Positions 1 through 64,000 of a stretch of DNA of 64,000 bases are shown piece by piece. The translations under genes and the position numbers were made by a program. This DNA is from an uncultured Clostridia bacterium (lineage in GTDB: Bacteria; Bacillota; Clostridia; Oscillospirales; Acutalibacteraceae): NCBI GenBank assembly GCA_946187325.1, contig CAMHQC010000002.1, positions 1-64,000 on the forward strand, in the 5' to 3' direction. The first letter of the stretch is position 1. Every line of letters starts with the position of its first letter. Under the pieces are notes generated by a model that had not been told where the DNA came from, made no database searches, and was given only the letters and a program-made list of their open reading frames with translations.

Positions 1-40
1 AATCAAGGTGTCCGGAGTTCGAATCTCCGATGGGTCACCA
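1..40 (+). tRNA. tRNA-Lys(UUU), 3' part only (cut by window edge)
   Basis: The window opens inside a tRNA. The first bases, AATCAAG, fit the 3' side of a lysine anticodon loop and stem, directly after a UUU anticodon that lies outside the window. A short variable loop follows, then the T-arm CGGAG-TTCGAAT-CTCCG, the acceptor strand ATGGGTC, discriminator A and an encoded CCA ending at base 40. The lysine identity rests on resemblance to clostridial tRNA-Lys and cannot be proven without the anticodon. The same 3' end recurs three more times in the next 2.3 kb. Confidence 0.8.
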
Positions 41-78
41 TAGAAAGTTCAGAATTCATGCGGGTTTTGAGCTTTCTT
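25..78 (+). repeat. Repeat A, copy 1: tRNA-Lys 3' end plus downstream flank
   Basis: Fifty-four bases from CTCCGATGGGTCACCA through the flank ending GAGCTTTCTT are identical to bases 1387-1440. Similarity continues more weakly for about 35 bases (both copies contain AAAAAGTAGAAT). In this copy the repeat is part of the real tRNA. AGAAAG and CTTTCTT can pair, so the flank may be the tRNA terminator. Confidence 0.9.
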
Positions 79-305
79 TTTTTATTTCCTTATGTTTGAA
101 TAACCTAAAAAGTAGAATTATGGTAGAATTCCATAATTTCCACCCATTCCAAATAGACCTATTATTCCTTTTTATTAGAAACAATAAAATCTATTTCAAA
201 ATGCAGAAAAAGTCCGATTTGGGCTTTTTCTACATTTTACTTATATTGTGCTTGGAATAGTCTTTTTGTTCCACAATATCCGTAACCATGGACGGTAACA
301 TCTAA

Positions 306-470
306 ATTAAGTTCAAGATTATTTTATATGATTTTTCAAAAGCGAACTCTGATGATAGTTGGTGGGTTGCTATCTTAAAAAACAATGGTTATTCAGCACA
401 AACTTCAGGCGAAATAACTCCTTACTGGTGGAAAATAAAGTTTTCTTTTTCAGTATATAGAAAGGATTAG
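306..470 (+). pseudogene. Possible gene remnant (about 54 codons, no start)
   Basis: An open frame runs from just after a TAA at 303 to a TAG at 468. It encodes a peptide with protein-like composition, including DDSWWVAILKNNGY and ITPYWWKIKF. There is no plausible start codon or ribosome binding site. It may be the tail of a degraded gene carried between the tRNA repeats. I do not recognise a family, and chance coding is not excluded. Confidence 0.3.
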
Positions 471-476
471 TTTAAT

Positions 477-926
477 ATGAAAAAAATAAAATTAATGGTA
501 TCATTTGTTATTATTATAATTTTATTATGTAGTTGTGGAATTAATAGATTTGTTTTTCAAAACTATCAATCAGGGGATATTATAAGTAATAGTATAGATG
601 GTAATATATACAAATTAAACTCTAAATTTGTCATGTTTGATGATGCGGGGGCTTTGGATGACTCTATAGTGAGAATTAATTTTCAAAATATTAAAAATTT
701 TGAAACAGCGGGAGATTACTATAATGAAGGAACAGATTATTATAAAGCTATAATAAATGAGGTATATTGCAGTGAGAGTTATATCGTTGTTACTTTAAAG
801 AATTCTGAAAAATGTGTTTTAATTGATTGTTCAAAAGATACTAAATCAGATTCAATAACAGAAGTGAAAAGCAGAAAAAGCATTCCTATTAATTATTCAA
901 AATTCACTAAGATTCAATGTGAATAA
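477..926 (+). CDS. Small lipoprotein of unknown function
   Basis: The 149-residue product starts with a lipoprotein signal: basic MKKIKLM, a hydrophobic stretch, and the lipobox LLCSC, so it should be lipid-anchored on the outer face of the membrane at about Cys19. The remaining ~130 residues are polar, rich in Asn, Ser, Tyr and Asp, with no recognised domain. The start is supported by AAAGGA 8-10 bases upstream. The gene is more AT-rich than the core genes further right and lies between tRNA-Lys 3'-end copies (25-78 and 1115-1323), which suggests acquired cargo. No partner gene adjoins it. Downstream bases 927-1114 are AT-rich and hold nothing I can identify. Confidence 0.7.
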   Translation: MKKIKLMVSFVIIIILLCSCGINRFVFQNYQSGDIISNSIDGNIYKLNSKFVMFDDAGALDDSIVRINFQNIKNFETAGDYYNEGTDYYKAIINEVYCSESYIVVTLKNSEKCVLIDCSKDTKSDSITEVKSRKSIPINYSKFTKIQCE

Positions 927-1114
927 AATAATAGATTGGATTGACAAATGAGATTTTTTATTCATAGTTTTTTAATTGTTTTATGATAATAGATAGTATA
1001 ACCAATAAGAATATATACCTATTATCAATGTACTAAAATGAAAAACACATTTGGTGCATTTATAAGTTAAAGTTACAATGTCATGTTATTGCAATTGTCA
1101 TAGACAGGGAAAAG

Positions 1115-1323
1115 AATCTCCGATGGGTCACCATAAAGAAAAGCAGTCCAAACGGACTGCTTTTTCTTTATACCGTCGGAGATTCGAAGCCGACCGTCGC
1201 GTCCTCGTTCGCTCTGTTCATTGGCAATTAAAGTGTTAATTGCCCTTATGAACTACGCAACTCGTCCTTTCCCCAAAAAGCTTTTTCTTTTCGGGGACCC
1301 CGTTTTTAGGGAGGAGTGTTTAT
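1115..1323 (+). repeat. Repeat B, copy 1: tRNA-Lys 3' end fused to a structured 209-bp repeat
   Basis: This copy starts with the tRNA-Lys T-arm/acceptor remnant AATCTCCGATGGGTCACCA. It continues with a long hairpin (ATAAAGAAAAGCAGTCC, loop AAAC, then its complement), the T-arm again in inverted orientation (TCGGAGATTCGAA), a hairpin around GGCAATTA/TAATTGCC, and a CCCC...GGGG hairpin. It is nearly identical to 2240-2446. The long hairpin followed by T-rich sequence could act as a terminator. No protein is likely encoded here. Confidence 0.85.
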
Positions 1324-1575
1324 GAACGGTTTAGCTCCGCTACACACCGCAAGGTTCGAGATTGAAGTTTTTTAATATAAGAACTACTCCGATGGGTCAC
1401 CATAGAAAGTTCAGAATTCATGCGGGTTTTGAGCTTTCTTTACTTTTGCTTGAATATCCAAAAAGTAGAATAATAGAAAGTTCTTTTATAAACCTATATT
1501 TTAGTGTTGATATTTATTAAGATTTATTCTATAATATAAACAAACAATAGCTATACTTTCAGGAAAGTGTCAATT
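1324..1575. other. Non-coding spacer between repeat B1 and the PIN gene
   Basis: Apart from repeat A copy 2 (1387-1440), this stretch holds no open frame with a start and ribosome binding site. It is AT-rich just before the PIN gene and may hold that gene's promoter (TATAAT near 1533), but no convincing -35 box could be assigned. Confidence 0.5.
1387..1440 (+). repeat. Repeat A, copy 2: tRNA-Lys 3' end plus flank
   Basis: Identical over 54 bases to 25-78, but here the upstream tRNA body is absent: the copy begins at CTCCGATGGGTCACCA, with unrelated sequence before it. It therefore looks like an attachment-site-type duplication of the tRNA-Lys 3' end rather than a second tRNA gene. It lies about 130 bases upstream of the PIN-domain gene. 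Confidence 0.9.
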
Positions 1576-2013
1576 ATGAAAATATATTTAGATAATTGCT
1601 GTTATAACCGTCCGTATGATGACCAAAGACAGCTGAGAATATCGCTTGAAACACAGGCGAAATTGAATATTCAGGATTCAATTAGAAACGGCGAGATAGA
1701 ACTTGTATCATCATTTGTACTTCTTTATGAAATATCCAGAAGCCCCAATACTACTTCAGCACGAAGCATCGAAGAATTTGTGGAAAAATACTCGGCTATA
1801 TTTGTTTCGGATAAGAATTTGGATAAAATAGAGACTCTCGCCAAAGATATACAAAGTACAGGTGTTAAGAAAATGGATTCGTGGCACGTAGCGTGCGCTA
1901 TTATAGCGGGAGCTGAGTACTTTCTGACAACAGATAAAAGGTTATTAAAATACAATACAGATTCTATCAAAATGATAAATCCAGTTGATTTCATTTCTGA
2001 AAAGGAGGAATAA
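1576..2013 (+). CDS. PIN-domain protein, probable VapC-like toxin ribonuclease
   Basis: The 145-residue protein has the PIN layout: an early aspartate in KIYLDNCC, a mid-protein glutamate in LLYEISRS, the DSWHVACAII segment typical of the third acidic position, and TTDKRLL near the end. PIN proteins of this size are usually metal-dependent RNases, often toxins. I chose ATG at 1576 because AGGAAAG sits 8 bases upstream; the ORF track's GTG at 1567 overlaps that site. It is followed 2 bases later by a 74-residue partner with its own strong ribosome binding site, so the two should be co-expressed. The pair sits between tRNA-Lys 3'-end repeats, consistent with a mobile or stabilising cassette. 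The RNase activity is inferred from the family. Confidence 0.75.
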   Translation: MKIYLDNCCYNRPYDDQRQLRISLETQAKLNIQDSIRNGEIELVSSFVLLYEISRSPNTTSARSIEEFVEKYSAIFVSDKNLDKIETLAKDIQSTGVKKMDSWHVACAIIAGAEYFLTTDKRLLKYNTDSIKMINPVDFISEKEE

Positions 2014-2015
2014 CT

Positions 2016-2240
2016 ATGATTACAGATATAGATATTATGAATAGAGGAATCGCTTGCCTTATTCGAGAGTTGGGAATTGTTGAAGCAGAAGCCTTTATTT
2101 CGTATTTAAAGAACGATAGGTTTGACTATACCAAGTGGCGTCAGGATCAGTTTGACGATATGACGCTTGACGAGATTGGGCGCGCCGCCGCGGAGCATGC
2201 CAAAAAGCGCCCTTTTAAGGGGAACGCGGTTATACTTTAA
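2016..2240 (+). CDS. Small PIN-associated protein, possible antitoxin
   Basis: The 74-residue acidic protein (MITDIDIMNRG..., FDYTKWRQDQFDDM) follows the PIN gene after 2 bases and is preceded by a strong AAGGAGG. From memory, similar short proteins with an FDYTKWQ-type motif are common uncharacterised neighbours of PIN genes in clostridia. An antitoxin role is inferred from position and size only. The usual VapBC order is antitoxin first, so the order here is reversed. The stop codon abuts repeat B copy 2, and the last ~25 codons are notably GC-rich compared with the rest, which may mean the C-terminus was altered when the repeat joined. Confidence 0.6.
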   Translation: MITDIDIMNRGIACLIRELGIVEAEAFISYLKNDRFDYTKWRQDQFDDMTLDEIGRAAAEHAKKRPFKGNAVIL

Positions 2241-2446
2241 ATCTCCGATGGGTCACCATAAAGAAAAGCAGTCCAAACGGACTGCTTTTCTTTATGTCAT
2301 CGGAGATTCGAAGCCGACCGTTGCGTCCTCGTTCGCTCTGTTCATTGGCAATTAAAGTGTTAATTGCCCTTATGAACTACGCAACTCGTCCTTTCCCCAA
2401 AAAGCTTTGCTTTTCGGGGACCCCGTTTTTAGTGAGGAGCGTTTAT
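2240..2446 (+). repeat. Repeat B, copy 2: tRNA-Lys 3' end fused to a structured 207-bp repeat
   Basis: Nearly identical to 1115-1323. In this copy the inner hairpin is perfect (CATAAAGAAAAGCAGTCC with its complement around AAAC) and the outer arms AATCTCCGATG/CATCGGAGATT pair over 11 bases. GTTGCGT and ACGCAAC also pair around the GGCAATTA hairpin; copy 1 has GTCGCGT there, which weakens that pair. The repeat begins at the stop codon of the preceding small gene. Confidence 0.85.
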
Positions 2447-2491
2447 CATATTATCCGGAAATCAACCTATACAGTTAAATCTCCTCTTTTC

Positions 2492-3574
2492 TTAGTATTC
2501 TTCTTCCTCGGGTATTTTTATACAGAGCTGACTGTTCTTATACTGTTTATCGTATGTCACTTCTTTAAGAACCTCTATAAACTCGGGGATTTTGATTTCG
2601 TCGTTTTCGTCGAGTAATTCTACCTCGAGATAGGCTTGTTTTTTCCAAAAAGGAAAAATATCAATCTCATAATACGTGCCGTCGTACATAAGGCAGTATC
2701 TGTCCTTGGATATAGAACCCGTAATTATATTTTCCGTTAAAAGCTTATTGTACTCGTTTTTACTAAGTCGGATTTCGACTTCCTCTCTGATTGTTTCGGT
2801 AATTTTCTTTTTAACCGTTTTGATATAAATGTAATGGCCGTTATCGCCGCGTTTTCTGAGTCTGAATCTTTTTCCGCTGTTATCTATAAGATAAGTTTGT
2901 TCAATATGGGATTTGGAACAGGGAAAAGTGCTTATATAATCTAAATCAGGGTATATAATAAGGAACTTTCTCTCGATTTCGAGCGGCTTAGGTATTCCGA
3001 GAAAAGCCTTTATTTCTTTCATTAATATTTTGTATTTTTCTTCGATTTTATCACATACCGGAATAAACCTGTAGTGAGGATTTCCGCACCACGCCCTAAG
3101 TGAACGATTATTAATTCTGAGCGCTTCATCTTCGCCTTCAACACGAGCTTCATCCTGAATATACTCGGCTTCTTTATGGGTTGATGTGCTGTCGAGGTGA
3201 AATACCGCGTCATATCTGTCGCGTAAGTCTACATCAGTCATATTAAGAGCCTTTTTGATTTTTTCGTAATCTTCGTCGTTGAGATAAACCCGGCAGTCCA
3301 TAAGCCCGCGGTCGCATATTATTATTGTTTTTTCGCCGTCTTTAGCTGTTTTTTCGGCTTCAGCTTCCTTTTTGAGCTGATTCGCGGCGATGGCTTTTTG
3401 AAACTCATACGGATTATTTCTGTTGAAACTCGCTTCGATAATTTCTCTGGCGGATTCTAAAACAGGAATTACCGTATATCCGTATTTTCTAAGCTCGGGT
3501 ACAATTTTTTTAAGAGCGGAGCTTTTTCCGCCCGCGGGCCCTCCCGATAATACAATTTTAACAATGTCTTTCAT
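2492..3574 (-). CDS. Fusion of an AAA/P-loop ATPase and a CYTH triphosphatase domain
   Basis: The 360-residue protein combines two domains. Residues about 5-195 form a P-loop NTPase with Walker A GGPAGGKSS near residue 11 and a Walker B-like IIICDRGLMD near residue 86, resembling nucleotide-kinase-like AAA_28 proteins. From about residue 200 a CYTH domain begins with its ExExK signature in PLEIERKFL, followed by the basic and acidic strands of a triphosphate tunnel (RLRKRG, IKTVKKK, EEVEIR). CYTH enzymes bind or hydrolyse triphosphorylated substrates with a divalent metal. The real substrate is unknown. I chose ATG at 3574 because AGGTG lies 6 bases upstream; the ORF track uses a GTG at 3583. 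The gene stands alone, divergent from ilvE. Its 3' end lies 46 bases from tRNA-derived repeat B2. Confidence 0.75.
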   Translation of the reverse strand: MKDIVKIVLSGGPAGGKSSALKKIVPELRKYGYTVIPVLESAREIIEASFNRNNPYEFQKAIAANQLKKEAEAEKTAKDGEKTIIICDRGLMDCRVYLNDEDYEKIKKALNMTDVDLRDRYDAVFHLDSTSTHKEAEYIQDEARVEGEDEALRINNRSLRAWCGNPHYRFIPVCDKIEEKYKILMKEIKAFLGIPKPLEIERKFLIIYPDLDYISTFPCSKSHIEQTYLIDNSGKRFRLRKRGDNGHYIYIKTVKKKITETIREEVEIRLSKNEYNKLLTENIITGSISKDRYCLMYDGTYYEIDIFPFWKKQAYLEVELLDENDEIKIPEFIEVLKEVTYDKQYKNSQLCIKIPEEEEY

Positions 3575-3669
3575 AACGTTCACCTACGTATAGTATAAAT
3601 AAGATATGTGCTATTATAATTCTATACGAGAATAATAAAGCTTTATTGTGATAAAGTTCGGCTATTTTC

Positions 3670-3698
3670 TTGACAGCGTAAATAATAGGTGATAAAAT
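3670..3698 (+). promoter_or_regulatory. Promoter of ilvE
   Basis: TTGACA, 17 bases, TAAAAT: a near-consensus sigma-A promoter whose expected start site (about 3705) excludes the upstream ilvE start at 3689 proposed by the ORF track. Confidence 0.85.
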
Positions 3699-3739
3699 TT
3701 ACTTTAGAATTTTATTTTTCGAAAGGAAGTCGAAGGACT

Positions 3740-4759
3740 ATGAAAAATATTGATTGGTCAAATTTAGGCTTCGGTTATATTCAGACCGAAAACCGTTATG
3801 TGTCTAATTTTAAGGACGGTAAGTGGGACGACGGCGTTATTACAACCGACGCTACAGTTCAGCTTAACGAGTGCGCGGGCGTTTTACAGTACGCTCAGAC
3901 TGTATTCGAGGGCTTAAAGGCTTATACCACTGCCGACGGAAGCGTAGTGACCTTCCGCCCCGACTTAAACGCCGAAAGACTTATCCAGTCCGCCGAAAGA
4001 TTACAGATTCCGACTGTACCTAAAGAGAAGTTTATCGACGCTGTTGAGAGGGTAGTAGCCGCTAATATCGACTATGTTCCGCCTTACGGCTCGGGAGCTA
4101 CTTTATATATTCGTCCGTATATCTTCGGAACTAATCCCGTTATCGGCGTTAAACCCGCCGACGAGTATCAGTTCAGAATTTTCGTTACACCTGTAGGCCC
4201 TTACTTTAAGGGAGGCGCTAAGCCGATTACTATTCGTGTTTGCGATTACGACAGAGCCGCTCCTCACGGCACAGGCCATATTAAAGCGGGCTTAAACTAC
4301 GCTATGAGCCTTTACCAGATTGTAGACGCTCACGAAAAGGGCTTTGACGAGAATATGTATCTCGACGCCGCTACACGTACATACGTAGAAGAAACAGGCG
4401 GAGCGAACTTCCTGTTCGTTACTAAGGACAATAAGGTTGTAACTCCTAAGTCGGATTCGATTCTTCCGTCTATTACAAGAAGAAGTCTTATGATTGTAGC
4501 CGAAAAGTACCTCGGACTTGAGGTAGAGCATCGCCCCGTAGCATTCGAGGAAGTTAAAGACTTTGCCGAGTGCGGACTTTGCGGTACAGCCGCCGTTATT
4601 TCGCCCGTAGGTAAGATTAATAATCACGGCGAAGAAATCTGCTTCCCGAGCGGTATGGACGAAATGGGCCCGATTACAAAGAAGCTCTACGATACTTTAA
4701 CAGGTATCCAGATGGGCAGAATCGAAGCTCCTGATGGTTGGATTCATAAGATTAAATAA
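3740..4759 (+). CDS. ilvE: Branched-chain amino acid aminotransferase
   Basis: This class IV PLP aminotransferase performs the last step of leucine, isoleucine and valine synthesis and the first step of their breakdown. The translation carries NLGFGYIQTENRY at the start, the Schiff-base lysine in GHIKAGLNYAMS, and the cofactor-binding YVEETGGANFLF. At 339 residues it matches the family. I place the start at ATG 3740 (MKNIDWSN) because the promoter's start site lies near 3705 and a purine-rich AGGAAG/GAAGGA precedes this ATG; the extra 17 residues in the ORF track are untranslated leader. It is monocistronic, ending in a strong terminator. The ilvBNC genes lie about 10 kb to the right on the other strand. 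No T-box or other leader control is visible. Confidence 0.95.
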   Translation: MKNIDWSNLGFGYIQTENRYVSNFKDGKWDDGVITTDATVQLNECAGVLQYAQTVFEGLKAYTTADGSVVTFRPDLNAERLIQSAERLQIPTVPKEKFIDAVERVVAANIDYVPPYGSGATLYIRPYIFGTNPVIGVKPADEYQFRIFVTPVGPYFKGGAKPITIRVCDYDRAAPHGTGHIKAGLNYAMSLYQIVDAHEKGFDENMYLDAATRTYVEETGGANFLFVTKDNKVVTPKSDSILPSITRRSLMIVAEKYLGLEVEHRPVAFEEVKDFAECGLCGTAAVISPVGKINNHGEEICFPSGMDEMGPITKKLYDTLTGIQMGRIEAPDGWIHKIK

Positions 4760-4810
4760 TCGGATTAGAACTGATAAATAAATCGAATAATTATTCCATA
4801 TAAGTATTAA

Positions 4811-4836
4811 CTCCCGAGATTAACTCGGGAGTTTTT
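4811..4836 (+). terminator. ilvE terminator
   Basis: CTCCCGAG, loop ATTAA, CTCGGGAG, then TTTTT: a textbook intrinsic terminator about 50 bases after the ilvE stop. Confidence 0.9.
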
Positions 4837-4873
4837 GCGTTTTGGTTATTTTGACGCAAGCTTTAAATAATGG

Positions 4874-4929
4874 TTTTACATAGATTTTACATTGCGCATA
4901 TTGTAGAATTTACACGGATATTTTATAAT
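4874..4929 (+). promoter_or_regulatory. Pho-box-like repeats and promoter of the two-component operon
   Basis: TTTTACA occurs at 4874 and 4885, exactly 11 bases apart, and TTTACA again at 4909, about two helical turns on. This resembles the 11-bp-spaced direct repeats bound by PhoB/PhoP regulators. A promoter TTGTAG (4901), 17 bases, TATAAT (4924) follows, so a regulator bound to the repeats would sit at or just upstream of the -35 box. This suggests that the response regulator encoded downstream controls its own operon. The regulator's identity is inferred. Confidence 0.55.
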
Positions 4930-4955
4930 TGATATATAAATTGGAGGAAAAGCCT

Positions 4956-5633
4956 ATGCTCATTTACATATTGGAAGATGACGACAATATCCGCGAAATA
5001 GAGAGCTATACGTTAAAGTCGAACGGCTACGAGGTTGAGGAATTTGTATCGCCGAAGTCGTTTTACAATACGCTGAATAACGAATTGCCCGACCTTATAA
5101 TACTCGATGTTATGCTGCCTGACGAGGATGGATTGAAGGTGCTTGAAAAACTAAAATCCAATTTCGTCTATTCTGAAATTCCCGTTATTATTATCTCGGC
5201 TAAGACTACAGAGCTCGACCGTGTAAAAGGGCTTGATCTCGGCGCGGACGATTATTTATGTAAGCCTTTCGGTGTAATGGAACTCGTAAGCCGTGTTAAA
5301 GCAAGGCTCAGAAACCTCGAGAAAGAGCAAAAATTCAGCTATTTCGGAATAGAGTTATCCGACAGCGAGCGCAGTGTTTTTGTTGACGGCGGAAAAGTCG
5401 AGTTGACATATAAAGAATTTGAACTGCTTAAAATGCTGATTAGTAAGCCGAAAGCAGTTTTTACACGCGAGACAATTCTCGCGGGAATTTGGGGCTATGA
5501 CGACAATCTCGGCAGAACGCTTGATATGCATATTAAAACTCTGCGCAAAAAGCTCGGGGATAAGGGTAAATATATTGTTACTGTAAGAAACGTGGGCTAT
5601 AAGCTTGAAAAGAGTGATAAAGATGAAACGTAA
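4956..5633 (+). CDS. PhoB/PhoP-like response regulator (OmpR family)
   Basis: The 225-residue protein has a receiver domain (acidic pocket EDDD near the start, phospho-acceptor aspartate in LIILDVMLPDEDG, conserved KPFG lysine) and a C-terminal OmpR-type winged helix (ELTYKEFELLKML, GRTLDMHIKTLRKKLG, VRNVGYKL). It should be a transcription activator or repressor phosphorylated by the kinase encoded immediately downstream, whose start overlaps its stop. The start ATG at 4956 follows TTGGAGGAAA; the ORF track's earlier start lies in the promoter. Linkage to a Na/Pi cotransporter and the upstream TTTTACA repeats suggest phosphate sensing, but other OmpR-family roles remain possible. Confidence 0.9.
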   Translation: MLIYILEDDDNIREIESYTLKSNGYEVEEFVSPKSFYNTLNNELPDLIILDVMLPDEDGLKVLEKLKSNFVYSEIPVIIISAKTTELDRVKGLDLGADDYLCKPFGVMELVSRVKARLRNLEKEQKFSYFGIELSDSERSVFVDGGKVELTYKEFELLKMLISKPKAVFTRETILAGIWGYDDNLGRTLDMHIKTLRKKLGDKGKYIVTVRNVGYKLEKSDKDET

Positions 5634-6936
5634 GCTTATATTAAGTATGTTTTATATGGGGCTTGTCGCCGCTTTAGTCAGCATAACCGCTACGGTATTT
5701 GTATATCAGAACACTATGCGTGACGAGGTTCGTGATAATCTTCGGGAGGAGCTTCGGCTTTTAAAAATAAGCTATCCTAAGCTTCATACATCCGATGAGC
5801 TTATGGATTTTAACGCCGATGATCTTAGAATTACCCTGATAAGCGGAAAAGGCAAAGTGCTTTTTGAAAGCGATACGGACGCAAAGCAGATGGGAAATCA
5901 TCTTGACCGTCCGGAAATACAATACGCTATTAAAAACGGCAGCGGAAGCGATTATCGCCTGTCGTCTACGCTCGGTGTTGAGGATTACTATTACGCCGAG
6001 TTGTTAAGCGACGGTAATATTCTGCGTGTGTCTACTCAGATAAGTTCTGTTTTTTCTGTGTTCGGACATTCCTTTTATATTTTAGCCGCTATAGTTTTGG
6101 GTATAGCCGTTGTTTCGGTTATTATCTCCGTACAGACTACAAAACGTATTTTGAATCCGATAAAGGCTCTGTCGAAATCTATCGACAGTCCCGCGTTATA
6201 CGAAAAAGAAACATATCCCGAACTTGTACCGCTGATTGAGGAAATTAAGTATCAGCGAAATATTCAGTCGGATATGCGCCACGAGTTTACCGCTAACGTC
6301 AGCCACGAGCTGAAAACGCCCTTGACCGCTATATCGGGCTACGCGGAAATGATTGAGAATGATATCGCCCGCGGAGATGACGTTAAGCGTTTCGCGGGAA
6401 AAATTCGAAACGAGAGTACCCGAATGTTAAGCTTGATAGGGGATATAATAAAGCTGTCGAAATTGGACGCCGAAGCCTCTGACGACGTGAGCGGTACGGT
6501 AAGTCTTCTCGAGATTGCGGAGGAATGTAAGGAAAGCCTTGCCGTCGCGTGTAACGAGAAAGATGTTATTATTACGATAAAGGGCGAGGCAGCGGTTATT
6601 AAAGGTAACCGTACCGAGATATATGAGCTGGTTTATAACCTGTTGGATAACGCCGTTAAGTATAACCGTCAGGGCGGTAATGTAGATGTGATTTTGTCTG
6701 AAAACACAATTCGGATTTCAGATACGGGAATCGGTATCCCCGAAAAGGACAGACAGAGAATCTTCGAGAGGTTTTACCGCGTGGATAAAAGCCGCAGTAA
6801 GGAGACGGGAGGTACAGGCTTAGGACTCTCTATAGTTAAGCATGTTGCCGAAAAGCATAACGCTGAAATTACCGTGAAAAGTGTTTTAAACGTGGGAACG
6901 GATATTACCGTTAGTTTTAACGGAGTGAAAGAATGA
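5623..6936 (+). CDS. PhoR-like sensor histidine kinase
   Basis: The 437-residue membrane kinase has a first membrane segment ([20 protein letters not shown]), an external domain of about 115 residues, a second membrane segment ([19 protein letters not shown]), the phospho-accepting histidine in [10 protein letters not shown], and an ATPase domain with [18 protein letters not shown] and [11 protein letters not shown]. This is the PhoR/ResE/VicK architecture. I used the ATG at 5623 (MKRKLILS), which overlaps the response regulator stop by 11 bases and implies translational coupling; a TTG at 5605 is the alternative. The next gene overlaps its stop by 4 bases (ATGA). Confidence 0.9.
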
Positions 6937-7910
6937 GTATTATACTGAATGTCGTTTTATTAATTGTAGGATTCATCGGTCTAATCAAGGGCGCGGATTT
7001 CTTCGTAGACGGAAGCTCCGCTTTAGCGAGGATTTTTAAAGTTCCGGGTGTTATTATCGGGCTTACAATTGTGGCGCTGGGAACAAGCGCGCCCGAGTTG
7101 GCTGTAAGTACAGCCGCCGCCGTACAAGGCGCTAACGAAATTGCCTTGAGTAATGTTGTAGGCTCCAATATTTTCAACCTTCTCTGCGTTCTCGGAATAT
7201 GCGCTTTGATTCGTCCGATACCTGTCGATAAGTCTATAGTTAAACGTGATTTTCCTTTTTCTATTCTGATAACCGTCGGTTTGTTTGCAGCGGTTGGAAT
7301 CAGGTTGTTTTCGGGTTTCGATTTCTTTAAGAGCGGTTTACTTGAAAATATCGGAGTTATAAGCCGTCCGCTCGGAATCGTTATGCTGATTATTTTTACC
7401 GCCTATATTATTACGCTGATTGTTTTAGCTAAAAGAAGTGAAACCTCCGGGGATAACGGTAAAAATATGCCCGTTTGGAAATGTATTTTACTGATTGCCG
7501 TCGGACTGGCGTGTATTATTATTGGCGGACAGCTTGTTGTTGAAAACGCTAAAGCGATTGCCGCTTTTTTCGGTATGTCCGAAACTCTGATAGGGTTGAC
7601 AATAGTCGCCGTTGGAACCTCTTTGCCCGAGCTTGTCACTTCTGTTGTCGCGGCTCGTAAGGGAGAAAACGGACTTGCCGTCGGAAATGTTGTAGGTTCA
7701 AATATTTTTAATATACTATTTATACTCGGTGTATCCTCGACGATACATCCGATTGCGGTCAACTACGCTTCCGTTATCGACCTGTTTATTCTTATTATAG
7801 TGTCGGTAGTGACGTTTATTTTTTCCTTGACCGAAAAGATAAGCAGAGCGGAGGGCGCTGTTATGGTGCTTATGTACGCCGCTACTGTTATATTTGCGAT
7901 TGTGAGGTAG
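6933..7910 (+). CDS. CaCA-family Na+/Ca2+ (or K+) exchanger
   Basis: The 325-residue, ten-helix membrane protein shows the two inverted alpha repeats of calcium/cation antiporters: [19 protein letters not shown] with [11 protein letters not shown] in the first half, and [19 protein letters not shown] with [11 protein letters not shown] in the second. These GTS/PEL motifs form the cation site. It probably exports Ca2+ in exchange for Na+ or H+. It overlaps the kinase gene by 4 bases and is followed 5 bases later by a Na/Pi cotransporter, so all four genes form one operon. Grouping a calcium exchanger with phosphate uptake could balance calcium and phosphate inside the cell; that is inference. 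Confidence 0.9.
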
Positions 7911-7915
7911 AGTAG

Positions 7916-9682
7916 ATGGATATTTTTTCAATTTTTACGCTGTGCGGAGGATTAGCGTTCTTCCTTTTCGGAATGCATGTAATGTCGCAGAGCCTCGAAA
8001 AATTAGCGGGCGGTAAGCTTGAAACAACGCTTCGCAAGATGACATCCAATCCCTTTAAAAGCCTTGGTTTAGGCGCGGGAATTACGGTTGCGGTGCAGTC
8101 GAGTTCAGCTGTTACCGTTATGCTGGTAGGCCTTGTTAATTCGGGTATTATGGCGCTTGACCAGACTGTCGGTGTTATAATGGGCTCCAATATAGGAACG
8201 ACCTTGACCGCTTGGATATTAAGTATGGCGGGTATTGAGAGCGATAATATTTTTATCTCGCTTCTAAAGCCCGAGAATTTTTCTCCGGTTATCGCATTAA
8301 TAGGTATCGCTCTGTTTATGCTCAGCAAAAAGAAAAAACGTCAGGATGTCGGTATGATTATGCTCGGTTTTTCCGTACTGATGTACGGAATGGAGCTTAT
8401 GAAAAACGCCGTCGCTCCGCTCGCTGAGATGGAGAGCTTCCAAAATCTGCTCGTCGCGTTTAACAACCCGATTGTAAGCGTTCTTTTCGGCGCTGTATTT
8501 ACAGGTGTAATTCAATCCTCCGCGGCGTCGGTCGGTATATTACAGGCGTTGTCTATGACGGGTTCTATTACTTACCGCGCGGCTATTCCGATTATTATGG
8601 GACAGAATATCGGTACATGCGTGACCGCGCTTATATCGTCTATCGGCGTAAACAGAAACGCGAAGCGGGTTACAGCGATTCATATGTCGTTTAATATTAT
8701 CGGTACGGTTATCTGCTTAGTAGTGTTTTACGGATTGGACGCGCTTTTACATTTCAGCTTTGTAAACAGGGCGATAAATCCTGTTGAGATCGCGTTTGTC
8801 CACTCTATCTTTAATATCGTTACGACTGTTATACTATTACCGTTTTCCAATCTTCTCGTTAAACTCGCTAAAAGGATTATTCCCGACGGTAAGGATAAAC
8901 AGGGGGAGGACAAGTCCGTTTGGCTCGACGAGCGTTTGCTTTCGTCTCCGCCGCTTGCCGCTTCTCAATGCAGACAGAAAGCTAAAGGTATGGCTAAAAT
9001 CTCAAAAACCGCGCTTATTGACGCGCTTTCGGTGACGCTAAATTACGATAAAAGCTTAGCGGATAAGGTAGAGGAAGCCGAGCAAAAGCTCGATACGCTC
9101 GAGGATAATCTCGCGACCTATATGCTAAAGCTGTCGCAGGAAAGCCTTACCGAAGAGGATAGCAATACTGTTTCGGAGCTGCTTCACACTATCGGAGATT
9201 TTGAACGGATCGGCGATCACGCTATCAACATCGTAACCATATCTAAGGAGATGAATGAAAGCGGACTTGAATTTTCGGAGGATGCGAAAGCTGATTTTGT
9301 CACGCTTTTTGCCGCGATAACCGAGATATCCGAGCTCGCCGTCAACGCTTATAATAAAAATGATTTGTCGCTTGCGTCTAAGGTTGAACCTCTGGAGGAG
9401 GTTATAGATAAGCTTACCGCTAAGATTAAGCATAAGCACATTGAACGTATGCAAAAGGGCTTATGCAAGCCTGAGCTTGGCGTGCATATTTCTAACCTGC
9501 TGATTTATATAGAGCGAATATCCGACCATTACTCTAACGTAGCGGTTATTATTATCCAGACCGCTCACGCAAAGTTGTATAAACACGATTATCTCAACGA
9601 GCTTAGAGCCGAACGCTCGGAGCAATTTATAGAGAATTATAACGCCTATAAGCATAAATACCGTTTGGCTGAAGATAAATAA
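7916..9682 (+). CDS. Na+/phosphate cotransporter with C-terminal PhoU-like domain
   Basis: The 588-residue protein is a PNaS-family transporter: two inverted repeats carry the substrate motif VQSSSAVTVMLVG and its partner IQSSAASVGILQAL, with GSNIGTT and GQNIGTC segments. From about residue 350 the soluble part is helical and PhoU-like (LHTIGDFERIGDHAINI, YIERISDHYSNV). Family members import inorganic phosphate with sodium; the PhoU-like domain probably regulates flux. It is the last gene of the two-component operon, 5 bases after the exchanger, and is followed by a terminator at 9744. Confidence 0.92.
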   Translation: MDIFSIFTLCGGLAFFLFGMHVMSQSLEKLAGGKLETTLRKMTSNPFKSLGLGAGITVAVQSSSAVTVMLVGLVNSGIMALDQTVGVIMGSNIGTTLTAWILSMAGIESDNIFISLLKPENFSPVIALIGIALFMLSKKKKRQDVGMIMLGFSVLMYGMELMKNAVAPLAEMESFQNLLVAFNNPIVSVLFGAVFTGVIQSSAASVGILQALSMTGSITYRAAIPIIMGQNIGTCVTALISSIGVNRNAKRVTAIHMSFNIIGTVICLVVFYGLDALLHFSFVNRAINPVEIAFVHSIFNIVTTVILLPFSNLLVKLAKRIIPDGKDKQGEDKSVWLDERLLSSPPLAASQCRQKAKGMAKISKTALIDALSVTLNYDKSLADKVEEAEQKLDTLEDNLATYMLKLSQESLTEEDSNTVSELLHTIGDFERIGDHAINIVTISKEMNESGLEFSEDAKADFVTLFAAITEISELAVNAYNKNDLSLASKVEPLEEVIDKLTAKIKHKHIERMQKGLCKPELGVHISNLLIYIERISDHYSNVAVIIIQTAHAKLYKHDYLNELRAERSEQFIENYNAYKHKYRLAEDK

Positions 9683-9743
9683 CTATTTGATATGAATGTG
9701 TAAGATTATATGTTTGTAAACAATCAAATTACTAATCTGAAAA

Positions 9744-9776
9744 AACAACTCCCGTGTTTAACCCGGGAGTTGTTTT
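9744..9776 (+). terminator. Terminator of the two-component/transport operon
   Basis: AACAACTCCCG, loop, CGGGAGTTG and TTTT form a long stem after the Na/Pi gene. The loop-side arm CCCGGGAGTTGTTTT gives a good U-tract on the + strand. Confidence 0.85.
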
Positions 9777-9777
9777 C

Positions 9778-9865
9778 GCTCTATAGGATATTACTAAAAA
9801 TTCGAATAAATATTTAAGCATAACAGTGTAAAGAAAAATATCAGCTTGCCTAACTCCTATAGAGC
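9778..9865. repeat. 88-bp spacer with 11-bp perfect inverted ends
   Basis: GCTCTATAGGA at 9778-9788 is repeated in inverted form as TCCTATAGAGC at 9855-9865. The interior is AT-rich with no gene. It sits exactly between two convergent terminators. It may be a tiny mobile remnant or a shared folding element. Confidence 0.55.
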
Positions 9866-9889
9866 AAAAAACGCTCCGAAGAGCGTTCT
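9865..9889 (-). terminator. tmRNA (ssrA) terminator
   Basis: On the minus strand AACGCTC, loop TTCG, GAGCGTT and TTTT follows the tmRNA 3' end by a few bases. Confidence 0.85.
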
Positions 9890-9895
9890 TTGCTT

Positions 9896-10245
9896 TGGTG
9901 GAGATGAGGAGAATCGAACTCCTGTCCGAAAATCTATTCCCAAGGCTTTCTACGAGTGTAGTTATTGATTTAAATTCCCTTAGCGCAGCGCCCAATAACA
10001 AGCTATACGCTTCGGTAGTTCCTGATGTGTGACCGTGGTCGGAACATCCCTCGGTTCACATTTACCACTAAATCGATGCCCTTGCCGAAGCCGTGGTACT
10101 CAACGGCAGGACAAGCAGCTTAAATCAAGCTGCTAATGCAACTTTATAGTCGTCAGTTATTTTAAAAATTGTGGATTTTATAGCGGTTCCACACCGCTAC
10201 TCGCTTACCAAGGTTCAAAATCCCCGTCGAAACCTTTACATCCCC
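9896..10245 (-). ncRNA. ssrA: Transfer-messenger RNA (tmRNA)
   Basis: Read on the minus strand, the RNA starts GGGGATGTAAAGGTTTCGAC, the conserved tmRNA 5' end, and finishes with the tRNA-like T-arm GGAGTTCGATTCTCC and CTCCACCA. The tag reading frame ends ...DDYKVALAA followed by TGA; the terminal ALAA is the usual protease signal. I could not fix the resume codon. The 350-base length is typical of one-piece tmRNA. With SmpB, encoded just upstream on the same strand, it rescues stalled ribosomes and tags the unfinished proteins for degradation. Confidence 0.96.
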
Positions 10246-10283
10246 ATTTATTAAGTTGATAGTTATGGGATATGAACTACAAC

Positions 10284-10748
10284 TTATCTATATCTTTCCT
10301 TTAACTCGCGCTCGATAGTGCGTTTAGCGGATTTTCTCGCCATATCGTCGCGCTTATCGTAGAGCTTTTTACCTTTACAAAGTCCGATAGACAGCTTAAT
10401 ATTATTGCCTTTAAAATAAACGCTCAGCGGTATAATTGAGTATCCCTGCTGTTGAGTCTGGCCGAAAAGCTTCATAATTTCTTTCTTATGCATTAAGAGC
10501 TTTCGAACTCTCAGCGGATCTTTACACCAAACAGCGCCCTGCTCATAAACCGAAATATGAAGTCCGTTTACAAAAATTTCGCCCTTAACTATTGAACACC
10601 AGCTATCTTTAAGGTTAACTCTGCCCGCGCGGATTGACTTTACTTCCGAGCCCTTGAGTTCAATTCCCGCCTCAAAGGTTTCCTCGATAAAGTAATCGTG
10701 ATAGGCTTTTTTATTTTTAGCTACAGTTTTTATAGTATCTGAACTCAA
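10284..10748 (-). CDS. smpB: SmpB, tmRNA-binding protein
   Basis: The 154-residue protein binds tmRNA and carries it to stalled ribosomes. Family signatures are clear: [42 protein letters not shown] and the basic tail [24 protein letters not shown]. The start is a TTG overlapping the recR stop by 4 bases, which implies translational coupling; no better ATG is in frame. Its RNA partner ssrA lies 38 bases downstream on the same strand, the classic smpB-ssrA arrangement. Confidence 0.96.
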
Positions 10749-11344
10749 AGCTCATTCCTGCCTTCCAACGCGCGCGCTAAAGTTACCTGGTCGGCGTACT
10801 CTAAATCTCCGCCGACGGGTATTCCGTAAGCGAGACGAGTTACCTTTATGCCCATAGGTTTCAGAAGTCTTGAGATATACATAGCCGTTGCGTCGCCCTC
10901 GACAGTAGGATTAGTCGCCATAATAACCTCCGTCACATCTCCCGAAAGCCTCGCGATAAGTTCCTTGATTTTTAAATCATCGGGGCCGATATCGTTAAGA
11001 GGGGAGATAGCTCCGTGGAGTATATGGTAAACTCCTCTGTACTCGTCGGTAGCTTCCATCGCCATAGCGTCTCTAGGAGTTTCCACTACACAGATAACGC
11101 TTTTATCACGTTTTTCATTTCTGCATACGGGACAAAGCTCGCTGTCGGTTAAATTACAGCATACCTTGCAGTAATGAATCTTTTCGTGAGCGTCGATAAT
11201 CGCTTCGGAAAATTCTCTCGCTTCTGTTTTTGGCATATTTAATACATAATATGCAAGCCTTTGGGCAGTTTTATAACCGATACCGGGCATTTTTTCGAAT
11301 TGCTCCACTAATTTTTCGAGCGGAGCTACATTATAATTAGCCAT
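10745..11344 (-). CDS. recR: Recombination mediator RecR
   Basis: The 199-residue protein supports RecF-pathway DNA repair by loading RecA at gaps. It has the N-terminal helix-hairpin-helix ([20 protein letters not shown]), a C4 zinc finger (CKVC...CPVC) near residues 57-72, and a Toprim domain ([39 protein letters not shown]). It sits 12 bases after ybaB, in the dnaX-ybaB-recR order conserved in Bacillus. Confidence 0.96.
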
Positions 11345-11356
11345 TAATTCTACCGA

Positions 11357-11707
11357 TTAAAACAGTCCCGGAATATTAAGTCCGCCCGAAAGCGCGCTCA
11401 TAGTATCCTCTTTTTCCTGGGAAGCGGCTCTTAAAGCTTCGTTAGTAGCCGCGATGATGAGGTCTGAGAGCATTTCGGCATCCTCGGGGTCGATAACTTC
11501 GGGGTCAATCTCGATTGATTTAACCTCGAGTTTACCTGTAACTGTTACTTTAACAGCTCCGCCGCCTGAGGTTGAGCTGTACTCTTTTGCCTCGAGTTCT
11601 TCGGTAGCTGTCTCCATAGCTTCCTGCATTTTCTGCGCCTGACGGGCGAGCTGCTGCATATTGCCTGCTCCTCCGCCGCCGTATCCTTTAGGTAATCTTG
11701 CTTTCAT
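11357..11707 (-). CDS. YbaB/EbfC nucleoid-associated protein
   Basis: A short DNA-binding protein of the YbaB family with a Gly-rich N-terminus, the helix MQQLARQAQKMQEAM and the conserved GGGAVKVTVTGKLEVKSIEIDPEVIDPEDAEML core. It forms dimers that coat DNA and accompanies dnaX and recR in many bacteria. I start it at ATG 11707 (MKARLPKG, 116 residues), with AAAGGA upstream; the ORF track's TTG at 11725 lies inside the dnaX end. It follows the dnaX stop (11722) by 14 bases. Confidence 0.93.
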   Translation of the reverse strand: MKARLPKGYGGGGAGNMQQLARQAQKMQEAMETATEELEAKEYSSTSGGGAVKVTVTGKLEVKSIEIDPEVIDPEDAEMLSDLIIAATNEALRAASQEKEDTMSALSGGLNIPGLF

Positions 11708-11721
11708 TTTATTCAATCCTT

Positions 11722-13473
11722 TCAATTTTCAACTTTTAAATCTATATCGCTCTCTTTAAGACTATTTATTAAATCTTTAAGAGGGTCTTTTTTATCTTCC
11801 TTAACCTCGGGCTTTCTGTAGGGGCCGAGGCTGTACGCCTTGCCTGTAATCTCCTGAACAGCTTTTTTGAGGTTAGCTCTCTGGGAGCTTTCCTTTAGAA
11901 GTCTGAACGGAATATCGCTGTCCGCGTCGATTAAAAGGTAATTTCCGCTTTCGTAAGCGTTGGTTCCGCTGAACGCCGCGGCGATTCCTTTGGAATATCT
12001 CTTTATATTCTCGACAACCTCGGGCCATTGTCTGAACGGTTTAGCGTTGTTGTAAAGCGCGTCTAAATCGACCGACGGCCTTTGAGGCTTAGGAGGTTCG
12101 GCTTTAACCGTTTCCGCCTTAGCCGTCTCATCTTCTGAAACGGAAGGAGCTTCAACTTTCGGGATATCCGTCAAAGCGGGCGGGGGAGGGAGTATATCTT
12201 TTTCGTCGGGAATACTTTCCTTTTCCGTTTTCGCTTCTTTTGGAGCTTCTTTAACTTCGACGGACTCGGGCTTTTCTTCCTTAGTTTTAATTTCGGTTTT
12301 AAGCTCGGGCGTATTAGTTACAGCGACTCCTGTTTTTAAAGCCTTTTCCAATGCCGAAACTCTCGCGACAAGCGCGTCGTTAGTTCCCTCAAGCTCGGGA
12401 GCCGACAGCTTAACAAGCGCCATTTCCAGTTCTGTCTTGTTGCTGTTGCCCTTACCCATACGCTGATAGGTGTTCTGTAAAACGTCCATAATATAGACGA
12501 TTTCGCCTAAGGTGAGATAATCAGCCTGAGTCTGAGCAATTTCAAATTCATCCGCGGACATAACGATATGATTTCGCGGATTTCTTGTACATTTAATCAT
12601 CATAAGGCTTCTGAAATGGTCGAGAAGCTCGTCGCATAAACGCGCCATATCCTTGCTCTCTCTGTGCAGACGGCTTAAAACCTCTAAAGCCTTGGCGGTG
12701 TTTTTATTAATGCAGGCTGTAGAAAGCTCGAAAAGATAATCTTTGCGGGCAAGTCCCGCGGAGTTTCTTACGATTTCAGTCGTAATATCGGTGCTCGTAC
12801 CGAGACATCTGTCCATAAGCGAAAGCGCGTCACGCATAGCTCCGTCGGCAATCGCCGCGATAAGATACGCCGCGTCGTCCTCGATAGACGCGCCCTCGTT
12901 TTCGGCTACGAATTTCAGCCTGTTTTTAATATCCTCGGGCGAGATTCTGTTAAAATCGAATCTCTGGCATCGTGAGAGGATAGTGGACGGCAGCTTGTGA
13001 ACCTCGGTAGTCGCGAGTATAAATACCACATGCTCGGGAGGTTCCTCGAGAGTTTTGAGCAGAGCGTTAAACGCCTGGTCGGTGAGCATATGAACCTCGT
13101 CGATAATATACACCCTGTACTTAGCCCTCGCGGGTCTGAATTGAGCTTCGTCAATTACGGCGCGGATATCGTCAATACCGCGGTTAGAAGCCGCGTCCAT
13201 CTCGACAACGTCAAGTATGCTTCCGTCATCTATACCCTTACAGTTCTCACATTCACAGCAAGGGTTACCGTCCTGAAGGTTAAGACAGTTAACCGCCTTG
13301 GCGAGTATTTTTGCGCAGGTGGTTTTACCTGTACCTCTCGAGCCTGTGAAAAGGTAAGCGTGGTTAAGCCGTCCGCTTTTAAGCTCGTTTTCTAAGGTTT
13401 TGGTAACCTGGGGCTGACCTGATACGTCCGAGAACTTCTGAGGTCTCCATTTGCGATATAAAACCTGATACAA
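11722..13473 (-). CDS. dnaX: DNA polymerase III subunit gamma/tau
   Basis: The clamp-loader ATPase has Walker A GSRGTGKTT, a four-cysteine zinc module (CCECENC), Walker B IIDEVHML, sensor I ATTEVHKLPSTI and SRCQRFDF. A Pro/Glu/Lys-rich linker (about residues 380-450) leads to a tau-like C-terminal domain. I prefer the TTG start at 13473 (MYQVLYRKWRP), because AAGGAG sits 8 bases upstream and the family usually begins there; a GTG at 13482 is the ORF track's choice. The SRP RNA gene lies directly upstream on the same strand, as in Bacillus subtilis (scr-dnaX-yaaK-recR). Confidence 0.95.
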   Translation of the reverse strand: MYQVLYRKWRPQKFSDVSGQPQVTKTLENELKSGRLNHAYLFTGSRGTGKTTCAKILAKAVNCLNLQDGNPCCECENCKGIDDGSILDVVEMDAASNRGIDDIRAVIDEAQFRPARAKYRVYIIDEVHMLTDQAFNALLKTLEEPPEHVVFILATTEVHKLPSTILSRCQRFDFNRISPEDIKNRLKFVAENEGASIEDDAAYLIAAIADGAMRDALSLMDRCLGTSTDITTEIVRNSAGLARKDYLFELSTACINKNTAKALEVLSRLHRESKDMARLCDELLDHFRSLMMIKCTRNPRNHIVMSADEFEIAQTQADYLTLGEIVYIMDVLQNTYQRMGKGNSNKTELEMALVKLSAPELEGTNDALVARVSALEKALKTGVAVTNTPELKTEIKTKEEKPESVEVKEAPKEAKTEKESIPDEKDILPPPPALTDIPKVEAPSVSEDETAKAETVKAEPPKPQRPSVDLDALYNNAKPFRQWPEVVENIKRYSKGIAAAFSGTNAYESGNYLLIDADSDIPFRLLKESSQRANLKKAVQEITGKAYSLGPYRKPEVKEDKKDPLKDLINSLKESDIDLKVEN

Positions 13474-13502
13474 AATACTCACTCCTTTAGTTTTTAATGT
13501 AA

Positions 13503-13688
13503 AAAAATTGCAAACCGTAAGACCGCACTTACGGCCACTCGTTTAAATAAGTGAACGACAGACTTACTACATCGCATCTAAGTCATGCTTAATGCTGCTC
13601 GGTTCCCCGCCTGACATGGTTCACAGACCTCAATCGTGCAGGGCCTGCCGCTCACTTATTTAAACGAAATTCATTCGGTTCGCAACTC
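13503..13688 (-). ncRNA. ffs: Signal recognition particle RNA
   Basis: On the minus strand the RNA contains the SRP54-binding domain: GTCAGGCGGGGAACCGAGCAGC at 13594-13615, with the internal loop and GGAA-type tip region typical of Gram-positive SRP RNA. Long flanking arms AAATAAGTGAGC and GTTCACTTATTT pair, and TTGCGAACCG near the 5' end can pair with CGGTTTGCAA near the 3' end. A CCGTAAG/CTTACGG hairpin plus a T7 tract ends it at about 13503. Ends are predicted. It carries Ffh-mediated targeting of nascent membrane proteins. Confidence 0.88.
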
Positions 13689-13694
13689 TTAGTT

Positions 13695-13723
13695 ATTGTA
13701 ACACAATTCTGACAATAAATCAA
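13695..13723 (-). promoter_or_regulatory. Promoter of SRP RNA/dnaX operon
   Basis: On the minus strand TTGATT, 17 bases, TACAAT, with transcription expected to start near 13688, matching the predicted SRP RNA 5' end. Confidence 0.8.
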
Positions 13724-13732
13724 TAGTTTATA

Positions 13733-13782
13733 TTGAATATTAAGTTTTTAAATTATATTGAATATAAAGTTTTTAAATGTTA
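13733..13782. repeat. Short tandem repeat upstream of the membrane-protein gene
   Basis: ATATTGAATATTAAGTTTTTAAAT occurs twice in tandem with one or two differences. The pair overlaps the region that should hold the promoter of the gene at 13812. A recent slippage duplication is the simple explanation. Confidence 0.6.
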
Positions 13783-13811
13783 TACTAAAGATAATAAGGA
13801 GGCGCTTTATT

Positions 13812-14255
13812 ATGGGAATGGAAAAAATAATTGAAGTGATTGGTGTAAAGCTTGTCAGTTATTTATTTACTTCTCTTATTATGTACGGTATATTTAAAAA
13901 GACGGGAGAAGATAAATATAAAGCTTTTATTCCGTATTACAGAATATGGGTGTTTTATAAGCTTATAGATTTATCCAAGCTTTGGTTCAGCCTTTATATT
14001 ATAACGTGTGTTTTAGGATATTTCGAAAACTTTATAAACTTATTCAATATTAAAGTCTTCGGAAATTATTATTTTGTGATTATATTTATATCGTTCGTAA
14101 TAAGTGTTGTTCTAGGAATTTTTGTTTCCGACCAACTCGGCAACTCCTTCGGAAAAACAAGAGGATTTAAAATCGGTTATTTTTTCCTGCCGACAATATT
14201 CGGCTTGATTGCCGCGTTCGATAAATCAGAATACTTAGGACCGAACGGAAGATAA
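13812..14255 (+). CDS. Four-helix membrane protein (DUF5684-like)
   Basis: The 147-residue protein has about four hydrophobic segments (LVSYLFTSLIMYGIF, LWFSLYIITCVLGYF, YYFVIIFISFVISVVLGIF, KIGYFFLPTIFGLIAAF) and the AFIPYYRIW motif. This layout resembles the clostridial DUF5684 membrane family, whose role is unknown. The ATG at 13812 has AAGGAGG upstream; the ORF track's start at 13758 lies in the promoter area. A 25-codon ORF and a second small membrane protein follow on the same strand. Confidence 0.7.
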   Translation: MGMEKIIEVIGVKLVSYLFTSLIMYGIFKKTGEDKYKAFIPYYRIWVFYKLIDLSKLWFSLYIITCVLGYFENFINLFNIKVFGNYYFVIIFISFVISVVLGIFVSDQLGNSFGKTRGFKIGYFFLPTIFGLIAAFDKSEYLGPNGR

Positions 14256-14274
14256 AATAAAAGGAGGGGAAGGT

Positions 14275-14352
14275 ATGTCGGATACAATTTATACCATTTC
14301 AATAGTTGATAAGGAAATAACCGAAAACGGAGTGTTGATTTATGGCGGATGA
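14275..14352 (+). CDS. 25-residue ORF overlapping the next gene
   Basis: ATG at 14275, preceded by the strong AAAGGAGGGG, opens a 25-codon frame (MSDTIYTISIVDKEITENGV...) ending at TGA 14352. The ATG of the next gene (14342) lies inside its last codons. It is too short for the ORF track. It may be a leader peptide that couples translation of the downstream membrane protein. No homologue is known to me. Confidence 0.5.
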   Translation: MSDTIYTISIVDKEITENGVLIYGG

Positions 14353-14653
14353 TTTGCTTCCTGACTTACTCGGTGAAAAGGATATGAAATCCGCATGGAA
14401 GAATAAGCCTTTTAAAGTAATCGGAATAATTTTCTTATTTTTAGTAGATTTTGCTATTGCAATTATTCCCGCGGGATTATTGGGAGATATAATAGATAAA
14501 ATTAAGGTAACTAATAATTTGACATGGTTAATTAATTTATTGTATCATATTTCTTTTTTTATTGTTTTTGTTATCTGTTTTGCGTTACTTGTTTTTCTTG
14601 AATACTTAATAGTAGGTTTAATAGTTTCTATAATAAAAAAATCAAACCGATAA
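14342..14653 (+). CDS. Small membrane protein of unknown function
   Basis: The 103-residue product has two or three membrane segments (VIGIIFLFLVDFAIAIIPAGLLG, LLYHISFFIVFVICFALLVFLEYLIVGLIVSI) and a soluble acidic N-terminus. I recognise no family. It has no clear ribosome binding site of its own and starts inside the preceding 25-codon frame, so it probably depends on coupled translation. A terminator follows 3 bases after its stop. Confidence 0.55.
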   Translation: MADDLLPDLLGEKDMKSAWKNKPFKVIGIIFLFLVDFAIAIIPAGLLGDIIDKIKVTNNLTWLINLLYHISFFIVFVICFALLVFLEYLIVGLIVSIIKKSNR

Positions 14654-14656
14654 AAC

Positions 14657-14680
14657 AACGGCTGTCATTCGACAGCCGTT
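14657..14680. terminator. Terminator between the membrane gene and ilvC
   Basis: AACGGCTGTC, loop ATTC, GACAGCCGTT, with T-rich sequence on both sides; likely serves both converging units. The following 40 bases contain CTGTAACCTGTTA twice (14690 and 14711). Confidence 0.8.
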
Positions 14681-14723
14681 TAATGTTATCTGTAACCTGT
14701 TACCTAAAACCTGTAACCTGTTA

Positions 14724-16294
<1,571 letters not shown>

Positions 16295-16302
16295 ATCTTA
16301 CC

Positions 16303-17931
16303 TCACAATATAGACGGTGTATCGGGATGAACCTGACATACAAGTACGAAAGGCTTATCGCTCTCGACAATCTGATGGATATATTTTTCAGCGTCCTCGT
16401 TAGAGCTAACCTCGGCGCTTTCGATTCCGTAAGCCTTAGCCAAGGCTACGATATCGGGCGACTCGTTGAGGATAGTCGCTGAGTGACGGCCGTTATAATA
16501 ATTATCCTGGAGCTCTCTTACCATACCAAGACGGTAATTTCTCATAACTATAATTTTTATATTAAGGTTGTTCTGAACTATAGTGGAGAGCTCGTTTAGG
16601 CTCATCTGAAAACTTCCGTCGCCGCATACTACAACGACATCGCGTTTTTTAAGTCCGAGCTTAGCGCCGATAGCGCAGGGGATAGAGTAGCCCATTGTAC
16701 CCATACCGCCCGTGGTGAAAAATCTGCCCTCGCGGATTCTGAAGTTGTTGGCGCACCAAATTTGGTTCTGACCTACATCGGCGCAGAGAATCGCCTTGCT
16801 CTTTAGCATAGAGCTGAGTTTACCGATTAGGGTTCTCGGCTCAACATAACCGTCGAAGGTCGAGATTTTGCTCTGGTAATGAGCCTTGAGGTCTTTAACC
16901 TCAGCGTCCCACTCGTCGTTTATTCTAAAGTCGCCTATATTTTCTATAAGCTTCTTCATAACGTGGTTCATATCGCCGACGATAGGTATATCAACCTTAA
17001 CGTTTTTGCCGATTTCGGCGGGGTCAATGTCTATATGAATAATTTTAGTGGTATTTTCACTCATCTGGTCGGGAGCGGCAATCGCTCTGTCGCCGAGCCT
17101 CGCTCCGCAAACTATCGCTAAATCGGTGGTGTGCAGTGCTTTATTGGCGCATTTACGACCGTGAGTTCCGAGCATTCCGAGGTAAAGCGGATGGTCGCTG
17201 GGCATAACGCCGATACCCATCATAGTTGAAAGCACGGGAATCTGGGTCATTTCCGCGAATTTCTGTAATTTAAGCTTAGCTCCCGAAGATAAAACTCCGC
17301 CGCCTGATACGATAATCGGGCGTTTAGCTTTTTTTATTAGCTCAACCGCTCTTTTTACCTGAACTATATGACCTTTAGTGTTGGGCTTATAGCTCTTGAT
17401 GTTGACGGTTTCGGGATACTCAAATCTTTCAATTTTGTTGAGCTGAATATCCATCGGGATATCTATAAGCACAGGACCGGGACGTCCCGTAGCCGCTATG
17501 TGAAAAGCTTCCTTAAATACACGCGGTAAATCCTCGGTTTTTGTAACTAAGTAGCTGTGCTTTGTAAAAGGCTCGCAAGCACCGGTAATATCGGCTTCCT
17601 GGAATACATCACGTCCGAGTAAATCCGAACGCACCTGACCCGTAATTGCAATCATCGGGATAGAGTCCATATAAGCTGTGGCGATACCTGTAATGAGATT
17701 AGTCGCGCCCGGGCCCGAAGTAGCTACGCACACGCCCGGCTTCATTTTAGCGCGCGCGTATCCGCTTGCGGCGTGAGCCGCGTTCTGTTCCTGGCGGACT
17801 AATACACTTTTAATATCTGAATCGTATAATGAATCGTAAAACGGACAAATGGTTGCTCCCGGATAGCCGAATATGGTATCAATACCCTCAGCCTGTAAGC
17901 ATTTTACCATTATATCTGCTCCGCTAATCAT
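16303..17931 (-). CDS. ilvB: Acetolactate synthase large (catalytic) subunit
   Basis: The 542-residue ThDP-dependent enzyme makes acetolactate from pyruvate, the first common step of branched-chain amino acid synthesis. It shows the catalytic glutamate in VLVRQEQNAAHAASGYARA, the GPGATN motif, the central FAD domain and the C-terminal ThDP motif GDGSFQMSLNEL. It heads ilvB-ilvN-ilvC; ilvD and leu genes are not in the window. A promoter lies at 17985-18013. I looked for a T-box in the ~55-base leader and saw none. Confidence 0.96.
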   Translation of the reverse strand: MISGADIMVKCLQAEGIDTIFGYPGATICPFYDSLYDSDIKSVLVRQEQNAAHAASGYARAKMKPGVCVATSGPGATNLITGIATAYMDSIPMIAITGQVRSDLLGRDVFQEADITGACEPFTKHSYLVTKTEDLPRVFKEAFHIAATGRPGPVLIDIPMDIQLNKIERFEYPETVNIKSYKPNTKGHIVQVKRAVELIKKAKRPIIVSGGGVLSSGAKLKLQKFAEMTQIPVLSTMMGIGVMPSDHPLYLGMLGTHGRKCANKALHTTDLAIVCGARLGDRAIAAPDQMSENTTKIIHIDIDPAEIGKNVKVDIPIVGDMNHVMKKLIENIGDFRINDEWDAEVKDLKAHYQSKISTFDGYVEPRTLIGKLSSMLKSKAILCADVGQNQIWCANNFRIREGRFFTTGGMGTMGYSIPCAIGAKLGLKKRDVVVVCGDGSFQMSLNELSTIVQNNLNIKIIVMRNYRLGMVRELQDNYYNGRHSATILNESPDIVALAKAYGIESAEVSSNEDAEKYIHQIVESDKPFVLVCQVHPDTPSIL

Positions 17932-17984
17932 AGGTTAATCTCCCTTAAATCATACTCTCGGATAATAATCCAACATTAAACTAC

Positions 17985-18013
17985 ATTATAATACAAATAG
18001 GTGGAAAAGTAAA
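17985..18013 (-). promoter_or_regulatory. Promoter of ilvBNC
   Basis: Minus strand TTTACT, 17 bases, TATAAT; expected start near 17978. Confidence 0.65.
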
Positions 18014-18049
18014 GACTTTTATTGGTTAATATATTAAAACAAAAGTAAT

Positions 18050-18073
18050 ACCCGCGCCGAAATGACGCGGGTT
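18050..18073. terminator. Terminator after the metal ATPase gene
   Basis: ACCCGCG, loop, CGCGGGT with T-rich flanks on both strands; the minus-strand side ends the zntA/cadA-type gene. Confidence 0.8.
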
Positions 18074-18077
18074 TAAT

Positions 18078-20177
18078 CTATACTTTGGTTTTAAGAATCC
18101 TTGTCGCCCATAATACGCAGAGCATACATACTCCCGTATCCGCGACAACTCCCATCCAAATTGCCGCCATACCGAGCGAGGCGAGTATTATAACGAGTGC
18201 CTTAATACATAGAGCGAATACTATGTTTGTTTTAGCGGTATTTACTGTTTTTTTAGCGATCTTGACAGCCTTGGGCAGAGCGGTTAAGTTACCCGAAGTC
18301 AGCACGGCGTCGGCTGAAGCTATCGCCGCGTCAGAGCCGAGCCCCATCGCGAAACCGCAGTCCGCGGCTGTAATAACGGGCGCGTCGTTAATTCCGTCGC
18401 CGACGAAGCATACGCCCTTGGCGTCTGATTTAAGCTCGTTTACAATTCTGAGCTTATCCTCGGGCAGAAGTCCCGAGCGTATATCGGTTATATCCCTTAA
18501 CTCGCCTTTAAGCTTATCGGCGTTACGCTTGCTGTCGCCTGTTAGGGTTATAAGCTTTTTAAAACCGAGGTTTTTGAGCTTCGTAATAACTCCGTCCGCT
18601 TCATTACGGACCTTATCGGTAAGTATAAACGCTCCGATAACTTCTCCGTCATATATTAGATACGCGTCAGCTTCGTCTTCAGGAGTTTCTTTCAGGTTTC
18701 TTATACCGACGCACGCTACGGTTTTTCCGTCATACTCGGCGGACACTCCGCCGCCTGACTGTTCGTTATATTTTTTCATATCGGGAAGTGTTCCGCTGAA
18801 TTTACCCATTATCGCCTTAGCGATAGGGTGGGCTGAGTTTTTTTCGACAGCTGCCGCTAAAGCAAGAACTTCGCCCTCTGTATAATTCTTATAAGGAATT
18901 ATTTTGCTTACGGTAAGTATTCCCTCGGTGAGAGTTCCTGTTTTATCAAGAGCAATAACGTCCGACTTCGCAAGCGCTTCCAAGTATTTTCCGCCCTTAA
19001 ATAACGCGCCGTATTTAGAAGCCGCGCCGATTCCCGAGTAATAGGAGAGAGGAACCGAAATAACTATCGCGCACGGACAGCTCGCTACTAAGCATACAAG
19101 TCCGCGGTAAATCCATTCGGTGATATTTCCAAAAAAAATCGGCGGTATAAACGCTATGACGAGCGAGATAAGAATTACAATCGGAGTGTAAACGCTCGCA
19201 AACCTTGTGATTAGCTTTTCGCTCTTACTTTTTGTGGTTGAAGCTTCTTCAACGAGCTTTATGATACGGCTGGCGGTACTGTCCTCTAAGCGTTTAGTCG
19301 TTTTAGCTTTAATAAGGTTTTCGCCGTTTATCATACCGCTGAGAAGCTCGGAATTTTTTTCGGCGTAAACAGGCATACTTTCGCCCGTAATCGCCGAGGT
19401 ATCTACGTTGCTTTTGCCCTCGGTAATTATACAGTCTATCGGAACCTTAGCGAAAGGCTTAATAATGATTTCCGTTCCGATTTCTACATCCTCGGCGTGA
19501 ACGGTTATTTCAGAGCCGTTTTGTTCGATAACGGCTTCATCAGTCCGTATATTCGCGAGCTTTTCTATACTTCTGCGTGAGTTTTCAACCGCTTTGTCCT
19601 CAAGCATTTCGCCGATTCCGAATAGTATCGTTACCATAGCGCCCTCGACATACTGTCCCAAACAGAACGCCGCGATTACCGCTACAGTCATAAGCGTTGT
19701 TTCGTCGATATGAAGCTTGATTACCGACTTTACACCCGAGATACATACCTTGTATCCCGACATTATTATTGCCGCCGCGCTGAGTATCGCCGCGGTGATT
19801 TCACTAACCTTGAGTAAATCGAGTATCAGCGCTATTACCGCTATACCTACAGCGCAGAAAAGAAGGATTTTCGATATCTCATTTTTAGCGCGTTTATGCT
19901 CGTGATGATCGTGACAGTGGCACTCGCCGTTGTGACAGTGATGGTGTTCGCTGTGTTTATGTTCCTCAAAGCTCACCTCTACGCCGTCCTCGATAGTGTC
20001 GGTGATTTTCTGAACTATATCTATTATATTGTCGTCCTCTACGTGACGGAAGTAAAGTGATTTTGTCGCGAATACAAGGCTCACTTCCTCGAAGCCCTCG
20101 GTATTCGCAATCGCTTTTTCGACCTTAGCCGTGCAGTTAGCGCAGTCAAGACCGTTCATAATAAGTTTATATTTCAT
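18078..20177 (-). CDS. P1B-type metal-exporting ATPase (Zn/Cd/Co)
   Basis: The 699-residue pump has an N-terminal heavy-metal-binding domain with GLDCANC, a His-rich linker (HSEHHHCHNGECHCHDHHEHK, about residues 76-96), six or more membrane segments, the ion-binding SCPCAIVISVPLS, the TGES actuator loop, the phosphorylated DKTGTLTEG and the hinge GDGINDAPV. The CPC motif followed by the Zn-type last helix favours Zn2+/Cd2+ (ZntA/CadA) export. It starts 7 bases after an ArsR/SmtB repressor of the zinc-sensing type, so the two form a metal-responsive operon. Confidence 0.93.
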   Translation of the reverse strand: MKYKLIMNGLDCANCTAKVEKAIANTEGFEEVSLVFATKSLYFRHVEDDNIIDIVQKITDTIEDGVEVSFEEHKHSEHHHCHNGECHCHDHHEHKRAKNEISKILLFCAVGIAVIALILDLLKVSEITAAILSAAAIIMSGYKVCISGVKSVIKLHIDETTLMTVAVIAAFCLGQYVEGAMVTILFGIGEMLEDKAVENSRRSIEKLANIRTDEAVIEQNGSEITVHAEDVEIGTEIIIKPFAKVPIDCIITEGKSNVDTSAITGESMPVYAEKNSELLSGMINGENLIKAKTTKRLEDSTASRIIKLVEEASTTKSKSEKLITRFASVYTPIVILISLVIAFIPPIFFGNITEWIYRGLVCLVASCPCAIVISVPLSYYSGIGAASKYGALFKGGKYLEALAKSDVIALDKTGTLTEGILTVSKIIPYKNYTEGEVLALAAAVEKNSAHPIAKAIMGKFSGTLPDMKKYNEQSGGGVSAEYDGKTVACVGIRNLKETPEDEADAYLIYDGEVIGAFILTDKVRNEADGVITKLKNLGFKKLITLTGDSKRNADKLKGELRDITDIRSGLLPEDKLRIVNELKSDAKGVCFVGDGINDAPVITAADCGFAMGLGSDAAIASADAVLTSGNLTALPKAVKIAKKTVNTAKTNIVFALCIKALVIILASLGMAAIWMGVVADTGVCMLCVLWATRILKTKV

Positions 20178-20184
20178 AAAAACC

Positions 20185-20481
20185 TCACTCTAAAACGTGG
20201 TCAAGTCCCATCTCGATAACCTTTTTAACGTGGTCGTCGTCAAGGCTGTAGTAAATCTGTTTGCCGTCGCGGCGGATTTTTACAAGTTTGTTTGTGCGTA
20301 AAACTCTGAGCTGATGGGAGATAGTGCTGTGTTCCATATTGAGCAGTTCGGCTATTTCTCCGACAGAGCGTTCGCCGTCAAAAAGCGTATACATTATTCT
20401 AAGTCTGGTAGAATCGCCGAATACCTTAAACAAGTCGGCGAGTTCGAACAGTATTTCAAGCTCAGGTATTTTATCTGTCAT
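20185..20481 (-). CDS. ArsR/SmtB-family metal-sensing repressor (CzrA-like)
   Basis: The 98-residue winged-helix repressor contains VGEIAELLNMEHSTISHQLRVLRTNKLV (recognition helix) and, at the C-terminus, DDHVKKVIEMGLDHVLE, which fits the alpha-5 zinc-site pattern DxH-x10-H-x2-E of CzrA/SmtB. Metal binding should release the DNA and switch on the pump encoded downstream. I start it at ATG 20481 with GAGG upstream; the ORF track's start at 20511 would put the coding region into the operator. Confidence 0.92.
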   Translation of the reverse strand: MTDKIPELEILFELADLFKVFGDSTRLRIMYTLFDGERSVGEIAELLNMEHSTISHQLRVLRTNKLVKIRRDGKQIYYSLDDDHVKKVIEMGLDHVLE

Positions 20482-20506
20482 ATATATTACCTCTTTTTTA
20501 TATTTG

Positions 20507-20532
20507 AACATATGAATATCTGTTCATATGTT
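20507..20532. promoter_or_regulatory. Operator of the metal-export operon
   Basis: AACATATGAA, six bases, TTCATATGTT: a perfect 10-bp inverted repeat matching the 12-2-12 AT-rich operators bound by SmtB/CzrA proteins. It covers the expected transcription start of the leftward operon. Confidence 0.85.
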
Positions 20533-20538
20533 AACTAT

Positions 20539-20568
20539 AATATACCATACATATATCGCGCGTGTCAA
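20539..20568 (-). promoter_or_regulatory. Promoter of the metal-export operon
   Basis: Minus strand TTGACA, 18 bases, TATATT, just upstream of the palindromic operator, so bound repressor would block RNA polymerase. Confidence 0.8.
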
Positions 20569-20664
20569 TAAAATAAAAGTAAAAAAATTAAAAAAACTTA
20601 ATTTTATTAGAAAAACTTAGAATAATCGAGAATAAGTGAGATTAAATAGTAAAACAAACTGTAA

Positions 20665-20739
20665 TTTGACTTTATTTGACTTTGACTTTCTCTGACTTTC
20701 AAACTATAATAAAACCGTCAAAGGTCAAAGAAAGTCAAA
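20665..20739 (+). promoter_or_regulatory. CtsR operators and promoter of ctsR-mcsA-mcsB-clpC
   Basis: The promoter is TTGACT (20682), 17 bases, TATAAT (20705). It is embedded in CtsR heptads: TTTGACT-n3-TTTGACT at 20665-20681, TTTGACT-n3-TCTGACT at 20681-20697 (overlapping the -35 box), and downstream GGTCAAA-GAA-AGTCAAA at 20723-20739 preceded by CGTCAAA at 20716. These match the known AGTCAAA-n3-AGTCAAA consensus, so the operon is autorepressed and heat or stress induced. Confidence 0.93.
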
Positions 20740-20764
20740 TCGACCTGAGGGAGATGATTAAAAA

Positions 20765-21220
20765 ATGCGTATGAGTGATTTAGTAGCCCAGCATATACTC
20801 GCTATGCTCGACGAACAAAACGGAAACGCTGAGATACGAAGAAATGAACTCGCGAACGACCTCGGATGCGTACCGAGCCAGATTAACTACGTTATAACCT
20901 CGAGGTTCACTCCCGAGCAGGGATATATAGTAGAAAGCCGCCGCGGAGGCGGGGGATATATCCGCATAACTCGTGTTAATATGGATAAAAGCTCGGCTGT
21001 AATGCATATAGTTAACTCGATAGGTGAAACGCTTGACAAAGCTACCGCAGAGGTAATGATTAAAAATATGTATAACCAGTCAATAATAGACTTACCTACC
21101 GCGAGGCTTTTAGCTTCGGCGCTCAGCGAAAGGGTATTTAAAGAAATACCCAGAGATACTAAAGATATCTTACGCGCGAGAATTTTTAAAAATATGTTGT
21201 TAACATTAATAAGGAGCTGA
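20765..21220 (+). CDS. ctsR: Transcriptional repressor CtsR
   Basis: The 151-residue repressor of class III heat-shock genes contains the winged helix (MSDLVAQHILAMLDE, NDLGCVPSQINYVITSRFTPEQGYIVESRRGGGGYIRI, with the glycine-rich wing) and the C-terminal dimer/ClpC-recognition domain. ATG at 20765 follows GAGGGAG. It opens the four-gene operon and binds the heptad repeats in its own promoter. Confidence 0.97.
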   Translation: MRMSDLVAQHILAMLDEQNGNAEIRRNELANDLGCVPSQINYVITSRFTPEQGYIVESRRGGGGYIRITRVNMDKSSAVMHIVNSIGETLDKATAEVMIKNMYNQSIIDLPTARLLASALSERVFKEIPRDTKDILRARIFKNMLLTLIRS

Positions 21221-21224
21221 TACT

Positions 21225-21752
21225 ATGAAATGTCAAAAATGCAATAAAAACGAGGCTAATACACACGTTAAGCGTGTTATAAACGGAGAGTTTGAGGAAT
21301 ACCACCTCTGCTCCGAGTGTGCTAAAGAGATGGGATACTCCAACGTATTCTCAGATTTTACAAACAGCTTCGCCGACGATTTTAACTCGCTGTTCGGAAG
21401 CTTTTTCGAAAACGCTCTCCCCGCGAGAACTCAGGCGACAAGATGCGAAACCTGCGGTACCTCTTATAACGATATCGCGAGAACAGGTATGATGGGATGC
21501 GCCGATTGTTACGAGGTGTTCGCCGACAGAATCCTCCCGACTATCCGCCGTATCCACGGAAACACAACCCATATGGGTAAGAACAGCCCTTCTTATAAAA
21601 AGGTTGAGGTAGAAGAAAAGCCCGAAACTAAGCCGAAAGACGAGCTTTCAGAGCTTAAAGAACAGCTCGATACCGCGATTAAAAATCAGGAATTTGAAAA
21701 AGCCGCGGTTTTAAGAGACAAAATTAAGGAAAAGGAGAACGAAAATGAGTAA
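21225..21752 (+). CDS. mcsA: McsA, activator of the arginine kinase McsB
   Basis: The 175-residue protein has two zinc-binding Cys pairs at the start (CQKC, CSEC) and two more in the middle (CETC, CADC), followed by a UVR domain (LKEQLDTAIKNQEFEKAAVLRDKI). McsA activates McsB and helps ClpC. It lies 4 bases after ctsR and overlaps mcsB by 8 bases. Confidence 0.95.
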   Translation: MKCQKCNKNEANTHVKRVINGEFEEYHLCSECAKEMGYSNVFSDFTNSFADDFNSLFGSFFENALPARTQATRCETCGTSYNDIARTGMMGCADCYEVFADRILPTIRRIHGNTTHMGKNSPSYKKVEVEEKPETKPKDELSELKEQLDTAIKNQEFEKAAVLRDKIKEKENENE

Positions 21753-22734
21753 TGTAGTAATGCAGACGAGAATCAGACTCGCCAGAAACCTTAAAAAATA
21801 TCCTTTTCCTCAGCGGCTAAATACCGCGGGCAAGAACGAGGTTGCCGAGGAGATTATTAAAGCCGTAAAAAACAGCAATTCTCCTTTAAGCAAAGAGCTC
21901 AATATCCTCTATGTGAAGGATTTAACCGAAGCTCAGAGAATCTCTCTAGTAGAACAGCACCTTGCGAGCCCCGAGTTTATGAGCGACAGCGCGGGCAGAG
22001 CTCTTATTTTATCCAAAGATAAGACAATGAGTATTATGATAAACGAGGAGGATCATATCAGGCTCCAGATTCTATACAAGGACTTTAATCTCGAGCAGGC
22101 TTACGATACAGCCGATAAGCTCGACACGCTTCTCGACGAGAACTTGGACTTCGCTTTCGACGAAAAGCTCGGTTATCTTACCCAGTGTCCGACCAATCTC
22201 GGAACGGGAATGAGAGCTTCCGTAATGCTTCATCTACCCGCTCTAAAGAGCAGTAAGGCTATAGGCAGAATCGCGGGCAACCTTTCTAAGCTCGGACTTA
22301 CTATCCGCGGAGCTTACGGCGAGGGCACCGAACCCGAGGGCGCTATGTATCAGCTCTCGAACCAGGTTACTCTCGGTATTTCCGAAAAGGCAGCGATTGA
22401 AAATCTGAAGAATATCGCACAGCAGCTTGTAACTCAGGAGCTTCAATCCGAAAAGCGTATGAGTGAAAACTTGGAAACTCAAGATAAAATCTTCCGTAGC
22501 TTAGGTATTCTGAAAACCGCTAAGCTCATAAGCTGTAAGGAAGCGCTCGAGCTTTTATCGAATGTCCGTTTCGGAATAAACGCGTCGTTAATTAAGGACG
22601 TAAGCCTCGAAACCGTAGACGAGCTTATAACCGAAATCCAGCCCGCGACGATGATGGTTAATAAAAACGAAAAAATACCGCCGCGCGAACGAGATATTTT
22701 AAGGGCTGAAATCTTAAATGAAAAGCTTAATTAA
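21745..22734 (+). CDS. mcsB: Protein arginine kinase McsB
   Basis: The 329-residue kinase phosphorylates arginines on proteins, marking them for ClpC-ClpP degradation. It has the guanido-kinase catalytic domain without the N-terminal domain: RIRLARNLKKYPFP at the start, DHIRLQ, the active-site stretch YLTQCPTNLGTGMRASVMLHLPAL and RGAYGEGTEPEGAMYQLSNQ. It overlaps mcsA and precedes clpC by 37 bases. Confidence 0.96.
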   Translation: MSNVVMQTRIRLARNLKKYPFPQRLNTAGKNEVAEEIIKAVKNSNSPLSKELNILYVKDLTEAQRISLVEQHLASPEFMSDSAGRALILSKDKTMSIMINEEDHIRLQILYKDFNLEQAYDTADKLDTLLDENLDFAFDEKLGYLTQCPTNLGTGMRASVMLHLPALKSSKAIGRIAGNLSKLGLTIRGAYGEGTEPEGAMYQLSNQVTLGISEKAAIENLKNIAQQLVTQELQSEKRMSENLETQDKIFRSLGILKTAKLISCKEALELLSNVRFGINASLIKDVSLETVDELITEIQPATMMVNKNEKIPPRERDILRAEILNEKLN

Positions 22735-22771
22735 TTCTAAAATAGAATTATGATTAAAAGGAGGAATTTAT

Positions 22772-25177
22772 ATGTATGAATTCAAAAACTTCACCCAAAA
22801 AGCCAACAAAGCTTTAAACCTCGCTATGAAATCGGCGGGAGAAATGGGACATACCTACATCGGTACCGAGCATCTCCTTCTCGGACTTATTAAGGAAGGA
22901 AGCGGAGTAGCCGCTACAACCTTATCTCAGGCGGGCTTAGACGCTTCGGAGCTTGAGAACCGAATTAAAGAAACCCAGGGAACAGGCGTTCCCGTATCGC
23001 TTACGCCTAACGACTTTACCCCGAGAAGTAAGCGAGTTATGCAGAACTCAATCGTAATCGCCGCTAGGCTCGGCAGTAATTACGTCGGCACGGAGCATCT
23101 GCTTTTCAGCATTATGCAGGAAACCGACAGCTACGCCTACAACTTCTTAAACGAACTCGGAGTTAACTTAAACTCCGTACTCAATACCGCCGAGGATTAT
23201 GTCGGCAATAACTCTCCGCATAATAACGATAACCCGAACGCTAAGGGTCTCGATAAATTTGGTCGTGATTTAACCGCCGCGGCTAAAAACGGCGAGATTG
23301 ACCCTGTAATCGGCCGCGAAAAAGAAATCGAGCGTGTTATCCAGATTCTATCCCGAAGAACCAAAAACAACCCTGTGTTAATCGGTGAACCGGGCGTAGG
23401 TAAAACCGCCGTAGCGGAGGGATTGGCTCTTAAAATAGTCGAGGGTAAAGTTCCCGAGATTCTTCGCGATAAAAAAATCGTGAGCTTAGACCTTACCGGT
23501 ATGGTAGCGGGCGCTAAGTATCGCGGCGATTTTGAGGAGCGAATCAAAGAGGCGATAGACGAGGTTAAAAAATCCAAGAATATTATCCTCTTTATCGATG
23601 AACTCCACACTATTGTCGGAGCGGGCTCAGCCGAGGGAAGCACCGACGCCGCGAATATCCTTAAACCGTCGCTCGCGAGGGGTGATTTCCAGGTTATCGG
23701 CGCGACTACTATCACCGAGTACAGAAAGTATATCGAAAAAGACGCCGCTTTGGAGAGACGTTTTCAGCCTGTTAATGTGGGCGAGCCGAGCGAGGATGAA
23801 GCGGTTCAAATCCTCGAGGGGTTACGCGACCGCTACGAAGCTCACCACAAGGTAAAGATTACCGACGAGGCTATTAAAGCCGCCGTAAATCTTTCATCAC
23901 GGTATATCGCCGACAGATTCCTTCCCGATAAAGCTATCGACCTTATCGATGAGAGCGCTTCGAGAGTAAGGCTTAAAGGCTTAACAACTCCCGACAGCTT
24001 AAAAGAGCTTGAGGAAAAGGTAAAGGAGCTTGAAGCTGAAAAATCAAGCGCCGTTAATGAGCAGGAGTTTGAGCGCGCCGCCAAAATCCGTGACGAACAG
24101 AAAGCCGTTCAAAAACAGCTTGAAGCCGAAAAACAGAAATGGCAGGAATCCCAAAGCTCCGCGACAGGCGAAGTTACCGCCGAGAATATCGCCCAGATAG
24201 TTTCTCAGTGGACGGGAATTCCGGTAGTACAGCTTACCGAGGAGGAAAGCGAAAGGCTTCTCAGAATGGAAGATGTACTCCACGACAGAGTTGTCGGCCA
24301 GGACGAAGCCGTTAAAGCGGTCGCTAAGGCTATCCGTCGCGGCAGAGTAGGTCTTAAAGACCCGAAACGTCCGATAGGCTCGTTTATCTTCTTAGGCCCT
24401 ACGGGCGTAGGTAAAACCGAACTGTGTAAAGCGCTTGCGCAGGCTATGTTCGGCGACGAAAACGCTATGATTCGTCTCGATATGTCTGAGTTTATGGAGA
24501 AGCATACCGTCTCCAAATTAATCGGATCGCCTCCGGGATACGTAGGCTTTGACGAGGGCAGTCACTTTACCGAACAGGTAAGAAGAAAGCCCTACTCGGT
24601 AATCCTTTTCGACGAGATTGAAAAGGCTCACCCCGATGTGTTCAATACACTTCTCCAGATTCTCGACGACGGCCGTCTTACAGATTCCCAGGGAAGAACC
24701 GTTGACTTTAAGAATACGGTAATTATTATGACGAGTAACGTCGGCGCAAGGCTCATAACCGATAAACAGGCGAGCCTCGGCTTTACCGAGAACAAAGAAC
24801 AGGAAAACGAGAATATCAAGGATATAGTTATGGGCGAGTTAAAGAATACCTTCCGCCCCGAGTTCTTAAACCGTATCGACGATATTATCGTGTTCAATAA
24901 GCTTACCCAGTCCGAGATTAAAGAAATCGCGTCAAAAATGCTCGATAACCTTAAAAAGAGATTGGAGGCTCTCGAGATTGATATCGACTTTACCGACAAC
25001 GCGGTCACCGAAATCGCTAACGCCGGTTACGACGAGAACTACGGCGCGAGACCTCTGAGACGAGCTATCACGAGCAAAATCGAGGACGAACTTTCCGAGA
25101 GAATCCTCGACGGAACCGTGACTAAGGATAAGAAAATTACCTGCGACTATAAAGACGGTAAGTTTGTATTCGAATAA
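22772..25177 (+). CDS. clpC: AAA+ unfoldase ClpC
   Basis: The 801-residue Hsp100 unfoldase feeds arginine-phosphorylated or misfolded proteins to ClpP. It has paired Clp N-domains (residues 1-150), two AAA+ modules (Walker A GEPGVGKT near 208 and GPTGVGKT near 545), a UVR-containing middle domain (NEQEFERAAKIRDEQ) that docks McsB/MecA-type adaptors, and a C-terminal D2-small domain. A strong GGAGG precedes the start. It ends the CtsR-controlled operon and is followed by a terminator. Confidence 0.97.
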   Translation: MYEFKNFTQKANKALNLAMKSAGEMGHTYIGTEHLLLGLIKEGSGVAATTLSQAGLDASELENRIKETQGTGVPVSLTPNDFTPRSKRVMQNSIVIAARLGSNYVGTEHLLFSIMQETDSYAYNFLNELGVNLNSVLNTAEDYVGNNSPHNNDNPNAKGLDKFGRDLTAAAKNGEIDPVIGREKEIERVIQILSRRTKNNPVLIGEPGVGKTAVAEGLALKIVEGKVPEILRDKKIVSLDLTGMVAGAKYRGDFEERIKEAIDEVKKSKNIILFIDELHTIVGAGSAEGSTDAANILKPSLARGDFQVIGATTITEYRKYIEKDAALERRFQPVNVGEPSEDEAVQILEGLRDRYEAHHKVKITDEAIKAAVNLSSRYIADRFLPDKAIDLIDESASRVRLKGLTTPDSLKELEEKVKELEAEKSSAVNEQEFERAAKIRDEQKAVQKQLEAEKQKWQESQSSATGEVTAENIAQIVSQWTGIPVVQLTEEESERLLRMEDVLHDRVVGQDEAVKAVAKAIRRGRVGLKDPKRPIGSFIFLGPTGVGKTELCKALAQAMFGDENAMIRLDMSEFMEKHTVSKLIGSPPGYVGFDEGSHFTEQVRRKPYSVILFDEIEKAHPDVFNTLLQILDDGRLTDSQGRTVDFKNTVIIMTSNVGARLITDKQASLGFTENKEQENENIKDIVMGELKNTFRPEFLNRIDDIIVFNKLTQSEIKEIASKMLDNLKKRLEALEIDIDFTDNAVTEIANAGYDENYGARPLRRAITSKIEDELSERILDGTVTKDKKITCDYKDGKFVFE

Positions 25178-25187
25178 TTCCATAAAA

Positions 25188-25222
25188 GAAATAACCGCCC
25201 GGTTTATCCGAGCGGTTATTTA
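25188..25222. terminator. Terminator shared by clpC and the Fn3-like gene
   Basis: AAATAACCGC, loop CCGGTTTATCCGA, GCGGTTATTT: symmetrical, with A/T tracts on both sides, so it can stop transcription from either convergent gene. Confidence 0.85.
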
Positions 25223-25224
25223 TG

Positions 25225-26430
25225 TTATTTCTTAACTTTTACTTTAGCGGTAACTGAAGCCGCTGCTTTTTTGTTTACCTTTTTATTCGCGACTACTTTA
25301 ATGTAGTAAGCCGAGTTTTTCTTTAGTTTCTTTTTACCGATTTTCTTAATTGTAACGGAAGTTTTCTTTGTGACCTTAGCCTTTTTAAATCCGCCCTTTG
25401 AGCTTTTCGAGATATAAACCGTGTAATCGGAAGCTCCCTTAAATTTCTTCCAGTTAGCTTTAATCGACTTTTTATTCTTGGCTTTTTTAGCGGAAATATC
25501 GAAGTTGTATCCGAAATACTTTTTATCCGACCAAGCTCCGTAGCGAACCTTATTTGTGGAAGTAAAGCTTACATAACCTCTCGTTCTGAGCGCGAAGAAC
25601 TCTCCGCCTTTTACGTAGACATCGGAACCCGCGTCACCTGACTTAACCTTTTTACCGCTTCCGTTGTACAGCTCGTACTTATAGCCGTCCGCGAACGGTA
25701 CACCGTTTACCGAGTAGTCGCATATATTTAGAGCAGTCCAAAGATTCTTTATAGTCGGAGCGTTCGGCTTTTTAGGAGTAAGCTTAAGATCTCTCGCGGA
25801 AATACCGTTTACATCCCACATATAATCTACATTTTCCTGAGCGTCAAAGGTTTCGCTTGAACGCACGGGGCTTACGTAGTAATCGTTTTTAAACTCGTTT
25901 TTGTTGTTTAAGCCTTTAACCGTACAGCTTGTTTCTTTAACCTCGGCGAGTACATTATCCGCGTCACCGACTCTTTCGATTAGCTTATACGACGTAGCGC
26001 CCTCGCTTGCGTCCCATTTAAACGATGCGGTAGTCTCGGAGCAGTCTGTCTGAATAAAATTCTCGACAGCTTTCGGAGTTGTGACAAGCTCTAACGTATC
26101 CGACCAGTCGCCGTAGTCGTTGCCCGAGTAAGCTCTTACTCTGGCGTAGTAGGTTCTGCCCGCCTTGAGCTCATACGCGTTGTAAAAGGTTTCGTAGCTG
26201 AAAAAATCAGAAACTTCTCTTACTGTAGCAAGCTCCGAGGGATTGGTTCCCATCTGGATTTCATACGTTACGTCCTTACCGAAAACAGTTTCCCATATAA
26301 ATTTTACGGATGAATCTGTTGCTTCTACCTGCTTTAATTCGGTGACTTTAGATACAGCGTTAGCTGAAAAGGGGATAGCGATTGATAAAAGTACCGCTAT
26401 CGAAAGTATAATTGAAATAGTCTTTTTCAT
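25225..26430 (-). CDS. Secreted protein with fibronectin type III-like repeats
   Basis: The 401-residue protein starts with a cleavable signal peptide (MKKTISIILSIAVLLSIAIPFSANA). It then holds Fn3-like beta-sandwich repeats, recognisable by VTELKQVEATDSSVKFIWE, TYYARVRAYSGNDYGDWSD and ATSYKLIERVG segments. The last ~100 residues are very lysine-rich (KKIGKKKLKKNSAYYIKVV). No sortase signal or catalytic motif is seen, so it is probably secreted and may stick to the wall or polysaccharide through the basic C-terminus. A paralogue of the same length and layout is encoded at 39195. Confidence 0.8.
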   Translation of the reverse strand: MKKTISIILSIAVLLSIAIPFSANAVSKVTELKQVEATDSSVKFIWETVFGKDVTYEIQMGTNPSELATVREVSDFFSYETFYNAYELKAGRTYYARVRAYSGNDYGDWSDTLELVTTPKAVENFIQTDCSETTASFKWDASEGATSYKLIERVGDADNVLAEVKETSCTVKGLNNKNEFKNDYYVSPVRSSETFDAQENVDYMWDVNGISARDLKLTPKKPNAPTIKNLWTALNICDYSVNGVPFADGYKYELYNGSGKKVKSGDAGSDVYVKGGEFFALRTRGYVSFTSTNKVRYGAWSDKKYFGYNFDISAKKAKNKKSIKANWKKFKGASDYTVYISKSSKGGFKKAKVTKKTSVTIKKIGKKKLKKNSAYYIKVVANKKVNKKAAASVTAKVKVKK

Positions 26431-26474
26431 AAATTTAACCTCTCCTTAGTAAAGTGAATTTATGTTACTGTTAT

Positions 26475-26503
26475 AATTTATCACTTAACGGAACTTATGT
26501 CAA
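26475..26503 (-). promoter_or_regulatory. Promoter of the Fn3-like gene
   Basis: Minus strand TTGACA, 17 bases, TAAATT. Confidence 0.7.
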
Positions 26504-26523
26504 GAAACATAGCCTCGTCACAG

Positions 26524-26553
26524 TTGATTTTTATGCGGATTATATGTTAAAAT
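26524..26553 (+). promoter_or_regulatory. Promoter of the EamA transporter gene
   Basis: TTGATT, 18 bases, TAAAAT, 30 bases before the start codon. Confidence 0.65.
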
Positions 26554-26582
26554 CATATGGATATTGAAACGGAGTAATCTTT

Positions 26583-27482
26583 ATGCTGAAAAATATGAAA
26601 GGCAATTTAATACTGCTTTTAACCGCTATGATATGGGGTACGGCGTTTGTGTTCCAAAGCGACGGTATGAATTACCTCGGGCCTTATACATTTAATATGA
26701 GCCGAACCTTGCTCGCTGCTGTGGTGCTTATCCCCGTAATTTTAGGATTTAAGCTTTTCGAAAAGAAAAGCGGACAATCTACGCCTGTCGATTACAAGAC
26801 AACTTTTACCGGCGGTTTTTTCTGCGGACTGTGTTTAGCTGTCGCGAGCTGTCTGCAACAAATCGGAATCGTATCGACTTCCGCGGGTAAGGCAGGGTTT
26901 ATCACGGCGCTTTATGTAATTATCGTGCCGATTATAAGCCTTATACTCGGTAAAAAGCAGCCTAAAAAAATATGGATATGCGTAGTCTTAGCGATAGCGG
27001 GCTTTTACCTTTTGTGTATAAAATCGGACTTCTTGCTTAACTCGGGCGACGCGTTTGTACTTGCCTGCGCTTTAGGGTTCGCGGTTCATATTATCGTTAT
27101 CGACTATTTTCTCGAAAAAGGCGCCGACGCTATGATTATGGCGTGTACGCAGTTTTGGGTTGCGGGTATATTTATGCTGATACCGAGCTTTACGCTTGAG
27201 ACGCCGGCTTGGGACGGAATATTCGCCGCTAGGTACTCGATACTGTTCACAGGTATTATGTCCAGCGCGGCGGCTTATACCTTGCAAATTATCGGCCAGC
27301 GTTATACCACACCCACGCTCGCGACGCTTATAATGAGCTTGGAGTCGGTGTTCGCCGCGCTTGCGGGATTTTTAATTCTCGGAGAAAATCTTTCTTTAAA
27401 AGAATTATTCGGCTGCGCTCTCGTATTTACCGCGGTAATACTCGCGCAGGTGGATTTTAAGAGAATTAAGAATCGAAAATGA
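26583..27482 (+). CDS. EamA/DMT-family metabolite exporter
   Basis: The 299-residue, ten-helix protein has the two EamA repeats of the drug/metabolite transporter family: LLLTAMIWGTAFVFQ with SRTLLAAVVLIPVI in the first half and YTLQIIGQRYTTPTLATLIMSLESVFAALAGFLILGE in the second. Members export amino acids, nucleosides or other metabolites; the substrate here cannot be read from sequence. Single-gene unit with its own promoter and terminator. Confidence 0.9.
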   Translation: MLKNMKGNLILLLTAMIWGTAFVFQSDGMNYLGPYTFNMSRTLLAAVVLIPVILGFKLFEKKSGQSTPVDYKTTFTGGFFCGLCLAVASCLQQIGIVSTSAGKAGFITALYVIIVPIISLILGKKQPKKIWICVVLAIAGFYLLCIKSDFLLNSGDAFVLACALGFAVHIIVIDYFLEKGADAMIMACTQFWVAGIFMLIPSFTLETPAWDGIFAARYSILFTGIMSSAAAYTLQIIGQRYTTPTLATLIMSLESVFAALAGFLILGENLSLKELFGCALVFTAVILAQVDFKRIKNRK

Positions 27483-27529
27483 AGAATTAAGAATGATTGT
27501 CGAGTAGATAAAATAAATGTAACAAACAT

Positions 27530-27561
27530 TAAAAAAGGACTGCTTATGCAGTCCTTTTTTC
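27530..27561. terminator. Bidirectional terminator
   Basis: AAAAAAGGACTGC, loop TTAT, GCAGTCCTTTTTT: symmetrical intrinsic terminator between the EamA gene and the leftward ireB unit. Confidence 0.92.
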
Positions 27562-27571
27562 TAAATAAGAA

Positions 27572-27865
27572 TTAAATTTTATGAGCTAAAGCTCTTGAGA
27601 GCCACGCGTCTCCGACATCCATTGCTACGAATAAACCCTGCTTTTCGCTGGATTTTACAAGCTGGCGTCTGGGCGAGAGTCCGGGGTCAGTCGCCATAAG
27701 CTGTACGGCTACTTTGTCCGCAACCTCTATTCCGTTTACCTCGCGCTTGCTTTTAATAATTAGATGGATAACGTACTCGTCGTCCATATTACCGTAATAT
27801 AGCTCATCTCCGCAGCGAACGAGAGGCTTGCCCTTATAGGTAGGGAATACCTGCTTATCTGCCAC
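27572..27865 (-). CDS. Conserved small protein downstream of ireB, function unknown
   Basis: The 97-residue soluble protein (MADKQVFPTYKGKPLVRCGDELYYGNMDDEYVI...) starts with GTG, with AAGGTG upstream, 18 bases after the ireB stop. It has no membrane segment. The mix of short strands (YVIHLIIKSKREVNG, KVAVQLMATDP) suggests a compact alpha/beta fold. I do not recognise the family with certainty. Co-transcription with ireB suggests a link to envelope or cell-cycle signalling, but that is inference. Confidence 0.7.
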   Translation of the reverse strand: MADKQVFPTYKGKPLVRCGDELYYGNMDDEYVIHLIIKSKREVNGIEVADKVAVQLMATDPGLSPRRQLVKSSEKQGLFVAMDVGDAWLSRALAHKI

Positions 27866-27883
27866 AAAGCATCACACCTTTCA

Positions 27884-28132
27884 TTATGTTAAGTTAAGAT
27901 ACGATTTCACAAGTGCTTCCAATAAATCGTCTCGGTCGATACGACTGATTAAATTTCTCGCGTTATTATAAGTTGTAATATAAGTCGGATCCTCGGATAA
28001 AATATATCCGACAATCTGGTTAATAGGGTTGTAGCCCTTTTCCTCTAAAGCGCGGTACACTGTATTAAGGGTAAGCTTAATCTGATCGTCTTTATTATCG
28101 TCGAGCGAGAATACCATCGTCTTATCAATCAT
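27884..28132 (-). CDS. IreB family regulatory phosphoprotein (UPF0297)
   Basis: The 82-residue protein matches the IreB/YrzL family: [62 protein letters not shown]. In enterococci IreB is phosphorylated by the PASTA kinase IreK and affects cephalosporin tolerance. Here its usual neighbours (alaS, ruvX) are absent. GGAGG precedes the start, and it has a strong promoter of its own at 28169-28197. Confidence 0.92.
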
Positions 28133-28168
28133 GGAAACACCTCCATTTCAAAATTCTAATTCGTAATT

Positions 28169-28197
28169 ATTTTAACACATTAAATTTACTTAGTCAA
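28169..28197 (-). promoter_or_regulatory. Promoter of the ireB unit
   Basis: Minus strand TTGACT, 17 bases, TAAAAT. Confidence 0.85.
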
Positions 28198-28265
28198 GAA
28201 TTTTTTATTATAGCTTAATTCTATTTTAGAATTATTGATTTACCGATAGTGTAATCTTTTAAGAC

Positions 28266-28288
28266 GCGGCCGGGAATTACCCGACCGC
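28266..28288 (-). terminator. Probable terminator of pheST
   Basis: GCGGTCGGG, loop TAATT, CCCGGCCGC on the minus strand; the following T-tract is weak. Confidence 0.6.
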
Positions 28289-28297
28289 ATTTACTTT

Positions 28298-30667
28298 TTA
28301 TTTTCTTAAAGTTACACCGATATCGCCGAGTCTATTAATAATCTCGTCCATAGCTTCCTGTACCTCTGCCGAGGAGAGAGTTCTCTCGTTTGAGTAGAAT
28401 TCGAATCGGATTGTGATACTGTGGATAGTATCTGTATCGTAAGTATCTACAATTTTAATACCTCTTAAAATATCCTCTCTGATTCCTTTCCAGCAGTCCA
28501 TAAGGTTCGAGAAGAATGTTCCCGGTTTTAGCTCTACACTTAAATCGTAAGTAATCGGCGGATATTTTGAGGGCTCGTTGTACTGAATACTTGCGTTTTC
28601 GGATTTTGAGAATTTTTCTACGTCTATCTCAGTGTAAACAACGCTGCCTTTCTTGTCGATTTTCTTAGCAACAACGGGATGAACGATACCGATTTTACCG
28701 ATAACCTCGCCGTCGAGAATAATCTCGTTGAGGTTTACGGGATGTTCGTAGCTGTGTGTAGGCTCTACGCTCTTAAAGCTTAACGCCTTGTGCTTAATAT
28801 CGTCGGTTAAGGTCGCTAAAATATCTCTTAGCTTAAAGTATAAGGTCTTAATGTCCTCGGTCTTGCTGTAGAGAGTTACCGCGAGCATTTTCTTCTCAAC
28901 ACAAAGATTGTTCTCGTCTACGCCCTCGACAACTCGTCCGATTTCAAAAATACCGTAGCTTGACGAGTAGCCGATATTGCTCTTAACCTGGCACAGCTGA
29001 GTCGGTATAATTGAGCGTCTGATAGTTTCGATATTCGGGTTAGTCGCGTTAGCGAGCTTGATGTTTTCCTCTACGGGAATACCCAGCTCCTTCTGCTCGT
29101 CATAATAAGCCCAAACGTAAGAGTGAACCTCGTGAAGATTGTATTTTTTAACGAGTATATCCTTAATCTTTTCCTCGTCGCTCTTAACCTGATCCATTCT
29201 TACGGGGTAAAGGGGAGAGCGGGTTGTGTTTACATCAAAATTGTCGTAACCGTAAATACGTGTAATCTCCTCGATAATATCGGCTTTAATAGTAACGTCC
29301 TTAGTAGCTCTCCACGACGGAACGTCTACTGTGAATACATCGCCGTCCTGCTCGGCTTTAAAGCCTAAGGAGGTTAAAGTTTTAATAATACGGTCGTCTG
29401 ATATCTCGATTCCCGTGTATTTATCGACAAAAGCCTTGTCGAATGTGAGAGTTACTTTATCGTATTTATAAGCGTACTCGTCGGTAAGCGCGCTCACTAC
29501 CTCGATGTTGCTGTCGTATTCGGATAAAAGCCTTACGAAACGGGCGATAGCCGTAACAGTCATCTCGGGGTCTAAGGACTTCTCGTAGCGCATAGAAGCG
29601 TCGGTTCTGTGAGAAAGTCTTACTGTCGATTTACGGATAGAAGCCGCGTCGAATGTAGCCGACTCGAGCGTGAGGGTGGTAGTGTCTTTCACAATTTCGG
29701 AATCAAGTCCGCCCATTATACCCGCGATAGCGACAGGAGTATCGCCGTTACAAATCATAAGGGTATTTTCGTCAATATTTCTTTCTTCACCGTCTAAGGT
29801 TGTAAATTTAAAGGGCTTGTCGAATCTCTTGATTCTGATTTTTTCAACCTTTCTCGAATCGAAAGCGTGCATCGGCTGACCCATTTCGAGCATTAAGTAG
29901 TTGGTAAGGTCGGCGAGGAAGTTAATCGCTCTCATTCCGCAGTAATAAAGACGGATTCTCATATTTACGGGACTGGTGTTTCTCTGAATATTCTCTACCT
30001 GTAAGCCCGAGTATCTGTAACAAAGCGGATCCTCGATTTTTATATCAATCTTTTTAAGATCGTTGTATTTAGCTAAATCTACTATGTCGAGGGGTTTTAA
30101 CTCTCTGCCCGCTAAAGCAGCGAACTCTCTGGCGATACCGTAATGTCCCCATAAGTCAGGGCGGTTAGTAAGCGACTTGTTATCTACCTCGAAAACAATA
30201 TCGTCTATCTCGTAGATGTCCTTTAAGTCTGTGCCGTTTTTGACGTCGTCCGTTATTTCCATAATACCCGAGTTATCGTCGCTTATGCCGATTTCCGCCT
30301 CGGAACAGCACATACCGTTTGAGGTATAACCCGCGAGCTTTCTCGGAGAAATTTCAATCTCGCCGATTTTAGCGCCGAGCTTAGCGAAAGCTGTCTTTAG
30401 TCCCACTCTTACGTTAGGAGCTCCGCATACTACGTCTACTAATTCGTCCCCGCCGATATCAACCTTTAAAAGATGGAGCTTCTTGCTCTCGGGGTGATTC
30501 TCTACGGACTTAATCTCCGCGACAACTATTCCGCTTAAATCGGAACCTTTATAGAAAATCTCGTTTTCGACTTCCGCTGTGGATAAGGAGAATTTATTAA
30601 TAAGCTCTACTTTATCGAGACCGCTTAAATCAACGAAATCCGAAATCCAATTCATAGATAAAAACAT
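28298..30667 (-). CDS. pheT: Phenylalanine-tRNA ligase beta subunit
   Basis: The 789-residue subunit pairs with PheS to charge tRNA-Phe. It has the N-terminal EMAP/tRNA-binding fold (VAEIKSVENHPESKKLHLLKVDIG), the B3/4 editing domain, B5 domains, a catalytic-like core and the C-terminal FDX-ACB anticodon-binding domain (YPPITYDLSVELKPGTFFSNL). It starts 12 bases after the pheS stop. Confidence 0.97.
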   Translation of the reverse strand: MFLSMNWISDFVDLSGLDKVELINKFSLSTAEVENEIFYKGSDLSGIVVAEIKSVENHPESKKLHLLKVDIGGDELVDVVCGAPNVRVGLKTAFAKLGAKIGEIEISPRKLAGYTSNGMCCSEAEIGISDDNSGIMEITDDVKNGTDLKDIYEIDDIVFEVDNKSLTNRPDLWGHYGIAREFAALAGRELKPLDIVDLAKYNDLKKIDIKIEDPLCYRYSGLQVENIQRNTSPVNMRIRLYYCGMRAINFLADLTNYLMLEMGQPMHAFDSRKVEKIRIKRFDKPFKFTTLDGEERNIDENTLMICNGDTPVAIAGIMGGLDSEIVKDTTTLTLESATFDAASIRKSTVRLSHRTDASMRYEKSLDPEMTVTAIARFVRLLSEYDSNIEVVSALTDEYAYKYDKVTLTFDKAFVDKYTGIEISDDRIIKTLTSLGFKAEQDGDVFTVDVPSWRATKDVTIKADIIEEITRIYGYDNFDVNTTRSPLYPVRMDQVKSDEEKIKDILVKKYNLHEVHSYVWAYYDEQKELGIPVEENIKLANATNPNIETIRRSIIPTQLCQVKSNIGYSSSYGIFEIGRVVEGVDENNLCVEKKMLAVTLYSKTEDIKTLYFKLRDILATLTDDIKHKALSFKSVEPTHSYEHPVNLNEIILDGEVIGKIGIVHPVVAKKIDKKGSVVYTEIDVEKFSKSENASIQYNEPSKYPPITYDLSVELKPGTFFSNLMDCWKGIREDILRGIKIVDTYDTDTIHSITIRFEFYSNERTLSSAEVQEAMDEIINRLGDIGVTLRK

Positions 30668-30679
30668 ACTTAATCCTCC

Positions 30680-31732
30680 TTATTCGTCATCGGTAAACTG
30701 CGAGAGCGATTTTAAGCTGCCGCTGTTTAAATCTCTTATATCTTTAACGCCGTACTTCATCATTACCAGTCTTGTAAGTCCGAGTCCGAACGCGAAGCCT
30801 GTGTATTTTTCGGGGTCAACTCCGCCTTCTTTAAGTACCTCGGGGTGAATCATACCGCACGGGCATAGCTCAAGCCAACCGCTTCTGTTACAGCTCGGGC
30901 AACCTTCGCCGCCGCAGATAAGGCAGTTAATATCGAGCTCGAATCCGGGTTCGACGAAGGGGAAGAAGCCGGGGCGCAGTCTTACTTTAATGTCTTTTCG
31001 GAATACCTCGGAAAGCATTGTTTTCATAAAGTAGATAAGGTTAGAGATGCTTATGTCCTTATCAACCATAACGCCTTCCATCTGGAAGAATGTATTTTCA
31101 TGAGTAGCGTCGGTAGCCTCGTTTCTGAAACAACGTCCGGGGAAGATAGCCTTAATCGGAGTGCCGTTTTCAACAAGTCTTTTACCGTACTTCTTAATAA
31201 TAGCGTTCTGAGCGGCAGAGGTCTGTGATTTTAAAAGCTGACCATTCTCCAGGTAGTAAGTGTCCTGCATATCGCGCGCGGGGTGATGCTTCGGGATATT
31301 TAGCGACTCAAAGCACTCGTAGTCGGTTACAACCTCTGAATAATCCTCAACCGTAAAGCCCATAGACTTAAATATAGTTTCGCACTGTCTTTGCACTAAG
31401 GTTATCGGGTGATATGAGCCTCTTGCGAGGTTTGCCGGAGTAGTGATATCGAACTGAGGCATAGCTTTAATTTCAGCCTCAATTTCCTTTTCCTTAAGCT
31501 CCTTTGTCTTTTCCTCGATAGACTTAGCGACCTTGCCTTTAAGCTCGTTAACCCTTTTACCGAATTCCTTTCTTTCGTCATTCGAAAGGTCTTTCATACC
31601 CTTTAAAAGCCCCGTAACGCTGCCTTTTTTGCCGAGAAAAGCAACTCTCAGCTTGTCGAGGTCAACAAGGTTGGAAACTTCGGAAAGCTGTTGTTCAAGA
31701 TTTTGTTTAAGATTTGTAATCTTATCGTCCAT
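30680..31732 (-). CDS. pheS: Phenylalanine-tRNA ligase alpha subunit
   Basis: The alpha subunit holds the class II aminoacylation site. A coiled-coil N-terminus is followed by the motifs GSYHPITLVQRQCETIFKSMGF, HPARDMQDTYYLEN, FRNEATDATHENTFFQMEG and the C-terminal GFAFGLGLTRLVMMKYG. I place the start at ATG 31732 (350 residues) because GGAGG overlaps the ORF track's first ATG. A T-box leader precedes it. Confidence 0.96.
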   Translation of the reverse strand: MDDKITNLKQNLEQQLSEVSNLVDLDKLRVAFLGKKGSVTGLLKGMKDLSNDERKEFGKRVNELKGKVAKSIEEKTKELKEKEIEAEIKAMPQFDITTPANLARGSYHPITLVQRQCETIFKSMGFTVEDYSEVVTDYECFESLNIPKHHPARDMQDTYYLENGQLLKSQTSAAQNAIIKKYGKRLVENGTPIKAIFPGRCFRNEATDATHENTFFQMEGVMVDKDISISNLIYFMKTMLSEVFRKDIKVRLRPGFFPFVEPGFELDINCLICGGEGCPSCNRSGWLELCPCGMIHPEVLKEGGVDPEKYTGFAFGLGLTRLVMMKYGVKDIRDLNSGSLKSLSQFTDDE

Positions 31733-31767
31733 AATTACCTCCATATAATAAAATTATCGGCAGTATA

Positions 31768-32018
31768 CGAAAAAAGCCCCTCTGATTTTTCAATCAAAGG
31801 GACGAATATAATCCGCGGTACCACCCTAGGTTTTTGCTGAATAGAGCAAACACTCTTTTGACCTGTAACGGTGTCAGCCGTTGAGACCTACTAAGGTTCA
31901 GCCTCACCACTCAGAAGGGAACTTCATTTCTTCCGCTAAGCCGCGCGCTTTCAGCCGTGACGCGCGTTCTCTTTACGAAGCTTTGAGGAAACTACTTCCT
32001 TCGTCGCCGTGTTATCTT
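31768..32018 (-). promoter_or_regulatory. T-box riboswitch controlling pheST
   Basis: The minus strand carries the T-box sequence AGGGTGGTACCGCGG (31813-31827), which pairs with the uncharged tRNA acceptor end, followed by a terminator (CCCTTTGATT...AATCAGAGGGG and TTTTTT at 31771-31803). Upstream lie the stem I region with an AGAGA-type bulge and a specifier area containing TTC codons (GAAGTTCCC, CCTTCTGAG), consistent with a phenylalanine specifier. Low charging of tRNA-Phe should allow read-through into pheS. The exact specifier position was not proven. Confidence 0.93.
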
Positions 32019-32023
32019 CTCGT

Positions 32024-32052
32024 ATTTTACCATTTTAATCTGAATTATGCAA
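32024..32052 (-). promoter_or_regulatory. Promoter of the pheST T-box leader
   Basis: Minus strand TTGCAT, 17 bases, TAAAAT; start site near 32018. Confidence 0.82.
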
Positions 32053-32136
32053 TAGTTTATTGAAAAATTTTCAGTAATATGATACAATTGTTATCAGTTT
32101 TTTATATTTTCAGTTTTTCAAAAGGTGGATATGATA

Positions 32137-32688
32137 ATGAACGATATTTTTATAGAACAGCTCGTAAAGAAAAAGAGAACCATTAAGGACCGCGTAATTT
32201 TTATGGCGGTAATTCTTATGGTTATACTTATACCCGTAACTTTCGCGGCGTTGGCTCTAAAGCAGGTTATTATGGGGTACTTTTTCTGGATAGCGTTCTT
32301 TTTATTCTGTTTCGGTATATGGTTTATCTGGTTTACTCGTTCGCATCAGAACGTCGAGTTCGAGTATCAGGTTGTACAGGATACCTTAGTCGTAAGTAAA
32401 ATTATCGCTAAGCGTAAGCGAAAGGAGCTTATGAAGCTCGATGTCCGCACTATAGATAAGCTCGAAAAGGGCGATAATCCCGAGATTAAAAAGATGAGCT
32501 TTGTCAGGGTTTATGACGCTGCTGAACACAGCTTCGACGATAAAAACACTACCTACGCTGTTTATCAGCACGCCGCTTTGGGCAGATGCGCGCTCTTATT
32601 CAACCCTAACGAGAGAGTTTTAAACGGTATGAAGCCCTATCTTAAAAAGGATATTGTTCTTAAACTATTCTATAACCGAGGTAACTGA
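32137..32688 (+). CDS. Two-helix membrane protein of unknown function
   Basis: The ~183-residue protein has two adjacent membrane helices (FMAVILMVILIPVTFAALAL and YFFWIAFFLFCFGIWFIWF) and a cytoplasmic C-terminal domain of about 110 residues with beta-strand character. It resembles small clostridial membrane proteins of unknown role (DUF6106-like; name from memory). I prefer ATG 32137 because AAAGGTGG lies 8 bases upstream; 32131 and GTG 32125 are alternatives. Its stop overlaps the nnrD start by one base, implying coupling. Confidence 0.7.
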   Translation: MNDIFIEQLVKKKRTIKDRVIFMAVILMVILIPVTFAALALKQVIMGYFFWIAFFLFCFGIWFIWFTRSHQNVEFEYQVVQDTLVVSKIIAKRKRKELMKLDVRTIDKLEKGDNPEIKKMSFVRVYDAAEHSFDDKNTTYAVYQHAALGRCALLFNPNERVLNGMKPYLKKDIVLKLFYNRGN

Positions 32689-33545
32689 TGTATCTTCCCA
32701 TAGATAAAAACTTAGTAAAGTCTACAGTAAAAAAACGTCCTGACGACAGCGACAAAACTACCGTCGGAAGCCTGCTCTCGATATGCGGCAGCTATGGTAT
32801 GGCGGGAGCGGCGATTATGTCGTCTAAAGCGGCGCTTCGTTCGGGAATAGGACTTCTTAAAATCGCCGCGGCTAAATCGGTTTATCCTATAATCGCTCAG
32901 GCTGTACCCGAGGCGGTGTTTTATCCGATAGACGATAACTTTATTTCTGATTTTGACTTTATTGAAAAATCGAAATATTGCGGAGCTGTTCTCACGGGAT
33001 GCGGACTTTCGGTAAATAATAACACAAGAGAACTTGTGAATAATATAATTAAGTTCAGCGAAATTCCAATTATCCTCGACGCCGACGCGCTCAATATTGT
33101 GTCGGAAAATCCGTCCGTACTAAGCGAGAGCGATGTTGTTAAGATATTAACCCCTCACGACAGGGAGTTCTCACGACTGATTCGCAAGGATATTGCCGAG
33201 GTTAAGGATAATAGAGAAGAGCTTGCGGTTAAATTTGCCGAAAAGTATAACGTGATTCTCGTGTTAAAAGGTCATAAAACCTTAGTCGTAAACCCGCAGG
33301 GAGAAATTTACTATAACGAAGAACTCGGTAACGCGGGTATGGCTTCGGGCGGCAGCGGCGATGTACTGGCGGGAATTATTGGTTCGCTTATCGCTCAGGG
33401 ATTTGAGCCGTTTAAATCCACGGCGAGCGCGGTCTATCTGCACGCTCTCTCGGGTGATTTTGCTAAGGAGAAATTCGGGGAGATTTCTATGCTCCCGACC
33501 GATATTATTGACTGTATTCCCGAGGCGTTTAAAAGCTTAGGGTAA
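32688..33545 (+). CDS. nnrD: ADP-dependent NAD(P)H-hydrate dehydratase
   Basis: The 285-residue ribokinase-like enzyme repairs hydrated NADH and NADPH. Motifs include GSLLSICGSYGMAGAAIMSSKAALRSGIG, LTGCGLS, ILDADALNI, ILTPHDREFSRL and the catalytic NAGMASGGSGDVLAGIIG. It is the stand-alone dehydratase without the NnrE epimerase domain. The last two codons and the stop (TTA GGG TAA) fall within the terminal inverted repeat of a MITE starting at 33538, so the natural 3' end of the gene may have been replaced. Confidence 0.92.
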   Translation: MYLPIDKNLVKSTVKKRPDDSDKTTVGSLLSICGSYGMAGAAIMSSKAALRSGIGLLKIAAAKSVYPIIAQAVPEAVFYPIDDNFISDFDFIEKSKYCGAVLTGCGLSVNNNTRELVNNIIKFSEIPIILDADALNIVSENPSVLSESDVVKILTPHDREFSRLIRKDIAEVKDNREELAVKFAEKYNVILVLKGHKTLVVNPQGEIYYNEELGNAGMASGGSGDVLAGIIGSLIAQGFEPFKSTASAVYLHALSGDFAKEKFGEISMLPTDIIDCIPEAFKSLG

Positions 33546-33717
33546 CAGAAGTAATCTGAACCTCGGCAAAACTCCTTTGGACTTTAAACGGTTGAAATTT
33601 TAGGCGATTTGCGGTGCGGAGAATGTTAGCAGGCTGGCGCCTGCTGACGTTCGACAAGCCGTAAAGAGTCAAAATTACTCCGTTTAAAGCGTGGTTCGGA
33701 TTGCTTCTGTTACCCTA
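33538..33717. mobile_element. MITE-like palindromic element, copy 1 (180 bp)
   Basis: The ends TAGGGTAACAGAAGTAATCTGAACC and the complement of GGTTCGGATTGCTTCTGTTACCCTA match over 25 bases with two differences. Inner arms CTTTAAACGG/CCGTTTAAAG and AGCAGGC/GCCTGCT also pair, so the whole element can fold. The same element recurs at 45443-45721. Both copies begin TA and end TA, consistent with TA-targeting IS630/mariner-type insertion. No transposase is present in the window. Confidence 0.85.
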
Positions 33718-33765
33718 GGTTATAGTTGAAAATTTTATATCATATAATTCAGCAGAGGTGAGGTT

Positions 33766-34263
33766 ATGAAAAAATTCCCCCTGCTGTTTTTTTGTTTAAT
33801 TTTAGCTTTAAGCGGATGCACGGCTCCGAGCGCTCCTATCGACAGCTTTAAGGCGAAGTTTAAAGCGGTGTCTAACGGCGTTACCTTAAAGGGTAAGATT
33901 TATTCGAGCTCAAATAACGCGGTAACTATAAATCTGTCTTATCCCGACGCTTTGAGCGGATATGTTTACAGCTTTAAAAACAACAAGCTCAATTTATCGT
34001 ATAACAATCTTTATTTAAAATCCGAGAGCGAGTATCTTCCCGAGGACGACTTTTCGAGAACTGTTTATAACGTCCTGCGAAGCCTGAAAAAAGGGGATAA
34101 TATTAAGGTTGATAAGAGTTATAATTCTTTAACAGAATTTAGAGGCGACTGCGAGAGCGGAAAGTTTACGCTCGCTTGCGATAGTATCGGTAAAATAAAA
34201 GAAATTTCTTTAAAAGAAAATAACTTTAATATAAAATTTAGTTCAATCAGTCTTATAAATTAA
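33766..34263 (+). CDS. Lipoprotein of unknown function
   Basis: The 165-residue product has a lipoprotein signal with lipobox ALSGC at about residue 18. The rest is dominated by beta-strand-like repeats (VTLKGKIYSSSNNAVTINLSYP, FKNNKLNLSYNNLYLKSE), compatible with a LolA/YdcC-type half-barrel. In Bacillus subtilis a lipoprotein gene (ydcC) sits between acpS and alr-ndoAI-ndoA; here the order nnrD, lipoprotein, mazF recalls that locus. Function unknown. Confidence 0.7.
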   Translation: MKKFPLLFFCLILALSGCTAPSAPIDSFKAKFKAVSNGVTLKGKIYSSSNNAVTINLSYPDALSGYVYSFKNNKLNLSYNNLYLKSESEYLPEDDFSRTVYNVLRSLKKGDNIKVDKSYNSLTEFRGDCESGKFTLACDSIGKIKEISLKENNFNIKFSSISLIN

Positions 34264-34357
34264 TCTCACCATACTCACGGTTAAAAATATTATATTAACG
34301 GTATAAAAATTTCCAAAGCGGTAAAAATATTTACAGAATGAATTTGGAGGTAAAACC

Positions 34358-34702
34358 GTGAGTATAAAACGAGGAGATATTTTTTACGCGGATCTTTCGC
34401 CTGTAATCGGTTCCGAGCAGGGCGGAGTACGACCCGTTTTAATAGTTCAGAATAATATAGGTAATAAATACAGCCCTACCGTAATCGCCGCCGCGATTAC
34501 AAGCCAGCAGTCCAAGGCGAAATTACCTACCCATATTCCGATTGTAGCCGATAACTGCGGACTGTCTAAAGACAGCGTTGTGCTTTTGGAACAGATTAGA
34601 ACGATAGATAAACAACGTTTAAAAGAGCGTATGGGAGCGGTTGACCAGAGGTCTATGAACCGAGTTGATAACGCCATCTCAATCTCTTTCGGATTACAGT
34701 AA
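34358..34702 (+). CDS. MazF/NdoA-type endoribonuclease toxin without a visible antitoxin
   Basis: The 114-residue protein matches the PemK/MazF family: [30 protein letters not shown], the catalytic region [10 protein letters not shown] and the conserved [12 protein letters not shown]. Members cut mRNA at short sequence motifs. The start is GTG 34358 with GGAGG 7 bases upstream. Between the lipoprotein stop and this start there are only 94 bases, with no open frame that could encode a MazE/EndoAI antitoxin, and none follows. It may be controlled from elsewhere. Confidence 0.92.
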
Positions 34703-34704
34703 TT

Positions 34705-34729
34705 ACATACCCGGCAAGTTCGGGTATTT
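34705..34729 (+). terminator. mazF terminator, copy 1
   Basis: ATACCCG, loop GCAAGTT, CGGGTAT then TT. A second copy with one base change lies at 34995-35019; the two flank an inserted module. Confidence 0.75.
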
Positions 34730-34739
34730 CAGCTTGTCG

Positions 34740-34995
34740 AAAAACTATGTTTGAGAAGGCGACATTGCCCTCTCCTTGAGGAGAGGGTGTCACGCTACTG
34801 CGTGACGGGTGAGGTGTAGGGAACTTGTCAAAATCTTTGATTTTGGCAACAAGTTGCCGTTATTATTGACTTTTTACGTCATTTCGTTACCCAAAACAAG
34901 TTTTGGACGAAATGCTACACCTCATCAGTCACCTTCGGTGACAGCTTCTCCTCAAGGAGAAGCCGAGTCAAAAAAGAACTTTTTCTACAGTCAGA
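34740..34995. mobile_element. Repeat module with a 214-bp insert, between duplicated terminators
   Basis: The outer module reads AAAAACTATGTTTGAGAAG on the left and CCGAGTCAAAAAAGAAC...CTACAGTCAGA on the right. The same module without the middle part lies at 45976-46028. The insert (about 34759-34972) has hairpin ends: CCCTCTCCTTGAGGAGAGGG and CTTCTCCTCAAGGAGAAG, with GGTGAGGTGTAG and CTACACCTCA as further inverted arms, and is bounded by GAGAAG on both sides. This is a typical non-coding repeat of gut Firmicutes. No gene is present in 34703-35052. Confidence 0.75.
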
Positions 34996-35019
34996 CATAC
35001 CCGACAAGTTCGGGTATTT
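34995..35019 (+). terminator. mazF terminator, copy 2
   Basis: Same 25-base sequence as 34705-34729 with one change, followed by a better T-tract (ATTTTTC). Confidence 0.75.
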
Positions 35020-35052
35020 TTCTTTTTACGAATAAAATCAAGGAAGTTTAAT

Positions 35053-36621
35053 ATGTCGGATAAAAAAACCACTTTATTTATAAACAAATTATTTTCGCTG
35101 AGCTTCATAATAACATTTTCGCTATTGCTGATACTTATTTTAAGCAAAGGCTATGTTAACGAGCGCGATTCCAATACCTATAACTGCACCTTAAATGAGC
35201 GTTTCTGTATTATACTCGCCTTTATTATTTTCACCGCTTCGTCTTTTGTGGTATATTTCAGCGTTAACCGCACGATTAACCGTTTTTCTCTTTTAAGACG
35301 GATAGATAAAAAGCTGTATTTTCCGCTGTTTATACTTACCGCCTGCGGTTTTATGTTTGTATTTCAGCTTGCCGCGGGATATCTTTTGGCGTGCAAGCCT
35401 GTAACAGATGTTAGTATAATTGATATGTACTCGGCGGATTTCGCGAAACACGGTAATTATAACCTCGTTAAATCAGGCTTTATGGACTACTATCTAGTTA
35501 AGTATCAAAATAACTTTCTTCTGCTGTTTATCTTATCGGCTCTGTATAGGCTCAGTTATCTTATTAACGGTTATATTCCGATTTATCTGCCGATTTTTAT
35601 AAACGCCCTCGCCATAAATATTTCGGTCATACTTACCGTATTTCTTATCGGAAAGCTTTTCGGTTGCCGCAAGGCTGTATTTACATTACTGCTGTGTTTG
35701 ATCTTCGCGCCGTTTTATACCTATGCGTCTTTTTACTATACCGACTCGCTGTCTATGCCGTTTTTAATCGGCTCGGTTTATCTGTTCGTATACGCCTTTA
35801 ACGAAAAGAATCTTATTAAAAAGATATCTTTGTTGTGCCTTTGCGGAGGACTATTATTCTTTTCGTTTAAGCTAAAGGGGAGTATCGCTGTACTGATAGC
35901 AGGAATACTCGTGTATTTGTTCGCTAAACTCAGCTTTAAACGCGCGGTTGTAATAGTATCCGCTGTACTGCTTGGTATTGGTTTAACCTCATATTTTTAC
36001 AGCTCTAAACTCAGCGGGAGTAATATAGTAACCCCCGAGCTTTCCGAAAGATACGAGTATCCGTACACTCACTGGGTAATGCTCGGGCTTAAAGGCTACG
36101 GTCATTATAACCACGCCGACAGCGAGTTTACTCACTCATTTTCTAATAAAGAATTAAAAAAGACCGCGAATGTGGAAATGATAAAACGCCGTATCGGTAA
36201 ATACGGCGTAAAGGGTATGGTTAAACATTTTGTTAAAAAAGCTGTGTGGACTTGGGAGGACGGAACTTATTATATATCCCACCATATCTCGAATCCTATC
36301 CATAAAAACAAACTCCATAACTACGTGCTCCAAAACGGAAGCAAGCATTTTATCTTCTACGAGTACAGCTGCGCTTTTCAGCTATTTATCATACTGATGA
36401 TGATAATTTCCGCGGTTAAGTCGTTTAAAAATCCCGAGCTGAATTTCTGCTCGCTTATACGGCTTATTATCTTCGGAGCGTTTATATTCTTTCTTATTTG
36501 GGAAACACGCTCGCGTTATCTCTATAATTTTACGCCGTTGTTTTTGATACTGGCTGTAGACGGACTTTTCAGCGCGGGAGGATTCTTGCGGCAAAAAAGC
36601 CGACTGTTAAGCCGGCTTTAA
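35053..36621 (+). CDS. Polytopic membrane glycosyltransferase (GT-C type, GT39/ArnT-like)
   Basis: The 522-residue protein has about eleven to twelve membrane segments and a soluble C-terminal third. The layout (long first external loop with the acidic IIDMYSADFAKHGNY, DYYLVKYQN, PFYTYASFYYTDSLSMPF, and the late WETRSRYLYNFTPLFLILAVDGLF segment) fits GT-C enzymes that move sugars from polyprenyl carriers. Acceptor and donor are unknown. AGGAAG precedes the ATG. It converges on metK with only 3 bases between stops. Confidence 0.75.
   Translation: MSDKKTTLFINKLFSLSFIITFSLLLILILSKGYVNERDSNTYNCTLNERFCIILAFIIFTASSFVVYFSVNRTINRFSLLRRIDKKLYFPLFILTACGFMFVFQLAAGYLLACKPVTDVSIIDMYSADFAKHGNYNLVKSGFMDYYLVKYQNNFLLLFILSALYRLSYLINGYIPIYLPIFINALAINISVILTVFLIGKLFGCRKAVFTLLLCLIFAPFYTYASFYYTDSLSMPFLIGSVYLFVYAFNEKNLIKKISLLCLCGGLLFFSFKLKGSIAVLIAGILVYLFAKLSFKRAVVIVSAVLLGIGLTSYFYSSKLSGSNIVTPELSERYEYPYTHWVMLGLKGYGHYNHADSEFTHSFSNKELKKTANVEMIKRRIGKYGVKGMVKHFVKKAVWTWEDGTYYISHHISNPIHKNKLHNYVLQNGSKHFIFYEYSCAFQLFIILMMIISAVKSFKNPELNFCSLIRLIIFGAFIFFLIWETRSRYLYNFTPLFLILAVDGLFSAGGFLRQKSRLLSRL
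36596..36620 (-). terminator. metK terminator embedded in the neighbouring gene
   Basis: On the minus strand AAAGCCGGCTTAACAGTCGGCTTTTTTGCC is a stem with a six-T tract. It lies wholly inside the last codons of the convergent glycosyltransferase gene. Confidence 0.75.
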
Positions 36622-36624
36622 TCT

Positions 36625-37803
36625 TTATTTTACAGCGTTTATAAGCTGTTCTGTTTTATCTGTTTTTTCCCAGCTTACGCCGACATCCTCTCTGCCCATA
36701 TGTCCGTAAGCGGCTACGGGGAGGTATGTTGTGTTTGTGAGGTCAAGCTCTCTTATAATAGACTGCGGACGACAGTCAAAAACTTCCTCGACAGCCTTCG
36801 AAAGCTTCTCGTCGCTTACCTTACCTGTGCCGAATGTATCTACCATAATCGAAACAGGCTTTGCCACTCCGATAGCGTACGCGAGCTGTACCTCGCACTT
36901 ATCGGCGAGCTTAGCCGCTACAATATTTTTGGCGATATATCTCGCGTAATAAGCTCCGCTTCGGTCAACCTTAGTCGGATCCTTACCGCTGAAAGCTCCG
37001 CCGCCGTGGCGCGAGAATCCGCCGTAGGTATCTACGATAATCTTTCTGCCGGTAAGTCCCGCGTCGCCGACAGGACCGCCGATAACGAATCTGCCTGTGG
37101 GGTTGATAAATGTTTTAGTGTCCTTGTAAAACTCTTTCGGGATAATCGGCTCGATTACGTGCTTGAGTATATCCTCTCTTATTTCTGTTAAAGAAATATC
37201 CTCGCTGTGCTGAGTGGAAACTACCACGGTGTCAACCCTAACAGCCTTGCCGTCTATGTACTCTACAGTAACCTGAGTTTTTCCGTCGGGGCGGAGATAG
37301 GGGAGCGTGCCGTCTTTTCTAACCTTGGTAAGCTGTTTTGAAAGCTTATGAGCGAGTGAAATCGGAAGCGGCATAAGCTCCTCGGTTTCGTTGCAGGCGT
37401 AGCCGAACATCATACCCTGGTCGCCTGCGCCGATTTGGTTATCGTCGGATTTTTCGCCGTTTTTAAGCTCAAAGCTCTCGTTAACGCCCATAGCGATGTC
37501 GGCGCTCTGAGCGTCGATAGATGTAAGCACCGCGCAGGTATTTCCGTTAAATCCGCATTCGGGGTTGTCGTAACCGATATCGTTAATTACCTTTCTCGCG
37601 ATAGCGGGAATATCAACGTAGCAGTCGGTCGAAATCTCGCCCATAACGTGAACCATACCCGTTGTGGCGGTGGTTTCGCAAGCTACGTGAGCGTTTTTAT
37701 CCTGTTTCAATATTGCGTCGAGTACGGCGTCGGAAATCTGGTCGCAGACTTTATCGGGATGTCCCTCCGTTACCGACTCTGATGTAAATAATACTTTTGA
37801 CAT
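36625..37803 (-). CDS. metK: S-adenosylmethionine synthetase
   Basis: The 392-residue enzyme makes SAM from methionine and ATP. It shows [24 protein letters not shown] at the start, the hexapeptide region [15 protein letters not shown], and [22 protein letters not shown]. No SAM riboswitch precedes it: only 20 bases separate it from the upstream membrane gene on the same strand, so it is probably transcribed with that gene or from a promoter inside it. Confidence 0.97.
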
Positions 37804-37823
37804 AGTTATCTCATAACCTTCCT

Positions 37824-39020
37824 TTAAATCTTAACTTTTAATTCCGTTTTAGAATTATTATTTAATAAAACCTCTTTAACCAGTACATACGTTAGGTAGA
37901 AATATATTCCGATATATACTATAGCCGCGTGCTGATTTGATACTACGTCATATTTGAAAAGGTACGAAGCGTAGCCTCTTAAACTGATAAGGTTACACAG
38001 TATCGCGGGGATGATATTCTTTCTGTAGCATACGGCGTAAACTATAAGCAGTATGTCGAGGAGATAGCTGTATCTCTCGTGCATTGACGACAGGAACATA
38101 ACGCACGTAAATACCGTCCATATCGCCGTCATTAAGAATTTTTTTCTGTCCTTTAAATCTACCTTTTTAAAGATAAACATTCCGAGCATAAACCCGATAA
38201 CCGCTATCGTAAACAGTATCGAGAACAGCTTAAACATATAGTAATAGTTAGCGTCCGAGCCGTTACAGATAAGCGCGTATAAGTTAGGGCAGTTCATCTG
38301 AATAAGCTTACCGTAATCTGTTTGAGCCGCGTAGATTGTAAAAATATCAATTATATTTCTTCCCAATAATACCGCGGGTAAGCACAGCGCGAAATCTACC
38401 GCGGGTATAATTAAAAAGTGGAAAATAGATAACTTTCTGTTTAGTATATAGTAGAACAGAAATACGGGTAGAATGAATACCATCTGAAGCTTAAACGCGA
38501 ACGAAATACCGAGCATAATAAAGCTCAAAGCGGTTTTGTCTTTAAATATAAAGTAAATCGCCAGGATAATAAAGGCTACGTAAATCGAGTCGCATTGCCC
38601 CCAGAACGATGAGTTTAACAGTACCGTCATCGAGAATATCGTAAGCGAATATCCGACAAGCCCCGCAACCTTGGATTTAGTGATTTCGACTATAAGCTTC
38701 ATAACCGCGCCGGCCAAAACGAAGTCAAATACTATTGATAAAGACTTATAGGCGATAAGCGAATCCCACGGGAACAGCGTCATAATAAACGTGATAATCT
38801 GGTAGGGTATATTATAGTTGCCGACTTGCCTTGAAAGACCGCCTATACCCGAGGACTTTATAACTTGCCACCAGGGCTTTAAGAAGCTCTGGTAATCTCC
38901 GCTCTCAAATCCTATACCGCAAAAGTGAATCGCGATCGCGAGTATTGTTACGGTGAAAAATATGACCGTTAGAATATGATTTTTCAAAAAGTCAAAAAAC
39001 TTTTTTTCGGTTTTAGTCAT
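37824..39020 (-). CDS. GT-C-type membrane mannosyltransferase-like protein (COG5542/Gpi18-like)
   Basis: The 398-residue protein has about ten membrane segments. An early acidic pair in [18 protein letters not shown], then [17 protein letters not shown] and [21 protein letters not shown], and later [15 protein letters not shown], resemble the Gpi18-like family of lipid-linked sugar transferases in Firmicutes. The substrate is unknown. It lies upstream of metK with a 20-base gap. Confidence 0.75.
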
Positions 39021-39137
39021 TTCAGACCTCCATTATATTTATAAAGCTAAATAATAGTATATTTTTTTTGATATAAAATGTCAAGTTTACAACATATTTG
39101 CGACGGAGTTTTTATAATTATTTGGTGAAAAAATCAA

Positions 39138-39166
39138 TTGATTTATACCACTCTAAGTGGTAAAAT
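39138..39166 (+). promoter_or_regulatory. Promoter with internal palindrome upstream of the second Fn3-like gene
   Basis: TTGATT, 17 bases, TAAAAT. The spacer and the first bases of the -10 box hold TACCACT-CTA-AGTGGTA (39146-39162), a perfect 7-3-7 palindrome placed exactly where a repressor would block polymerase. The regulator is unknown. Confidence 0.7.
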
Positions 39167-39194
39167 TTCATTGTAAGAAATAAAAATATTTTTT

Positions 39195-40403
39195 ATGGAG
39201 GAAATTATGAAAAAGTTTTTATCAATTGTACTCGCTTTAACTATTTTAGTGTCTATCGCTATTCCTGTTACAGCGGGCGCTGTAGCTAAGGTTACAGGTT
39301 TAAAGCAAACAGGTTCTTCAACCACTTCGGTCGATATCTCTTGGGATAGATTTTCGGGCGCTACTAAGTATAAGATTGAATACAGCGATACTAAAAACGG
39401 TACTTATAAAGAGGATACTTCTTATAATACCGACGGCAGCGAAGGTATATACAGCCTGTTTAGAGGTTCTACTTACTACGTAAAGGTTACTCCTTACGTT
39501 AACGGCTGGGTTAACGCTTCCGCAAGCGAGCCTTTCGAGGTTGTAACCAGTCCTGACGGGCTATCTGATTTAAAGCAGACTAAGGCTGCTAAAAGCTCTA
39601 TGACTTTAAGCTGGACAGCGGTTTCAGGCGCGACTTCTTATAATATTTATAAGGATTACGGCAACAATAACGTTAAGAAAGTAGGTACTTCTAAGACTAC
39701 CTCATATACGGTAACAGGTCTTTCTAACAAAAAGGCTCTTGATTTTAACTATATCAGAGTAGCTCCCGTGAGAAACTCCGCTACCTACGGCGCTGAGGGT
39801 TATGACAAGAGTATTTATAACTATTATTTAAGACTTACTCCTAAAAAGGGCGAAACTCCTAAGTTCAGCTATTACTGGTCTTACAGCGACAGCGTATCGT
39901 TCAAAGCTCCGTCCTTAAAGTTCCAGGACGGTTATCAGTTCCAGATTTTTAAGGCTAATAAGAAAAAGGCTTTAAAAACTCTCAATAAAACTACTTCTGT
40001 CGAGTTAAAGAAAGGCCAGTTCTATAAGGTTAGAACACGTTCCTACGCTTTAGTTAACTCTAAGAAAATCTACGGCGCTTGGTCGTCTTACAAATACTTT
40101 ACTCTTTCTTTAAAGAATATCCGTACTACATCAAAAACTCAGCGTTCTGTAAAGCTCGCGTGGTCTAAGCCCAAGGGCGGTAAGGTTAAGTACGATATTT
40201 ACGTATCTAAAGAATACAACAAGGGCCTCAAAAAGACCGTTAAGAACTTAAAGCGTAATTCCGTTAAGGTTACTAAAATCGGTAAAAAGAGCCTCAAGAA
40301 GAATACATATTACTATTTCTACGTAGTTCCTAAGGTTAAGGTCGGCAAGAAGTACAAAGCTTCACCGATTATGACATATCTTTCAACTTACACAAAGTCT
40401 TAA
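39195..40403 (+). CDS. Secreted Fn3-like protein, paralogue of 25225-26430
   Basis: ORF-track start 39195; the better start is ATG 39207 (MKKFLSIVLALTILVSIAIPVTAGA, signal peptide) after ATGGAGGA. The mature protein has Fn3-like repeats (KVTGLKQTGSSTTSVDISWDRFSGATKYKIEY, LKQTKAAKSSMTLSWTAVSGATSYNIYKD) and a lysine-rich C-terminal repeat (VTKIGKKSLKKNTYYYFYVV) matching the paralogue. Codons here favour T-ending forms (TCT, GCT, ACT), unlike most neighbours, which suggests high expression. No anchor signal is seen. Confidence 0.8.
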   Translation: MEEIMKKFLSIVLALTILVSIAIPVTAGAVAKVTGLKQTGSSTTSVDISWDRFSGATKYKIEYSDTKNGTYKEDTSYNTDGSEGIYSLFRGSTYYVKVTPYVNGWVNASASEPFEVVTSPDGLSDLKQTKAAKSSMTLSWTAVSGATSYNIYKDYGNNNVKKVGTSKTTSYTVTGLSNKKALDFNYIRVAPVRNSATYGAEGYDKSIYNYYLRLTPKKGETPKFSYYWSYSDSVSFKAPSLKFQDGYQFQIFKANKKKALKTLNKTTSVELKKGQFYKVRTRSYALVNSKKIYGAWSSYKYFTLSLKNIRTTSKTQRSVKLAWSKPKGGKVKYDIYVSKEYNKGLKKTVKNLKRNSVKVTKIGKKSLKKNTYYYFYVVPKVKVGKKYKASPIMTYLSTYTKS

Positions 40404-40405
40404 AT

Positions 40406-40432
40406 GAAAAACCCGTTTAATACGGGTTTTTC
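40406..40432 (+). terminator. Terminator of the second Fn3-like gene
   Basis: AAAAACCCGT, loop TTAAT, ACGGGTTTTT. Confidence 0.92.
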
Positions 40433-40515
40433 TATATTAGAATAATGAACCGTTTTTGTCCCAAAAATTCTACATATTCGTAGAAAATAATCAAAATAGC
40501 GGCAAAAATTTTGGA

Positions 40516-40544
40516 TTGCCTAAATTATAGACATATGCTATAAT
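40516..40544 (+). promoter_or_regulatory. Promoter of a possible short transcript
   Basis: TTGCCT, 17 bases, TATAAT; start near 40551. It is followed by a hairpin (40591-40620) and only later by a second promoter, so it may drive a small RNA or a long leader. Confidence 0.6.
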
Positions 40545-40550
40545 GATTAG

Positions 40551-40625
40551 GCTGATTTAAACAGAAGTTTTGAAAGGGTAGAATGTGAGGGAAGGAAAGC
40601 GGGCTTATGCCTGCTTTTCCTATTT
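40551..40625 (+). ncRNA. Putative small RNA or leader with hairpin terminator
   Basis: The stretch begins after a good promoter and ends in AGGAAAGCGGGC, loop TTAT, GCCTGCTTTTCCT, then ATTTT. There is no convincing open frame with a start codon and binding site. The hairpin could be a terminator or an attenuator for the choline kinase operon. Confidence 0.35.
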
Positions 40626-40681
40626 TAGACGTATTTATCAAATAACAAACTTTGTTAATTTTTTAATTAGTTTTAAATCGG

Positions 40682-40710
40682 TTGATTTTATCTGTCGATT
40701 TATGTATAAT
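40682..40710 (+). promoter_or_regulatory. Promoter of the choline kinase operon
   Basis: TTGATT, 17 bases, TATAAT, about 50 bases before the start codon. Confidence 0.82.
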
Positions 40711-40762
40711 AATTGTAATCTATGCCCGCGTAGATTTTTATTAAAACATAGGAGGTTATCCA

Positions 40763-41695
40763 ATGTCAGACGCAACAATCCAGACCACAGGCGGTGTTAT
40801 TCATCAGAAAGATATCGACTTTATCTATGATACCATCTGTGAGGTTTTTAACTGTAATAAGGAGCAGATTCTCGATTTAAAGCCGCTCCAAAAGGGATTA
40901 ACCAACTCGGTTTTATCCTTTGAGTTAAACGGCGGTAAGTACGTGTTCCGTTTCCCGGGGCTCGGCTCCGAGATTTTAGTTGACCGAGGCAGAGAGTCTA
41001 TGATTCAGAGCCAGGCTTACGAGGCGAGAGTTGATACAACCTTGGTGGCTATGAGCGTTTCTAAGGGTTGGAAAATTGCTAAGTACGTCGAGCATCGTGA
41101 TTTTGATTATAATAACGTCAGCGATATTTACCGCGGCGTAAGACTTTTAAATAAACTCCATCACTTCTCGGCTAAGGTTAGATGGGAGTTCGACGTTAAG
41201 GAAAAATGGGAGTCTATTAAGGCTATGATTCCCGAGGATAAATACGGCGAGAATTTCCCGGAATATCCCGGATTTAACGAAATCAGGGACAGAGTTTACG
41301 AGCTCGTAGAGCTTACTAAGCAGGACGGTATACCGAGATGTATTACTCACGGCGACGCCCGTGACGAAAACTTCCTTATCAACGATTCCGAAATCTATCT
41401 CACCGACTGGGAGTACGGCGGATATAACGACCCGGGCTTTGACGTAGGTACTTATATCTGCGGCGGAGATCATACCGACGAGGAAGTTGACAGAATCCTC
41501 TTTATCTATTTCGGTCATAAACCCACCGAAATCGAAAGACGTCACTTCTACGCTTGGATATCTATTACAGGCTTCTTCTTTATGCACTGGTGTATGTTCA
41601 AGGAAGCTTCGGGTCAGAAGGTCGGCTACTTAAAGCCCTTGTGGTACCGCTTTGCTAAGGACTACAGCAAGCGCGCGTTAGAAATGTACAAGTAA
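40763..41695 (+). CDS. Choline/ethanolamine kinase family protein (LicA-like)
   Basis: The 310-residue kinase has the choline-kinase fold: LKPLQKGLTNSVLSFELNGGKYVFRFPG, the Brenner motif HGDARDENFL and the metal motif LTDWEYGGYNDPGFDVGTYI. It would phosphorylate choline, ethanolamine or a related small alcohol. The next gene, 14 bases on, is a nucleotidyltransferase, matching the LicA-LicC order of the phosphocholine pathway. No LicB importer or LicD transferase is in the window. AGGAGG precedes the ATG. Confidence 0.88.
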   Translation: MSDATIQTTGGVIHQKDIDFIYDTICEVFNCNKEQILDLKPLQKGLTNSVLSFELNGGKYVFRFPGLGSEILVDRGRESMIQSQAYEARVDTTLVAMSVSKGWKIAKYVEHRDFDYNNVSDIYRGVRLLNKLHHFSAKVRWEFDVKEKWESIKAMIPEDKYGENFPEYPGFNEIRDRVYELVELTKQDGIPRCITHGDARDENFLINDSEIYLTDWEYGGYNDPGFDVGTYICGGDHTDEEVDRILFIYFGHKPTEIERRHFYAWISITGFFFMHWCMFKEASGQKVGYLKPLWYRFAKDYSKRALEMYK

Positions 41696-41709
41696 TCGGA
41701 GGTAGTAAA

Positions 41710-42408
41710 ATGACATATATAATTTTAGCAGCGGGAAAAGGCGTAAACCTACAGCCTTTAACCTTAAAAACCCCTAAGTCGCTTTATAAGCTAAACCGAA
41801 ATACAACCGTTCTACAGAGAATGGTAAGGCTTATAAGGAAAAATGATACTTCCGCCGAAATCGTTGTAGTAGCGGGCTTTATGTATGAGCAGGTTACACG
41901 TGAGCTCGAGAGAGAAAACGTAATTATCGTTCGTAATCCGTTCTATTCAACCACAGGCTCTATAGCGTCCCTCTGGTTCGCTAAAAAGTACCTGGAGCGC
42001 GATAACGTAACTATTATGAACTCCGATATCGTTGCCGAAGAAAAGCTCGTAGAGGAAGTAATTTGCAAAAATACCGACGTTCCTTATGTGCTTGTCGATT
42101 CGAGCAAAACCGAGGGTAAGTATAACGTACAGGTTAACGGCGACAGAATCTGCGTAATGAGTAAGGCTCTATCCTCATTCTACGCTCAGTACGTAAGTAT
42201 TACTAAGCTCGACGCCGTATCGGCTCGTTTCCTTATCGAAGAAATCGATAATATGGTAAACGGCGAGATGTACGACCAGCTATTCGAGGACGCTTTGGTT
42301 CAGATGATTTTCGAAAACGACTTCGATTTATATTATAAGGATATAAAGGATTATTCCTGGTCCGAAATTGATAACGTTGATGACCTCTTAAAAGCGAAAG
42401 AGGTTTAA
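41710..42408 (+). CDS. Nucleotidyltransferase (LicC-like)
   Basis: The 232-residue protein begins with the sugar/choline-phosphate nucleotidyltransferase signature YIILAAGKGVNLQPLTLKTPKSL. It has the acidic metal site in TIMNSDIVAEEKL and a late EIDNVDDL. With the upstream kinase it would activate phosphocholine (or a similar headgroup) with CTP for attachment to cell-surface glycans. Substrate is inferred from the pairing. GGAGG precedes the ATG; a terminator follows. Confidence 0.85.
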   Translation: MTYIILAAGKGVNLQPLTLKTPKSLYKLNRNTTVLQRMVRLIRKNDTSAEIVVVAGFMYEQVTRELERENVIIVRNPFYSTTGSIASLWFAKKYLERDNVTIMNSDIVAEEKLVEEVICKNTDVPYVLVDSSKTEGKYNVQVNGDRICVMSKALSSFYAQYVSITKLDAVSARFLIEEIDNMVNGEMYDQLFEDALVQMIFENDFDLYYKDIKDYSWSEIDNVDDLLKAKEV

Positions 42409-42442
42409 AATACAGTATATTTAAATATAAACAGTAGAAAAA

Positions 42443-42473
42443 GGGCTGTCACATTAAAGCGTGTGACAGCCCT
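42443..42473 (+). terminator. Terminator of the licA-licC-like operon
   Basis: GGGCTGTCAC, loop ATTAAAGC, GTGTGACAGCCC; T-tract weak (TCGTTGT). Bases 42474-42581 hold no gene. Confidence 0.7.
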
Positions 42474-42581
42474 CGTTGTCATTCTGAGGAGCATAGCGGC
42501 GAAGAGGCTAAAATATTACGTGTTAGTTTTCTTAATCAGTTTTTTAAGTTCTGTCGCCTTTTTTGCTTATATAATAATTAA

Positions 42582-42603
42582 GAGGTATCCAAAAGGATAC
42601 CTC
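42582..42603 (-). terminator. tRNA-Leu terminator
   Basis: GAGGTATCC, loop TTTT, GGATACCTC on the minus strand, then TTAATTATT. Confidence 0.8.
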
Positions 42604-42610
42604 AGAATTA

Positions 42611-42694
42611 TGGTGCGGGCGACAGGACTTGAACCTGCACACCATTGGCACAAGAACCTAAATCTTGCGTGTCTGCCAATTCCACCACGCCCGC
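42611..42694 (-). tRNA. tRNA-Leu(UAG)
   Basis: The minus strand folds as a class II tRNA: GCGGGCG acceptor, D-arm TGGTGGAATTGGCAGACACG, anticodon arm CAAGA-TTTAGGT-TCTTG with anticodon TAG, a long variable arm, the T-arm CAGG-TTCAAGTCCTG, and 3' CGCCCGCACCA with encoded CCA. It is 84 bases long. A strong promoter lies about 280 bases upstream, beyond two partial copies of its own 5' end. Confidence 0.95.
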
Positions 42695-42772
42695 GTATAT
42701 AAAAATATTTTTAGAATTATCTCAAAATGTGTCTCGTGTCTGCCAATTCCTCCAGCCCAAAATATAGTCGTC
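42684..42772 (-). repeat. tRNA-Leu 5'-end repeat, unit 1
   Basis: Eighty-nine bases from the tRNA-Leu 5' end (ACCACGCCCGCGTATATAAAAA on the + strand) through TGCCAATTCCTCCAGCCC to ATATAGTCGTC are repeated at 42863-42951 with only a few changes. TGCCAATTCCTCCAGCCC is itself a degenerate copy of the tRNA-Leu 5' half. Confidence 0.85.
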
Positions 42773-42862
42773 TCACTCGTTCTAAGAGCGAACTCGTGAC
42801 ACTCCTTATTTTGCGCAGCGCTTTTGCTCCCTTTATCCGCCACCGGCGGCGGTCGCAACGCT

Positions 42863-42951
42863 ACCACGCCCGCGTATATAAAAATTTTTTTAGAATTATC
42901 TCAAAATGTGTCTCGTGACTGCCAATTCCTCCAGCCCAAAATATAGTCGTC
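42863..42951 (-). repeat. tRNA-Leu 5'-end repeat, unit 2
   Basis: Second copy of the 42684-42772 repeat. It contains a truncated acceptor/D-arm start (ACCACGCCCGC) and the degenerate TGCCAATTCCTCCAGCCC. Neither partial copy can fold into a full tRNA. Confidence 0.85.
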
Positions 42952-42974
42952 GTCCGCGTATTCGCGTAAAATAT

Positions 42975-43003
42975 ATTATACATTAAATATTGTTTTGTGT
43001 CAA
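42975..43003 (-). promoter_or_regulatory. Strong promoter reading into the tRNA-Leu repeats
   Basis: Minus strand TTGACA, 17 bases, TATAAT: full consensus. Transcription would pass through both partial tRNA-Leu copies before the intact tRNA. Bases 43004-43100 are AT-rich with nothing identified. Confidence 0.88.
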
Positions 43004-43105
43004 ATTTTCGTCTTATATTTCTTAAAAAAAATAATCAATTAAATTTTGGTAATAATCCACAATAATTTGATAACACTTTTGTATATATAAACAATAAAAT
43101 GTTAC

Positions 43106-43134
43106 TTGCAAAACGCTATATATTGTGTTATTAT
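43106..43134 (+). promoter_or_regulatory. Promoter of the NrdD-like small gene
   Basis: TTGCAA, 17 bases, TATTAT; leaves a ~95-base leader before the ATG at 43236. Confidence 0.75.
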
Positions 43135-43235
43135 ATTAATGCTCCACAAAATACGGTTGCAATTTAATTTAAATATTCGATGAATTTGTGTGTTTTATAA
43201 GTTTTGTGAATTAATTTTTGAAAGGAAGGTACGAA

Positions 43236-43532
43236 ATGGAGATTAAAGTAATCGGCGGCGAATTATCCAAGAAAGAAATCGACGCGTATGTAATGCAGAT
43301 TAAGGAGGCTAATCCCGATAAGGAGTTTAAGACCTTCGAGTTCACTGTAGACGGCGAGTATGTAGACGTTAACTACACTTATGATACGGTTCCCTTCGAG
43401 AGAATCAGAAGAATCACAGGTTACCTCGTTGGTACTCTTGACCGTTTCAACGACGCTAAGCGCGCTGAGGTTGAGGACAGAGTAAAGCACGGACTTAATT
43501 CCTGCTCATGCTCGCTCGAGGATATCGCTTGA
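43236..43532 (+). CDS. Stand-alone protein resembling the C-terminal end of anaerobic ribonucleotide reductase (NrdD)
   Basis: The 98-residue product ends with RIRRITGYLVGTLDRFNDAK and EVEDRVKHGLN. From memory this parallels the last ~35 residues of NrdD (RRVCGYLG..., FN.GK..EV..RVKH), the region with the radical glycine. Here the glycine context reads GYLVG instead of GYLG, so the radical site may be shifted or lost. The first ~55 residues (MEIKVIGGELSKKEIDAYVMQI, DGEYVDVNYTYDTVPF) are not the large catalytic barrel. The C-terminus has a CSC pair. ATG 43236 follows GAAAGGAAGG; the ORF track's TTG at 43218 overlaps that site. Single-gene unit. It may be a radical-domain spare part, a regulator, or something unrelated. 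Confidence 0.65.
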   Translation: MEIKVIGGELSKKEIDAYVMQIKEANPDKEFKTFEFTVDGEYVDVNYTYDTVPFERIRRITGYLVGTLDRFNDAKRAEVEDRVKHGLNSCSCSLEDIA

Positions 43533-43549
43533 AGTTAAAGTAAAGTATT

Positions 43550-43577
43550 AAAGCTCGGATATTTATCCGGGCTTTTT
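43550..43577 (+). terminator. Terminator of the NrdD-like gene
   Basis: AAAGCTCGGAT, loop ATTT, ATCCGGGCTTTTT. Confidence 0.88.
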
Positions 43578-43691
43578 GTTTTAATGAAAACTATGACGTA
43601 CCTAGAATGTGTATTTAAAATTACAATGTCGTAATTTTTCGTTTTAAGGCTGAATTTGTGTTATACTGAAACTGTATAGGAGGAATGCTGT

Positions 43692-45344
43692 ATGAAAAAA
43701 TGTAAGAAAAGCGGAACTGAAAATCATCCCGACGAGATTTTCTGCACAAATTGCGGAGAGAATCTTATGCGTAAGGAGTATCTAGATCCCGAAAATTCCG
43801 AAAAAGCCGAAGCTTCGGTACAGAAAGTCGAACAGAAAGCCGCGGTTAATATTCAAAACGGCGAAGATAATTCTACAAAAGAATTATCTGATGATACTAA
43901 GAAAAAGAAAAGTAAAAAACCGCTGATTATCGTACTCATCGTTTTAGGTGTTTTAATCGTAGCGGGAGCGTGTGCGGCCGCTTACTTCTTATTCTTTAAA
44001 ACTCCCGATAAACCCACTAACAGCGAGATTATAAAAGCCTTAAACGCCGATAAATCCGTCAGCGATGTTAAGGTAGGGGAGAACAATTATAAATTTACGG
44101 TTAAACAGCTCGATAATATTAAGGATAACTTAACCCGCGATTTATTTACCTGCAATTTAACCGTAACCCGCGAGTGCGATGTTTACGGAATATCTCCCGT
44201 AGATTATACCGTAACCTTTAAAAAGAACGGTTCCGAGTTTAAATACGACAATGCGAAAACCGATGTTAAAAAGCTTTCTTTCTATGCAGTAAGCGGTGTA
44301 GAGCAGAAAACCGCCGACGATAAGGTTCATACCTATTATAAGGAAGCTGAGTTTAAACAGCGCGATACAAAGCTCGATCAAAACGTTGACCGCCTTTATT
44401 ATACCGTTAATAATAAGGAATACGACGGAATAGTTGTTATCCGTTATGATTTTTCTAAGGAAAAAGGCTGGGTGTTTAAAAAATTCAGCGATAAAAAGCT
44501 CGAGTTTAAGAAAGGCGTTACCCATAAGGAAAAAGGTCTTTTATCTAACTCCGCTGTAAATAATATTCTGTTTTTAGGTGTAGACAGCGACACAGGCGTC
44601 GGTCGTTCGGACTGTATGATGCTTATTTCTGTTGACTCTAACACAGGTACAATTAAGCAGACTTCCTTTATGCGTGATAACTGGTTTGAAATCCCGGGTC
44701 ACGGTCAGAATAAAGTTAACGCCGCTTTCGCGTTGGGCGGCCCCGAGCTCACTATGAAAACAATCGAGAATACGTTTAGCGTCAAGATTGATAACTATGT
44801 GTGCGTTAGCTTTACGACATTTAAGGCGGTTATAAACGCCCTCGGCGGTGTGGATGTAAATATCACATCCGATGAAGCGGGCTATATAAACTGGCAGATT
44901 AACAAAAACGGTCAGGCGGGTTCGATTGGGCTCGTCAGTACCAAGGGCGGAGTAACACACCTAAACGGACAGCAGGCGTTATGGTTGTGCCGTGACCGAG
45001 GCGGAAACGGCTTTAGCGGTAACGATTTTACCCGCTCGGCTCGTCAGCGCAGAGTTATCAGAAGTCTTGTTAAAACATATAAAAACCTCACCCCCGCAAA
45101 GGTTCTTAAAACTATAAAGACGCTTAGAAATAACGTTAAAACCGATCTCTCGGGTTCGGACTTTAAATGGTACGCGGCTCATTCTCCTAAGTTCTTCGGC
45201 TATAAATTCAAGGAACGCGGAGTGCCGGGCGACGGCGAATGGCAGTCGGGAACTTCCTCGGGCGGCGCGTGGATAATTCAGCTCAACGATTTTAATAAAT
45301 TAAAGAGCGACGTTCAGCATTTTATCTACGAAGACTTAAAATAA
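43692..45344 (+). CDS. LCP-family cell-wall ligase with zinc-ribbon-like N-terminus
   Basis: The 550-residue protein starts with a cytoplasmic ribbon (CKKSGTENHPDEIFCTNCGENL). The first knuckle reads CKKS instead of CxxC, so one zinc ligand is missing. A charged linker leads to one membrane helix (PLIIVLIVLGVLIVAGACAAAYFLFF), an external beta-rich domain (about residues 115-285), and the LytR-CpsA-Psr domain (NILFLGVDSDTGVGRSDCMMLISV, RDNWFEIPGHGQNKVNAAFALGG, DNYVCVSFTTFKAVINALGGVDV, RSARQRRVI). LCP enzymes attach teichoic acid or other polymers to peptidoglycan. Single gene with a terminator. Confidence 0.88.
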   Translation: MKKCKKSGTENHPDEIFCTNCGENLMRKEYLDPENSEKAEASVQKVEQKAAVNIQNGEDNSTKELSDDTKKKKSKKPLIIVLIVLGVLIVAGACAAAYFLFFKTPDKPTNSEIIKALNADKSVSDVKVGENNYKFTVKQLDNIKDNLTRDLFTCNLTVTRECDVYGISPVDYTVTFKKNGSEFKYDNAKTDVKKLSFYAVSGVEQKTADDKVHTYYKEAEFKQRDTKLDQNVDRLYYTVNNKEYDGIVVIRYDFSKEKGWVFKKFSDKKLEFKKGVTHKEKGLLSNSAVNNILFLGVDSDTGVGRSDCMMLISVDSNTGTIKQTSFMRDNWFEIPGHGQNKVNAAFALGGPELTMKTIENTFSVKIDNYVCVSFTTFKAVINALGGVDVNITSDEAGYINWQINKNGQAGSIGLVSTKGGVTHLNGQQALWLCRDRGGNGFSGNDFTRSARQRRVIRSLVKTYKNLTPAKVLKTIKTLRNNVKTDLSGSDFKWYAAHSPKFFGYKFKERGVPGDGEWQSGTSSGGAWIIQLNDFNKLKSDVQHFIYEDLK

Positions 45345-45363
45345 TAATTTATAATAATACTAA

Positions 45364-45393
45364 AAGACCGGCTCAATAAACTGAGTCGGTCTT
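45364..45393 (+). terminator. LCP gene terminator, copy 1
   Basis: AAGACCGGCTCA, loop, TGAGTCGGTCTT. The surrounding 46 bases (45365-45410) recur at 46028-46073. Confidence 0.8.
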
Positions 45394-45442
45394 AGTTGTA
45401 GGTAATGTAGCCGAGTTATTTTTGAAATTTAACATTCGAGCC

Positions 45443-45721
45443 TAGGGTAACAGAAGTAATCTGAACCTCGGTTTTGTCGGACAGATTTCCGCCTACCCTT
45501 TGTTAAAATGCTCGGAAACCCGTCAGGGTTTCCTGTGCTTTTGCCGCGGCTAGACGAAAATCTGCCTCGGCAAAACTCCTTTGGACTTTAAACGGTTGAA
45601 ATTTTAGGCGATTTGCGGTGCGGAGAATGTTAGCAGGCTGGCGCCTGCTGACGTTCGACAAGCCGTAAAGAGTCAAAATCACTCCGTTTAAAGCGTGGTT
45701 CGGATTGCTTCTGTTACCCTA
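45443..45721. mobile_element. MITE-like palindromic element, copy 2 (279 bp)
   Basis: Same ends and interior as 33538-33717, including TAGGGTAACAGAAGTAATC and GATTGCTTCTGTTACCCTA. An extra ~99 bases lie between the left arm and the CAAAACTCC core, bounded by CCTCGG on both sides, so either this copy gained an insert or the first lost one. The insert contains its own short hairpin (GGAAACCCGTCAGGGTTTCC). Confidence 0.85.
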
Positions 45722-45975
45722 ATATAAAATGAACAGTTATGAACAGTTAAATTTTTTTATCTGTTCATAAAAAAGTCAGTATTTATCAGGCTTTATAGTA
45801 CATTTGAACAGATGAACAGTAAATATATATATATTATAATTTTTATAATAAAATATATATTTTTATTTTTTAAATTAATATTATATATAGCTGAACACAT
45901 CCATCTGTAACAGAAGGCAGTTTTCAGCGGTTACTTACCTCAACATAGCAGGGGATTGGGATGGCGGTGAGAATT
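45722..45975. other. AT-rich intergenic block, no gene
   Basis: The stretch holds repeated GAACAGTTATGAACAGTT and a related ATGAACAGTAAAT, a long ATATAT tract, and no usable open frame on either strand. It looks like decayed or repeat-derived sequence. Confidence 0.6.
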
Positions 45976-46073
45976 AAAAAACTATGTTTGAGAAGCCGAG
46001 TCAAAAAAGAACTTTTTCTACAGTCAGAGACCGGCTCAATAAACAGAGTCGGTCTTAGTTGTAGGTAATGTAG
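45976..46073. repeat. Empty form of the repeat module plus second terminator copy
   Basis: AAAAACTATGTTTGAGAAG is joined directly to CCGAGTCAAAAAAGAAC...CTACAGTCAGA (45976-46028), equal to the module at 34740-34995 minus its 214-bp insert. It abuts a second copy of the LCP terminator region (46028-46073) that differs from 45365-45410 by one base. Confidence 0.85.
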
Positions 46074-46118
46074 TTAGCTATTCTCGAAATGTGACATTAG
46101 TTATATTTCAATAATGAA

Positions 46119-46682
46119 TTACAGGTATAATATATAAAACGCGCCGCTGAACACGGATAATAGAATTGAAGTAATTATCTTAAATCTTTTCGATACTTTA
46201 GCCTTTCTCATTACAAAAAAGTATATTAAACAGAAAAATCCGAAAGTGATAAATGCACATAATATCATAAATATTATGTCCGTAATAGTTAATCCGGTGT
46301 TAAGGACAAAGTATAAGCTTTCGTGAATATCAATAGAGAACAATTTGGTTTTATTCATATTATATTCATAATAATAAAAAAACAAACTGATACATAAGAA
46401 AACTAAACCTTTTAACATCTCAACACAAAAGCCAAACCCGGTATATAAACCAACCATAGTAAAAATTCTTTTGCATTTTAATTCGTTTTTTGATAATGCT
46501 TTGGCTATAAATAATACCGTAAGTCCTAATATAAGATGCCATAATACTATTATCAGCCACGACATAGGGAGAAATAGAACTTCAAGATAGTCATTTAAAT
46601 AATTATCATGTATCAATAAAAACACCTGCTTTATGTACAAAGTTTTTAATATGAATTTGTGGGATTTCACCTTGATAAACAA
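46119..46682 (-). CDS. Polytopic membrane protein, unknown function
   Basis: The predicted protein has about five membrane segments (SWLIIVLWHLILGLTVLFIAKAL, MVGLYTGFGFCVEMLKGLVFLCISLFFYY, LTITDIIFMILCAFITFGFFCLIYFFV, FKIITSILLSVFSGAFYILYL). I recognise no family. The start is uncertain: the ORF track's TTG at 46682 has no good binding site, and an internal TTG after AGCAGGTG or the ATG at 46562 (MSWLIIV) are possible. It is more AT-rich than its neighbours and lies next to the repeat block, so recent gain is possible. Confidence 0.5.
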   Translation of the reverse strand: MFIKVKSHKFILKTLYIKQVFLLIHDNYLNDYLEVLFLPMSWLIIVLWHLILGLTVLFIAKALSKNELKCKRIFTMVGLYTGFGFCVEMLKGLVFLCISLFFYYYEYNMNKTKLFSIDIHESLYFVLNTGLTITDIIFMILCAFITFGFFCLIYFFVMRKAKVSKRFKIITSILLSVFSGAFYILYL

Positions 46683-46685
46683 TAT

Positions 46686-46707
46686 GAGCAGCTCATCTGA
46701 GCTGCTC
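46686..46707. terminator. Hairpin between the two small genes
   Basis: GAGCAGCTC, loop ATCT, GAGCTGCTC; T-rich on both sides. Probably ends the gene at 46715 on the minus strand. Confidence 0.65.
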
Positions 46708-46714
46708 TAAATTT

Positions 46715-47275
46715 TTACTTGTTATTTTTAATTAATTCTTCGATTAATTTATTCTCTTTAGCGTGTTTACCGTGATCGCCGGGAGTTCTGAGAGTTATGC
46801 CGTAAGTTCTCGCCTGTTTAGCGTAGTCCTTAATAAGATGCTTTTTAATAATTTTTTTCTTGCTAAAGGTTTCGTACTTTTCTACGATAAGCTGTTTGAT
46901 ACCCTTGGCATCGACCATTCTCGCGCCTGTAGCGGAAATACATACGAAGTATTTGCCCTTGTCGGTAGTTACCGTAGCGTAAGCCCTGTAGGTGCTGTCG
47001 GTTTCGTGATAAACGTCTAAGTCGTCTATCGAGGTTGATTTACCCTCGTAAAACTCGTTGAGCTCGTTTACTTGATTATTAAAGGTGAAGATGTATTTCT
47101 TAGCTTCGGGAAGGAATAAATCATTCAAGCCTTCGCCTGAGTTATCGAGCGACTTTACCGTATCGTAAAAAAGCTTTTCGATATTCGAGCTGTTATTTCC
47201 GTAAGATACCGCTAAAGAAACTATTATCGCGAGTACAACGCATACAGCAATTATCGCGGTAAGTACCTTATTCAT
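46715..47275 (-). CDS. Membrane-anchored extracytoplasmic protein, unknown function
   Basis: The 186-residue product has one N-terminal membrane helix (VLTAIIAVCVVLAIIVSLAVSYG) that serves as anchor or signal. A soluble domain follows (IEKLFYDTVKSLDNSGEGLNDLF, YRAYATVTTDKGKYFVCISATGARM) and a lysine-rich tail. The middle resembles small NTF2-like or DUF5104-like lipoproteins in outline only. No lipobox is present. GAGAGGAAATG lies upstream of the start. Confidence 0.6.
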   Translation of the reverse strand: MNKVLTAIIAVCVVLAIIVSLAVSYGNNSSNIEKLFYDTVKSLDNSGEGLNDLFLPEAKKYIFTFNNQVNELNEFYEGKSTSIDDLDVYHETDSTYRAYATVTTDKGKYFVCISATGARMVDAKGIKQLIVEKYETFSKKKIIKKHLIKDYAKQARTYGITLRTPGDHGKHAKENKLIEELIKNNK

Positions 47276-47347
47276 ACTAAATCATTTCCTCTCAAATTAG
47301 AAATTTGCCTTATTTATTATATAACTTAGTAAAAATTTGTCAATACC

Positions 47348-49015
47348 TTATTTTCTGAGAAGTAATCCCTGAGCCAAGTCCTCTTTAGCTTGAGCTTTTA
47401 CCTTAAAGTGCTGTTTTTTACCTGTAGCGGTTCTCGGAACATCGTCCACAAGTCTGAAATATCTCGGTACTTGGTATTTAGATAGGTTAGGGGAGTTCTT
47501 ACAGTAATCTAAAATCTCAGCCACTGTAACGTCCTTATCCTCGGGAATAATATAAGCGACTACCGCTTCGCCTCGTGTTTTATCGGGAACCGAGGTTACT
47601 ATACATTCCTTAACCTTGTCGAACATATTTATAGCTTCTTCAATACGCGCGGGGTAGATATTTTCGCCCTTACTGATAATCATATCGTCCTTGCGTCCCG
47701 CAACGGTTACGAAATTGTTTTTGTCCCAGGTTCCGATATCGCCTGTGTACATCCAGCCCTTGTAGAACTTTTCTTTAGTAACCTTCTCGTTGTTTACATA
47801 ACAGTAGGTGGTCTTAGCCGGACATTTTATAATAATCTCGCCCTCAGCGGTGTTGTCGGTTTCTACTAACTCGTCGGGCTCGGCTTTTCTGTCCTCGTAA
47901 ACCTTTACGATTCTAACCTCGTCGTCGGTACAGCTTTTGCCGGCGGTTCCTGACATTTCGGGTAAATCCTGAGGTCTTAAAAATGTGTTCCAGAATGATT
48001 CCGTAGTGCCGTAGCCGTTGAAGATGTTCGGCGTAAGCACTTCCTGGAAACGAATACAATCCTGCTTCTCAAGCGGACTTCCCATTGTTATAATGCCTTT
48101 AAGCGAGCTTATATCCTTGGGGTGCTTTTCCTGACGGGTAGCGAGCAGTCCGAGTACGGACGGAACGCCGATAAGGAAAGTAACCTTGTGTTTCTGAACG
48201 TAGTCGAGAGTAGTTTTCGGGTGGAAATCTCTCATAATAACGAGCTGAGCTCCCGCGTAAAGCGTCGGCGTAATACCGCCCGAGTGAATACCGCCTCTGT
48301 GGAACCAAGGAGTCATATTCATTGTTTTGTCGTACGGAGAAAGCGGAAAGTGCATCATTACATCGTGAGCCGAAAGAACCTCGTTGATGTTGTTGAGCGG
48401 AACGCCCTTGGGAGTACCCGTAGTACCCGAGGTCTGAAGTCTTAAAACCTCGTCGTAAATATGAGGCTTAAAGTCAATCGGAGGATCGTTCTCGCTTTGT
48501 GAGTTAACGTAGTCCTCGTATTTAATATGTCCCTCGGGGGCTTGGTCGTATTTCTTTAAGTAATCCGCCATAATCACAATTTCGGGTTTGTGTTTTGCGA
48601 GCTCTAATGCCTTAACAGCGGTTTTAGTGATAGCGCTGTCGTAAACATATACCTTGGGCTTGTTGTGGTCGATAATCTCGGCAGTTTCCCCGGGAGAAAG
48701 GTTGAAGTTAGCGGGGTTAGAGATGGCGCCGAGCTTCTGCGGAGCAATATGGCAGAATATAAAGTAAGGCGAGTTGTAAAGCTGATAGAAAACTATATCG
48801 CTCTTTTTAACGCCGTCCTTTTTCATAGCGTTAGCGAACTTGTTACACTCGGCGTTAAGCTCCTTATAGCTCCATTTGTTTTGAGTAAGCGGATCAAAAA
48901 CCGCGGTTTTATCAGAAAATCTGAGTACATTTCTTAAAAAGCCGTTGAGCCAGGTGTATTCTGATTCAAATGTTTCTTTGAACATTGTGATGTCGTATGT
49001 AAAGTTGTTATCCAT
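47348..49015 (-). CDS. AMP-forming acyl-CoA ligase
   Basis: The 555-residue ANL-superfamily enzyme activates a carboxylic acid as acyl-AMP and then thioester. Motifs: LQTSGTTGTPKGVPL (P-loop), FNGYGTTESFWNTF, GWMYTGDIGTWDKNNFVTVAGRKDDMIISKGENIYPARIEEAI, and the catalytic lysine in PRTATGKKQHFK. Fatty or aryl acid is likely. It lies 24 bases downstream of fabF on the same strand, so the two are co-transcribed. Confidence 0.9.
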   Translation of the reverse strand: MDNNFTYDITMFKETFESEYTWLNGFLRNVLRFSDKTAVFDPLTQNKWSYKELNAECNKFANAMKKDGVKKSDIVFYQLYNSPYFIFCHIAPQKLGAISNPANFNLSPGETAEIIDHNKPKVYVYDSAITKTAVKALELAKHKPEIVIMADYLKKYDQAPEGHIKYEDYVNSQSENDPPIDFKPHIYDEVLRLQTSGTTGTPKGVPLNNINEVLSAHDVMMHFPLSPYDKTMNMTPWFHRGGIHSGGITPTLYAGAQLVIMRDFHPKTTLDYVQKHKVTFLIGVPSVLGLLATRQEKHPKDISSLKGIITMGSPLEKQDCIRFQEVLTPNIFNGYGTTESFWNTFLRPQDLPEMSGTAGKSCTDDEVRIVKVYEDRKAEPDELVETDNTAEGEIIIKCPAKTTYCYVNNEKVTKEKFYKGWMYTGDIGTWDKNNFVTVAGRKDDMIISKGENIYPARIEEAINMFDKVKECIVTSVPDKTRGEAVVAYIIPEDKDVTVAEILDYCKNSPNLSKYQVPRYFRLVDDVPRTATGKKQHFKVKAQAKEDLAQGLLLRK

Positions 49016-49039
49016 AATTACTCCTTTGTTTAAGAGAAT

Positions 49040-50263
49040 TTATCCCTCGTACTTGCCGACGATAACGCTCGAGTTCTGACCGCCGAAGCCGAAGGCGTTG
49101 GACATAGCGTATTTAATATCAGCCTTTCTTGCTTCGTTGGCGATAAAGTCGATATCGCAGTCGGGGATAGGGTTGTCTAAATTAATTGTCGGGGGAAGTA
49201 TTCCTGTTTCAATCGCTTTAATACAGGAGATTACCTCCGTGATACCGCCCGCGCCCATCATATGACCTGTAGAGCCCTTGGTTGAGCTTACGAGCGGAGT
49301 TTTATCTTTAAATACTTCCATTACGGCGTGAGTTTCAACCTCGTCGCCCTTGGGGGTGGAAGTTCCGTGAGCGTTAATATATCCGATATCCTCGGGCTTA
49401 AGTCCGCCTTCTTCTAACGCCTGACGCATACAAGCGATAGCGCCCTTTCCCTCGGGATGAGGCGCTGTTACGTGGTAAGCGTCCGAGGTGTTGCCGCAAG
49501 CTATAAGCTCGCCTAAAATCTTAGCTCCTCTGGCTTTAGCGTGTTCCTCGGTTTCGAGTACGAGCGCGCCGCCGCCTTCGCCGATTACAAATCCGTCTCT
49601 CGCTTCGTCAAACGGACGTGAGGCTTTCTGAGGATTGTCGTTGTTACGGGAAAGAGCCTTAGCGTTTGCGAGACTGTAAATAAAAATCGGACAGTGAGCC
49701 GACTCCGCTCCAACCGCGAGCATAACGTCAGCCTTGCCTGCTTTTAAAAGCATAGAGGCCTGATAAATGGCGTCGCCGCCTGACGAACAAGCCGTTGATA
49801 CGGTAAAGCTCGGGCCCTGGATATTGTGGGCGATGGCGATGTTAGCCGCCGCGATATTGCCGAGAATTTTCGGAATAAATCTCGGACCGACTTTCTTATG
49901 GGAAGCTCCCGTTAAAGCCTCCTGGGTAAACGCGATAGTTGAAATACCGCTCATAGCGGTTCCCATAATAATACCTGTTCTGGCGGGCTCAATCTCAAGC
50001 TCGGACTGTTTAAGCGCTTCCTCAGCCGCTATATAAGCGTACTGCATAAAAGCGTCGGTTTTTCTGACAACGTCCTTGGGAAGATAATCCGCGGGGTTAA
50101 AGTCCTTAACCTCGCCCGCGATCTGTACCGCCAGTTCGCTCGTATCGAAGCTCTGGATTTTATCTATACCCGATTTACCCTCGATTAAACTGTTATAAAA
50201 ATTATCTACGCCGATTCCTACGGGAGTAATCGCTCCCATACCCGTGATAACTATTTTACCCAT
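49040..50263 (-). CDS. fabF: Beta-ketoacyl-ACP synthase II (FabF-type)
   Basis: The 407-residue condensing enzyme carries the Cys-His-His triad in VSTACSSGGDAI, NAHGTSTPKGDEVET and TKGSTGHMMGAGG, and the C-terminal NAFGFGGQNSSVIV. It elongates acyl-ACP with malonyl-ACP. No acpP, fabD, fabG or fabZ gene is adjacent, so this copy may serve a specialised acyl product with the downstream ligase. AGGAGGCAG precedes the start. It is divergent from a LysR regulator. Confidence 0.93.
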   Translation of the reverse strand: MGKIVITGMGAITPVGIGVDNFYNSLIEGKSGIDKIQSFDTSELAVQIAGEVKDFNPADYLPKDVVRKTDAFMQYAYIAAEEALKQSELEIEPARTGIIMGTAMSGISTIAFTQEALTGASHKKVGPRFIPKILGNIAAANIAIAHNIQGPSFTVSTACSSGGDAIYQASMLLKAGKADVMLAVGAESAHCPIFIYSLANAKALSRNNDNPQKASRPFDEARDGFVIGEGGGALVLETEEHAKARGAKILGELIACGNTSDAYHVTAPHPEGKGAIACMRQALEEGGLKPEDIGYINAHGTSTPKGDEVETHAVMEVFKDKTPLVSSTKGSTGHMMGAGGITEVISCIKAIETGILPPTINLDNPIPDCDIDFIANEARKADIKYAMSNAFGFGGQNSSVIVGKYEG

Positions 50264-50316
50264 AATCTGCCTCCTGCTAATTATTTGTATTTTGCATATT
50301 CTTATGCTATAATTGA

Positions 50317-50322
50317 ATTATA
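50317..50322 (-). promoter_or_regulatory. Candidate -10 box of the fabF promoter; palindrome nearby
   Basis: Minus strand TATAAT without a good -35 box, as expected for an activated promoter next to a LysR gene. GCATATTCTTATGC (50294-50307) lies between it and the gene and is a candidate regulator site. Confidence 0.45.
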
Positions 50323-50412
50323 ACAAAATTTACCTGTTAATTCTACTTTTTTTTAATGCAAAAAACCGCTTGTAAACTGCTGTTCTATTCAGTTTAAGCA
50401 TAAGGAGATACC

Positions 50413-51321
50413 ATGGATCATATTCAGCTAAAGTGCTTTATTTCGGTGGCGAGAACTTTAAGCTTCTCGGAAGCCGCCCGCAGAAATTACGTCAGCCAGT
50501 CAACCGTGAGCCGATATATCAAAGATCTCGAAAAAGAGTTCGGGGTAAAGCTTTTCGAGCGGACCAGACGAGATGTCGCGCTTACTAACGAGGGCAAGCT
50601 TATTTTGCCTTACGCCCAGGAGATTATCGACACTCTGAATAAGGCTGTATCAGCGGTAAGCCGTCTCCATAACGGAAGCGGCGGAAGACTCAGGCTCGCC
50701 TATGACTGCACCTCGATTGATTATCCGACAAAGTGTCTCAGAAGCTTTACAAAAAGATATCCTGATATCGCGGTCGAGATGGTTAAGCTGTCGGGTTCGG
50801 AAATCGAGTCCGAGATGAACTCGGGCGATTATGATTTTTATTTTATGCTCAGGGATATGCTCCCCGATAACGATAATATCGACAGCATTATTACCCATAA
50901 GGACACGCTTAATCTCCTTCTTCCGAAAAACTACAAGCTCAGCGGTAAGGAGGTTAACGGTATCAACCTTAAAAACCAGCGGTTCGCCTTATTGTCCGAG
51001 TTCGAAAGCCCTATACTCTATATGGAAATTATGGATATTTTCCGTACTTTCCATTTCGCTCCCGATTCGATAATAGAGTTTAGCGACGTACGCTCGGTCT
51101 ATATGGCTGTAGCAGCGGGAATGGGTGTTTCGGTGTTGCCGAAAGGCTTAATTGACAATTGCGGTATTCCCGATGTAAAAGGGCTTGATTTCAGCGGAAT
51201 TGAAACCGATTTAACCTATGTGCTCGCGTGGCGCAGAAATAACTCCAATCCCGCCGCCCATCTTTTCTTGGATACGGTTAACCGCGAGAACGTCGAGGAC
51301 GACGAGGAGTACGTTATTTAG
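50413..51321 (+). CDS. LysR-family transcriptional regulator
   Basis: The 302-residue regulator has an N-terminal winged helix (LSFSEAARRNYVSQSTVSRYIKDLEKEFGVKLFERT) and a periplasmic-binding-like effector domain. It is transcribed away from fabF and converges on a thioesterase gene; LysR proteins typically control the divergent gene, so it likely regulates fabF and the acyl-CoA ligase in response to a lipid or acyl-CoA signal. AGGAG precedes the ATG. Confidence 0.92.
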   Translation: MDHIQLKCFISVARTLSFSEAARRNYVSQSTVSRYIKDLEKEFGVKLFERTRRDVALTNEGKLILPYAQEIIDTLNKAVSAVSRLHNGSGGRLRLAYDCTSIDYPTKCLRSFTKRYPDIAVEMVKLSGSEIESEMNSGDYDFYFMLRDMLPDNDNIDSIITHKDTLNLLLPKNYKLSGKEVNGINLKNQRFALLSEFESPILYMEIMDIFRTFHFAPDSIIEFSDVRSVYMAVAAGMGVSVLPKGLIDNCGIPDVKGLDFSGIETDLTYVLAWRRNNSNPAAHLFLDTVNRENVEDDEEYVI

Positions 51322-51322
51322 C

Positions 51323-51751
51323 TCAGGATTTTACGAGCGAAATAAGCTTTTTGTGTTCCTCGGGGAAATCCTTTCTGAACGAGAGATAGGGGAGATACTG
51401 TTCATTTCCGTTTTCCTTAGCGAAAAAGTGCGAGCTTTCGCCTGTGTAACACAGCGCTTCGGTATCTTCGTTATAAATTTTGTAAGCGAACGTCATCTTA
51501 ATTCCCTTATACTCCTTGAGTTCAACCTCTACCCTGAACGGATCGTCGAACCTCAGATAATCGAGAAAGTTTTCACAGGCGCTCGCCGCGGGGATAATAC
51601 ATCCTCGGCTTTCGAGCTGTTTGTAGTCCATAATGTTTTCGTTACACCACTGAAGTCTCGCTTCTTCTATTATCTTTAGATAGTTAGAGTGATGAACTAC
51701 TCCCATTCGGTCGGTTTCGTAGTATTTAACGCGTCGTTTGTAAGAGAACAT
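51323..51751 (-). CDS. Hotdog-fold acyl-CoA/acyl-ACP thioesterase
   Basis: The 142-residue protein has the YbgC/4-hydroxybenzoyl-CoA thioesterase pattern: VKYYETDRMGVVHHSNYLKIIEEARLQW, with the catalytic aspartate in ETDRMG. I chose ATG 51751 because AAGGAG precedes it; the ORF track's start lies 30 bases upstream. It ends 2 bases from the convergent LysR gene. It could release acyl chains made or activated by FabF and the ligase. Confidence 0.88.
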   Translation of the reverse strand: MFSYKRRVKYYETDRMGVVHHSNYLKIIEEARLQWCNENIMDYKQLESRGCIIPAASACENFLDYLRFDDPFRVEVELKEYKGIKMTFAYKIYNEDTEALCYTGESSHFFAKENGNEQYLPYLSFRKDFPEEHKKLISLVKS

Positions 51752-51852
51752 TTCTTTGCTCCTTATTTCAATATTTATCAATTGACACCATTATTATAAA
51801 CAGACGTATTGTTTTTTACAATACCTCTCTCAATGCAAAAACGCACAAAAAT

Positions 51853-51888
51853 AAATCAGCTTATGCAATTTCTGCATAAGCTGATTTT
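51853..51888. terminator. Terminator near the mnmA 3' end
   Basis: AATCAGCTTATGCA, loop ATTTC, TGCATAAGCTGATT: a 14-bp perfect stem with T-rich sequence on the minus strand side; ends nadA-mnmA. Confidence 0.85.
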
Positions 51889-51901
51889 GCTAACTGTATT
51901 T

Positions 51902-52972
51902 TTATAGAATTGTTCCTCCGCCGACTACAGTATCGCCGTCGTATAAAACTACCGCCTGACCTTTGGAGATAGCGCGCTGAGGCTCGTCGAATACTATATG
52001 TATTCTGTCGTCGTCCGTTTGAACTACGACCGCGGGCTGTTCCTTTTGGTTGTATCTGACCTTAGCTTTTACTCTTATAGGCTCGGTGATTTTATCGCGG
52101 GTTATGAGGTTTAAATTATCGGCGTCAAGCTCGCTCGAGAATAAATCCTCGTTGCTTCCGAGAATTACCTTGTTATTAACTAAATCCTTTTCGCAAACAT
52201 ACATAGGGGCGGGGAGAGCTAAACCTAAGCCCTTGCGCTGACCGATAGTGTAACGTATAATTCCCTTATGCTCGCCTAAAACGTTGCCGTTTCTGTCTAC
52301 GAAGTCGCCTTTTTCATATTTTTTACCGGTATACTGTTCTATAAACTCGGCGTATTTGCCGTTAGGAACAAAACAGATATCCTGACTGTCGTGTTTTTTA
52401 GCGTTGATAAAGCCGTTTTCTTCGGCGATTTTACGCACTTCGGTTTTATTCATACTTCCTAACGGGAACAGAGTGTGTTTGAGCTGTTCCTGTGTTAGAG
52501 AATATAGTACATAGCTCTGGTCTTTGCTGTTGTCTACGGCTTTTTTGAGGATATATCTTCTGAGGCTTTCGTCATATTCAATCCTCGCGTAATGACCTGT
52601 TACGACATAGTCCATATTAAGCTCTTTCATCCTGAGCATAAGGCGGTCGAACTTAATATATCTGTTACAATCTATACATGGATTGGGCGTAGAGCCGTTT
52701 TCGTAAGCCTTGATAAAGCGTGAAATTACCTGCTCGTTAAAGCTGTCGCGGAAGTTGAAAACGTAATAGGGAATACCGAGCTTGTTGCAAACCGCCCGAG
52801 CGTCAGCGATATCGTCCTCGGAACAGCAGGTGTTGGTGTTTCTCTCGCCGATATCGTCGTTGTCGTACAGCTTCATTGTAATTCCCGTACAATCGTAGCC
52901 TTTTTCTTTAATTAAAAGAGAGGCGACTGAACTATCCACGCCGCCACTCATTGCTATTAATGCTTTTTCCAT
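51902..52972 (-). CDS. mnmA: tRNA-specific 2-thiouridylase
   Basis: The 356-residue enzyme puts the 2-thio group on wobble U34 of tRNA-Lys, Glu and Gln. It has the PP-loop MSGGVDSSVAS, the catalytic cysteines in TPNPCIDCNRYIKF and SQDICFVPNG, and YTIGQRKGLG. I start it at ATG 52972, one base after the nadA stop, rather than at the TTG at 52981. Pairing with nadA suggests shared demand for an Fe-S/sulfur supply, but no cysteine desulfurase gene is in the window. Confidence 0.96.
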   Translation of the reverse strand: MEKALIAMSGGVDSSVASLLIKEKGYDCTGITMKLYDNDDIGERNTNTCCSEDDIADARAVCNKLGIPYYVFNFRDSFNEQVISRFIKAYENGSTPNPCIDCNRYIKFDRLMLRMKELNMDYVVTGHYARIEYDESLRRYILKKAVDNSKDQSYVLYSLTQEQLKHTLFPLGSMNKTEVRKIAEENGFINAKKHDSQDICFVPNGKYAEFIEQYTGKKYEKGDFVDRNGNVLGEHKGIIRYTIGQRKGLGLALPAPMYVCEKDLVNNKVILGSNEDLFSSELDADNLNLITRDKITEPIRVKAKVRYNQKEQPAVVVQTDDDRIHIVFDEPQRAISKGQAVVLYDGDTVVGGGTIL

Positions 52973-52973
52973 A

Positions 52974-53888
52974 TTAACCAAGTCTTATCATCTCGTCTAT
53001 ACATTTCTTAGCGTCTTTAATTGTTTTATCGTCGAGGATAATTTCCTCACCCGCGGTACCGTTTAAGCAGTTGTATAAATCCACTAAGGTAGTAGCTTTC
53101 ATATTAGGACAGATTAGCTTTAATGTTAGGTAATGGAAGTTTTTATCTGGGCACATATACTGTAAATGCTCCGCGATACTGATTTCCGTACCGATTATAA
53201 ACTCCTTTTTATCGGACTTAACCGCGTAGTTCATAATACCCGAGGTGGAACCTACGTAATCCGCCATAGCCGTTACCTCGGGAGTACATTCGGGGTGAAC
53301 TAATACCTCTGCCTCGGGATAAAGCTCCTTAGCCTTTTTAACGTCATCGGTGTTTACGCAGGCGTGAATCGGACATCCGCCCGAGAGAAGTTTAAAGTTC
53401 TTTTCGGGAATCTGTTTAGCCACATACGCTCCGAGGTTGCAGTCGGGGATAAAGAGAATGTTGTCGTTGTCTATTTTTTTACAGATTTCTACCGCCGACG
53501 AAGATGTTACGCATACGTCACAAATTGTTTTAAGCTCAGCCGTAGTGTTGATATAGGCTACTACGGTGTAGTCGGGGAACTGCTTTTTAACCTCGCTGAT
53601 TAAAGCCCTGTCCATCTGATCAGCCATCTGGCATCCCGCGTGAGGATTGGGCATATATACGTGTTTTTCGGGAGAGAGTATCTTACAGGTTTCAGCCATA
53701 AACCTTACTCCGCTCATAACGATTTTTTTATTCTCAACCTTACTCGCGTCTACCGAGAGTTTGTACGAGTCGCCAGTAAAATCGGCTACCTCGAGAATTT
53801 CTCTCGCCTGATAGCTGTGCGCGAGAATACAAATATCTTTCTCTTTTTTAAGTCTTATAATTTCGTTTTGAAGCTCGGAAATTGTCAT
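52974..53888 (-). CDS. nadA: Quinolinate synthase
   Basis: The 304-residue [4Fe-4S] enzyme condenses iminoaspartate and dihydroxyacetone phosphate to quinolinate for NAD synthesis. The three cluster cysteines are visible in TICDVCVTSSS, VHPECTPEV and KLICPNMKAT; ILAHSYQ and MAETCKILSPEK are also typical. nadB and nadC are not in the window. It has its own promoter. Confidence 0.96.
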   Translation of the reverse strand: MTISELQNEIIRLKKEKDICILAHSYQAREILEVADFTGDSYKLSVDASKVENKKIVMSGVRFMAETCKILSPEKHVYMPNPHAGCQMADQMDRALISEVKKQFPDYTVVAYINTTAELKTICDVCVTSSSAVEICKKIDNDNILFIPDCNLGAYVAKQIPEKNFKLLSGGCPIHACVNTDDVKKAKELYPEAEVLVHPECTPEVTAMADYVGSTSGIMNYAVKSDKKEFIIGTEISIAEHLQYMCPDKNFHYLTLKLICPNMKATTLVDLYNCLNGTAGEEIILDDKTIKDAKKCIDEMIRLG

Positions 53889-53916
53889 AATCTCACCCCG
53901 AATAAAATTTTATATT

Positions 53917-53945
53917 ATTATACATTTTTTATAATTCTACGTCAA
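53917..53945 (-). promoter_or_regulatory. Promoter of nadA-mnmA
   Basis: Minus strand TTGACG, 17 bases, TATAAT. No NrtR/NiaR-type palindrome was recognised. Confidence 0.85.
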
Positions 53946-54025
53946 GCGTAAGAATCTATATTAAAAACAAGCCCTGTTTTTATAAAAATAGTGACTTATT
54001 TTGTTAAAAATCGCTTATTTTACTA

Positions 54026-54054
54026 TTTACTTTTTAAATTTTGTGTGTTATAAT
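54026..54054 (+). promoter_or_regulatory. Promoter of the sortase-substrate gene
   Basis: TTTACT, 17 bases, TATAAT, 44 bases before the ATG at 54098. Confidence 0.65.
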
Positions 54055-54097
54055 TCAGTAGTATAGATATGATATGACTTCTATGGAGGTAGAAACT

Positions 54098-54583
54098 ATG
54101 AAAAAAACTTTATCTATTATAGTTGCGGTTTTATTGGTTGCGCTTTCGGTAATGCCCGCGTTCGCTAAGAATCCCAGTCCGACCGCAAGTAAAGAATATA
54201 AAATTGTAGTTCACAACAACGAAGGCGGTTCGGGTTCTTATACAACTAAGATTGATAAAGACGGTAAACACGCTACTATCGTTGCTCATCCTAAGAACGG
54301 CTACAGATTTGTTAAGTGGATTATTAATGGTAAATACGAAATTACTAAGGGCGACCTTAACAGCAAGAAGCTCACTATTCTGTTAAAGGGCAACGTTGAG
54401 GCTACTCCTTACTTCGTTAAGAACGGTCAGAAGTCCGCCGGTTCCAAATCGGTTATCGTAAATGATTCTCCGACTTCACCGAAAACAGGCGATAATTCGT
54501 TAGTTTACATTATCACCCTGTCTTCTTTAGCGCTCGCGGCTTTTGTTGCTTTAGGCGTTAAGTTAGCGGCTTCCAAGAAATAA
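54098..54583 (+). CDS. Sortase-anchored surface protein with SPKTG motif
   Basis: The ~161-residue protein has a signal peptide (MKKTLSIIVAVLLVALSVMPAFA), a small beta-rich domain of about 75 residues (EYKIVVHNNEGGSGSYTTKI, HPKNGYRFVKWIINGKYE, similar to bacterial repeat-type folds), a Ser/Lys linker, and a C-terminal sorting signal: SPKTGD, hydrophobic helix (SLVYIITLSSLALAAFVALGV), KLAASKK. SPKTG is an LPXTG-like variant. ATG 54098 follows GGAGGT; the ORF track's 54074 start is upstream of that site. The sortase gene follows after a terminator. Confidence 0.88.
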   Translation: MKKTLSIIVAVLLVALSVMPAFAKNPSPTASKEYKIVVHNNEGGSGSYTTKIDKDGKHATIVAHPKNGYRFVKWIINGKYEITKGDLNSKKLTILLKGNVEATPYFVKNGQKSAGSKSVIVNDSPTSPKTGDNSLVYIITLSSLALAAFVALGVKLAASKK

Positions 54584-54597
54584 TTATTCTAAATACC

Positions 54598-54622
54598 AAA
54601 AGGCTTCTTCGGAAGCCTTTTT
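54598..54622 (+). terminator. Terminator between surface protein and sortase
   Basis: AAAGGCTTC, loop TTCG, GAAGCCTTTTT. The substrate gene is therefore transcribed apart from, and probably more than, the sortase. Confidence 0.92.
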
Positions 54623-54652
54623 CTTTCGCTTAAATTTCGGTTTTAAATAATC

Positions 54653-54681
54653 TTGACAGCGTTTAACATACATATTATAAT
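54653..54681 (+). promoter_or_regulatory. Promoter of the sortase-LCP operon
   Basis: TTGACA, 17 bases, TATAAT: full consensus. Confidence 0.9.
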
Positions 54682-54710
54682 ATAATAAAGTAATTATCGG
54701 GATTTTTTAT

Positions 54711-55493
54711 ATGAAAAGTAAAAAGACAAGCATATTTATAGTTTTAATAATAATTTTTCTGTTAATTGTACTCGGGTTTTTAGGGTACTTTATTTATGTA
54801 ATGTATAACGAGAATGTTTCCGACAAAAATATTTCTCAACAGCTCAGCTCGTCTGTAATATCAGATACAAAGAATACTAAATCCGAGAATAATAAAACGC
54901 CTAAAAATCCGATCGATTTCAAATCTCTAAAAAAAACCAATAAAGAGATTTTCGCGTGGATAAAAGTCCCCGATACTAATATCAATTATCCGATTCTCCA
55001 AAGTGAAAAGGCGGATGATTTTTATCTGCATCGGGATATTTACGGGAACAATAAATACGCCGGCTCGCTTTATATAGAGTATTGTAACGATACTGAGCTT
55101 ACCGACAGGGTAACAGTAGTTTACGGCCACAATATGATTGACGGCTCGATGTTCGCTAATCTTCACAAATTCGAGGATACCTCGTTTTTTGGTAAGCACA
55201 GGTATTTTTATGTTTATACGCCCGAAAGAAAGCTCACCTACGAGGTGGTTTCGGCGCATAACTATTCCACTAAGCATATTATGAATTCCTATAATTTTGC
55301 GGAGAAAAAGGTTTTTAAGGACTACTTAGAGTATATTCAAAATCCGCGAACAACCGTAAGGAATGTGAGAACTAAGCTTGACCACAAGCTTACTACCGAT
55401 GATAGAATTTTAACGTTAAGCACCTGCCTTAACGCGGGTGACGGAAGGTATCTTTTACAGGGGGTATTGGTAAAGGATGAGTTTACAAGGTAG
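54711..55493 (+). CDS. Class B sortase
   Basis: The 260-residue transpeptidase has one N-terminal membrane helix (IFIVLIIIFLLIVLGFLGYFIYV) and the sortase barrel with catalytic histidine in VVYGHNMIDGSMFANL, cysteine in LTLSTC and arginine in GDGRYLLQG. VPDTNINYPILQ and the long loop before the cysteine fit class B. It likely anchors the SPKTG protein encoded just upstream. Its stop overlaps the next gene by 17 bases. Confidence 0.92.
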   Translation: MKSKKTSIFIVLIIIFLLIVLGFLGYFIYVMYNENVSDKNISQQLSSSVISDTKNTKSENNKTPKNPIDFKSLKKTNKEIFAWIKVPDTNINYPILQSEKADDFYLHRDIYGNNKYAGSLYIEYCNDTELTDRVTVVYGHNMIDGSMFANLHKFEDTSFFGKHRYFYVYTPERKLTYEVVSAHNYSTKHIMNSYNFAEKKVFKDYLEYIQNPRTTVRNVRTKLDHKLTTDDRILTLSTCLNAGDGRYLLQGVLVKDEFTR

Positions 55494-56883
55494 AGAGGGT
55501 AACCATAATAATAATCCTCTGGATAAAGATGAGTCTAACGCGTTTTTAGATTTCCAAAATTCAGATTTTGAGAAAATAACAGGATTAAAACCCGAGCAAG
55601 TCGCTAAATCGGACGATTCCGAAATCATCGACGCTGAACGCGCCCATAAGCTCCAGGAAGCTATCGATCAGGAAAACTCCTCAGCGTATGAGGACTTAGA
55701 CGACTTCGTTTACAGACAGAATAAAAAGCGCGCGCGTACTTCGGGAAAACGCCATCATCACCGCCACAGAAGTCCGTCGAAGCTTTCGCCGGGACATAAA
55801 GGCTCGAAAATCAGAAAAAATCATAAGCATAAGCACCATTTTCATAAGCACCACCGCCGCAGGATGAAACGCTGGCAGAAGATTGCCGTCGGCATAATAG
55901 CCGCTCTTTTAGCGCTTATAGTTGTGGCGATATCTTTACTGGTACTTATGATTAACTCCGGTAAAAACTCGCTTCTCGATAAAGAGGGCTTGAACATCGA
56001 CGCTCCCAAGAACGCTAAAACTGTGGATAACGGCGAGTATATTATCTATAAGGGCAATAAGTATAAGTACAACGACAATATTACAAGCATACTCTGTATG
56101 GGTATTGATAAGGATACGCTTAATAAGGTTGACGGGGAAGTCGGAGCCGGCGGCGACGCCGACTCGATATTCATTATCGCTCTCGATTTATCCACAGGTA
56201 AGAGCAAGCTTATTAACATCTCCCGTGATACTATGACCGATATCGGTATTTATTCTACCGACGGAAGCTATATCGGCGAGCGAAAAGCTCAGCTCGCTCT
56301 GGCGTATGCTTACGGTAACGGTAAGGAGACAAGCTGTCATAATGAATTAGTTGCTGTAAGACAGCTTCTCTACAATATTCCGATTAATTCCTATCTTGCG
56401 CTTGAAATGCAGGGAATAGGCGAGATTAACGACGCTATGGGCGGAGTAAAGGTAGTTTCTCCCGAAACTATAGGCGAGTTTAAAAAGGGCAAATCTTATA
56501 CGCTCAGGGGCAGTATGGCTCAGTCGTTTGTAAGAAGCCGAAGCCACGCTACCGTACAGGGCAACTCGCTTCGTATGGAACGCCAGAAATCCTATATTGA
56601 AAGCTTCTCGTCGAGCTTGTTTAATAAAACTAAATCCGACATAATGTCTCCGCTTAATATTTATAACGTCGCGTCTAAGTATATTTGTACCGATATCGAC
56701 GCTAATAAGGTGTCGTATTTCTCGTATACCGCGGTTCGCGGAGGATATAACGGTTTTGAGATTAAAACCGTACCAGGTAAAACTAAAGCCGGTAAAAAGT
56801 ACGCCGAGTTCTATGTTGACGAGGATAAATGCTTCGAGATGTTCTTAGACGTCTATTACACCAAAGTCGGTAAAGTTGAATAA
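55477..56883 (+). CDS. LCP-family cell-wall polymer ligase with His-rich cytoplasmic tail
   Basis: The 468-residue protein has a cytoplasmic N-terminus of about 130 residues, ending in a histidine/arginine/lysine-rich run (GKRHHHRHRSPSK, HKHKHHFHKHHRRRMKRW) just before one membrane helix (IAVGIIAALLALIVVAISLLVLMI). The LCP domain follows: ITSILCMGIDKDT, LINISRDTMTDIGIY, QLALAYAYGNG, INDAMGGVKVVSPETIG, FVRSRSHATVQGNSLRMERQ. It should attach polymers to peptidoglycan. Start overlaps the sortase end, so the two are translationally coupled. Confidence 0.9.
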   Translation: MSLQGREGNHNNNPLDKDESNAFLDFQNSDFEKITGLKPEQVAKSDDSEIIDAERAHKLQEAIDQENSSAYEDLDDFVYRQNKKRARTSGKRHHHRHRSPSKLSPGHKGSKIRKNHKHKHHFHKHHRRRMKRWQKIAVGIIAALLALIVVAISLLVLMINSGKNSLLDKEGLNIDAPKNAKTVDNGEYIIYKGNKYKYNDNITSILCMGIDKDTLNKVDGEVGAGGDADSIFIIALDLSTGKSKLINISRDTMTDIGIYSTDGSYIGERKAQLALAYAYGNGKETSCHNELVAVRQLLYNIPINSYLALEMQGIGEINDAMGGVKVVSPETIGEFKKGKSYTLRGSMAQSFVRSRSHATVQGNSLRMERQKSYIESFSSSLFNKTKSDIMSPLNIYNVASKYICTDIDANKVSYFSYTAVRGGYNGFEIKTVPGKTKAGKKYAEFYVDEDKCFEMFLDVYYTKVGKVE

Positions 56884-56898
56884 TTATATAAGTTAAAT

Positions 56899-56929
56899 AA
56901 GGCGGCTCAAATTGAAATTGAGCCGCCTT
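56899..56929. terminator. Terminator after the LCP gene
   Basis: AAGGCGGCTCAA, loop ATTGAAA, TTGAGCCGCCTT: a perfect 12-bp stem. Confidence 0.85.
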
Positions 56930-56953
56930 GTCGCGATTTTACATCTATAACTT

Positions 56954-56987
56954 AGAGCCGGTTCAAAACAAGCTTGAGCCGGCTCTT
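56954..56987. terminator. Second hairpin between convergent units
   Basis: AGAGCCGG, loop TTCAAAACAAGCTTGAG, CCGGCTCT then TT. It may act on either strand. The loop shares GAGCC/GGCTC words with the previous hairpin. Confidence 0.6.
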
Positions 56988-57071
56988 TAACCTTTTTAGA
57001 ATTTATAATTGATTGAGTGATTATTTGTATACAAAGATTTATAATTGTAATCTTTGCGCCCGGACTGCGAT

Positions 57072-57812
57072 TTACTGATAATCAGCTACATTAGCCCAGC
57101 GCATCAAGAGCTCCTGCTCCTCGGGAATACCCTTGACCGACTGAGAAGCCGCTACAATAGGCATCCAAAGCTGAACGAGCTGTTTAGCCGTGTCGGTTTT
57201 TGAGCAGTAGGTTTCTAAATACTTTTCAGCTAATTCTTCTTTGTGGTTTAAGGTGAGCATAAGGTAAGTTCTCGCGGCGTCGGCTGCTCCGTTACCCTGG
57301 GTTACGTGAGCCCAGTCGATAACGTAAGCGTCGCCTACGGGCGTGATAATTACGTTACTCGGCACAAAGTCGCCGTGACAAACCTTGTTATGCTTTTTCA
57401 TACTGTTTACTCTTGTGTGAAGCTCATAGCGTGTAGTCGCGTCGAGATTAGTCGAGCTGATTTTTCTCTGCATTTTATCTCTTAAATCGGTTAAAAGGGG
57501 AGAGCGCTTCGATAAAATCTCAATCTGGATATCGACGAACTTGTTTATAAACTCGTCGGTTTTATCGGGATTTTCCTCGATAAGCTGAGCTAATGTCTTG
57601 CCCTCGATAAAGTCGCTGACGATAGCCCATTTGCCGTCGATTTTCTTAATCTCGTGAATTTTCGGCATATTGATTCCGATTTCCTCAACGCGCGCCTGAT
57701 TTAAAGCCTCGTTTAAAACCGCCGCCTTTGAAAATTCCTTGTCGAAAACTTTAATCGCTAAGTTGCCGTCGCGGTAAATTTTCTTTCCTTTTGTCTCGTA
57801 AATAATGTCCAT
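57072..57812 (-). CDS. Small-molecule phosphotransferase (choline kinase/APH fold)
   Basis: The 246-residue kinase has a short N-lobe (AIKVFDKEFSKAAVLNEAL, with the ATP-binding lysine), VSDFIEGKTLAQLI, the catalytic CHGDFVPSNVII (HxDxxxxN) and the metal motif VIDWAHVTQGN. The substrate could be choline, an aminoglycoside-like molecule, fructosamine or another alcohol. It follows adhE by 13 bases with AAAGGAGG upstream, so it is co-transcribed with adhE. It is distinct from the LicA-like kinase at 40763. Confidence 0.85.
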   Translation of the reverse strand: MDIIYETKGKKIYRDGNLAIKVFDKEFSKAAVLNEALNQARVEEIGINMPKIHEIKKIDGKWAIVSDFIEGKTLAQLIEENPDKTDEFINKFVDIQIEILSKRSPLLTDLRDKMQRKISSTNLDATTRYELHTRVNSMKKHNKVCHGDFVPSNVIITPVGDAYVIDWAHVTQGNGAADAARTYLMLTLNHKEELAEKYLETYCSKTDTAKQLVQLWMPIVAASQSVKGIPEEQELLMRWANVADYQ

Positions 57813-57825
57813 AGCTAAGCCTCCT

Positions 57826-60444
57826 TTAACCCTTGTAATCCTTGCCGTAGTATGCCTTTAAGTACATTTCCTTTATCTCGCTCATAAGCGGATATCTCGG
57901 GTTGGCGCCTGTGCACTGGTCATCGAACGCCTGCTCGGTCATATCGTCGAGAGTGTCAAGGAAGTACTTTTCGTCTACTCCGTAATCGCGGATTGTTTCT
58001 TTTATTCCGATACGAGCCTTGAGCTCGTTAATTGCTTTAATAAGGTTTTCTACGCTTTCGTCGTCGTCCTTACCGCCGAAGCCTAAGTATTCGGCAACCT
58101 CAGCGTATCTGCGCTTGGTATGCGGATAAGCGTACTGAGAGAATGTTCCCATCTTAGTCGGTACCTCAGCCGAGTTGAATCGAATTACGTACTCGAGCAT
58201 AAGCGCGTTAGCGATACCGTGAGCGATATGGTGGAAAGCTCCGAGCTTATGAGCCATCGAGTGACATACTCCGAGGAACGCGTTGGCGAACGCCATACCC
58301 GCCATAGTAGCCGCGTGAGCTACCTTCTCACGAGCGACAGGCTCGTTCATACCGTTGTCGTAGCAAGCGGGGAGATACTCGAATATAAGCTTTAACGATT
58401 TAAGCGCTAAGCCGTCCGTAAAGTCTGTGGCAAGCATAGCCGCGTAAGCCTCCAGCGCGTGAGATACCGCGTCGATACCCGAAGCGGCTGTAAGTCCCTT
58501 GGGGCCGCTCATCATTAAGTCAGCGTCTACAATCGCCATATCGGGCATTAACTCGTAGTCGGCGAGAGGATACTTAGTGCCGTCGCTTTCGTCGGTAATA
58601 ACCGCGAACGGAGTGACCTCTGAGCCTGTACCCGAGGAAGTCGGAACGGCGATAAACATAGCCTTTTCGCCCATTTTCGGGAACTTGTAAATTCTCTTTC
58701 TGATATCCGAGAAACGCATAGCCATATCGGCGAAGTCAGCCTCGGGATGTTCGTAAAGAACCCACATAATCTTACCGGCGTCCATAGCCGAGCCGCCGCC
58801 GAGCGCGATAATTACGTCGGGCTTAAACGCCGTCATAGCCTTAGCGCCTTCCTTAGCGGAAGCGAGCGTCGGGTCGGGCTGAACGTCGAAGAAAGTAGTG
58901 TGTGTAATTCCCATTTTATCGAGTTCATCGGTTATACATTTAGTATAGCCGTTGTTGTATAAGAATTGGTCGGTTACGATAAACGCCTTTTTCTTATCGA
59001 GATCTTCTTTGAGTTCTTTTAAGGCTACAGGTAAACAGCCTTTCTTTATATAAACCTTTTCGGGCGCTTTAAACCAAAGCATATTTTCTCTCCTCTCGGC
59101 GACAGTTTTAATGTTGAGTAAATGTTTACAACCTACGTTTTCACTTACAGAGTTGCCGCCCCATGAGCCGCAACCGAGCGTAAGCGACGGGTCTAAGTCG
59201 AAGTTGTAAAGATCGCCGATACCGCCGTGCGAGGACGGAGTATTAACGAGGATTCTGCAGGTTTTCATTCTTGCCGCGAATTCGTCGAGCTTATCTTTCT
59301 CGTTAACCGCGTCTAAGTAAATCGAGGAGGTGTGGCCGTAACCGCCGTCGGCGATAAGCCTTTCGGCTTTATTTAACGCGTCCTCGAAGTTTTTCGATTT
59401 ATACATAGCGAGTACAGGGGAGAGCTTCTCGTGAGCGAATTCTTCGGAAAGATCTACTGATTCAACCTCGCCTATAAGAATTTTTGTAGCTTCGGGAACC
59501 TTAACTCCCGCCAGCTTAGCGATAGTGTATGCCGACTGACCTACTATTTTAGCGTTAAGAGCGCCGTTTATAATGATAGTCTTACGAACCTTGTCGATTT
59601 CGTCGGCTTTAAGGATGTGGCAACCTCTGTCCTTAAACTCCTTCTTAACCTTAGCGTAAATGCTCTTGTCTACGATAACGCTCTGCTCGGAAGCGCAAAT
59701 CATACCGTTGTCGAAAGTCTTAGAGTGAATAACCGAGTTAACGGCTAGGAGAATATCGGCTGTAGAGTCGATAATCGCCGGAGTATTACCCGCGCCTACG
59801 CCGAGAGCGGGTTTACCTGACGAGTAAGCCGCCTTCACCATTCCGGGACCGCCTGTAGCGAGTATAGTATCCGCCTCGCTCATAACGAGGTTAGTCATCT
59901 CAAGCGACGGAATGTCAATCCAAGAAATTATATTTTCTGGAGCGCCCGCTTCTACCGCGGCTTCTAAAACTACCTTAGCCGCCTCAATTGTGCTTTTCTT
60001 AGCCCGCGGGTGAGGGGAGATAATAATACCGTTTCTTGTTTTAAGAGCGATTAAACATTTAAAAATTGCGGTAGATGTGGGGTTAGTGGTCGGAATAACC
60101 GCCGCGATAACGCCTATCGGCTCAACGATTCTCTTAGTTCCCATCGAGGGATTTTCGTCGATAACACCGCAGGTTTTAGCGTTGCGGTATCTATTATAGA
60201 TTTCCTCCGAAGCAAAGTGGTTTTTAATAATTTTGTCCTCGACAATTCCCATACCCGTTTCTTCTACGGCGAGTTTAGCGAGCGGAATCCTCTGTTTATT
60301 AGCTGCCGTAGCGGCGGCGAGGAAAATTTTATCCACCTGTTCCTGAGTGAATTTAGCGTACTGAGCCTGAGCCTCTTTAACTCTCTTTAAAGCTTTCTCA
60401 AGCGACGGTACACCGTCTACAATCGGATATTTTTTAGTACTCAT
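57826..60444 (-). CDS. adhE: Bifunctional acetaldehyde-CoA/alcohol dehydrogenase
   Basis: The 872-residue fermentation enzyme reduces acetyl-CoA to ethanol and regenerates NAD+. The N-terminal aldehyde dehydrogenase half has the catalytic cysteine in NGMICASEQSV; the C-terminal iron-dependent alcohol dehydrogenase half has GGGSAMDAGKIMW, SSGTGSEVTPFAV and the iron-binding HAHGIAN-type region (HKLGAFHHIAHGIANALML). Both halves look intact. It starts 15 bases after the LRR lipoprotein stop, so it shares that gene's promoter. No separate promoter or redox-regulator box was recognised in the gap. Confidence 0.97.
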   Translation of the reverse strand: MSTKKYPIVDGVPSLEKALKRVKEAQAQYAKFTQEQVDKIFLAAATAANKQRIPLAKLAVEETGMGIVEDKIIKNHFASEEIYNRYRNAKTCGVIDENPSMGTKRIVEPIGVIAAVIPTTNPTSTAIFKCLIALKTRNGIIISPHPRAKKSTIEAAKVVLEAAVEAGAPENIISWIDIPSLEMTNLVMSEADTILATGGPGMVKAAYSSGKPALGVGAGNTPAIIDSTADILLAVNSVIHSKTFDNGMICASEQSVIVDKSIYAKVKKEFKDRGCHILKADEIDKVRKTIIINGALNAKIVGQSAYTIAKLAGVKVPEATKILIGEVESVDLSEEFAHEKLSPVLAMYKSKNFEDALNKAERLIADGGYGHTSSIYLDAVNEKDKLDEFAARMKTCRILVNTPSSHGGIGDLYNFDLDPSLTLGCGSWGGNSVSENVGCKHLLNIKTVAERRENMLWFKAPEKVYIKKGCLPVALKELKEDLDKKKAFIVTDQFLYNNGYTKCITDELDKMGITHTTFFDVQPDPTLASAKEGAKAMTAFKPDVIIALGGGSAMDAGKIMWVLYEHPEADFADMAMRFSDIRKRIYKFPKMGEKAMFIAVPTSSGTGSEVTPFAVITDESDGTKYPLADYELMPDMAIVDADLMMSGPKGLTAASGIDAVSHALEAYAAMLATDFTDGLALKSLKLIFEYLPACYDNGMNEPVAREKVAHAATMAGMAFANAFLGVCHSMAHKLGAFHHIAHGIANALMLEYVIRFNSAEVPTKMGTFSQYAYPHTKRRYAEVAEYLGFGGKDDDESVENLIKAINELKARIGIKETIRDYGVDEKYFLDTLDDMTEQAFDDQCTGANPRYPLMSEIKEMYLKAYYGKDYKG

Positions 60445-60459
60445 ATTGACCTCCGTACT

Positions 60460-61161
60460 TTATTTTACTTTATATTCAATATTCTTTTCTTTAGCGAATT
60501 CAATTGCTTTCGAGTTTTTCGGCGCGGTGATTATTACGTCGATAGAGCGGTTAAAAGCTGTGTCAGCGATTTTAGTATCCGCTGAATTAAACTTAACGCT
60601 CTTTAAGTATTTGCACTCGGCGAAAGCGTATTCGTCAATCTTCTTGACCGATTTCGGAATATTAATCTTATTAAGCCCCGACGCGTCGAAGCTGTACATT
60701 CCGAGAGTTTTAAGCTTTTTGGGAAGCTTAATCTCCTTTAGCTTGATACAGCCCGCGAACGCGTTAGTGCCGATAGATTTAACACTGTCGGGTAAAACGA
60801 CTTTTTCTAAATCTCTAGAGAAAGCGAACGCGTAATCGTCGATTTTAGTTACCGTATCGGGAACGGTAACGCTCTTGATTTTAGCCATCTTAAAAGAGCT
60901 TCTGCCGACTGTCGTAACCTTTTTGCCCTTATATTTCGACGGAATCTTTATATCGGTTTTACTGCCTTTAAACGTCGAAATAGTGAGCTTACCGTCTTTA
61001 TCGGTATTATAGCCTATACCGCTTTCGTCCTTATACTCGGGTTCGGTGGCTTTGATTGTGGAGATACTTTTTGTATTACCGCCCGAACAACCCGATAATA
61101 AAGCCGAAAACAGCATTATCGCCGCTAAAGAAGCGGTCAGCTTCTTGCTAAAATTATTCAT
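60460..61161 (-). CDS. LRR_5 (BspA-type) lipoprotein
   Basis: The ~233-residue protein has a lipoprotein signal with lipobox LLSGC and then about five BspA-like leucine-rich repeats (ITKIDDYAFAFSRDLEKVVLP, VKSIGTNAFAGCIKLKEIKLP, LKTLGMYSFDASGLNKINIP, VKKIDEYAFAECKYLKSVKF). Such proteins act at the surface in binding or adhesion. I chose ATG 61161 because GAAGG is too close to the ATG at 61170. It is the first gene of a unit with adhE and a kinase. Confidence 0.88.
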   Translation of the reverse strand: MNNFSKKLTASLAAIMLFSALLSGCSGGNTKSISTIKATEPEYKDESGIGYNTDKDGKLTISTFKGSKTDIKIPSKYKGKKVTTVGRSSFKMAKIKSVTVPDTVTKIDDYAFAFSRDLEKVVLPDSVKSIGTNAFAGCIKLKEIKLPKKLKTLGMYSFDASGLNKINIPKSVKKIDEYAFAECKYLKSVKFNSADTKIADTAFNRSIDVIITAPKNSKAIEFAKEKNIEYKVK

Positions 61162-61182
61162 TTTTATCATCCTTCAACCTTT

Positions 61183-61211
61183 AGAATATCATATTGTTAA
61201 AAATATGTCAA
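61183..61211 (-). promoter_or_regulatory. Promoter of the LRR lipoprotein-adhE-kinase unit
   Basis: Minus strand TTGACA, 17 bases, TATTCT. Confidence 0.82.
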
Positions 61212-61282
61212 TCTAATTCTTATATACACTATGTATTATATAAAAACTATGCCGCTTTATAATTACTTATAGGAATAAATAA

Positions 61283-61313
61283 GAAAACTGCCCCGAAATC
61301 GAGACAGTTTTTA
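61283..61313 (-). terminator. Terminator of the asnB-PAP2 unit
   Basis: Minus strand AAACTGTCTCG, loop ATTT, CGGGGCAGTTTT with two G-U pairs. Confidence 0.75.
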
Positions 61314-61321
61314 GAAGGCTG

Positions 61322-61828
61322 TTAAATTAAAAGTCCTAACAGCGCCAATATAACCGCGAAAACCGCTCCCGCGGTTACGTCACTTATATAGTGTACACCC
61401 GCTATCACCCTTGACGCGCACATTATAACGCCGATAATAAGTAAAATTATTCCGACTGCCGTGCTGAACGTAAAGCTAGCCATCGCGATTGAAAATATAC
61501 TCGCGCTGTGACGGCTCGGGAAGCTTTTTCCGACAGTATCTTTAGAGAACAGCGGAGTAATGTCCATCGCCTCGTACGGTCTGGGCTTGTTGATTATTAT
61601 TCTCAAAGCCGTAACGCTTAGAAATGTCACGGCGGGTATTACCAGCGTATTTACGAAATCCTCAACATTACCAAATTTTACCATACAGTAAAATGTATTC
61701 AATAAAAGCAGGGGATAGAGCAGGTAAATTATTATCGGCAGATATTTATATATAATTCTTAAAAAGAAAAATGCTTTATCATTAGAGCGGAAATATCCGT
61801 GTATTTTATTTAGTCTTTCTTCTGTCAT
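61322..61828 (-). CDS. PAP2-family membrane phosphatase
   Basis: The 168-residue protein has about five membrane segments and the three PAP2 motifs: KPRPYEAMD-type start, FPSRHSAS, and SRVIAGVHYISDV. It likely dephosphorylates a lipid pyrophosphate such as undecaprenyl pyrophosphate or a phosphatidic acid. It lies 36 bases after asnB on the same strand. Confidence 0.9.
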   Translation of the reverse strand: MTEERLNKIHGYFRSNDKAFFFLRIIYKYLPIIIYLLYPLLLLNTFYCMVKFGNVEDFVNTLVIPAVTFLSVTALRIIINKPRPYEAMDITPLFSKDTVGKSFPSRHSASIFSIAMASFTFSTAVGIILLIIGVIMCASRVIAGVHYISDVTAGAVFAVILALLGLLI

Positions 61829-61864
61829 ATGACCACCGAGGTCATTTTAACATATTATTACTTT

Positions 61865-63697
61865 TTATTCAATAACTACGCCGTATTTCTCGAACCAGTA
61901 ATCGAGTTCTATAATATACGCTAAAATCTGCGGAGCCTTCATAAGCTGTCCGTACCAGGGCGAGCTTATGCTGTCGGGGTTGTTTATTATATTCTCAATT
62001 CCGCTTTTGCTGAGAAGTTCGTTTAGCTCTGTTTTTTTATTTAAAATATTCTTAACCTTTTTTGAACATATATCCATATACTCGGGGTTGTGGGTTTTAG
62101 GGTAAGGGCTTTTCTTGCGCCATACTATATCGAGCGGTAGAATATCCTCGAACGCCTTACGCACAATACCTTTTTCACGTCCGTTAAATGCCTTAATCTC
62201 CCACGGCATATTGTACGCGTACTCGACGATTCTGTAGTCGCAAAACGGAACTCTCACCTCAAGCCCGCTGTACATACTGCATCTGTCCTTTCTCTCAAGC
62301 AAGCACTGCATAAACCAGTAGTAATTCAGCATAAACATTTCTCTCATCCTCGCGGAAAGCTCGCTGTCTGTGCTGAGTTTATCGGTCTGATTTATGGTAT
62401 CGAGGTATTTTTGCCTAACGTATTCTTCGCCCTTAGGGAGTATGTTTTCCTTTAATATACTGCTCCTGATTTCCTGCGACCGCGACCACGGAAAACAATC
62501 CTCGAAAAGTATGTCACGGTTATGATACCACGGGTATCCGCCGAAAAGTTCGTCCGCGCATTCGCCCGAAAGCGCAACCGTGTAGTTGTTTTTTATCTCT
62601 TTACAGAATAAAAGCAGCGACGAGTCTACGTCCACGTAACCGGGTAAATCCCTCGCCTCAACGCTCGGGTATAACGCTTCGGCAAGTTTTTTGTTATCGA
62701 GTATAACTTCGTTATGAAACGTGTCGGCGTTTTCAACCATAAGCTTTATATATTCCACGTCCGAAGTCGGCTGAAACGAGCTTTTTTGAAAATATTTTTT
62801 ATTATCCTCGTATTCTACCGAGTAGGTGACGGCGTTATCCATCTTTTTCCGCCTGTAAAACTCGCTCGCGGTTTTTGTAATTATACTGCTGTCGAGTCCT
62901 CCCGATAAGAAAAAGCAAAGCGGAACGTCGCTTGTAAGCTGTTTTTCTATCGCGTCGGTGAGTAAGTACCGTACTTTTTCGACAGCCTGTTCCTTTGTGT
63001 CGGTAAATTCTTCGGCTTTTAGTTTAAAGTAAGTCGTCTTTGTGAGTTTACCGCCGTAGTATTCGGCGTATTGCCCGGGTAATAATTCGTTAACGTTTTT
63101 AAATACTCCCGTACCCGCGGTTCTCGCGGGGCCTAAGAAGAATATTTCGTATAAGCCCCGCTCGTCGATAACGGGCTTAACCTTACCGCTCTTTAATAGC
63201 GCCTTTATCTCCGAGCCGAACACAATTCCGTCCTTAAACTCGCTGTAAAAAAGCGGTTTAACGCCGACCTTATCTCTGCACAAAAACAGCTTCTTGTTAT
63301 ACATTTCGTAAACCGCGAAAGCGAAAATACCGTTGAGCATATTTGCGCATTTCGAGCCGTATTCGATGTACATTTTAAGTACAACCTCAGTATCGCTGTG
63401 ACCTTTGAATTCATATCCTTTTTTAATGAGCTTTTGTCGAAGCTCTTCGGTATTATAAAGCTCGCCGTTATACACTATAACGTATTTTTCCGCCTTTTTA
63501 CCGCATATCATCGGCTGTTTGCCGTTTTCTTTATCTATTACAACAAGTCTGCGGTGAATCAGCGCGACGTTGTGGTCGATAAATATTCCGTTTTCATCGG
63601 GACCTCTCCTGGATAAACTTTTCGACATATCGGACAAAAGCTTTATCTTATCCGACAAGTCCTCGTATTTGCTGAATAAACCCGCTATTCCGCACAT
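61865..63697 (-). CDS. asnB: Asparagine synthase (glutamine-hydrolysing)
   Basis: The 610-residue enzyme has the N-terminal class II glutamine amidotransferase domain with catalytic Cys2 (MCGIAGLFSKY) and YNGELYNTEEL, and the synthetase PP-loop FFLSGGLDSSII, followed by SGECADELFGGYPWY. It makes asparagine from aspartate, ATP and glutamine. It starts 3 bases after the stop of the YlbJ-like gene. Confidence 0.95.
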   Translation of the reverse strand: MCGIAGLFSKYEDLSDKIKLLSDMSKSLSRRGPDENGIFIDHNVALIHRRLVVIDKENGKQPMICGKKAEKYVIVYNGELYNTEELRQKLIKKGYEFKGHSDTEVVLKMYIEYGSKCANMLNGIFAFAVYEMYNKKLFLCRDKVGVKPLFYSEFKDGIVFGSEIKALLKSGKVKPVIDERGLYEIFFLGPARTAGTGVFKNVNELLPGQYAEYYGGKLTKTTYFKLKAEEFTDTKEQAVEKVRYLLTDAIEKQLTSDVPLCFFLSGGLDSSIITKTASEFYRRKKMDNAVTYSVEYEDNKKYFQKSSFQPTSDVEYIKLMVENADTFHNEVILDNKKLAEALYPSVEARDLPGYVDVDSSLLLFCKEIKNNYTVALSGECADELFGGYPWYHNRDILFEDCFPWSRSQEIRSSILKENILPKGEEYVRQKYLDTINQTDKLSTDSELSARMREMFMLNYYWFMQCLLERKDRCSMYSGLEVRVPFCDYRIVEYAYNMPWEIKAFNGREKGIVRKAFEDILPLDIVWRKKSPYPKTHNPEYMDICSKKVKNILNKKTELNELLSKSGIENIINNPDSISSPWYGQLMKAPQILAYIIELDYWFEKYGVVIE

Positions 63698-63700
63698 AAT

Positions 63701-64000
63701 CTATTCCTCCTGAATACTGAATATAAAACAAATCCCCGTAAGAACCAAAAGACAGCTTCCTGTAACGGAAGTGCTTAAACCTAGCGAAAAACCGCCTTTA
63801 ACGCTCGAAAATACAGGAATTGTAATATCAAATATTTTGATTAAAACGGTCGTTATAACTGAAGTGATAACGCCTTGCATAATTCTATATAAGAAATATA
63901 ATAGCTTGTTAATTTTAATATTCCCGAGCGCCTGAAATACCTGAAAATGTACGCACAATCCGCCGAAGCCTACCGCGAACGCTATCGCGGGCAGATTAGC
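63701..64000 (-). CDS. YlbJ-like sporulation membrane protein, C-terminal part (cut by window edge)
   Basis: The open frame continues through the right edge without a stop, so the ORF track's TTG start at 63958 is internal. The visible 99 residues (ANLPAIAFAVGFGGLCVHFQ, then LGNIKINKLLYFLYRIMQG and two membrane helices) resemble the C-terminus of YlbJ, an integral membrane protein of sporulating Firmicutes, especially the GFGG.xVHxQ motif (from memory). This supports a spore-forming ancestry. Confidence 0.7.
   Translation of the reverse strand, partial: ANLPAIAFAVGFGGLCVHFQVFQALGNIKINKLLYFLYRIMQGVITSVITTVLIKIFDITIPVFSSVKGGFSLGLSTSVTGSCLLVLTGICFIFSIQEE

What the first reader, a model, noticed from the sequence alone, without database searches (positions are those of the whole stretch)
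34705..35019. Module inserted at a terminator, with the terminator duplicated; same pattern at a second locus
At 34705-35019 and at 45365-46073 a shared module (AAAAACTATGTTTGAGAAG...CCGAGTC...CTACAGTCAGA) is directly followed by a second copy of that locus's own terminator, and the first copy lies upstream. The terminators differ between loci (25 bp and 46 bp duplicated), so the duplication is local. This suggests an element that targets intrinsic terminators or their 3' ends and leaves long target duplications.
Basis: partly seen in the sequence, partly recalled or inferred. Interest (0 to 1): 0.65.

Follow-up and report, generated by a model that had tools for sequence, protein, structure and literature searches.

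The report
Transposon that duplicates whole terminator hairpins
A small transposon remnant in this gut bacterium belongs to a jumping-gene family (IS1182) that inserts exactly at DNA hairpins, mostly transcription terminators, and leaves a full copy of the hairpin on each side, so the length of duplicated target DNA is set by the hairpin and not by a fixed number of bases.

Summary
At locus 1 a 265-bp element (34730-34994) lies between two copies of a 25-bp terminator. A sister species has the empty site with one terminator (93% flank identity; the 290-bp difference is 265 + 25). The element is a MITE of the IS1182 insertion-sequence family: congeners carry the same ends on about 1.6-kb copies encoding an IS1182 transposase. 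In 32 of 45 autonomous copies and 14 of 21 MITE copies from many genera, the flanking direct repeat is one whole hairpin, foot to foot, different at each site and 19-37 bp long (up to 64 bp elsewhere). Mismatched flank pairs gave none in 2400. B. subtilis plasmids give empty and filled sites with 100% identical flanks. About 90% of targets have terminator-like T- or A-tracts. Locus 2 is a degraded relic: left end lost, a second MITE nested in it, and a duplication running past the hairpin. IS1272, of the same family, is published as deleting the hairpin; in the papers I could read, whole-hairpin duplication appears only as a theoretical pathway. Rated a new variant of a known kind. Recognition of an extruded cruciform, joined at both 5' feet, is inferred, not shown.

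The parts
34705..34729 (.). Left copy of the duplicated terminator hairpin at locus 1 (one loop base differs from the right copy)
   Evidence: Direct repeat; aligned with the empty site
34730..34994 (+). Non-autonomous IS1182-family element (MITE), 265 bp
   Evidence: Absent in the sister species G051; a 323-bp version of the same MITE sits in another terminator in G051
34730..34744 (+). Left terminal inverted repeat CAGCTTGTCGAAAAA
   Evidence: Matches the ends of congener elements
34980..34994 (+). Right terminal inverted repeat TTTTTCTACAGTCAG
   Evidence: Pattern shared with IS1182 transposase-encoding copies
34995..35019 (.). Right copy of the duplicated terminator hairpin, followed by the T-tract; identical to the empty site
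45365..45410 (.). First copy of the duplicated terminator and 17 bases beyond its hairpin at locus 2
   Evidence: extension of similarity
45443..45722 (.). Unrelated MITE nested in locus 2, with long inverted ends and TA at both sides
   Evidence: Inverted repeat; near-identical copies elsewhere in the own genome and homologues in many congeners
45977..46027 (+). Truncated copy of the same IS1182 MITE; left terminal repeat missing, right end intact
46028..46073 (.). Second copy of the terminator at locus 2

Best explanation
The module is a non-autonomous derivative (MITE) of an IS1182-family insertion sequence, moved in trans by an IS1182 transposase into DNA hairpins, most often intrinsic terminators. 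Insertion occurs at the foot of the hairpin, and the whole hairpin, foot to foot, ends up on both sides, so the target duplication has no fixed length. Shown: insertion, whole-hairpin duplication, variable hairpin sequence and length, and ends shared with transposase-encoding copies. Inferred: the transposase recognises an extruded hairpin or cruciform; the element's two 3' ends join the 5' feet of the hairpins on the two strands, which meet at the four-way junction whatever the arm length; gap repair then copies each single-stranded hairpin, giving two complete copies. The copy next to the T-tract should keep terminating transcription. At locus 2 a second insertion has decayed.
For: Empty site in a sister species with exactly one hairpin; reciprocal case in which the own genome is empty and G051 is filled; B. 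subtilis plasmids with and without the IS, flanks 100% identical; E. raffinosus pair. Ends shared with IS1182 transposase copies; family confirmed by NF033551 at 415-471 bits, cut-off 270, and PF13751 + PF05598. Repeat of 15 bp or more abutting both ends in 32/45 autonomous and 14/21 MITE copies, control 0/2400; hairpins at both ends 34/45 and 16/21, control 9/1236 and 2/552; T- or A-tract at the hairpin in 41/46, control 32/165; lengths 19-64 bp.
Against: No transposition was observed. Locus 2 does not show a clean foot-to-foot duplication. About ten autonomous copies have unlike hairpins at the two ends and some ISEfa7 copies keep a hairpin only on one side. Nothing here distinguishes a cruciform from other ways to read an inverted repeat. 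The own genome has no IS1182 transposase, so its copies look immobile now.
Confidence: 0.87

Rival explanations
1. Same element and same duplication, but the transposase reads the inverted repeat in ordinary linear DNA: two subunits bind the two arms and cut at their outer edges, giving a long staggered cut. No cruciform or single-stranded hairpin is needed.
For: Target arms are inverted repeats in every good case; the data show only the product.
Against: Duplications run from 19 to 64 bp, hard to span with one rigid complex; arms share no sequence between sites, so there is no common binding motif.
Confidence: 0.2
2. The hairpin copies travel with the element: it carries a terminator at each end and brings both to the new site.
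For: Hairpins abut the terminal repeats at offset 0-1 in nearly all copies.
Against: The hairpin differs at every site and matches the single hairpin at the empty site; left flanks never match other copies' right flanks.
Confidence: 0.02
3. Homologous recombination or tandem duplication of terminators, with the module a passenger, as could be argued from locus 2 alone.
For: Duplication at locus 2 runs past the hairpin and the element there lacks its left end.
Against: At clean sites the duplication stops at the hairpin feet and the element has both terminal repeats; closely related plasmids differ only by element plus hairpin.
Confidence: 0.03
4. A site-specific integrase element or a terminator-targeting group IIC intron.
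For: Group IIC introns are known to insert at terminators, and integrases leave long identical attachment sites (general knowledge).
Against: No intron family match in the window; the partners encode a DDE transposase; each insertion duplicates a different sequence, unlike fixed attachment sites; introns do not duplicate their target.
Confidence: 0.01
5. Chance: two similar terminators happen to flank the module.
For: Terminators in one genus can look alike; CCGGCTC...GAGCCGG recurs.
Against: 0 of 2400 mismatched flank pairs reach 15 bp against 46 of 66 true pairs; empty sites have one hairpin.
Confidence: 0.005

Closest known systems
IS1182 insertion-sequence family (NCBIfam NF033551; Pfam PF13751 and PF05598)
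   Same: Transposases of the autonomous partners belong to it; a review cited in PMC5678879 and PMC4923244 says that some members target palindromes
   Different: The window copies carry no transposase; the held papers give no account of whole-hairpin target duplication in the family
IS1272 / TnSha1 of staphylococci (IS1182 family)
   Same: Targets hairpins of any sequence, often terminators (PMC4923244, PMC5678879)
   Different: IS1272 is reported to delete or replace the hairpin and to leave no target duplication; here the hairpin is doubled
Pathway b of the structure-dependent transposition model (PMC5678879, Fig 13)
   Different: Drawn there as a theoretical alternative; here is sequence evidence that it, or something with the same product, is the rule in a large subgroup
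REP-targeting insertion sequences (for example ISPpu9, ISPsy8, ISRm22; PMC1525189)
   Same: Palindromic target
   Different: They recognise a conserved repeat, cut inside it and leave short fixed repeats of 2-6 bp
MITEs of other IS1182 members (ISMac2 in Methanosarcina acetivorans, PMC3852290)
   Same: Non-autonomous derivatives of the family
   Different: The table there lists direct repeats of 4 or 0, not whole hairpins

Membership tests
IS1182 family (autonomous partners) | Transposase matches the IS1182 equivalog model above its cut-off | tested here: met
   415-471 bits against cut-off 270 for four copies; PF13751 and PF05598 above cut-off
IS1182 family (autonomous partners) | Terminal inverted repeats around one transposase gene, about 1.3-1.95 kb | tested here: met
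   L118 1578 bp, L153 1603 bp and others, with terminal repeats
MITE of the IS1182 family (window element) | Ends match those of an autonomous IS1182 element | tested here: met
   Ends of the window element fit the pattern shared with L118, L113, L153
MITE of the IS1182 family (window element) | Short, no transposase gene, evidence of movement | tested here: met
   265 bp; filled and empty sites in two sister species in both directions
MITE of the IS1182 family (window element) | Mobilised in trans by an IS1182 transposase | not testable with these tools
   Own genome holds no IS1182 transposase
IS1272-type hairpin-replacing element | Target hairpin lost and no target duplication | tested here: not met
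   Hairpin doubled at locus 1 and in 46 of 66 tested copies
IS1272-type hairpin-replacing element | Phylogenetic position with IS1272 | not tested
   IS1272 was not retrieved; ISSau3 falls outside the hairpin-duplicating group
REP-targeting IS | Conserved target sequence with a short fixed repeat | tested here: not met
   Targets share no sequence; repeats of 19-64 bp
Terminator-targeting group IIC intron | Intron RNA structure and reverse transcriptase | tested here: not met
   No Rfam intron match in the window; 265-bp element whose partners encode a DDE transposase

The most novel reading that the evidence does not exclude
A DDE transposase whose target duplication is defined by DNA secondary structure: it joins the element at the four-way junction of an extruded cruciform, so the duplicated segment is exactly the hairpin whatever its length (19-64 bp). 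Repair of the single-stranded hairpin can also rewrite the loop of one copy (about 5 of 8 loop bases changed with the stem intact in L117; an inverted loop in L115). Because the target is doubled and not consumed, it can be hit again.
Probability: 0.45. Interest if true: 0.8.

Novelty: new variant of a known kind. Interest (0 to 1): 0.6.

Why it matters
Target duplications of DDE transposons are normally short and fixed because the enzyme's geometry sets the stagger. A group spread over Bacillota, Chloroflexota and a Burkholderia in which the duplication equals one whole hairpin points to structure-based target choice. It gives a clean contrast with IS1272 (hairpin deleted) inside one family, so which foot is joined becomes testable. 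It suggests terminators serve as safe landing sites that remain present after insertion, and it gives a simple rule (hairpin - ends - hairpin) for finding and delimiting such ISs and MITEs in genomes.

Tried and rejected
More copies in the own genome: only two plus one degenerate partial copy. An empty site for locus 2: relatives have other terminators there and the sister species' contigs did not resolve it. Hairpins or direct repeats around a second IS1182-like clade of the genus (L049, L058, L064 and others): none seen; its ends are GGGGCTGTCGCA-like. Literature: no held paper found that describes whole-hairpin duplication; a main IS review was not held; phrase searches are weak evidence of absence. 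IS1272 itself was not retrieved for the tree. A notebook remark that the flanks of L117 are 100% identical was too strong: the roughly 70 bases left of the hairpin are identical, but about 100 bases right of it have diverged.

Full report
OBSERVATION. The sequence is as described. At locus 1 a 25-nt terminator hairpin (ACATACCCGRCAAGTTCGGGTATTT, R = G in the left and A in the right copy) occurs at 34705-34729 and 34995-35019, and between the copies lies an element that begins CAGCTTGTCGAAAAA and ends TTTTTCTACAGTCAG (34730-34994, 265 bp). At locus 2 a 46-nt repeat occurs at 45365-45410 and 46028-46073 and the module end abuts the second copy, but the left terminal repeat is absent, an unrelated MITE is nested in between (45443-45722), and weaker similarity of the two copies continues about 26 bases further. 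Locus 2 is best read as a decayed, rearranged insertion. The exact module is not a chance match (expected 0.00-0.03 per window).

WHAT THE MODULE IS. The own genome has just these two copies and one degenerate partial copy. Across 161 genomes of the genus the right end CTTTTTCTACAG[AT]C[AT]G occurs in 29, with 27 copies in one (G150) and ten in another (G146); the reversed control pattern is almost absent. Reading around these ends gives 200-440-bp elements with imperfect terminal inverted repeats (roughly C[AT]GNNTGTNGAAAAA), mostly between two near-identical hairpins that differ from site to site. In several genomes the same end lies just downstream of a PF13751 transposase (G068, G074, G021). 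Full-length copies L118 (1578 bp) and L153 (1603 bp) are themselves flanked by duplicated hairpins. Their proteins are IS1182-family transposases. The window element is therefore a MITE of an IS1182-family IS. The own genome has no such transposase; the sister species G051 shows only short PF13751 matches.

EMPTY SITES. (1) Joining the window's flanks with one hairpin and searching the genus finds G051 with a continuous match over all 531 bases at 93% identity. Aligned to the window, the only large difference is a 290-bp gap = 265-bp element + 25-bp hairpin; the right hairpin copy equals the empty site, the left differs by one loop base. (2) Reciprocally, G051 carries the same MITE (323 bp, L117) between two copies of a hairpin with arms AAAGCGGTCAG / CTGACCGCTT where the own genome has a single hairpin, identical to the right copy. 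The roughly 70 bases to its left are identical between the species; about 100 AT-rich bases to its right have diverged, after which identity resumes. (3) Two B. subtilis plasmids carry an IS1182 element with a duplicated 19-bp hairpin; five sister plasmids have the joined 619-bp empty site, four at 100% and one at 99.5% identity. (4) An E. raffinosus megaplasmid pair shows the same at 97.5%. These are the direct evidence that one hairpin becomes two on insertion.

BREADTH AND CONTROLS. A scan of one genome per species returned 80 IS1182 loci. Ends were located by a terminal-repeat pattern that does not use the hairpins; where several end pairs fitted, the pair with the longest repeat was used, which favours true pairs slightly. 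By this test 32 of 45 autonomous copies and 14 of 21 MITE copies have a repeat of at least 15 bp abutting both ends; left flanks paired with other elements' right flanks give 0 of 1980 and 0 of 420, the longest being 10 bp. Lengths are 19-37 bp in this set and reach 64 bp in L199, which has a 30-bp stem. Several MITE copies counted as failures have matching or similar stems with changed loops or small stem changes (L099, L103, L111, L115, L117). A strict hairpin test finds hairpins at both ends in 34/45 and 16/21 copies, against 9/1236 and 2/552 positions further out. In 41 of 46 cases the hairpin has a T-tract or A-tract at its foot, against 32 of 165 control positions, so most targets are terminator-like and some are other hairpins. 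Hosts range over Oscillospiraceae, Lachnospiraceae, Acetobacterium, Alkalithermobacter, Youngiibacter, Secundilactobacillus, Streptococcus varani, Oceanobacillus, Chloroflexota MAGs and Burkholderia dolosa. In a transposase tree all of these fall in one 52-row group opposite ISSau3 and three genus copies that lack the pattern (100/100); the root is at the midpoint, so clade status is provisional.

EXCEPTIONS. About ten autonomous copies have a hairpin at each end but of unlike sequence (L160, L166, L169, L172, L189, L202, L212, L219, L225, L230). Recombination between two copies gives exactly this, an explanation offered for hybrid repeats of another IS (PMC1525189); misassembly of MAG contigs at repeats is another. 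ISEfa7 copies on E. faecium plasmids keep a hairpin only on the right. L143 shows no clear hairpin. The degenerate third copy in the own genome has no clear hairpin at its end.

MECHANISM. A DDE transposase in linear DNA gives a fixed stagger. Here the duplicated segment is the hairpin. The simplest reading is that the target is an extruded cruciform, or a hairpin in single-stranded DNA: the two 5' feet lie together at the junction whatever the arm length, so a fixed active-site spacing can serve any hairpin, and gap repair then duplicates the whole arm. Wan et al. (PMC5678879, Fig 13) drew this as pathway b while proposing the opposite, attack at the 3' feet with hairpin loss, for IS1272; PMC4923244 also reports hairpin loss for IS1272. 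I found no held paper that reports pathway b in nature. Joining at the 5' feet, extrusion and repair copying are inference. Two further hints: differences between the two copies tend to fall in loops, with L117 showing about 5 changed loop bases while its stem is unchanged, and L115 having an inverted loop. In both loci where the ancestral hairpin is known (window locus 1 and L117) it is the left copy, away from the T-tract, that changed. Two cases are too few for a rule, and selection on stems or relaxed selection on the copy without a T-tract are alternatives.

CONSEQUENCES. The copy beside the T-tract is unchanged, so termination should survive (inference). The duplicated hairpin can be a target again: in L094, L095, L097, L121 and L134 a hairpin beside one element's right end is directly followed by another element's end, though the second elements looked at appear truncated at their far ends.

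NOVELTY. The family, its preference for palindromes and hairpin deletion by IS1272 are known. Whole-hairpin duplication as the rule in a broad subgroup, with MITE derivatives, appears undescribed in what I could read. ISfinder could not be consulted; from memory it lists repeats of up to about 60 bp for this family, so individual cases may be recorded there. I rate it a new variant of a known kind.

Noticed in passing
window 45443-45722: A second, unrelated MITE with about 46-nt inverted ends (80% complementary) and TA at both sides is nested in locus 2; 99-100% copies lie on contigs C1 and C6 of the own genome and homologues in many congeners.
   Followed up: partly
L160, L166, L169, L172, L189, L202, L212, L219, L225, L230: IS1182 copies with a hairpin at each end but of unlike sequence, as if two copies had recombined, the contig were misassembled, or the two ends had entered different hairpins.
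   Followed up: partly
L117 213-592 with L290; L115: Hairpin copies whose stems match but whose loops differ strongly (L117) or are inverted (L115), which hints at loop rewriting during or after insertion.
   Followed up: partly
L094, L095, L097, L121, L134: A hairpin beside one element's right end is directly followed by another element's terminal repeat, as if the duplicated hairpin had been hit again.
   Followed up: partly
L049, L058, L064, L068, L158: A second IS1182-like clade in the same genus has ends such as AAAGGGGCTGTC that together look like a terminator stem; no duplicated hairpin was seen beside it. It could be of the hairpin-replacing kind.
   Followed up: partly
L280, L282, L284-L287: ISEfa7 copies on Enterococcus faecium plasmids have the same kind of ends but lack a matching hairpin on the left.
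   Followed up: partly
L118 1125-2720; L150 1543-3129: Transposase genes run into or past the right end: in L118 the stop codon TGA is completed by the first base of the target hairpin, and in L150 the frame reads through the hairpin copy.
   Followed up: no
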